DNA of 25,612 nt from a virus. Of this stretch, positions 1-25,612 are shown piece by piece (within the stretch, counting starts at the first letter, position 1; each line of letters begins with the position of its first letter). A program made the translations under genes and the position numbers. Where the stretch lies: positions 1 to 25,612 of IMG/VR virus record IMGVR_UViG_3300042516_001063; one strand, given 5' to 3'. Below the pieces are notes generated by a model. That model was not told the origin of the DNA, searched no databases, and saw only the letters and a list, made by a program, of their open reading frames with translations.

Positions 1-1
1 A

Positions 2-232
2 TCAATTGACGGCGATAATAAGTATGATCTAGAATCTGCAATGTTAGCAACAGGATCATTAACAACATATTTATTTGCATTAAAAAACTTAGAAGGTAAG
101 TTTTTCGGTATAATAGGATTTGATTTAGTAAAAGACGTAGAAGAAATATCGCAAGAAGACTTATTACTATTACAAACACAGATAAATACATTATCAGGAT
201 ATATATTCGAATATTTACACATAAAACAATAA
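2..232 (+). CDS. 3' end of an unknown protein, possibly the tail of a GAF-like domain
   Basis: The reading frame is open from the left edge, so this is the C-terminal 76 residues of a longer protein; the ATG at 41 is internal and probably not the true start. The visible part has a beta-strand-like stretch (LFALKN, then GKFFGIIGFDLV) followed by an amphipathic helix rich in Leu and Gln that ends the protein. That order resembles the last strands and closing helix of GAF domains, but no ligand or catalytic residue can be identified from this fragment. The next gene starts one base after its stop, so it is part of the same late operon. Function is not assigned. Confidence 0.6.
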   Translation, partial: SIDGDNKYDLESAMLATGSLTTYLFALKNLEGKFFGIIGFDLVKDVEEISQEDLLLLQTQINTLSGYIFEYLHIKQ

Positions 233-233
233 T

Positions 234-572
234 ATGGCAGACCTAATATCGCAACAACTAGAAAAAGCATCTGAAGATTTAAGAGTAGCTATGGCTAAAC
301 ATGCTAAAGTTAATATAGAACTACAAAAACTAAAAAGTCAGTTCATATCGCAAACAAATCCAGTAACAAAAGAAAAAATAAAGCCTAGATTAATAGCTTT
401 AAATAAAGCAGAAAAACTTGCAAAGGCAGTATTGGATAGAGCAGAGCTTAACTTTCAAGATATATTACGAACTGAACCTGCCGATGTTGTTGATTTATTA
501 GACCATAAACTAAAAGAACATTATCTTAGACTATTGATTCGAAAAAAGATAACTGAACAAATCAATAAGTAA
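234..572 (+). CDS. Small coiled-coil protein of unknown function
   Basis: A 112-residue protein that I do not recognise. It is highly charged, rich in Lys, Glu, Leu and Ala, and has the heptad-like spacing of an alpha-helical coiled coil over about residues 5-85. No signal peptide, membrane segment or cysteine pair is visible. It starts one base after the preceding stop, and its own stop overlaps the next start (TAATG), indicating translational coupling. The leader is A-rich with no Shine-Dalgarno. Its place just upstream of the terminase is where T4-like phages may carry small packaging or head-completion proteins (a small terminase subunit is one possibility given helix content), but the sequence alone does not show this. 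Confidence 0.6.
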   Translation: MADLISQQLEKASEDLRVAMAKHAKVNIELQKLKSQFISQTNPVTKEKIKPRLIALNKAEKLAKAVLDRAELNFQDILRTEPADVVDLLDHKLKEHYLRLLIRKKITEQINK

Positions 573-838
573 TGGACACTAGAATAAAAGAAAATACTGT
601 TCATATAAATGAAAAAAATTGGACTACTTTCGAAAGATTAGCAAAAGCCAATAATATTCTATATGATGCAACAATATCTAAACTATATAAAGGATATACC
701 GAAGTAGAATTTTATTCTACAAATGATTATAGTAAAATGAAAACGCTTATGAATAAAAATAATGTTTTTTATAAAGACAGATTCAACGAAGCGCTAAGAA
801 ACTATATAAGAAATATAATAAACGAGTTTAAGTTTTAA
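572..838 (+). CDS. Small basic protein of unknown function
   Basis: An 88-residue protein, Lys-, Asn- and Tyr-rich, starting within the stop of the upstream gene (TAATG). A pattern of short helices and strands can be guessed, but no known motif is recognised. It has no cysteine, signal peptide or membrane segment. It is followed by a 35-base AT-rich gap containing the ATATTTAT motif. I consider it a real gene because it is in phase with the compact operon and its base composition matches the neighbours. Confidence 0.55.
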   Translation: MDTRIKENTVHINEKNWTTFERLAKANNILYDATISKLYKGYTEVEFYSTNDYSKMKTLMNKNNVFYKDRFNEALRNYIRNIINEFKF

Positions 839-854
839 TATTTAAACTATTTTT

Positions 855-862
855 ATATTTAT
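855..862 (+). promoter_or_regulatory. ATATTTAT motif, candidate late promoter element
   Basis: The octamer ATATTTAT lies 12 bases before the ATG at 874. The same octamer occurs at a similar place before five other genes in this window (1705, 5471, 7375, 14446, 15283). The call as a promoter is inferred from this recurrence in short intergenic gaps, not from similarity to a characterised promoter. Confidence 0.4.
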
Positions 863-873
863 TAATAAAGTAT

Positions 874-1116
874 ATGGCATTAGTCCCACAAACATTACAA
901 GTACAGATATATAACGCATTTTTAAAAGCATTTAATAATAAGGTTGCGACCCCGGAAACATGTGCATTACAAATATCTAATGACTTAGCATTAGCAATAG
1001 ACATATATATTAAATCGCAAACAATAATAGTCCCACCAGGACAATCAGTATTAGCGCCACCGCCAGCCGGAACAGGTACAACAGTATCACCATCCGCACC
1101 TGCACAAATATCTTAA
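874..1116 (+). CDS. Small phage structural-module protein of unknown function
   Basis: An 80-residue protein with two parts: a helical N-terminal part (about 1-48) ending in the segment AIDIYIKSQ, then a low-complexity tail of Pro, Gly, Ala, Thr and Ser (about 52-80). Small proteins with a similar layout, a helical half followed by a strand and a Pro/Gly/Thr tail, are found in many phage structural regions and usually stay unnamed. It lies four bases upstream of the terminase gene. No catalytic motif is visible. It could be a minor virion component; no more specific function is claimed. Confidence 0.6.
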   Translation: MALVPQTLQVQIYNAFLKAFNNKVATPETCALQISNDLALAIDIYIKSQTIIVPPGQSVLAPPPAGTGTTVSPSAPAQIS

Positions 1117-1120
1117 TGTT

Positions 1121-1696
1121 ATGAGCGATAAATACAAAGAAATAATTAAACAAGAGTATAGGAAATGTTTTCAAGATCCTATATACTTTATGAAGAAGTA
1201 TTGTGTGATTCAACATCCACAAAAAGGTAAAATCAACTTTAACTTATACCCATATCAGGAAGATTGTTTACGAGACTTTAACACATATGATTACAATATT
1301 ATATTGAAATCAAGACAGCTAGGTATATCAACCTTATGTGCTGCTTATTCGTTATGGTATATGACATTTTATGGAGATAAAAATATAATGGTACTTGCAA
1401 CTAAACAAGAAGTAGCTAAAAATCTAGTAACTAAAGTTAGAGTAATGTATCAGAATTTACCTAGTTGGATAAAAGTACCTTCTGTAGAAGATAATAAATT
1501 AAGTCTTAGATTTAAAAATGGTTCACAAATAAAAGCTACAACAACAAATAGTGATGCAGGTCGTTCTGAATCATTATCGATGCTTGTTGTAGATGAATGT
1601 GTATCTGGCACGACACATATTAAGGTTCGTAATAAAAAAACAGGCGAGATTAAACATATACAAATATCAGAGTTATATAACGAATTGAAAAACTGA
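1121..1696 (+). CDS. terL: Terminase large subunit, N-terminal piece fused to the N-half of split intein 1
   Basis: Encodes the N-terminal part of the T4 gp17-type packaging motor. Residues 1-159 are terminase: SRQLGIST (64-71) occupies the Walker A/adenine-binding position (T4-type SRQLG), and MLVVDE (154-159) is the Walker B strand with the catalytic Asp-Glu pair. Immediately after that Glu comes Cys160, which starts a 32-residue intein N-fragment (CVSGTTHIKV and on, block A-like), and the frame stops at TGA. The missing terminase sequence resumes as CAFIDN in the gene at 2729. A free-standing endonuclease gene lies between. The known parallel is the 'fractured gene' arrangement and the atypically split TerL inteins (AceL-TerL type) described from metagenomes. 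This piece alone cannot act as an ATPase because it ends inside the active site. Confidence 0.92.
   Translation: MSDKYKEIIKQEYRKCFQDPIYFMKKYCVIQHPQKGKINFNLYPYQEDCLRDFNTYDYNIILKSRQLGISTLCAAYSLWYMTFYGDKNIMVLATKQEVAKNLVTKVRVMYQNLPSWIKVPSVEDNKLSLRFKNGSQIKATTTNSDAGRSESLSMLVVDECVSGTTHIKVRNKKTGEIKHIQISELYNELKN
1598..1693 (+). other. Split intein 1, N-fragment (32 residues)
   Basis: Begins with the nucleophilic Cys directly after Asp-Glu of Walker B, followed by a block A-like pattern C-V-S-G-x(3)-I-x-V. It is only 32 residues long, far shorter than the roughly 100-residue N-fragments of DnaE split inteins; the SxxH block B lies in the other half. Net charge is about +3 (5 Lys, 1 Arg, 3 Glu). Partner: residues encoded at 2729-3058. 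Confidence 0.88.
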
Positions 1697-1704
1697 TATT
1701 GTGT

Positions 1705-1712
1705 ATATTTAT
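1705..1712 (+). promoter_or_regulatory. ATATTTAT motif before the first endonuclease gene
   Basis: The octamer lies 18 bases before the ATG at 1731, in the gap between the intein N-fragment stop and the endonuclease start. If it is a late promoter, the endonuclease has its own transcript start inside the broken terL gene. Promoter function is inferred from recurrence of the motif. Confidence 0.35.
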
Positions 1713-1730
1713 ATGTATAATAGATGCTAT

Positions 1731-2744
1731 ATGGACAATAAAGAAATATTATCTAAAATTTATATAAATGGTAGCCTACATCATGACGTACTACAAACTA
1801 CGTTTTTTAAAAAGCGTAATATAGAAAATGTATATCAAGCTATATTAGATAACACATCATTTTTAAATGATTATGATCCTAGTTTACGAGAACGAATATA
1901 TTATATAGAACATGATTATAATGATGTACAACGATGCCCATATTGTAACACCAATAAACTTAAGTTTAATGGTAAGTATAATCCATTTAGTAAGACATGT
2001 TTACAAAAAGAATGTGTCACTAAACATAGAAATATAGTGGCTATCGAAAAGTGGTCACGTAGTACAAAACGAATTCAATATATGGAAGATATTTGTAATG
2101 GGTGTGGTACTACGTATAAAAAGGCAAAGAATTCAATTAAACGATATTGTACTCAAAAGTGTTGGACATTAAACGGTGATTATGTACATTCAGAAGTGAC
2201 AAAACAAAAGATTAGAAATACTAATAGTGTTGTTCATAGTAGTATAGAATTCAAAGAAAAACATAAACAGACATATCTTAATGCAAGACATAAACAGTCT
2301 GAGACTATGAAACGTAAAATAGCAAATGGGGAGTTTACGCCATGCATTACAAATTCATGGACTAGATGGAAAGCACAATTAAATATTAACGGCACAATAA
2401 AAAAGTTTAGGAGTATGTGGGAAGCTGCATTCTACTCATTAAATACACATTTACAATACGAAGTTACCAGGATACCATATATAATCGATAACAATTCGCA
2501 TACATATATAGTTGATTTTACTGATAATACTAATAAAATATTATATGAGATAAAACCAAAATCGTTAGTAGAACACCCCCGAAATATTGTTAAACAAACA
2601 GCAGCTCAAAACTGGTGTAAAAATATGGGATATTCGTATGTAGTTATCGATGATGATTGGTACATTAGTAACTTTGATAGATTTGATTTGACAAAACATC
2701 CTGAACTTACAACTGTAATTAATTCTATATGCAAAAAGAAATAG
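1731..2744 (+). CDS. Free-standing homing-endonuclease-like protein, PD-(D/E)XK type, in the first terL break
   Basis: A 337-residue protein if started at the ATG 1731; an upstream GTG (1701) would add ten residues but overlaps the promoter-like motif. Visible parts: two Cys clusters that could bind zinc (C69-x2-C72 with C90-x4-C95, and C122-x2-C125 with C140-x3-C144); NUMOD3-like SEVTKQKI (154-161) and SETMKRKI (190-197) typical of DNA-binding tails of homing endonucleases; and a C-terminal nuclease-like region with Glu231, YIVDF (Asp262) and YEIKPK (Glu273, Lys275), fitting a PD-(D/E)XK site. It sits between the two halves of split intein 1, and its 3' end overlaps the next gene by 16 bases. 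The likely role is cutting intein-free terL alleles to spread the element. The family assignment is from motif reading only. Confidence 0.8.
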   Translation: MDNKEILSKIYINGSLHHDVLQTTFFKKRNIENVYQAILDNTSFLNDYDPSLRERIYYIEHDYNDVQRCPYCNTNKLKFNGKYNPFSKTCLQKECVTKHRNIVAIEKWSRSTKRIQYMEDICNGCGTTYKKAKNSIKRYCTQKCWTLNGDYVHSEVTKQKIRNTNSVVHSSIEFKEKHKQTYLNARHKQSETMKRKIANGEFTPCITNSWTRWKAQLNINGTIKKFRSMWEAAFYSLNTHLQYEVTRIPYIIDNNSHTYIVDFTDNTNKILYEIKPKSLVEHPRNIVKQTAAQNWCKNMGYSYVVIDDDWYISNFDRFDLTKHPELTTVINSICKKK

Positions 2745-3058
2745 TACATAATAGTGATTGGGAGATATTAACACCATCAGGGTGGTCAGATTTTATAGGC
2801 GTATCAAAGACTACTAAAAATGTAATGTTTACAATAACTTTTGATGATGGTACAACACTACAATGTAGCGAATGGCATTTATTAAAATACCCAAATGGTG
2901 AATTTTTAGACGCATGTCATGTATTATCGGGCGATATTTTATTTGGGGGTAAAGTTGTAACATCGGTTACGTATGAATTAGGTGAATTTGAATTATATGA
3001 TGCAATGGAAGTTGAATTAGATAATGAATATTTTACCAATGATGTCGTAAGTCACAAC
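2729..3058 (+). other. Split intein 1, C-fragment (110 residues)
   Basis: Contains DWEILTPSGWSDF near the start, block B SEWH (47-50), a block F-like ELYDAMEVE, and ends in Ser-His-Asn followed by Cys as the +1 residue. It is strongly acidic (about 19 Asp/Glu against 5 Lys), complementary to the basic N-fragment. In block F the usual His is replaced (DNEYF, compared with DSHKF in the second intein). Confidence 0.9.
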
Positions 3059-3421
3059 TGCGCGTTTATCGACAATATAGATACGGTATGGGCAGCAGCT
3101 CAACAAACACTTGCTACAGGAGGAAAAGCAATTTTATTATCATCACCTAATGGTACCGGCAACTTTTTTCATAAAACATGGGAGGACGCAGAGAATAATC
3201 CTAAAAGTAGATTTCATCATATTCGATTACCATGGACAGTACATCCAGAAAGAGATCAAGCTTGGAGAGAAAAACAAGATGAATTATTAGGGCCAAGAAT
3301 GGCTTCGCAAGAATGTTTGGATGGCGATTGTTTAGTTACGGTATATGATACAATAACTGATGAAGTTAAGGAAATGACATTATTTCAGCTATATAAAGAA
3401 AATAGAAATGTTAACCTGTAA
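2729..3421 (+). CDS. terL: C-half of intein 1 + terminase middle piece + N-half of intein 2
   Basis: A 230-residue three-part protein. Residues 1-110 are the intein 1 C-fragment, ending in VVSHN; SEWH (47-50) fits the block B SxxH pattern. Residues 111-195 are terminase: CAFIDN completes the Walker B region, and LLSSPNGTGN is the coupling (motif III-like) segment, running to MASQE. Residues 196-230 begin CLDGDCLVTV and are the N-fragment of a second split intein, ending at TAA. The start at 2729 is forced because the next Met would remove conserved intein sequence; it lies inside the upstream endonuclease gene. To yield functional terminase this protein must splice at both ends, to the products of 1121-1696 and 4292-5464. 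A middle piece with a trans-splicing element on each side is very unusual. Confidence 0.92.
   Translation: MQKEIVHNSDWEILTPSGWSDFIGVSKTTKNVMFTITFDDGTTLQCSEWHLLKYPNGEFLDACHVLSGDILFGGKVVTSVTYELGEFELYDAMEVELDNEYFTNDVVSHNCAFIDNIDTVWAAAQQTLATGGKAILLSSPNGTGNFFHKTWEDAENNPKSRFHHIRLPWTVHPERDQAWREKQDELLGPRMASQECLDGDCLVTVYDTITDEVKEMTLFQLYKENRNVNL
3314..3418 (+). other. Split intein 2, N-fragment (35 residues)
   Basis: Starts at Cys after MASQE with block A-like CLDGDCLVTV. It carries an additional Cys at position 6. Net charge is about -4, opposite in sign to the N-fragment of intein 1. Its partner is the C-fragment encoded at 4292-4612. The insertion lies in the conserved terminase segment between the ATPase and nuclease parts (QE|CDADF after splicing). 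Confidence 0.88.
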
Positions 3422-4295
3422 AGTTTGTAATACATATACCGCAAAACAATTGTTTCAACACTTACATAGTGTGCATGATATGTCTATTGCTGAATATAGA
3501 GATTTATACGGTAAGCATGAAGTAGTACAAATGGGGTTTAATCCTAAGACTAGTACATTATATAAAACTTCTGATCAAATACTATCTAATCGTGTAAAGG
3601 GTGGGTATTCTAAAATATATAATAAATTAGATAATGTTTCTACATATGATTTAAGTAAAACTATTGAATTGCTAAAACATAATGATTTATATACTAGATA
3701 TATAGGAAAATCAAAATACCGTACTATGATAAATGATGATTCTAAATTATATAAATCAGTAATACATCATACTAGCAATTTAGATAAACATTTTAAACGA
3801 GTATCATTTACTAATCGTATAGAATATTTAATATCTGATTTAGATGATTCATACATAATGTGTTCATGTAAGCAAGAACATACTTTTAATAAATACTGCA
3901 ATAAATGTCCCGACAGACCCGGGAGTCGAACTGCCCAAGGTAAAACTGTATCTGATGAGACTAGAAAGCGAATACGAATAAGTACATTGAATTACATATC
4001 TAAGATGAAATCAAAACGAATAATGCCTAGATATAATGTTAATTCAATATCTATAATTGAGGAATATGGAATTACTAACGGATATTCATTCATACATGCA
4101 GAGAATGTTGGTGAATATCATATTAAAGAATTGGGATACTTCTTAGATGCATACGATCCTATAAAAAATGTAGTTTTAGAGATTGATGAATCGCATCATT
4201 ATGATAAAGATGGGCAGTTAATAGAAAAAGATGTTAGGAGACAAAAAGAAATTGAGGATTATTTACAATGCAAATTTATTCGTATACGTATATGA
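3408..4295 (+). CDS. Free-standing homing-endonuclease-like protein, Vsr/EDxHD type, in the second terL break
   Basis: A 295-residue protein. The N-terminus looks like a zinc finger (C4-x2-C7, then H18 and H23) followed by MSIAEYRDLYG. A second Cys cluster is C152, C154, C164, C167. SDETRKRI (182-189) resembles NUMOD3. The C-terminal 60 residues have the layout of very-short-patch-repair-like endonucleases: GYFLDAYD (Asp247), VLEIDESHH (Glu258, Asp260, His263/264), then KDVRRQKEI and a closing FIRIRI strand. This matches the endonuclease type known from fractured genes (EDxHD/Vsr-like). It starts 14 bases before the stop of the upstream piece and ends in an ATGA overlap with the next, so all are translationally coupled. 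It is unrelated in its nuclease core to the endonuclease in the first break. Confidence 0.82.
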   Translation: MLTCKVCNTYTAKQLFQHLHSVHDMSIAEYRDLYGKHEVVQMGFNPKTSTLYKTSDQILSNRVKGGYSKIYNKLDNVSTYDLSKTIELLKHNDLYTRYIGKSKYRTMINDDSKLYKSVIHHTSNLDKHFKRVSFTNRIEYLISDLDDSYIMCSCKQEHTFNKYCNKCPDRPGSRTAQGKTVSDETRKRIRISTLNYISKMKSKRIMPRYNVNSISIIEEYGITNGYSFIHAENVGEYHIKELGYFLDAYDPIKNVVLEIDESHHYDKDGQLIEKDVRRQKEIEDYLQCKFIRIRI

Positions 4296-4612
4296 TACAA
4301 AACAGATATAAAATTTTAACGCCGAATGGATTTGAAGATTTTGACGGCGTGCAAAAAATAACTCATACTGGATATGTATTGGTTAAATTAAGTAATGGCG
4401 TAGAAATTAAATGTTCTAAAAATCATGCGTTTATATTAGATGACAGAGAAATATTTGCACATGAGTTATATGAAGGATGTGAAATAGATACAACCACATC
4501 GGAATCCGTATATGTCATATCAATATCATATATAAACGAAATAATTGATTTATTTGATATATTAAATGTAGATTCACATAAATTCATAGTTAATGGTTTA
4601 GTGTCACATAAT
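4292..4612 (+). other. Split intein 2, C-fragment (107 residues)
   Basis: Homologous to the intein 1 C-fragment: both begin with (W/Y)(E/K)ILTP(S/N)G(W/F)xDFxGV and end in VSHN before Cys. It is less acidic (about 16 Asp/Glu, 8 Lys/Arg). Block F has the usual His (DSHKF). Confidence 0.9.
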
Positions 4613-5464
4613 TGTGATGCCGATTTCATTTCATCAGGAAATACATTACTAGATCCAGACTTATTATCCTGGTATGAAAATACAACAGTACAAGAACCTG
4701 TTGAGAAACGAGGGTTTGACGGTAATTTATGGATATGGGAGTATCCAAATTACTCTAGACAGTATGTGGTTAGCGCTGACGTTGCAAGAGGCGATGGTGG
4801 GGACTATTCAGCATTCCATATAATAGATGTAGAAACCTTAACACAGGTTGCTGAATATAAAGGACAAATAGGTACTAAAGAATTTGGACATATGTTAATG
4901 TCAGTTGCTACAGAATATAATAAAGCGTTATTAGTAGTAGAAAATGCTAACGTAGGATGGGCAGCATTACAACCAATTATAGAATCAGGATACGAAAATC
5001 TATTCTATGCAGCAAACGATTTATCTATAATGGATATACAAGCACAAATAGCTAAGGGATATGATCTAAAGGATAAGTATAATATGAAACCTGGATTTAG
5101 TACTACAAGCAGGACTAGACCACTATTAATATCAAAACTAGATACTGTAGCAAGAGAGCGATGTATTATAATTAGAAGTAAGAGACTAATGTCAGAACTT
5201 AGAGTATTTATATGGAAAGGTGATAGAGCCGAAGCTCAATCTGGATATAACGATGATTTAGTTATGTCATTTTGTATAGGACTATGGGTACGAGATACAG
5301 CGTTTAAACTGATACAACAAGGTTTGGATTTAACTAAACGAGCATTAGGTCATATTCATAAATCTGGTGAAACATCAATATATTCACCAGGTATCGTTAG
5401 ACAAACAGGATGGTCAATGTCAAATGGAAAGGGTAGTGAAGAAAGTTTAACCTGGTTAATTTGA
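4292..5464 (+). CDS. terL: C-half of intein 2 + C-terminal terminase piece (nuclease)
   Basis: With the ATG at 4292 (ATGA overlap with the endonuclease stop) the protein has 390 residues; an upstream ATG at 4268 would add eight residues. The first 107 residues are the intein 2 C-fragment, with RYKILTPNGFEDF, block B SKNH (42-45), block F LFDILNVDSHKF and the end LVSHN. Cys at 4613 begins the 283-residue C-extein, CDADFISSG. This holds the RNase H-like nuclease of gp17: SADVARGDGGDY (first Asp), LLVVENANVGW (Glu) and GYNDDLVMSF (last Asp). The spliced terminase would total 527 residues, reasonable for the gp17 family (T4: 610). Both catalytic sites are intact after splicing, so the gene looks active and not decayed. 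Confidence 0.92.
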   Translation: MIQNRYKILTPNGFEDFDGVQKITHTGYVLVKLSNGVEIKCSKNHAFILDDREIFAHELYEGCEIDTTTSESVYVISISYINEIIDLFDILNVDSHKFIVNGLVSHNCDADFISSGNTLLDPDLLSWYENTTVQEPVEKRGFDGNLWIWEYPNYSRQYVVSADVARGDGGDYSAFHIIDVETLTQVAEYKGQIGTKEFGHMLMSVATEYNKALLVVENANVGWAALQPIIESGYENLFYAANDLSIMDIQAQIAKGYDLKDKYNMKPGFSTTSRTRPLLISKLDTVARERCIIIRSKRLMSELRVFIWKGDRAEAQSGYNDDLVMSFCIGLWVRDTAFKLIQQGLDLTKRALGHIHKSGETSIYSPGIVRQTGWSMSNGKGSEESLTWLI

Positions 5465-5470
5465 TTATTG

Positions 5471-5478
5471 ATATTTAT
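5471..5478 (+). promoter_or_regulatory. ATATTTAT motif before the portal gene
   Basis: The octamer is 15 bases before the ATG at 5494, in the 29-base gap after terL. One of six such gene-proximal copies; promoter role inferred. Confidence 0.4.
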
Positions 5479-5493
5479 TTAATATATTAATGT

Positions 5494-7365
5494 ATGGCAG
5501 AAAAAGATTTATACTCAAGATTAAAACGAATATTCAGCAATAATGTTATTGTTAGACGAATCGGTAAAGATGCAATTAAAGTTGTAGATAATGATGCGCT
5601 ACAATCATCAGGCAATATAAATATAAGTAGATATATAGACAGGTTTACTCGTTTACATGGAGTAAAATCACAACTATCTACTTATAACAACAATTATAAC
5701 TATTATAGTTCAAAAACAGAATTATATACCGATTATGAGGTAATGGATACAGATTCCATTATTAATAGTGCTCTCGACATTTATGCAGATGAAACAGTAA
5801 TGAAAGATGAGTTCGGACAAATATTATCAATACGTAGCGATGACCAAAGAATTACAAAGATATTAGACAATCTATTCTTTGATGTATTAAATGTAGATTT
5901 TAACTTATGGCCTTGGGTTAGAAATATGTGTAAGTATGGAGATTTCTATCTCAAGTTAGACATTCATCCTGAAATAGGAGTAGTAAATGTTACTCCAATG
6001 TCATCATATGAAATGATTAGAGAAGAAGGTGTAGATCCAAATCAACCATATTTAGTACAATTTGCAAATTTTAACTATAAAGGCGTTAAATGGGAAAACT
6101 ATGAAGTAGCCCATTTTAGACTATTATCAGATTCTAACTTTTTACCTTATGGTAAATCAATGCTAGAGGGCGCAAGAAAAGTTTGGAAGCAGTTGACATT
6201 AATGGAAGATGCAATGCTTATTCATAGAATTATGCGTGCACCTGAAAGACGTAAGTTTAAAATAGATATAGGTAATATTCCACCTAATGAGGTTGATGGT
6301 TATATGCAAAAAATCATTAATCAAATGAAAAAGACTCCGTTTATGGATGAAAAAACGGGAGAATATAACTTAAAGTTTAACTTACAAAATATGTTAGAAG
6401 ATTTCTATTTACCAGTACGAGGCCAACAGTCAGGTACTGAAATAGAATCATTAAGTGGTATGGAATGGACAGGTATAGATGACATAGAATATCTTAGAAA
6501 TAGAATGATGGCAGGACTTAAAGTACCAAAAGCATTCTTAGGATATGATGAAAGTATTTCAGGTAAAGCTACATTAGCCGCAGAAGATGTTCGTTTTGCT
6601 AGAACTATTGAAAGAATTCAACGTATAATAATTTCAGAATTAACTAAAATTGCTATTGTCCATTTATATGCACAAGGATTCGAAGGTCCTGATATGATTA
6701 ATTTTGAAATCAAAATGACATCACCATCTGCAATATATGAACAAGAAAAAATAACATTATGGAATTCTAAAGTTGATTTAGGAAAATCAATGATGGAAGG
6801 CAAACTAATGTCATCAGATTTTATATACAAACATGTATTTAACTTTACAGATGATGAAATTGCTAAAATGAATGATGATATTACAAAAGATCAAAAAGAA
6901 GCATTTAGAAGAAATAAAATAGCGGAAGAGGGTGAAGATCCTAAAAACCCTGTAGGTAAACCTGAAGAGGAGGAAGGTGGTGAAGATGAAGAAGAAGGTG
7001 CGGCAAATCCATTTGGTGGTGAAGAGGAAGGAGCAGAAGAAGGCGGTGAAGAAACAGGAGGAGAAGAGACTACTACAGAAGAGGGAGTTGAACGTAAAAC
7101 ACCAGAAGTACCAAAGGGAGGATGGCCTGGAGCAGGCAGACCTAAAGAATCAACAAAATATGGAACTAATAGGCACGTAAGAGGTAGGGATCCATTAGGT
7201 AAAGAAGAATTAAAAAAACTAACTAGAACTACTGAGGATATAAAGAAACAGTTCGGTATCACTAAAATAGATAAAGTTAAAAAACAAGCTAGTAAAATAA
7301 TATCAGAAACTAAAAAGACTGATTCATTATTAGATGAAAATCAAATTATTGACGGTGAAATATAA
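5494..7365 (+). CDS. 20: Portal protein (T4 gp20-like)
   Basis: A 623-residue protein forming the dodecameric DNA gate of the head. T4 gp20-like features include YYSSKTELYTDYEVMD followed by INSALDIYADE (about 70-100), the SYEMIREE region, VAHFRLLSDSNFLPYGKSMLEGARKVW (described in pieces, about 205-230), an MRAPERRKF helix region and LKVPKAFLGYDE. It is longer than T4 gp20 (524) because of a C-terminal extension: a Glu/Gly-rich acidic tract (about 478-535), then GGWPGAGRPKE, KYGTN and GRDPLGKEEL, a Lys-rich end and SLLDENQIIDGEI. It follows terL and starts a run of head genes. The extension may be internal to the head or bind scaffold; that is speculative. Start has an A/T-rich leader without Shine-Dalgarno. 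Confidence 0.93.
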   Translation: MAEKDLYSRLKRIFSNNVIVRRIGKDAIKVVDNDALQSSGNINISRYIDRFTRLHGVKSQLSTYNNNYNYYSSKTELYTDYEVMDTDSIINSALDIYADETVMKDEFGQILSIRSDDQRITKILDNLFFDVLNVDFNLWPWVRNMCKYGDFYLKLDIHPEIGVVNVTPMSSYEMIREEGVDPNQPYLVQFANFNYKGVKWENYEVAHFRLLSDSNFLPYGKSMLEGARKVWKQLTLMEDAMLIHRIMRAPERRKFKIDIGNIPPNEVDGYMQKIINQMKKTPFMDEKTGEYNLKFNLQNMLEDFYLPVRGQQSGTEIESLSGMEWTGIDDIEYLRNRMMAGLKVPKAFLGYDESISGKATLAAEDVRFARTIERIQRIIISELTKIAIVHLYAQGFEGPDMINFEIKMTSPSAIYEQEKITLWNSKVDLGKSMMEGKLMSSDFIYKHVFNFTDDEIAKMNDDITKDQKEAFRRNKIAEEGEDPKNPVGKPEEEEGGEDEEEGAANPFGGEEEGAEEGGEETGGEETTTEEGVERKTPEVPKGGWPGAGRPKESTKYGTNRHVRGRDPLGKEELKKLTRTTEDIKKQFGITKIDKVKKQASKIISETKKTDSLLDENQIIDGEI

Positions 7366-7374
7366 AATTTCATC

Positions 7375-7382
7375 ATATTTAT
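7375..7382 (+). promoter_or_regulatory. ATATTTAT motif before the 280-residue head-module gene
   Basis: The octamer (followed by ATAAAATT) lies 27 bases before the ATG at 7410, in a 44-base gap. Promoter role inferred from recurrence. Confidence 0.38.
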
Positions 7383-7409
7383 ATAAAATTATATCATCAT
7401 AATCATACC

Positions 7410-8252
7410 ATGAAGAAATTAAAGCATTCGAAATTTAAAAATACTGGTATATTATTTGAGATGTTAGTCAGACAAATTGCTGCTGATACCTTAAATAATA
7501 CTAAATCTAAATCGATTGATCTAATTAAAAAGTATTTCAATAAGAATACTGAACTTTCTAAAGAATTAGAACTATACCAAACTCTAATGACTGAAAAGTT
7601 TAACAAAGATACTAAAGCAACTCAATTACTTGAAGCTGTAGTACAAACTAGAAAACAACTAAATAGTCAGGCATTATCTAGACAAAAATATAATCTTATA
7701 AAGGATATACAAAAAGCATATCCAATACAAGAATTTTTTAAATGTAATGTTAATAACTATAAAGAACTAGCTTCAATATATAAATTATTTGAATATGAGT
7801 TAGCAGATAATCCTGCTGATATGGTTAGAACAAGACATGCTATCGTAGAGCAGATTTGTACTAAGAATGCAAGTAAACCTGAAGTTGCTGAACTTAAAGA
7901 ATTTACTCAACAAGATAAAGATATAAGATTACTATCATATAAACTATTAGTTGATAAGTTCAATACAAAATATTCAACATTGAATGGTGCACAGAAAGGA
8001 TTATTAAGAGAATACATAAATAATGTAAATAATACAGTAGCTTTAAAGTCATATATTGATTTAGAAGTTCCCAAATTACAATCAGCATTGAAAATATTTA
8101 TACCTAAAATAGGGGATAAAGTTACTAAAATTAAATTGACTGAAACAGTTTCATTACTAGATAAAATTAAAACATCAAAGTCAATTAAAGATAATCATAT
8201 ATTATCAATGTTACGCTATTACGAATTAGTAAAAGAACTAAAGAAAATATAA
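7410..8252 (+). CDS. Conserved-looking head-module protein of unknown function
   Basis: A 280-residue, Lys-rich, mostly helical protein with an opening KFKNTGILFEMLVRQI and KKYFNKNTELSKELELY (about 40-60). I have the impression of this pattern from marine T4-like phages, where it sits between portal and prohead protease, but I cannot name it. No membrane segment, signal peptide or catalytic motif is visible; one or two cysteines only. Position between gp20 and gp21 is where T4 has prohead core genes 67 and 68, so a core or assembly role is possible. The next gene starts one base after its stop. Confidence 0.72.
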   Translation: MKKLKHSKFKNTGILFEMLVRQIAADTLNNTKSKSIDLIKKYFNKNTELSKELELYQTLMTEKFNKDTKATQLLEAVVQTRKQLNSQALSRQKYNLIKDIQKAYPIQEFFKCNVNNYKELASIYKLFEYELADNPADMVRTRHAIVEQICTKNASKPEVAELKEFTQQDKDIRLLSYKLLVDKFNTKYSTLNGAQKGLLREYINNVNNTVALKSYIDLEVPKLQSALKIFIPKIGDKVTKIKLTETVSLLDKIKTSKSIKDNHILSMLRYYELVKELKKI

Positions 8253-8253
8253 T

Positions 8254-8535
8254 ATGGCAGTAAATATAGATCCAGGATATAGCTATTCAAACGCATATAG
8301 CAACCAAAGAGCATCATTATATATAGGTATTGGTGATGCAAGCCAATTAGTTACAGGATCATTAACACTTACAAACGTTAATAGCGGAATATTATTAAGT
8401 GGTTCTGCAGCAGGTACTATTACATTGTTAGATGGTAGCACAATTAATTTAGCTACGTTATCAACAGGTGTGCAATACACATTAGCATTAACAGCAGTTA
8501 GTGCATCTGCAGGTGGAGTTTATGTAATTTATTAA
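8254..8535 (+). CDS. Small beta-rich structural protein of unknown function
   Basis: A 93-residue protein rich in Ser, Thr, Gly, Ala and Val with alternating beta-strand pattern and no cysteines. It starts within a TAATATG junction directly after the previous stop. Composition (GSLTLTN, SGSAAGTITL, ending in VYVIY) is like small virion surface proteins, so a capsid decoration role is possible but not shown. I do not recognise a family. Confidence 0.65.
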   Translation: MAVNIDPGYSYSNAYSNQRASLYIGIGDASQLVTGSLTLTNVNSGILLSGSAAGTITLLDGSTINLATLSTGVQYTLALTAVSASAGGVYVIY

Positions 8536-8544
8536 AAATAAGCA

Positions 8545-9063
8545 ATGAACAAAGGATATATAAATCAAATGCTAACTAAACTAAGATTAACTGAGGGTGA
8601 ACAATTACCTAAAGATATTTTAGATGCTGAAGGAATTACACCTGATGAAGATATTGATGAAGTATCTACTAGTGCAGGAGCAGGTGCATATCAAACACCA
8701 TATGCTTTCGGAAAAGCTGACGATGATACTATAGAAGCAATGGGATATAAAAAAGTGAAAAAGAAAAACGCTAATGAATCTCGATTTATGCAAATATCAA
8801 AAGAATTGCATTTGAATGAAGCTTCATATAAAGATTATAAAAACGATATAACGAATACACCTCAACAAAAGGTTAATAAAGCGATACATGAAGTAAGTAA
8901 AAAGATGATTGAGATAGAAAGATTAGTAAATCAAAATCTTAAACTTAAAAAAGAAATGCGAGTTAACAATAACGAGTTCTGGAAATCTACACAAGGTAGA
9001 ATGTATAAAATTTCAGAAAGATTGATACGTATCGCTAACCAATTAAAAGAATTAAATTCGTAA
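8545..9063 (+). CDS. Prohead core-like protein of unknown function
   Basis: A 172-residue charged protein. Its N-terminus ends in LRLTE (13-17), matching the T4 prohead-protease site Leu/Ile-X-Glu, so it is probably cleaved after Glu17. A Gly/Ala-rich stretch (STSAGAGAYQTPYAFG, about 42-57) of a kind seen in head-module proteins of T4-like phages follows, then Lys-rich helices with coiled-coil character (about 110-170). It lies directly before the protease gene, separated by one base. The role as an internal core protein is inferred from the site and position. Confidence 0.72.
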   Translation: MNKGYINQMLTKLRLTEGEQLPKDILDAEGITPDEDIDEVSTSAGAGAYQTPYAFGKADDDTIEAMGYKKVKKKNANESRFMQISKELHLNEASYKDYKNDITNTPQQKVNKAIHEVSKKMIEIERLVNQNLKLKKEMRVNNNEFWKSTQGRMYKISERLIRIANQLKELNS

Positions 9064-9064
9064 T

Positions 9065-9664
9065 ATGAAACAACTATTAGTAGATTTTTTACCATTTCAA
9101 ATAACACCACAGCAGATATCTGAATCAATGACTTCTAATAATGGAAGATTATTGGTTAAAGGTGTATTACAAAGAGCAGAAGCTACCAATCAAAATGGTA
9201 GAGTATATCCTAAGCCTATATTGGAAAGAGAAGCAACAAAGTATAATGATGTAAACATTAAGCAGCGTAGGGCCTTAGGAGAGTTAGACCACCCTGATTC
9301 GTCTATCGTTAATCTAAATAATGTTTCGCATAATATTGTGGAGATGCATTGGAACGGAAATGATTTAGTTGGTACTGTAGAAGTATTAACTACACCTGCA
9401 GGAAATATATTAAGAGAATTATTTAAGGCAGGTATTACATTAGGCATATCTTCAAGAGGTATGGGGTCTGTTAGAGAATTAGGTGAGGGTAAAGTTGCTG
9501 TTCAAGATGACTTTGATCTTATAGCATTTGATTTTGTATCTAACCCATCAACACAAGGTGCATTCCTAAAGCCAGTAAATGAGTCGGTAAATAACGGACT
9601 TATTTCAACAAATAAATACAACACAGTAAATCGTATTATTACAGATATATTAACAGACTTCTAA
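9065..9664 (+). CDS. 21: Prohead maturation protease (T4 gp21-like)
   Basis: A 199-residue serine protease that matures the T4-type prohead by cutting scaffold and capsid proteins after Leu/Ile-X-Glu. Visible: GRVYPKPILERE (45-56), GELDHPD with the catalytic His76, GISSRGMGS with the candidate Ser129/130, and DDFDLIAFDFVSNPS (148-162), the conserved Asp segment. QQISE (16-20) is a likely self-cleavage site. Length is close to T4 gp21 (212). Its presence supports the interpretation of the many Leu/Ile-X-Glu leaders in this window. Confidence 0.93.
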   Translation: MKQLLVDFLPFQITPQQISESMTSNNGRLLVKGVLQRAEATNQNGRVYPKPILEREATKYNDVNIKQRRALGELDHPDSSIVNLNNVSHNIVEMHWNGNDLVGTVEVLTTPAGNILRELFKAGITLGISSRGMGSVRELGEGKVAVQDDFDLIAFDFVSNPSTQGAFLKPVNESVNNGLISTNKYNTVNRIITDILTDF

Positions 9665-9675
9665 ATTTATAAATT

Positions 9676-10143
9676 ATGCCAGCAGTATCAAAAGCACAAC
9701 AAAAATTATTCGGGCTTGTAAAAGCCGTAAAAGCAGGAAAAGCAAAAACTTCATCAGTATCAAAAGATGTTAAGGATATTGCAAAAACTATGACTACAAA
9801 AGAAATAGATAAATTTGCAGGAACTAAACATAAAGGATTACCTGAAAAGAAAAAGGAAGTCAAAAAAGATGTTAAAAAGGAATCATTACAAATACAAGAA
9901 TTACGTAATACTATCAGAGAAGTGATTAAGCAATCATTACGTGAAGATATAAATGAATTTGATTTTGAAGATTTTGATAATACAGATTTAAACGGCGCGT
10001 CAGTAGAAATGGCAATAGATGACTTATTCGGCGAATTCCAAAATTCAATTGATAAAGTATTATCAGCAAATGCTGGATTGAAATCAAAAGCAAGAATTGC
10101 TATAAAGCAGATGATTGTCGACAAACTAAAACAATGGAAATAA
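9676..10143 (+). CDS. DUF3008-like protein with acidic C-terminal extension
   Basis: A 155-residue protein. Residues 1-56 (MPAVSKAQQKLFGLVKAVKAG through FAGTKHKGLPEK, quoted in part) match the small phage family DUF3008: SKAQQ, a Lys/Ala helix, Ser-rich link, then TKHKGLPE. This family has no established function. The C-terminal half is different: Lys-rich link, ELRNTIREVIKQSL helix, an Asp/Glu/Phe tract and a final helix. INEFD (around 95) contains an Ile-X-Glu site. It lies between protease and scaffold, so a head-internal role is likely. Confidence 0.78.
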   Translation: MPAVSKAQQKLFGLVKAVKAGKAKTSSVSKDVKDIAKTMTTKEIDKFAGTKHKGLPEKKKEVKKDVKKESLQIQELRNTIREVIKQSLREDINEFDFEDFDNTDLNGASVEMAIDDLFGEFQNSIDKVLSANAGLKSKARIAIKQMIVDKLKQWK

Positions 10144-10144
10144 T

Positions 10145-10744
10145 ATGAAAAAGAAGTCATTAAAAGAAGGAGCCGGAGCTTGGGGTATAGTAACACCAAG
10201 AAAAGTAAATAACATTAGCTTAACTAAACTTGCTAAAGAAGCTTGGGAACCAACACGTCAGGAAGAAACTACTATGAGTCCTGAGGATAAGAAAAAGTTT
10301 ATGGAAGCTATAAACAATTTCTCATCATTAAATAACTCTATTTACAGAGAACAGTCATTGCAAGAGATTACAGCAAAATTAAAAGAAATAGTTGAAGCTG
10401 CATCTCATATAACAGTAACTGAAACTGAAGATTGGTTTGATAGAGTTACCGTACAACGTCATATGAAACAGTTAGGAGAATCATATAAAACATTTGAAAA
10501 GACTGCAAAACAAATATCAGAACTTCAACAAAGATTAGAAGCTTGTTATGAAGATATCGGCACCGGATTAAATAAATACTATAATATTAGTCCATCAGTT
10601 AATGAAGGAGCTGATTATCAAAAGTTCTTTGTAGATGCTATGAAGAAGTTTAACGTAAAATCGCCAGCAGATTTTAAAGATGCAAAAAAGAAACAAGAAT
10701 TCTTTGATTTTGTAGATGCTAATTATAAAGGTAAACACGAATAA
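10145..10744 (+). CDS. Head-module protein with possible protease-cleaved leader
   Basis: A 199-residue helical protein. The start MKKKSLKE (Leu6-X-Glu8) fits a short prohead-protease leader. The middle (about 95-150) has TVTETEDWFDRVTVQRHMK and an ELQQRLEACYEDIGTGL helix. The C-terminal 45 residues (ADYQKFF, VKSPADFKDAKKK, FFDFVDANYKG) form a compact motif I associate with several virion proteins of marine T4-like phages. It starts one base after the previous stop. No enzyme motif is seen. Confidence 0.72.
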   Translation: MKKKSLKEGAGAWGIVTPRKVNNISLTKLAKEAWEPTRQEETTMSPEDKKKFMEAINNFSSLNNSIYREQSLQEITAKLKEIVEAASHITVTETEDWFDRVTVQRHMKQLGESYKTFEKTAKQISELQQRLEACYEDIGTGLNKYYNISPSVNEGADYQKFFVDAMKKFNVKSPADFKDAKKKQEFFDFVDANYKGKHE

Positions 10745-10746
10745 TA

Positions 10747-11538
10747 ATGAAACTAATTACTGCAGTGCCTAGACATACTAGAGCATATCTTTTAGTAAAA
10801 GAATCTTTAAGTAAATATGATACATCAATCTTATCAGAAGCTGGTATAGCTTCCGATGCAGATTTAGAAAAATTACTAAAGGGTATTGCAATGGATTTAT
10901 CTAAAAAACGATTATCAACTGTAGATCCGCAGAAAGTAGATTTAGAAGATATCGAACAAGAAAAAGATCAGACTAATGAGGAAGTTTTATCGGAAGGATT
11001 ACTTTTAACATTATTTTTAGCATCACCCACTATAATTAAATTGATGGGTAAACTTATTGATTGGGCATATGGTAAGTTAATGTTGAGTTCAGATGAAAAA
11101 GCTGAACTAGAACAGTTTAAAAAAGACTATGCTGAAGCTGAAAAAGCTAATGATCAAGCAAAAATAAAAGAGCTGCATGATAAAATATATGCGTCTAAAT
11201 TAGGTAAAGCATTAGATAAGTTTGCTCATATGGCACATGGTGCATTTGTAAAACCTATAGAGATTCTACTAAAAGGAGTTGCTTGGATGAATAAAAACGA
11301 ATGGCTAAAAAAGAACGCGAAGCAGGTAGCTGAATTATTATATGCTATTATAATGATAGGAGTAGCAGGGCATGGTATCACACATGCATTAGATGGTGTT
11401 ACTGGTGTAAAGGCAGCGATTACACAATTAGGAACTAACACAGACAAATTATCACATTTAACTATAGATACATTAAAAGGTGGTGATATGACTTGGGAAG
11501 TAATTAAAAACGTATTGAACAAAGTAGTTAAAAATTAA
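10747..11538 (+). CDS. Head-module protein with two hydrophobic segments
   Basis: A 263-residue protein. It has an N-terminal charged region with two Leu-Ser-Glu sites (ILSE at 28-31 and LSEG at 82-84), a hydrophobic segment at about 84-100, a charged Ala/Glu/Lys helix (about 115-150), and a second hydrophobic segment at about 197-216. If the protease cuts after Glu31 or Glu83 the product would start just before the first hydrophobic helix. A membrane-active internal protein ejected with the DNA is one possible role; this is speculation. A terminator directly follows, so it ends the transcript. Confidence 0.7.
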   Translation: MKLITAVPRHTRAYLLVKESLSKYDTSILSEAGIASDADLEKLLKGIAMDLSKKRLSTVDPQKVDLEDIEQEKDQTNEEVLSEGLLLTLFLASPTIIKLMGKLIDWAYGKLMLSSDEKAELEQFKKDYAEAEKANDQAKIKELHDKIYASKLGKALDKFAHMAHGAFVKPIEILLKGVAWMNKNEWLKKNAKQVAELLYAIIMIGVAGHGITHALDGVTGVKAAITQLGTNTDKLSHLTIDTLKGGDMTWEVIKNVLNKVVKN

Positions 11539-11545
11539 TTTTTAT

Positions 11546-11579
11546 AATGCCTCAAGTAGTAATATTTGAGGCATTTTCA
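11546..11579 (+). terminator. Rho-independent-type terminator ending the head-module operon
   Basis: A perfect 10-bp stem, AATGCCTCAA (11546-11555) with TTGAGGCATT (11566-11575), a 10-base loop and a following short T-run. It lies eight bases after the stop of the upstream gene. Confidence 0.85.
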
Positions 11580-11638
11580 TGAAAAGTTTATTCATTCTGA
11601 TATTTTGCTCAAACATTTACATATATATTATAGAATAT

Positions 11639-11674
11639 ACCTTATGGACATCCTGTTCAATTCTAATATAAGGT
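11639..11674 (+). repeat. Inverted repeat in the scaffold-gene leader region
   Basis: ACCTTAT (11639-11645) and ATAAGGT (11668-11674) are 7-bp inverted repeats separated by 22 bases, in the 200-base gap between the terminator and the scaffold gene. It could be an operator or a 5' leader structure; function unknown. Confidence 0.3.
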
Positions 11675-11696
11675 TAAATAATTATTAATTTTTATT

Positions 11697-11713
11697 ATAG
11701 TTCTAATAACTAT
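11697..11713 (+). repeat. Short inverted repeat upstream of the scaffold gene
   Basis: ATAGTT (11697-11702), a 5-base spacer, and AACTAT (11708-11713), 26 bases before the ATG at 11739. It overlaps TATATTTCC, a near-match to the gene-proximal ATATTTAT motif, so it may be part of the promoter of the scaffold and capsid genes. Confidence 0.35.
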
Positions 11714-11738
11714 ATTTCCAAAAACAAATTTAAGGAAA

Positions 11739-12644
11739 ATGAAAGATTTACTAAAAGAAGCTATCGCTGATGCTAAGGCTGTTCGTGAGACTGCACTAGC
11801 AAATGCTAAGTTAGCACTAGAAGAAGCTTTTACCCCTAGATTACAATCAATAATCTCAGCTCAATTACAAAATGAGGAAGCTGAAGATGAGGTGTATGAT
11901 GACGAGGAAGAAGTGGACATGGACGCTCCAGAAATGGAAGGTGCCCCAGGTGAAGAATCTGCTCCGGAAGTGAGTGCTGAAGAAGCACCTGAAGCTGAAG
12001 TAGAAGATGAGGAGGAGGAAGACATCGATTTAGAAGAAATCATTCGCGAACTAGAAGGCGCTGAAGATGATGACATGGAAATGGATGAAGAATTAGATTC
12101 TTCAGATATTGGTGCATCAGATAATAAGACCCCTTCTGAAGAAGCGTCTGAAGCAACTGAGGATGGCGACATCGATCTTTTCGAAGATGATGAAATGTCT
12201 GATGATGAAGAAATTGATTTAGATGAAATTATCAATTCTTTGAAAGAAGAAGATGAAATGGATTCTGAAGAAGAAGTTGAAACATCAGAAGATGAATTAG
12301 AAGAGGCGTACAATGTTATTCGTTATCTAAAAGATAAAATTAACGAAGTTAACCTATTGAATGCTAAACTTCTTTATTCAAACAAATTGTTTAAGTCTCA
12401 CAACTTGAACGAAAATCAAAAAATGAAGGTTATCGAGAATTTCGATAGAGCAGTTTCTCTACGTGAAGTTAAGTTAGTTTACTCTACTTTAGCAGAATCA
12501 TTTAAGCAACCTGTAGCTAAAAAAGTGGTTAAAGAATCATTTGCAAGCAGACCGGTAGCATCTACTAAACCTAGCAGCAAGACTGTATTAACTGAAGGTA
12601 CTGAATTAGCTAATCGATTCAAAAAATTAGCTGGGCTTATTTAA
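11739..12644 (+). CDS. 22: Prohead core scaffolding protein (T4 gp22-like)
   Basis: A 301-residue, very acidic protein placed directly before the major capsid gene, as gp22 is in T4. The N-terminus MKDLLKE ends in a Leu-X-Glu site. An Ala-rich helix (8-45) leads into a long Glu/Asp tract (about 46-195) with a repeated pattern DIDL(E/D)EII (about 94-102 and 160-169). A helix-rich C-terminal part (about 196-301) with KINEVNLLNAKLLYSNKLF resembles the gp22 C-terminal region, and VLTEG near the end is another protease site. Such proteins form the prohead core and are largely degraded by gp21 before packaging. The leader is A-rich (AAGGAAAATG); codon use is richer in preferred codons than in neighbouring genes, consistent with high expression. 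Confidence 0.9.
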   Translation: MKDLLKEAIADAKAVRETALANAKLALEEAFTPRLQSIISAQLQNEEAEDEVYDDEEEVDMDAPEMEGAPGEESAPEVSAEEAPEAEVEDEEEEDIDLEEIIRELEGAEDDDMEMDEELDSSDIGASDNKTPSEEASEATEDGDIDLFEDDEMSDDEEIDLDEIINSLKEEDEMDSEEEVETSEDELEEAYNVIRYLKDKINEVNLLNAKLLYSNKLFKSHNLNENQKMKVIENFDRAVSLREVKLVYSTLAESFKQPVAKKVVKESFASRPVASTKPSSKTVLTEGTELANRFKKLAGLI

Positions 12645-12670
12645 TTAACAAAAAACAAACAAACAAAAAA
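12645..12670 (+). promoter_or_regulatory. A/C-rich translation leader of the major capsid gene
   Basis: The 26 bases between the scaffold stop and the capsid ATG are nearly all A and C with no Shine-Dalgarno sequence. Such A-rich leaders drive strong translation in Bacteroidota and their phages. No promoter motif is seen, so the capsid gene is probably read from the scaffold transcript. Confidence 0.5.
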
Positions 12671-14350
12671 ATGAAACCTGTTCAATCATTACTATCAAGT
12701 GCAGACGGTAACTACCGCGCGCAGTTGAATGAAACAAAAGGTCTAGTAAACAAATGGGAAAAAACCGGTTTACTAGAAGGTATGTCAGCCGAATATGACA
12801 AGCATGGTATGGCTATTATGCTAGAAAACCAAGCAAAACAATTAGTACAAGAAGCTAATGCAACTGGTACGGCAGCTAACTCTGAGCAGTGGGCTGGTGT
12901 AGCTCTTCCATTGGTAAGACGTATCTTTGCTGAAATCGCAGCTAAAGACTTCGTTTCTGTACAACCAATGAATCTACCTTCAGGTCTAGTATTCTATTTG
13001 GATTTCAAATATGGTACTTCTGTAGCAGGATTTAATACTTCTAATACAAGTTCTGATCCTACTAAACCTGGATACCAAAATAATTCAGTATTTGGTGTTA
13101 CTAATGACACTGTAGATCCTTCACAAGGTCTTTATGGTGCTGGAAGATTTGGTTACTCAATCAACGATCAAGTAACTGTAGCTTTATTAGCATCTGGTAG
13201 CCACGCTCCAGCAGCGACATCTGCATCTGTAGTAGCTGTTACTCCAGGTCTTGCAGCTGATGATAGCGTATTTAACTGGGATACTAAGTTTATCTCTACA
13301 TATTCAGGGTCTACAGCATTCAAGAAAGTGACAGTATCAACTGCATCATTCTCTAATCCTGATCTTAAAGGTGTAAGAGCATTTACTATTAGTGGTTCTA
13401 GCGCTGCCGTAATTGCAGGACAATTCGCGCAATTTACTTCAATCAATGAAACTGCAGGAACTATCACATTCCTAGTATCAGGATCAATATCTGCTACAGG
13501 AGCTGCTGTTCCAGTATCTGTTACTTACCAAGTACAACCTACACCTGCATCACGTGGTGATTTTGAAGATGCTACTGGTGGTTCTAGCAACATTAATATC
13601 CCAGAAATCAATGTAGAATTGAAATCTGATCCTATCACTGCTAAGACTCGTAAGTTAAAAGCAATCTGGACACCAGAATTTGCTCAAGACTTGAACGCTT
13701 ACCATTCAATTGATGCTGAAGCTGAATTGACTTCAATGTTGTCTGAGTATATCTCTATGGAGATCGACCTAGAAATCTTGGATATGTTGATTCAGAATGC
13801 AGTAACAACTGAATATTGGTCAACTCAAGTTGGTGAGTATTGGAATGGAAACGGATTTACTTCTGATTCTGCAACAAATGCTGCATCTGCTTATAACCAA
13901 GGTCAATGGTTCCAAACATTAGGAACTAAAATCCAAAAAGTATCTAACAAAATTCATCAGAAGACATTAAGAGGTGGTGCGAACTTCCTAGTATGTTCTC
14001 CTGACGTAGCTACTATCCTAGAGTCTATCCCAGGATATGCAGCAGATACTAATGGTGACAAAATGCAATTTGCAATGGGTGTTCAGAAGGTAGGTATGCT
14101 TAATAGCAGATTTACAGTTTACAAGAACCCTTATATGTTGGAGAACACAATCCTATTAGGATATCGTGGTGCTCAGTTCCTAGAAACAGGTGCTGTGTAC
14201 GCTCCATATGTACCGTTGATCATGACTCCTCTAGTATACGATCCTACAAACTTTACTCCAAGAAAAGGTGTAATGACGAGATATGCTAAGAAAGTAGTGC
14301 GTCCGGAATTTTATGGTAAAATTTATGTTAAAGGTTTACAATCAGTATAA
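12671..14350 (+). CDS. 23: Major capsid protein (T4 gp23-like)
   Basis: A 559-residue HK97-fold capsid protein. Key similarity to gp23: EQWAGVALPLVRRIFAEIAA (about 72-91), KDFVSVQPMN, LVFYLDFKYG, then after a variable part KSDPITAKTRKLKAIWTPE, AQDLNAYH, a helix AEAELTSMLSEYISMEID, and near the end APYVPLIMTP and FTPRKGVMTRYAKK. The probable maturation cut is after Glu61 (LVQE|ANATGT), close to T4's cut after Glu65. Residues about 165-300 are Ser/Thr/Val-rich and beta-like, an inserted outer domain probably replacing the T4 insertion domain. T4 gp23 is 521 residues. GC and codon choice are higher than in neighbours. A strong terminator follows 30 bases downstream. Confidence 0.95.
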   Translation: MKPVQSLLSSADGNYRAQLNETKGLVNKWEKTGLLEGMSAEYDKHGMAIMLENQAKQLVQEANATGTAANSEQWAGVALPLVRRIFAEIAAKDFVSVQPMNLPSGLVFYLDFKYGTSVAGFNTSNTSSDPTKPGYQNNSVFGVTNDTVDPSQGLYGAGRFGYSINDQVTVALLASGSHAPAATSASVVAVTPGLAADDSVFNWDTKFISTYSGSTAFKKVTVSTASFSNPDLKGVRAFTISGSSAAVIAGQFAQFTSINETAGTITFLVSGSISATGAAVPVSVTYQVQPTPASRGDFEDATGGSSNINIPEINVELKSDPITAKTRKLKAIWTPEFAQDLNAYHSIDAEAELTSMLSEYISMEIDLEILDMLIQNAVTTEYWSTQVGEYWNGNGFTSDSATNAASAYNQGQWFQTLGTKIQKVSNKIHQKTLRGGANFLVCSPDVATILESIPGYAADTNGDKMQFAMGVQKVGMLNSRFTVYKNPYMLENTILLGYRGAQFLETGAVYAPYVPLIMTPLVYDPTNFTPRKGVMTRYAKKVVRPEFYGKIYVKGLQSV

Positions 14351-14380
14351 TAACTGAAAGTACTCTAAACATTAGTGTTA

Positions 14381-14411
14381 AAGGGGCTCGATTAATTTCG
14401 AGCCCTTTTTT
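14381..14411 (+). terminator. Strong rho-independent terminator after the major capsid gene
   Basis: GGGCTCGA (14384-14391) pairs with TCGAGCCC (14398-14405) around a TTAATT loop, extended by a G-T and two A-T pairs, and followed by six T. It would end the scaffold-capsid transcript. Confidence 0.93.
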
Positions 14412-14445
14412 CATGTTTAATTTTGAATTCTACGGCAAAATACTT

Positions 14446-14453
14446 ATATTTAT
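14446..14453 (+). promoter_or_regulatory. ATATTTAT motif before the GIY-YIG gene
   Basis: The octamer lies 14 bases before the ATG at 14468 and downstream of the capsid terminator, so this gene would need its own promoter. Promoter role inferred from recurrence. Confidence 0.42.
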
Positions 14454-14467
14454 ATAAAATAACAATT

Positions 14468-15163
14468 ATGGTAATTTATGAAACAATCAATTTAATTAAT
14501 AATAAACGTTACATCGGACAAGATTCGAATGATAATCCAAACTATTTAGGGTCTGGATTTCTGCTTAAAAAAGCAATTGAAAAGTATGGTCGTGAAAATT
14601 TCCTTAAAGTTATAGTAGAACGGTGTGAAACTAAAGAACAGTTAGATCGACGAGAAAAGTATTGGATAGAAATAACTAATGCACAAACATCAGATAACTA
14701 TTATAATATTGTACAAGGTGGCTCTGGTGGTGATAATTGGATGGGTAGAAAGGGTTCCAAGGAATATGAAATATTCAAACGTAAAATGAAAGCTATTCGT
14801 AAGCGACAAAAAAGTTTACCACACACAGAACAAACTAAAGAAAATCAAAGAAAAGCTGCTGTCGACAGATATACCCAAAAATGGTTTCAAAATAAATACG
14901 GTACTGAACTAGGTGAAATAAAGTTCAAAGAACGTAGTAATATGCTATCAAAACAAAATTCCGGTGCTAATAATGGTGCATACAAACATATAGACAGAGA
15001 GGAATTTAGAAAAGATGTACTGTCAGGCTTAGATAAACCAACCATACAAAAGAAACATAACCTAGGATCTACAGCGTTTACTAATAAAATGTTAGATGTA
15101 TTTAATACAAGTAAAATACGAGAAGCTAGAAAGCTATATAATTCTACTCTAGTACAACCATAG
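14468..15163 (+). CDS. GIY-YIG homing endonuclease, free-standing
   Basis: A 231-residue protein from ATG 14468; a longer frame from 14423 would start before the promoter-like motif and add residues not typical of the family. The N-terminal 90 residues are a GIY-YIG nuclease: VIYETINLINNKRYIGQ holds the two signature elements (IY at 3-4, YIG at 15-17), followed by YLGSG, the KAIEKYG helix, catalytic-type Glu63 in EKYWIE and YYNIVQGGSGG. The C-terminal half is basic and probably binds DNA; the last 55 residues (KPTIQKKHNLGSTAF) look like a helix-turn-helix. It is inserted between the capsid and phoH genes and likely cuts the matching site in related phages, like the seg genes of T4. Confidence 0.88.
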   Translation: MVIYETINLINNKRYIGQDSNDNPNYLGSGFLLKKAIEKYGRENFLKVIVERCETKEQLDRREKYWIEITNAQTSDNYYNIVQGGSGGDNWMGRKGSKEYEIFKRKMKAIRKRQKSLPHTEQTKENQRKAAVDRYTQKWFQNKYGTELGEIKFKERSNMLSKQNSGANNGAYKHIDREEFRKDVLSGLDKPTIQKKHNLGSTAFTNKMLDVFNTSKIREARKLYNSTLVQP

Positions 15164-15181
15164 TTACCCATCATTAACCTA

Positions 15182-15199
15182 GTATTATTTTTATAATAC
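15182..15199 (+). repeat. AT-rich hairpin after the GIY-YIG gene
   Basis: GTATTAT (15182-15188), four T, ATAATAC (15193-15199): a perfect but AT-rich 7-bp stem with no good T-run after it. It may be a weak terminator or mRNA processing structure. Confidence 0.35.
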
Positions 15200-15282
15200 C
15201 TGTTATACCAATATAGAAATATCATGTTAATTCCCTTGTTTAAGATTTATTCAATAACCTACAATAATGATTAGTAAAATAG

Positions 15283-15290
15283 ATATTTAT
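15283..15290 (+). promoter_or_regulatory. ATATTTAT motif before phoH
   Basis: The octamer lies 13 bases before the ATG at 15304, at the end of a 140-base gap. It could drive phoH and the four coupled genes that follow. Confidence 0.42.
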
Positions 15291-15303
15291 AAGAAATAAC
15301 TTT

Positions 15304-15999
15304 ATGGAACAATTTGCAGGTGAAACCAAAAATAAACCTAGTAACGAAAAAAGAAAACCCAAAGGGGAGATAAAATTTCAAGTTACGCTAAATAATGAAC
15401 AGAAAGAAGCTAAGCGTCTTATATTAGCTAATGATATTACAATATTAAAAGGGCAAGCAGGTTCCGGAAAATCATTAGTTGCAGTGCAGATAGCATTAGA
15501 CTTATTATTTAAACGAGAGGTAGAAAAGATTATAATTACAAGACCTTTAGTTACGTCAGGTGAAGATACCGGGTATTTACCAGGAGGAATAAAAGAAAAG
15601 ACAGATCCATTTACAGCACCAGTATACGATAATATGTACAGATGCTATGGTAAAGAAAAGATTGATAAATGTGTAGTAGATGGTACTATAGAAGTTATTC
15701 CTTTTGCATTTATGCGAGGCAGAAATATGACAAATGCAATAATTATAGCAGACGAATGTCAAAATATTACTCATAAACAAATGGAACTTTTATTAGGTCG
15801 TATGTGTAAAGGAAGTAAAATGATATTATGTGGCGATAATGCTCAGATAGATTTGAAAGATAAAAGACAATCAGGATTTGACTTTTTATGTAAACATATG
15901 AAAGACGTTAACGGATTCGCTCAGTTCTCACTTAAAACTAATCATAGACATCCAATAGTAGAGGATATACTTAAAATATATAAAGAATTCAATGATTAA
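15304..15999 (+). CDS. phoH: PhoH-like ATPase
   Basis: A 231-residue P-loop ATPase of the PhoH family, common in marine phages. Walker A is GQAGSGKS (50-57), ITRPLV (78-83) and GYLPGG (90-95) are PhoH-typical, Walker B is IIIADECQN (146-154), GDNAQID (177-183) is the sensor-like motif, and SLKTNHRHPIVEDIL closes the domain. Family function is unsettled (RNA helicase or ribonuclease-related, phosphate-starvation-linked in bacteria). Length is that of the single-domain phage type. Unlike the four genes after it, it has no KLxxLL leader, so it is probably a cytoplasmic protein. It overlaps the next gene by eight bases. Confidence 0.93.
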   Translation: MEQFAGETKNKPSNEKRKPKGEIKFQVTLNNEQKEAKRLILANDITILKGQAGSGKSLVAVQIALDLLFKREVEKIIITRPLVTSGEDTGYLPGGIKEKTDPFTAPVYDNMYRCYGKEKIDKCVVDGTIEVIPFAFMRGRNMTNAIIIADECQNITHKQMELLLGRMCKGSKMILCGDNAQIDLKDKRQSGFDFLCKHMKDVNGFAQFSLKTNHRHPIVEDILKIYKEFND

Positions 16000-17227
16000 A
16001 CTAACAAACTTACTTAATGAAGACCTTCGAGCCTGGTTTGGTAAAGGAGGCAAAGGTGGTGTAGGTGGCGGTGGATGGGACCGATATAATTCATCGGGAA
16101 ATAGAATTGGTAAATGTGGTGATGCAAAAGAAGGAGATGCGTATTCAGCTTGTCTATCAAAAGAAAAAGCTAAAAAGTTAGGTAAAGCTGGTAGAGCAGC
16201 ATTTGTGAAAAGAAAAAGAGCTGCACAGAAAAAAGGTGGGGATGCTAAAAAAGGTGGTGAACAAACAAAAGGTCAAAACCCAATTAAAGTAAAAACTGGT
16301 ATCAAAAAGGAAATTATACTGAGAGAATATACTCCTAGTAATCCTGCGGATATCGATAAAGCTATTAAGGAAATAGAAAAATTAGGTGTACGCAATCCAC
16401 TCAACCCTAAAGAAATCGTAATTGATGATAGTGTAATAATAGAAGTAAGTAATTGGGATAAACGTTTATGGTTTTCTAGTTTGTATTCTATCGATAAGGG
16501 TAAAGGTAATGCTACGGTTGTAATGAAAAAAATTATGGATATTGCCGACAAGTATAAAGTAAACGTCGCATTGGACCCGCATCCGTTTGGAACTGGGACT
16601 GGTAGACTAAATCGAGCCCAGTTAGTTAACTTTTATAAGAAGTTTGGATTTGAATTTGAAGATGGTGAGGAAGATTTTGGTGATATGGAAAGAATTGCTG
16701 AAATTTCAGAACGTCTTAATTTGTTTCTAGAGAAAAATGTACCTACCGATAAATCGAAATGGTCGTACTATAAAGCACAAGCCAAAAAGAAATTTGATGT
16801 ATATCCATCAGCTTATGCAAATGCATGGGCAGCAAAAAAGTACAAAGCAGCCGGTGGTGGATGGAGAACTACCAATGAAAATCATGAACAGACCATGTGT
16901 ACAGAATGTGCAATTAAACTCATGAATTCGTTAAAAGAATCGGTTATAACAGAAGCTGAATATCAAGGTAGAACAGTTACATTAAATAAGCCTACTCGAG
17001 GCGATGTTGCTAAGTATAAGGTATATGTTACCAATGATAAAGGTAATGTAGTTAAAGTAAATTTTGGGGATAAAAAAATGTCGATCAAAAGAGATGATCC
17101 TGCAAGAAGAAAATCTTTTAGAGCTAGACACAAATGTGACCAAAAGAAAGATAGAACTACTGCAGGTTATTGGAGCTGTAAAATGTGGTCTACAAAACCA
17201 GTAAGTAAAATATTACAAGGAAAATGA
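15992..17227 (+). CDS. Multidomain protein: DUF5872-like + GNAT-like + Cys/Arg C-terminal module, with capsid-targeting leader
   Basis: A 411-residue mosaic. Residues 1-10, MIKLTNLLNE, form a leader ending in a Leu-X-Glu prohead-protease site. Residues about 11-80 (Gly-rich, then GGWDRYNSSGNRIGKCGDA and YSACLSKEKAKKLGK) match DUF5872-like phage modules. A middle part (about 112-245) has LDPHPFGTG and LVNFYKKFGFEFE, which look like the acetyl-CoA/C-terminal part of a GNAT acetyltransferase, low certainty. Residues 257-291 (WSYYKAQAKKKFDVYPSAYA) are a lysine- and Tyr-rich unit, then MCTEC (302-306). ITE|A (319-321) is another protease site before a C-terminal module with RRKSFRARHKCDQ and YWSCKMW. 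The last module occurs on head proteins in other T4-like phages, in my recollection. Possibly a packaged polyprotein. Confidence 0.75.
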   Translation: MIKLTNLLNEDLRAWFGKGGKGGVGGGGWDRYNSSGNRIGKCGDAKEGDAYSACLSKEKAKKLGKAGRAAFVKRKRAAQKKGGDAKKGGEQTKGQNPIKVKTGIKKEIILREYTPSNPADIDKAIKEIEKLGVRNPLNPKEIVIDDSVIIEVSNWDKRLWFSSLYSIDKGKGNATVVMKKIMDIADKYKVNVALDPHPFGTGTGRLNRAQLVNFYKKFGFEFEDGEEDFGDMERIAEISERLNLFLEKNVPTDKSKWSYYKAQAKKKFDVYPSAYANAWAAKKYKAAGGGWRTTNENHEQTMCTECAIKLMNSLKESVITEAEYQGRTVTLNKPTRGDVAKYKVYVTNDKGNVVKVNFGDKKMSIKRDDPARRKSFRARHKCDQKKDRTTAGYWSCKMWSTKPVSKILQGK

Positions 17228-17946
17228 TTAAGCTAAAACCATTATTAGAATATTCATATAAATCATCAAAGATTTTTGATTTTGATGATACTTTAGCTAC
17301 AACAGATACTAAAGTAAAAGTTACGCATAACGATGGTGCAGAATCGCTACTGTCCCCTGCTGAATATGCAGTATATAAACCGCAACCTGGAGATAAGTTT
17401 GATTATAAAGAGTTTGATAGAATGTTACGTTCGCCAAAACCAATTGATAAAATTTGGAAACTTTTGGTAGCAGCAACAAAAAACCCAGCAAACAAAGTAA
17501 CAATATTGACAGCTAGAAGATTAGCGTTCCCTATTAGATACTGGTTAAAACGAATGGGGTTAGATGTATATGTAATTGCAGTAGGTGGTAGTGACCCGCA
17601 ATTAAAAGTAAAATGGATAGAAGCCGAAATAAAAAAAGGAGCAACAGATATAACATTTATTGATGATTCACATAAGAATGTAGATGCAGTAGCAAAATTA
17701 GGTGATGATTACCCATTAGTTTCAGTTAAATCATTAACGCCAGAACAATCTGGGTCACTTAAAGAGTTTGCTTTTGGAGCAACAATGAACGCCCAAGAGT
17801 TAGCCAGACACTTAAAGAAACTTAAAAAGTTAAAGGGGTATATGGCAAAACAAGGTGATAAAATGGTTCCGTATCCAAATTTGGAAAAAACAGTTGTGGG
17901 TGCGAAATTATTAACAGGACCAAATCCATTGAAACTTAAAAAATGA
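17224..17946 (+). CDS. HAD-family phosphatase-like protein with capsid-targeting leader
   Basis: A 240-residue protein overlapping the previous gene by four bases (ATGA). The leader MIKLKPLLE (1-9) ends in Leu-X-Glu. The HAD motifs follow: IFDFDDTL (motif I, nucleophile Asp19 and Asp21), VTILTARR (motif II, Thr96), Lys128/130 (motif III) and ITFIDDSHKN (motif IV, Asp147-Asp148). This layout resembles the phosphatase half of T4 polynucleotide kinase and related small phosphatases; substrate unknown. The final 60 residues are Lys-rich (LKKLKKLKGY, then PYPNLEK) and outside the HAD core. All four motifs are intact, so it is probably active. Confidence 0.87.
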   Translation: MIKLKPLLEYSYKSSKIFDFDDTLATTDTKVKVTHNDGAESLLSPAEYAVYKPQPGDKFDYKEFDRMLRSPKPIDKIWKLLVAATKNPANKVTILTARRLAFPIRYWLKRMGLDVYVIAVGGSDPQLKVKWIEAEIKKGATDITFIDDSHKNVDAVAKLGDDYPLVSVKSLTPEQSGSLKEFAFGATMNAQELARHLKKLKKLKGYMAKQGDKMVPYPNLEKTVVGAKLLTGPNPLKLKK

Positions 17947-18821
17947 AACTCAAAGATCTTATACCTAAACCTATTAATGAATGTGTAGTAGCTACTATAC
18001 ACTTAAATGGTGAGACTATATTAGCTAAGAATAGAGATAGAAAGTATAGTCCTACTATTGAAATAATCCATGAACTTATTGATGGTGTTGAAGTTGTATA
18101 TATACACGATACTATTACAGATTGGTCAGAGGGTATGAATGAATATGGTATTGGTATTATTAATGCATCTTTACTAGTTCATTATGATGAAATTGAAGCT
18201 GATATTGCAACTGGTAAAGTAGATTTTGATAAAGATAAAAAAGGTGTACAACCGTCTTATGATGGCTTAAAGATTAGAAAATCGTTATCTAAACATAAAT
18301 TAGGACAAGCAATAAAATCTATCATAGAATTTGCAGGTGAAGATAAAAAAGATGTAGGTGTAAAAGGTATGACAATGGCTGCCAATCCAGAACATTCGTT
18401 TGTTATAGAACTAACATCAGAACATTTACCAGTAATTAAGAAGATAGATAGCCCTAAAGTAACAGTTAGAACTAATCATGGTATATCTTATCCAGAAACA
18501 GGATACACATCAGGAGAGAAACGAAAGTCATCTTTATCTAGAAAAGAAATTGCAGAAAAAGAATTGGAGAAAGTAACTGATTCTACACAAATATTAAATG
18601 TGTTATCTAAACAATATACAGACGATAATTTTCTGAATCCTTACAGAAGAAACAATAATTATAAAATGTATACAACCGGACAGATAATGATGAATCTAGA
18701 TAGATTAGAATTTAACTTTAGATGGGACACAAATCATTCTAAATTTAACGGTGTTGTAAATAAATTACCTAAAGATTATACTCCAAAAATAAAAATAACT
18801 TTAACAGAAGAAATCAAATGA
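17943..18821 (+). CDS. Ntn-hydrolase-like protein (choloylglycine hydrolase/acyltransferase C45 type) with possible protease-activated Cys
   Basis: A 292-residue protein overlapping the HAD gene by four bases. After a 13-residue leader (MKLKDLIPKPINE) comes Cys14, then a strand and AKNRDRKYSP (28-37), NEYGIGIINAS (66-76), GMTMAANPEHSFVIE (142-156) and VRTNHG (175-180). This order is that of N-terminal-nucleophile hydrolases of the choloylglycine hydrolase and penicillin-acyltransferase-like families: Cys as N-terminal nucleophile, Arg/Asp of NRD, Asn of the middle strand, and RTNH. These enzymes need the Cys at the mature N-terminus. Here INE|C is a T4-type protease site, so gp21 could expose it. 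Substrate unknown (amide, acyl-lactone or peptidoglycan-like are possibilities). Confidence 0.78.
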   Translation: MKLKDLIPKPINECVVATIHLNGETILAKNRDRKYSPTIEIIHELIDGVEVVYIHDTITDWSEGMNEYGIGIINASLLVHYDEIEADIATGKVDFDKDKKGVQPSYDGLKIRKSLSKHKLGQAIKSIIEFAGEDKKDVGVKGMTMAANPEHSFVIELTSEHLPVIKKIDSPKVTVRTNHGISYPETGYTSGEKRKSSLSRKEIAEKELEKVTDSTQILNVLSKQYTDDNFLNPYRRNNNYKMYTTGQIMMNLDRLEFNFRWDTNHSKFNGVVNKLPKDYTPKIKITLTEEIK

Positions 18822-19081
18822 AATTAAAAGATTTATTAGTAACAGAAAATTTCGGTGGACCTGGTAAAATGATATTACCAGCAAACCATAAAGCAGGATT
18901 ACGAGTACCTAAAGGTGGCTCTTGTTGTGCTAATTGTAAATATTGGGCGCCAGAAGAAGAAGTATGCGTTAGTAAGTACTATATAAAATGGGCAGGTACT
19001 AGTACTATACCATATAAGGCAGATGAATATTGCACTAATTGGTGGGAACCGATACCTAAAAAGATTGCAAAAGACCAGTAA
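18818..19081 (+). CDS. Small Cys-rich metal- or FeS-binding protein with KLxxLL leader
   Basis: An 87-residue protein overlapping the previous gene by four bases. It opens with MKLKDLLVTE, the same leader type as its three neighbours (Val-X-Glu site after residue 10). The body has CCANCKYW (36-43), Cys50, then YCTNWW (71-76). The spacing C37-x2-C40-x9-C50-x21-C72 with nearby aromatic residues recalls high-potential iron-sulfur proteins, but spacing differs from the classic type and a zinc site is also possible. Function unknown; same operon and probably the same destination as the HAD and Ntn proteins. Confidence 0.7.
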   Translation: MKLKDLLVTENFGGPGKMILPANHKAGLRVPKGGSCCANCKYWAPEEEVCVSKYYIKWAGTSTIPYKADEYCTNWWEPIPKKIAKDQ

Positions 19082-19151
19082 TAAGTTTATGTATGATATA
19101 AATTAAAAGGTTATACTCCAGATACAGCATACGTTTTAAATTTAAGTCAAT

Positions 19152-20270
19152 ATGAAAAATTTATCTAAAGAAGAGTTATTGAGTAGATTGGAAGCAATCA
19201 ACAGAAGTAATGCTATTATTTACTTTGATCTTAATGGTATTATATTAGGTGTTAATGACATTTTTTTGAAAACAATGGGATATGGTTCTGGTAATCACGA
19301 AGAACTCATCGGTAAACACCATAGCACTTTTGTATGTGAGGAGTACTCAAAATCACTTGAGTATGAGAAATTTTGGGATATATTAAGAAGCGGTAAGTAC
19401 TATGAAGGAGAATTTGAAAGAAGAAGAAAGGATGGAAGTCTTATTAATCTTCAAGCAACGTATAACCCTATTTTTAATGAGGATGGTAAGATTACTAAAA
19501 TAATGAAAATTGCTACCGACGTTACAGCAATTGTCGATAGCAAAAAACAAATAGATGCAATTAACCGAAGTACTGCCCTTATTAGTTTTAATGCTGATGG
19601 AATTATATTAGATGCGAATCCTATATTTTTAGAAACTATGGGGTATAAGTTCAATGAAAAAGATAAAGTCATTGGGAAGCATCATAGTATTTTTGTGAGC
19701 TATGAATATTCAAAGTCTGATGAATATGTTAAGTTTTGGGAAAATTTAAGAAAAGGTAAGTTCTTTGATGGAATATTTGAAAGGAGAAAAGTAGATGGTT
19801 CTACTATTTATTTACAAGCATCATATAATCCTGTAGTTGACAGTAAAGGTAATATTACTAATGTAGTTAAAATTGCAACTAATGTTACTAATGCTGTAAA
19901 TGATAAGAAAAAAATAGACGACCTTTCAAGAAATTTAACAGTTGAATTAGAAAACTCTAATAATCTTAGGGCTGCATTAGAGATAGAAAAAAATAATGTT
20001 TTAGAGGATTTAGAGGCAACAATTAAAAAAAGTCAAAATGAATTAATCGGAACTATTGTTAAGACTGCATTAGCAGTTATAGTTAGTGTTGGGTTTATAA
20101 CAACTATAATGTATTCATTTGCAATTCTATCAAATAAGGATACTCAAATAATTGGATCAACATGGAGTAATATGTTTAGTGTATTACTTACCAATGCATT
20201 TTCTATCGTGGGAACTATTATGGGTATTAAATATGCCACATCAGACGATAAACAAAATAAATTAAATTAA
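19152..20270 (+). CDS. Tandem PAS-domain membrane protein next to the lysis genes
   Basis: A 372-residue protein. It has two PAS domains, about 16-127 and 135-246, which repeat each other closely: both contain an IxxFxxxGIIL strand, FLxTMGY, IGKHHS, EYSKS, a FW helix, FERRxxDGS, LQA(T/S)YNP and KIAT(D/N)VT. This arrangement resembles the PAS domains of bacterial chemoreceptors and Aer-like sensors. A coiled coil (252-297) follows, then two hydrophobic helices (about 301-326 and 338-360) that may form a membrane hairpin, with no kinase or methyl-accepting domain. It lies 70 bases after the cargo cassette and 17 bases before a holin-like gene. The cofactor (haem, flavin or none) cannot be read from sequence. 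It may sense a host signal and act at the membrane. Confidence 0.85.
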   Translation: MKNLSKEELLSRLEAINRSNAIIYFDLNGIILGVNDIFLKTMGYGSGNHEELIGKHHSTFVCEEYSKSLEYEKFWDILRSGKYYEGEFERRRKDGSLINLQATYNPIFNEDGKITKIMKIATDVTAIVDSKKQIDAINRSTALISFNADGIILDANPIFLETMGYKFNEKDKVIGKHHSIFVSYEYSKSDEYVKFWENLRKGKFFDGIFERRKVDGSTIYLQASYNPVVDSKGNITNVVKIATNVTNAVNDKKKIDDLSRNLTVELENSNNLRAALEIEKNNVLEDLEATIKKSQNELIGTIVKTALAVIVSVGFITTIMYSFAILSNKDTQIIGSTWSNMFSVLLTNAFSIVGTIMGIKYATSDDKQNKLN

Positions 20271-20287
20271 AATAAAATCAATATCCT

Positions 20288-20557
20288 ATGAAAAAATTTT
20301 TAAAAAACTTGTTTAGTGACAACAATGACATAAATGAAAAATCTGTTGTCGGTTTTGCTTCATTTTGTATAATGACAGCGTTTGCAATTGCAGATATTAT
20401 AACAGGAGCTTTGGGCAAACCATTAGTAGTCACAGAATTTATCTTTAATTCGTTCTTAATTATGACATTAGGTGCGTTTGGTATTGCGTCTGTCGACAAA
20501 TTCATTGTAATGAAGCATGGCAAACCAGCAGAAGAAGAACAACAACCAATTGAGTAA
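20288..20557 (+). CDS. Holin-like two-helix membrane protein
   Basis: An 89-residue protein with a charged N-terminus (MKKFLKNLFSDNNDINEK), two hydrophobic helices (about 19-41 and 49-69) and a charged C-terminal tail with poly-Glu/Gln. This size and topology fit a phage holin of the two-helix type, and the next gene encodes the endolysin, 17 bases downstream. Holins have no conserved motif, so the call rests on topology and location. The PAS membrane protein just before could also be part of the same lysis system. Confidence 0.75.
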   Translation: MKKFLKNLFSDNNDINEKSVVGFASFCIMTAFAIADIITGALGKPLVVTEFIFNSFLIMTLGAFGIASVDKFIVMKHGKPAEEEQQPIE

Positions 20558-20574
20558 CCAATAAAAACTAAAAT

Positions 20575-21171
20575 ATGAACATCGACAAACTTAAAGGCCA
20601 CATTCCTGATACTGTTATTGCACAGTTACCAGACACAATCGCAAAATTTGAATTAAACACCCCACTACGTTTAGCGCACTTCTTAGCCCAAGCTGGACAC
20701 GAAAGCGCTGGGTTTAAAGCTGTAAATGAAAATCTTAACTATGGAGCAAAAGGATTGCTAGGGATATTTAAAAAATATTTTCCGACAGAACAAAAAGCTT
20801 TACTTTATGAACGTAAACCGGAAAAAATAGCTAACCTTGTATATGGTGGTCGTATGGGTAATGGAATTGAAGCAACAGGTGACGGTTGGAAATTTAGAGG
20901 CCGTGGTTATATTCAATTAACTGGTAAAGATAACTACACAGCATTTGATAAAGTAGTTACTGAAGATATAATAACTAATCCTGACCTAGTAGCTACCAAA
21001 TACCCCCTATTATCTGCAGCTTGGTTTTTCCACAAGAACGGACTACATAAAATAGCCGATCAAGGCGCAACAGATGCAGTTATAACAACTATTACTAAAA
21101 GAGTAAACGGTGGAACAATCGGATTGCCTGATAGAATCAAACATTTTAAAGAATATTATTCATTACTGTAA
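20575..21171 (+). CDS. Endolysin, glycoside hydrolase family 19 type
   Basis: A 198-residue soluble enzyme with chitinase-class-I/lysozyme-like fold. Signature parts: AHFLAQAGHES with catalytic-type Glu43, then NENLNYGAKGL with Glu52, YGGRMGNG (90-97), FRGRGYIQLTG (107-117) and LSAAWFFHKNGL. The catalytic pair and substrate-binding motifs are present, so it should be active on peptidoglycan. No signal peptide is present, in line with dependence on a holin. It lies directly after the holin-like gene with an A-rich leader. Confidence 0.93.
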   Translation: MNIDKLKGHIPDTVIAQLPDTIAKFELNTPLRLAHFLAQAGHESAGFKAVNENLNYGAKGLLGIFKKYFPTEQKALLYERKPEKIANLVYGGRMGNGIEATGDGWKFRGRGYIQLTGKDNYTAFDKVVTEDIITNPDLVATKYPLLSAAWFFHKNGLHKIADQGATDAVITTITKRVNGGTIGLPDRIKHFKEYYSLL

Positions 21172-21178
21172 CAATAAT

Positions 21179-21206
21179 TAGTTATTATTCAATTGAATGA
21201 TAATTA
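21179..21206 (+). repeat. AT-rich hairpin between endolysin and neck genes
   Basis: A stem of 12 pairs including two G-T wobbles around an AATT loop (centre ATTCAATTGAAT, a perfect palindrome). There is no T-run after it. It lies 15 bases before the ATG at 21222, so it may be an mRNA processing or translation-control structure, a weak terminator or a protein-binding palindrome. Confidence 0.4.
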
Positions 21207-21221
21207 TATGAAAGATACAGA

Positions 21222-22376
21222 ATGCCTCAGACAGTAATACCAATATGGCCGGGAACCAGTACATTCACATCTGGTAGCACACCGTTTGGATTCTATGATG
21301 CCGATACACTATTTGCATCAGATGCAGATAAATCAGCAAAATGGTGTGCCCAACGATTAGGATATCCTATTGTTAATATAGAATTACAAGCTATTAATTT
21401 CTATACTGCATTCGAAGAAGCTGTAACTGAATACTCTAATCAAGTAAATCAGTTTAATATTAGAGATAATATGATGAACCTACAAGGGTCTAGCACTTCA
21501 AATAATATGTCACAACAACTAGTATCTGTAAATCTAGACAGAATAATATCATTATCATCAGAATATGGAGTTGAATCTGGATTTGGTGGTAAAGTGACTT
21601 ATAAATCGGCATCATTGCAATTACAGACCGGAGTACAAGATTATGACTTGTCGTCATCATTAGACTTAGAAGGTGCTGATATTTGGTCTGATATAGAAAT
21701 AAAAAGAATATTACATTATGCACCACCTGCAATATCTAGATATTTTGATCCATTTGTAGGTACTGGTATGGGCAGTCAACAAATGCTAGAACAATTTGGT
21801 TGGGGGTCATATTCACCTGGAGTATCTTTTATGATGATGCCAATATATGCAGATTTATTAAGATTACAAGCTATAGAATTTAATGATCAAATAAGAAGAT
21901 CTGGATATGCATTTGAACTTCATAATAACAGATTAAAAATATTTCCAATACCTACTGCAGATATTACGCTATGGATGGAATATATTGTAAAAGCTGATAG
22001 AGCTAACCCATTTCAGTCATCAGGTAGTTCACTAGTGTCAGACTTTAGTAATGCATCATTTGATTTTATACCTTATTCAAATATTAATGATACTGGTAGA
22101 CGCTGGATATGGCAGTATATGTTGGCTGTAGCTAAGGAAATGTTAGGGCAGATTAGAACTAAATATGCTACTGTACCATTCCCTAATGGTGAATTAACAT
22201 TGAATGGAGGTGAACTATTAGGACAAGCAGCTGCTGAAAAGGAAGCTTTAGTAACACAATTACGAGAGAACTTAACAGCCACTAGTAGAGATGCTCAATT
22301 AGCTAAAAAACAAAGTGAGGCAGAAGCATTACAACAACAGTTAAATAAAATACCAATTGGTATTTGGATAGCATAA
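21222..22376 (+). CDS. 13: Neck protein (T4 gp13-like)
   Basis: A 384-residue protein. KWCAQRLGYP followed by ELQAINFYTAFEEAVTEY (about 40-70) and RRWIWQYMLAVAKEMLGQIR with YATVPFPNGELTLNGGEL (about 291-330) are the patterns I associate with gp13 of T4-like phages, the adaptor that joins the portal to the tail. The C-terminal part (about 338-375) is a coiled coil rich in Gln, Ala and Glu. T4 gp13 is 309 residues. Two genes for gp14-like and gp15-like proteins follow in T4 order, which supports the call. The gene lies after the lysis genes and not near portal as in T4. Confidence 0.78.
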   Translation: MPQTVIPIWPGTSTFTSGSTPFGFYDADTLFASDADKSAKWCAQRLGYPIVNIELQAINFYTAFEEAVTEYSNQVNQFNIRDNMMNLQGSSTSNNMSQQLVSVNLDRIISLSSEYGVESGFGGKVTYKSASLQLQTGVQDYDLSSSLDLEGADIWSDIEIKRILHYAPPAISRYFDPFVGTGMGSQQMLEQFGWGSYSPGVSFMMMPIYADLLRLQAIEFNDQIRRSGYAFELHNNRLKIFPIPTADITLWMEYIVKADRANPFQSSGSSLVSDFSNASFDFIPYSNINDTGRRWIWQYMLAVAKEMLGQIRTKYATVPFPNGELTLNGGELLGQAAAEKEALVTQLRENLTATSRDAQLAKKQSEAEALQQQLNKIPIGIWIA

Positions 22377-22387
22377 AATAAAAGAAA

Positions 22388-22909
22388 ATGGCCTTATTTG
22401 CAGGAGAAAGAGATATTAGTTTATTTTATCACTTGAATAACGAGATGATTCAAAGAATCATGGATATTCAGATATTATTATATAAACTTAATCTAAATTC
22501 TACAGATATAAATCTTTATGGAGAATCTGGAAAGAAAACTTATGATAGTCCTATATATATACACACTATAATAAACTTAACATCACCTGAATCAACTGGA
22601 GAGGAATATGGTGTAGACTATAGACAAAATGCTGAATTTGCATTTTTACGAGACGACTTATTGGCTACAACAATAGTACCAGAAATTGGTGATATTATAG
22701 AATATGATAGTACTTTTTGGGAAATTGACAATGTTGCAGAGGCGCAGTACTATGCTAGTAAGAATCCTGATAGCTGGTTTGGCGGTACAAATTTCGGCTA
22801 TTCAGTATCAATGATATGTAGTGCTCATAGAACAAAACAATCAGGATTAAATATAGTACCTATACGTACTGGAATTATTACTAAAAAAGCATTACCTAAA
22901 AATGTATGA
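22388..22909 (+). CDS. 14: Neck protein (T4 gp14-like)
   Basis: A 173-residue protein following gp13. DIQILLYKLN and NLYGESGKKTY (about 25-55), then EYGVDYRQNAEFAFLRDDL and GDIIEYDSTFWEIDNV (about 100-120) and SWFGG are shared in type with gp14 neck proteins, which have a beta-rich core. T4 gp14 is 256 residues, so this is shorter. It overlaps the next gene by four bases (ATGA). The assignment rests on both pattern and position between gp13-like and gp15-like genes. Confidence 0.72.
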   Translation: MALFAGERDISLFYHLNNEMIQRIMDIQILLYKLNLNSTDINLYGESGKKTYDSPIYIHTIINLTSPESTGEEYGVDYRQNAEFAFLRDDLLATTIVPEIGDIIEYDSTFWEIDNVAEAQYYASKNPDSWFGGTNFGYSVSMICSAHRTKQSGLNIVPIRTGIITKKALPKNV

Positions 22910-24099
22910 AACCTAGAAAGCCAAATAAAACAGAGAGTACATTTAGTAATAATCAACCAATAAGAAGAGAAACTGAGGTTAGACGAGATACTGATAAACA
23001 AAAGAATATTAGTGTATCTTTATATGATATTGATTACAATGTAAAGTGGCATATTGAGAATGTAATAGTACCGCAGTTAGTAGACAATGGTCAAGTTATC
23101 AAAGTGCCTGTTATATTTAGTTCACCTGAAAAATGGGCATCTATAAGAGAGCAAGGATATTTACGAGATAATGGGCAGAAGATGATTGCCCCATTATTAG
23201 TTATTAAACGCAATTCAGTAACTCCTAGAGAAGATATAAATACTAGTGCTGTATTTAGAGATAGTGTAAATAAAGACAGCAATAATGCAATACTTTTTGA
23301 AAAGAAATATACTAAGGAAAATAGATATGACCAATTCTCTTTATTAAATGGTAGACCACCATTACGAGAATTTTATTCTATTGAAATACCTACCTATGTT
23401 GAAGTACAATACGACATAATGATTTGGACAGATACTATAGTGCAACTAAATGAAGTAGTTGAGCAGGTATTATTTTACGATGGTAAAGCATTCGGTGATA
23501 CTTATAAATTTTTAACTTATATAGATACTCCTACATTTGAACATGTAAATACTACAGGTGATGATAGAATCGTTAGATGTAATATATCATTTAGAACTAA
23601 AGGATACTTAATACAAGAAAACTTAGATAAGCGTAATAATATGCGTAAGTTTTTCAATATGAATAAGTTAAGATTTGGTATTGAAGTAACAGGAACTGGA
23701 GAGACTATAGAATTGAATCCTAACGCAACAAAGCTACAATCAGTAACCACTACTAGATCAGCACCTATTGTTGAATTAGTAATGACTGATATATTAAAAT
23801 ATTTAGATACAAATATAACTGTAAATGCAGATGATGTAACATCAGGGTATGCAGACTTTAATGGAGTACAAATACTTAATCCACCTGATGCAAGACTACC
23901 AAATACAGATAAATATAGTTTTACATATTTTATTAATGGTCAGTATGCAACACCTGCAGCTATTATATCTATTGTCAATATAACACCTACTGCTGTTAGA
24001 GTCACATTTGATACTAGTATATTAGAATTTACATTGAGCAATACAGATGTAATAACGGTATCAGGTAAATTTACAGGAGTAAATGATTCTACTATATGA
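22906..24099 (+). CDS. 15: Tail terminator/sheath-stabilising protein (T4 gp15-like) with C-terminal extension
   Basis: A 397-residue protein. The region from about 40 to 260 matches the gp15 layout: NGQVIKVPVIFSSPEKW (about 61-77), MIAPLLVIKR, FYSIEIPTYVEVQYDIMIWTD with QLNEVVEQVLFYDG (about 160-195) and a strand CNISFRTKGYL. gp15 caps the tail tube and sheath and joins the tail to the neck. T4 gp15 is 272 residues; here the last ~110 residues form an added beta-rich part (NPPDARLPNTDKYSFTYF, TPTAVRVTFDT) that looks like an Ig-type domain and may lie on the tail surface. It overlaps the gp14-like gene by four bases and the next gene by four (ATGA). Confidence 0.78.
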   Translation: MKPRKPNKTESTFSNNQPIRRETEVRRDTDKQKNISVSLYDIDYNVKWHIENVIVPQLVDNGQVIKVPVIFSSPEKWASIREQGYLRDNGQKMIAPLLVIKRNSVTPREDINTSAVFRDSVNKDSNNAILFEKKYTKENRYDQFSLLNGRPPLREFYSIEIPTYVEVQYDIMIWTDTIVQLNEVVEQVLFYDGKAFGDTYKFLTYIDTPTFEHVNTTGDDRIVRCNISFRTKGYLIQENLDKRNNMRKFFNMNKLRFGIEVTGTGETIELNPNATKLQSVTTTRSAPIVELVMTDILKYLDTNITVNADDVTSGYADFNGVQILNPPDARLPNTDKYSFTYFINGQYATPAAIISIVNITPTAVRVTFDTSILEFTLSNTDVITVSGKFTGVNDSTI

Positions 24100-25612
24100 T
24101 TAAATTAAATAGTAAACAGTTTAAGAATCCAATATCGGGCAGCTTTGAAGGGATATTCTCAGGTAATGGTGAAGGAGTAACCGGCGTTGTGACAGCATCG
24201 TATTCAGTTACTTCTAGTTATGCATCTAATGCAGAATTATTAGATGGAAAAGACTCATTATACTTTACTAGTACTGGTAGTTTCAATAGTTTTACTAGTA
24301 GCTATTATCAAGATAGCGCATCATTTAGTTCTAGCATATCCAGCAATAAAGATAATATTCAACTATTGTCAACATTTACCGGAAGTTATGCAACTACAGG
24401 TAGTAATACTTTTAATGGAAATCAAATAATATCCGGAAGTTTATCAATAAGCGGGTCTGATTATACCAACACATCAGCATCATTTGATACTAGAATACTA
24501 GAAAACTCTGCTTCGATAACACTATTATCTGGTAGCTATCTATTTAGTAGTGGAGGTTTTAGTACTAGAATATCTACATTAGAAAACTTTAGCTCATCAT
24601 TAGACGCTACATTTGCTAGTGTAGATCAATTAAATTCTGCTACCGCAAGTTTAAGTAGCTCTATAGCTATACTGAGTAGCAGTTATTTAGAATCTAGCCA
24701 ATCGTTCAATACTAATATACAATCATTAATAGATGCCACTAGTTCATATATAGTAAATTCACAGACAGGATCATTTGTAACGACAGAGTCTTTTCATAAC
24801 TTTACTAGTTCATATACAACAGCGTCATTTACGGGTAGCTACACAGGAGATGGTGGAGGATTATATAATATACCAGCATCCGGAATAGTAGGGTTAAACC
24901 TAAATGCAATAGTGTCAGGCAGTGTGTCAGCATCTATATCACCAGATAATGGACTACAAATAAATACAAACGTAAATGCACCATCATTTACCGGATCATT
25001 ATATGGTACTGCAAGCCTGGCAGTCAGTGCTTCATACTATCAAGAAACCGACCCAATCTTTGTGGCGTTATCTGGTTCATTTGCAACAACAGGTTCAAAT
25101 ACATTTCAAGGTACACAAACAATAACAGGAAGTAATGGTAGATTAATTTATACAGGAGCTCCTCTTGGATTATATCCTACACTAGCAGAAATACACGCGA
25201 ATGATGATTATCCATGGCTAGAAAGATTCTATAACGATACATTCTCAACTTCAAGTGCTATAATGGCGTATTTCGGTTGGAGTGATGGTAGATTTGTATT
25301 TCATAACGAATCAACTCAAAGTATAGGATTGCAAGTAAATGGATTTAATGCTGAAAATGGATTATTAGTTTATCCAGATAAAGTTGCTTTTGTTAACAAT
25401 GTTGAAGTAACTGGTTCATTAAATGTAGTTGGAGGAATAACTGGAAGTTTATTTGGTACTGCTTCATTTGCAACATTAGCACATACTGCATCTTATGTTT
25501 TACAAGCAGTAAGCTCAAGTTATGCTGCCACTGCATCTTATGTAGCGAATGCATCTAGTTTCCCATTCACAGGCTCAGCAATAATAACAGGTAGCTTAAT
25601 AGTAACAGGATC
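24096..25612 (+). CDS. Fibre-like repeat protein, 3' end beyond the window
   Basis: An open frame of 505 codons from ATG 24096 (ATGA overlap with the gp15-like stop) to the right edge, without any stop. Composition is dominated by Ser, Thr, Gly, Ala and Tyr, with many imperfect units of the types TGS(F/Y), (S/T)ASY and SSYA. A 20-residue unit (GS(Y/F)ATTGSNTF and so on) occurs at 24381-24440 and again at 25074-25133 with 15 of 20 identical residues. A different, more globular section (about residues 345-440, with EIHANDDYPWLERFYND and MAYFGWSDGR) sits between repeats. The style is that of phage fibre or appendage proteins. It may be host-recognition related; the C-terminal tip is not visible. 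No leader for prohead protease is present. Confidence 0.82.
   Translation, partial: MIKLNSKQFKNPISGSFEGIFSGNGEGVTGVVTASYSVTSSYASNAELLDGKDSLYFTSTGSFNSFTSSYYQDSASFSSSISSNKDNIQLLSTFTGSYATTGSNTFNGNQIISGSLSISGSDYTNTSASFDTRILENSASITLLSGSYLFSSGGFSTRISTLENFSSSLDATFASVDQLNSATASLSSSIAILSSSYLESSQSFNTNIQSLIDATSSYIVNSQTGSFVTTESFHNFTSSYTTASFTGSYTGDGGGLYNIPASGIVGLNLNAIVSGSVSASISPDNGLQINTNVNAPSFTGSLYGTASLAVSASYYQETDPIFVALSGSFATTGSNTFQGTQTITGSNGRLIYTGAPLGLYPTLAEIHANDDYPWLERFYNDTFSTSSAIMAYFGWSDGRFVFHNESTQSIGLQVNGFNAENGLLVYPDKVAFVNNVEVTGSLNVVGGITGSLFGTASFATLAHTASYVLQAVSSSYAATASYVANASSFPFTGSAIITGSLIVTG
24381..24440 (+). repeat. Protein-level repeat unit, copy 1
   Basis: Encodes GSYATTGSNTF followed by NGNQIISGS. 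Copy 2 is at 25074-25133. The nucleotide sequences have diverged mainly at third positions, so the unit appears conserved at protein level. Confidence 0.7.
25074..25133 (+). repeat. Protein-level repeat unit, copy 2
   Basis: Encodes GSFATTGSNTF followed by QGTQTITGS, 15 of 20 residues identical to copy 1, in the same frame of the fibre-like gene. Confidence 0.7.

Follow-up and report, generated by a model that had tools for sequence, protein, structure and literature searches.

A phage terminase gene in three pieces, broken by two atypically split inteins and two endonuclease-like genes

Fractured genes, conserved phage genes interrupted by a free-standing endonuclease gene with one half of a split intein on either side, were reportedly described by Dassa et al. 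in 2009, each of them reportedly broken in two. A stretch of 25,612 nucleotides from an uncultured phage (IMG/VR record IMGVR_UViG_3300042516_001063; hereafter the window) carries a terminase gene, terL, that shares with these genes the intein halves at the break and the separate endonuclease gene between them, and does so at both of its breaks. It differs in being broken at two places, into three pieces, with two endonuclease types. Among cultured phages, single terL fractures occur at both of these places: Yersinia TG1 has a split intein at the first (site 1) with an endonuclease of the family found there in the window (HE1), and Aeromonas PX29, Serratia 92A1 and Vibrio EniLVp02 have a split intein at the second (site 2), where the endonuclease, if present, is GIY-YIG, unlike that of the window (HE2). 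We know of no doubly fractured gene described before, and no description of two split inteins in one gene was found in the open-access literature.

The atypically split TerL inteins AceL-TerL and GOS-TerL and the engineered Cat have an N-half of ~25–37 aa and a C-half of ~105 aa (PMC11766414). The window's inteins resemble them in their TerL host, their short N-halves (32 and 35 aa), their C-halves of 110 and 107 aa, a direct sequence match, and the possession of Cys1, a terminal Asn and a Cys+1 nucleophile. Whereas those inteins were studied singly, the window holds two members in one gene, with a distinct site-1 lineage. The terL of the Jug phage is likewise found in 2–3 fragments, attributed to group I introns (PMC12363816), which would mean joining at the RNA level and not by inteins. 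Single split-intein fractures, atypically split TerL inteins and intron-split terL are known; two split inteins in one gene appear to be a new form of fracture, rare but recurrent.

The window encodes terL on the plus strand in three ORFs (1121–1696, 2729–3421 and 4292–5464), and the three separately translated terminase pieces proposed in the initial annotation (159, 85 and 283 residues) are confirmed together with their junctions. The first ORF supplies the TerL N-extein (1121–1597, 159 aa), which ends at the Walker B LVVDE, matches PF03237 (E 1e-7) and phrog_5989 (E 2e-52), and is 99% identical to the intact TerL of the relative L004. The frame runs on from TerL into IN1, a 32-aa intein N-half beginning with Cys1 (1598–1696 with its stop; residues at 1598–1693). 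The middle ORF comprises IC1, a 110-aa C-half ending in SHN whose start overlaps the end of HE1 (2729–3058), an 85-aa extein with Cys+1 as its first residue (3059–3313; phrog_2 and alignment to the intact L004 TerL), and IN2, a 35-aa N-half with Cys1 (3314–3421 with its stop; residues at 3314–3418). This order of C-half, extein and N-half is also the one used artificially to make cyclic peptides. The last ORF opens with IC2, a 107-aa C-half ending in SHN (4292–4612), followed by the TerL C-extein with its nuclease domain (4613–5464, 283 aa plus stop, Cys+1 first), which matches phrog_24361 (E 9e-16) and is 49.8% identical to the terminase of Microcystis phage Mel-JY01. Of the four internal boundaries between genes, three are overlaps, the last of them an ATGA shared by the HE2 stop and the IC2 start that also occurs at this joint in the relative L107. 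We prefer 4292 as the start of the last piece by way of this overlap; the alternative ATG at 4268 would extend IC2 to 115 aa.

Site 1 lies directly after the Walker B DE, inside the ATPase core, and site 2, 85 codons (255 bp) away, follows a QE in the stretch that separates the ATPase motifs from the nuclease domain; the spliced protein is predicted to read VVDE|CAF and SQE|CDA across them. The predicted double-splice product of 159 + 85 + 283 = 527 aa aligns gap-free to the intact 527-aa TerL of L004 and differs from it at six positions, among them residue 160, the +1 residue of site 1, which is Ala in L004 and Cys in the window. No second terL was seen in the contigs examined, all of them genome fragments. 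From this layout, packaging would on sound grounds be expected to depend on joining three polypeptides.

Both C-halves match the C-half of Cat (6DSL), the engineered consensus of atypically split TerL inteins, with E-values of 6.7e-14 for IC1 and 4.7e-11 for IC2, and the N-halves have homologues at the corresponding sites in relatives. The Cys-first N-halves and SHN|C-ending C-halves read initially from the sequence are present at both breaks, and the window's inteins retain all splicing residues: Cys1, the block B Ser and His, the terminal His-Asn and Cys+1. Halves of these kinds are found again at the two sites in ~39 distinct copies of TerL inteins; because of this recurrence and the matches to Cat, they are not chance resemblances. 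The relative L010 has a one-piece site-2 mini-intein, which we modelled with the split halves included in its alignment. The model adopts a HINT fold (pLDDT 94) with Cat, gp41-1 and VidaL as its best matches. These comparisons support the assignment of both elements to the atypically split TerL type. IN1 and IN2 are 31% identical, and IC1 and IC2 27%. Net charge was rejected as a basis of pair specificity: IN1 (+3) and IC1 (−14) fit, IN2 (−4) and IC2 (−8) do not, and no rule emerges in other loci. Group I or group II introns in the breaks were likewise rejected, Rfam giving one sub-threshold chance match only.

An endonuclease-like gene had been called in each gap, and both calls hold, that of the second gap on weaker evidence. 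HE1 (1731–2744, plus strand, with an alternative GTG start at 1701) is a TnsA-like PD-(D/E)XK endonuclease-like gene that scores 29.3 bits against PF08722 (cut-off 26.5) and matches the phrog_15427 endonuclease (E 6e-33). The HE1 junction scan used the pattern [DN]EC, which alone is unable to show absence at other sites; the downstream junctions provide independent support. HE2 (3408–4295, plus strand, 295 aa) is identified by its position, by orthologues at the same place in L107 and L122, and by weak fold matches. Its N terminus is zinc-finger-like, with a ROS/MucR match (E 4e-4) found in an HE2 family member. At the C terminus, a model of low confidence (pLDDT 59, rising in the last third of the protein) and weak fold matches to 3R3P (E 0.6) and 1VSR (E 1.1) suggest a possibly Vsr/EDxHD-like domain, weakly resembling Vsr-type nucleases including I-Bth0305I. 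A search of the HE2 profile against the PDB returned chance matches only, and HE2 is without a firm family assignment from sequence, profile and fold searches.

Natural alleles show both sites in filled and empty states. L004 encodes an uninterrupted TerL with both sites empty and exteins ~93–99% identical to those of the window, and L122 (site 2 filled) and L294 (empty) form a second filled/empty pair at 99.6–99.7% DNA identity. In the diverged relative L006, both sites are split and every piece is open; its site-1 gap holds an HE1 orthologue, and at site 2 the two ORFs simply overlap by 14 nt. L010 has a split site 1, with a different endonuclease, and its contiguous mini-intein at site 2. 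All three forms of the site-2 intein therefore exist: contiguous (L010), split without an endonuclease (L006) and split with one (the window). In our first table, 126 of the 163 TerL loci measured for both sites are empty at both, counts that do not represent frequencies because the queries were enriched for inteins. Many lineages have an intein at site 1 but not at site 2, and others the reverse. Across the 163 loci and a later extension, the window's species, L006 and L010 are alone in having both sites occupied, and only the first two of these are split at both. The initial view of two breaks in one gene as exceptional is therefore upheld as to rarity among measured TerL loci, but not as to uniqueness, L006 being doubly split too. 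A non-exhaustive search of phage isolates, at the sensitivity applied, turned up none whose terL is broken twice. Proteus phage PM2 uvsW was considered as another doubly broken gene and rejected, as it has a single split intein and a separate downstream endonuclease gene.

In a tree of the C-halves, copies from site 1 separate from those of site 2, apart from a single long branch (fork support 94/92), and each window intein pairs with the L006 copy at the same site (support 100/99 and 98/91). By this tree, the inteins of the two sites belong to old lineages distinct from each other. An origin of the pair by duplication inside terL is rejected, since the copies from the two sites group apart and those of the window lie nearest the same-site copies of L006. 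On the TerL tree, at least 17 switches between empty and filled fall on supported branches, which points to repeated gain and loss of terL inteins.

The +1 residue at site 1 follows occupancy: Ala predominates in empty alleles (171/175), and filled alleles have Cys (20/21) or, in the remaining one, Ser. At site 2, Cys is already usual in empty alleles (173/179). For the C-halves and endonucleases, dN is well below dS, a sign of sequence constraint, with dS near saturation in the between-lineage comparison. Contigs of other metagenomes repeat the window's arrangement at >99.5% DNA identity. Three of them, L001, L002 and L009, each from a different metagenome, carry the double break as in the window, the first two completely and L009 up to part of the C-extein; L003 has the arrangement in part, and L084 and L085 have the site-1 break and stop before site 2 is measurable. 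The 3,015-nt block from IN1 to the end of IC2 has zero mismatches between the window and L001, L002 and L009, with 55 mismatches outside the block in L002 and 13 in L009; L084 has one mismatch within the part of the block that it covers. Among the flanking SNPs that were checked, the majority show the allele of the intein-free L004, arranged in differing mosaics; the nearest lies 19 nt from site 1. Relative to L004, 20 of the 255 positions of the middle exon are changed, compared with 33 of 1,805 flanking positions (p 1.6e-6). The simplest reading of these patterns is that the block, including the middle exon, moved by recombination into L004-like genomes. A near-invariant 3-kb block on recombined flanks suggests recent homing-like spread; a sweep by ordinary recombination would look much the same.

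We consider it highly probable that two atypically split intein lineages invaded terL, that they trans-splice three polypeptides into a 527-residue TerL, and that the block has spread by HE1 and/or HE2 together with recombination. In this model, two conserved motifs of a T4-like terL would each have been entered by a different lineage of the atypically split TerL inteins, giving five overlapping or closely spaced genes that would yield TerL-N::IN1, HE1, IC1::middle::IN2, HE2 and IC2::TerL-C. IN1 would associate with IC1, and IN2 with IC2, to form one HINT domain each, and splicing in trans through Cys1, the terminal Asn and Cys+1 would take place twice to produce the 527-residue TerL with Cys replacing Ala at residue 160. 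HE1 and/or HE2, presumably by cutting DNA and with the help of phage recombination, would carry the block into empty terL alleles. Since the sites are 255 bp apart, a single homing event could carry both inteins. A further proposal, to which we give slightly less than even weight, is that the two inteins, both endonucleases and the 85-codon middle exon form one composite mobile unit, in which a cut at either empty site copies the 3-kb block, and that the IC-extein-IN layout favoured divergence into mutually specific double trans-splicing.

Of the other explanations, an assembly or binning artefact has a negligible chance of being correct. The window is of metagenomic origin only, and misassembly had been raised in the initial annotation as a possible source of the breaks; the same 3-kb arrangement nevertheless appears in contigs of other metagenomes, with an identical break pattern in L001, L002 and L009, and a diverged double break exists in L006. 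A biological alternative is that the inteins have decayed and that this twice-broken terL is no longer functional and is complemented by the intact TerL of co-infecting L004-like phages. Such an intact allele circulates in close relatives and could serve co-infected cells, and splicing of the window's inteins is something we infer. Yet the catalytic residues are intact and the frames open throughout, Cys+1 tracks occupancy, dN is below dS, the block is nearly unchanged across contigs, and the diverged L006 lineage also has every piece open, all of which makes this explanation improbable.

The pieces might instead remain unspliced and assemble non-covalently, with the intein halves as harmless remnants or docking parts. 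Phage genes in pieces that work unjoined are known, such as a split ribonucleotide reductase cited in PMC10448857. A break right after the Walker B Glu in the ATPase core is, however, a poor place for such an arrangement, and complete intein motifs and Cys+1 are retained; we regard non-covalent assembly as very improbable. Unlikely, in our judgement, is that only one intein splices efficiently, or that the pairs cross-react, so that full-length TerL is a minor product. The IC-extein-IN layout of the middle protein lends itself to this: IN1 with IC2 would delete the middle, and IN2 with IC1 would cyclise it, and the two inteins share the identities given above for both kinds of half. Atypically split inteins were most often cross-reactive in a published panel (PMC7090010), so mis-joined TerL products would be expected if the window's inteins behave as that panel did. 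Heavy mis-pairing would, on the other hand, be costly for an essential motor, and the two inteins come from separate lineages.

If the inteins splice as proposed, the locus would represent natural assembly of one protein from three polypeptides by two split inteins in a single gene. Its two very short N-halves, which should be mutually specific, would give protein engineers a pair ready for use and serve as a test case for how intein pair specificity evolves. The natural filled and empty terL alleles offer a substrate for direct homing tests of two kinds of endonuclease. For the phage, splicing would mean that a motor essential for packaging can be fractured twice, once within its ATPase core, and still work.

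Relatives of HE1, the TnsA-like PD-(D/E)XK endonuclease-like gene in the site-1 break of terL (window 1731-2744), also lie within split inteins of other ATPases, where the Walker B DE again immediately precedes the insertion (DE|C; loci L270, L274, L276, L280, L283, L289, L292, L296 and L298). The junction reads DE|CH in helicases, DE|CDF in a clamp-loader-like ATPase and DE|CQN in PhoH. Both junctions were found in 34 of 55 loci with HE1 relatives, and every one was DE|C, although many of the 55 are redundant and the scan for [DN]EC is biased towards this result.

At empty site 1, where no intein interrupts TerL, the residue following the insertion point (+1) is Ala in 171 of 175 alleles. The TerL proteins of L007 and L107 have an empty site yet carry Cys at this position, possibly a trace left by an intein that has since been lost; the L007 protein belongs to the same TerL clade as that of the window. 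The site-1 split terL halves of Campylobacter phage F341 (OQ864999.1) are widely separated on opposite strands of a 131.7-kb circular record, with the C-half piece at 1489-2817 (L102 1489-2817) and the N-half piece near 108.1-108.7 kb (L293 1495-2211). In the cultured T4-like phages L097, L099, L101 and L103, the annotation "hypothetical protein" is given either to one split-terL piece or to the endonuclease that occupies the break.

In the window, a GIY-YIG homing-endonuclease-like gene (14423-15163) sits between a 559-aa ORF directly upstream, probably the major capsid gene, and a PhoH-like gene downstream. In L294, a relative with an empty site 2, the portal gene (4355-7420) appears to contain a contiguous intein that is several hundred residues long and includes an endonuclease-like region. 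An ORF judged by eye to be TnpB-like (6683-7900) follows the site-1-split terL of L113.

Shine-Dalgarno-like motifs are nearly absent from the window (4 of 29 gene starts), Flavobacterium phages are among the nearest isolates, and L294, a near relative, was found within a Chitinophagaceae MAG. Taken together, these observations suggest that the host of the window phage is likely a member of the Bacteroidota.
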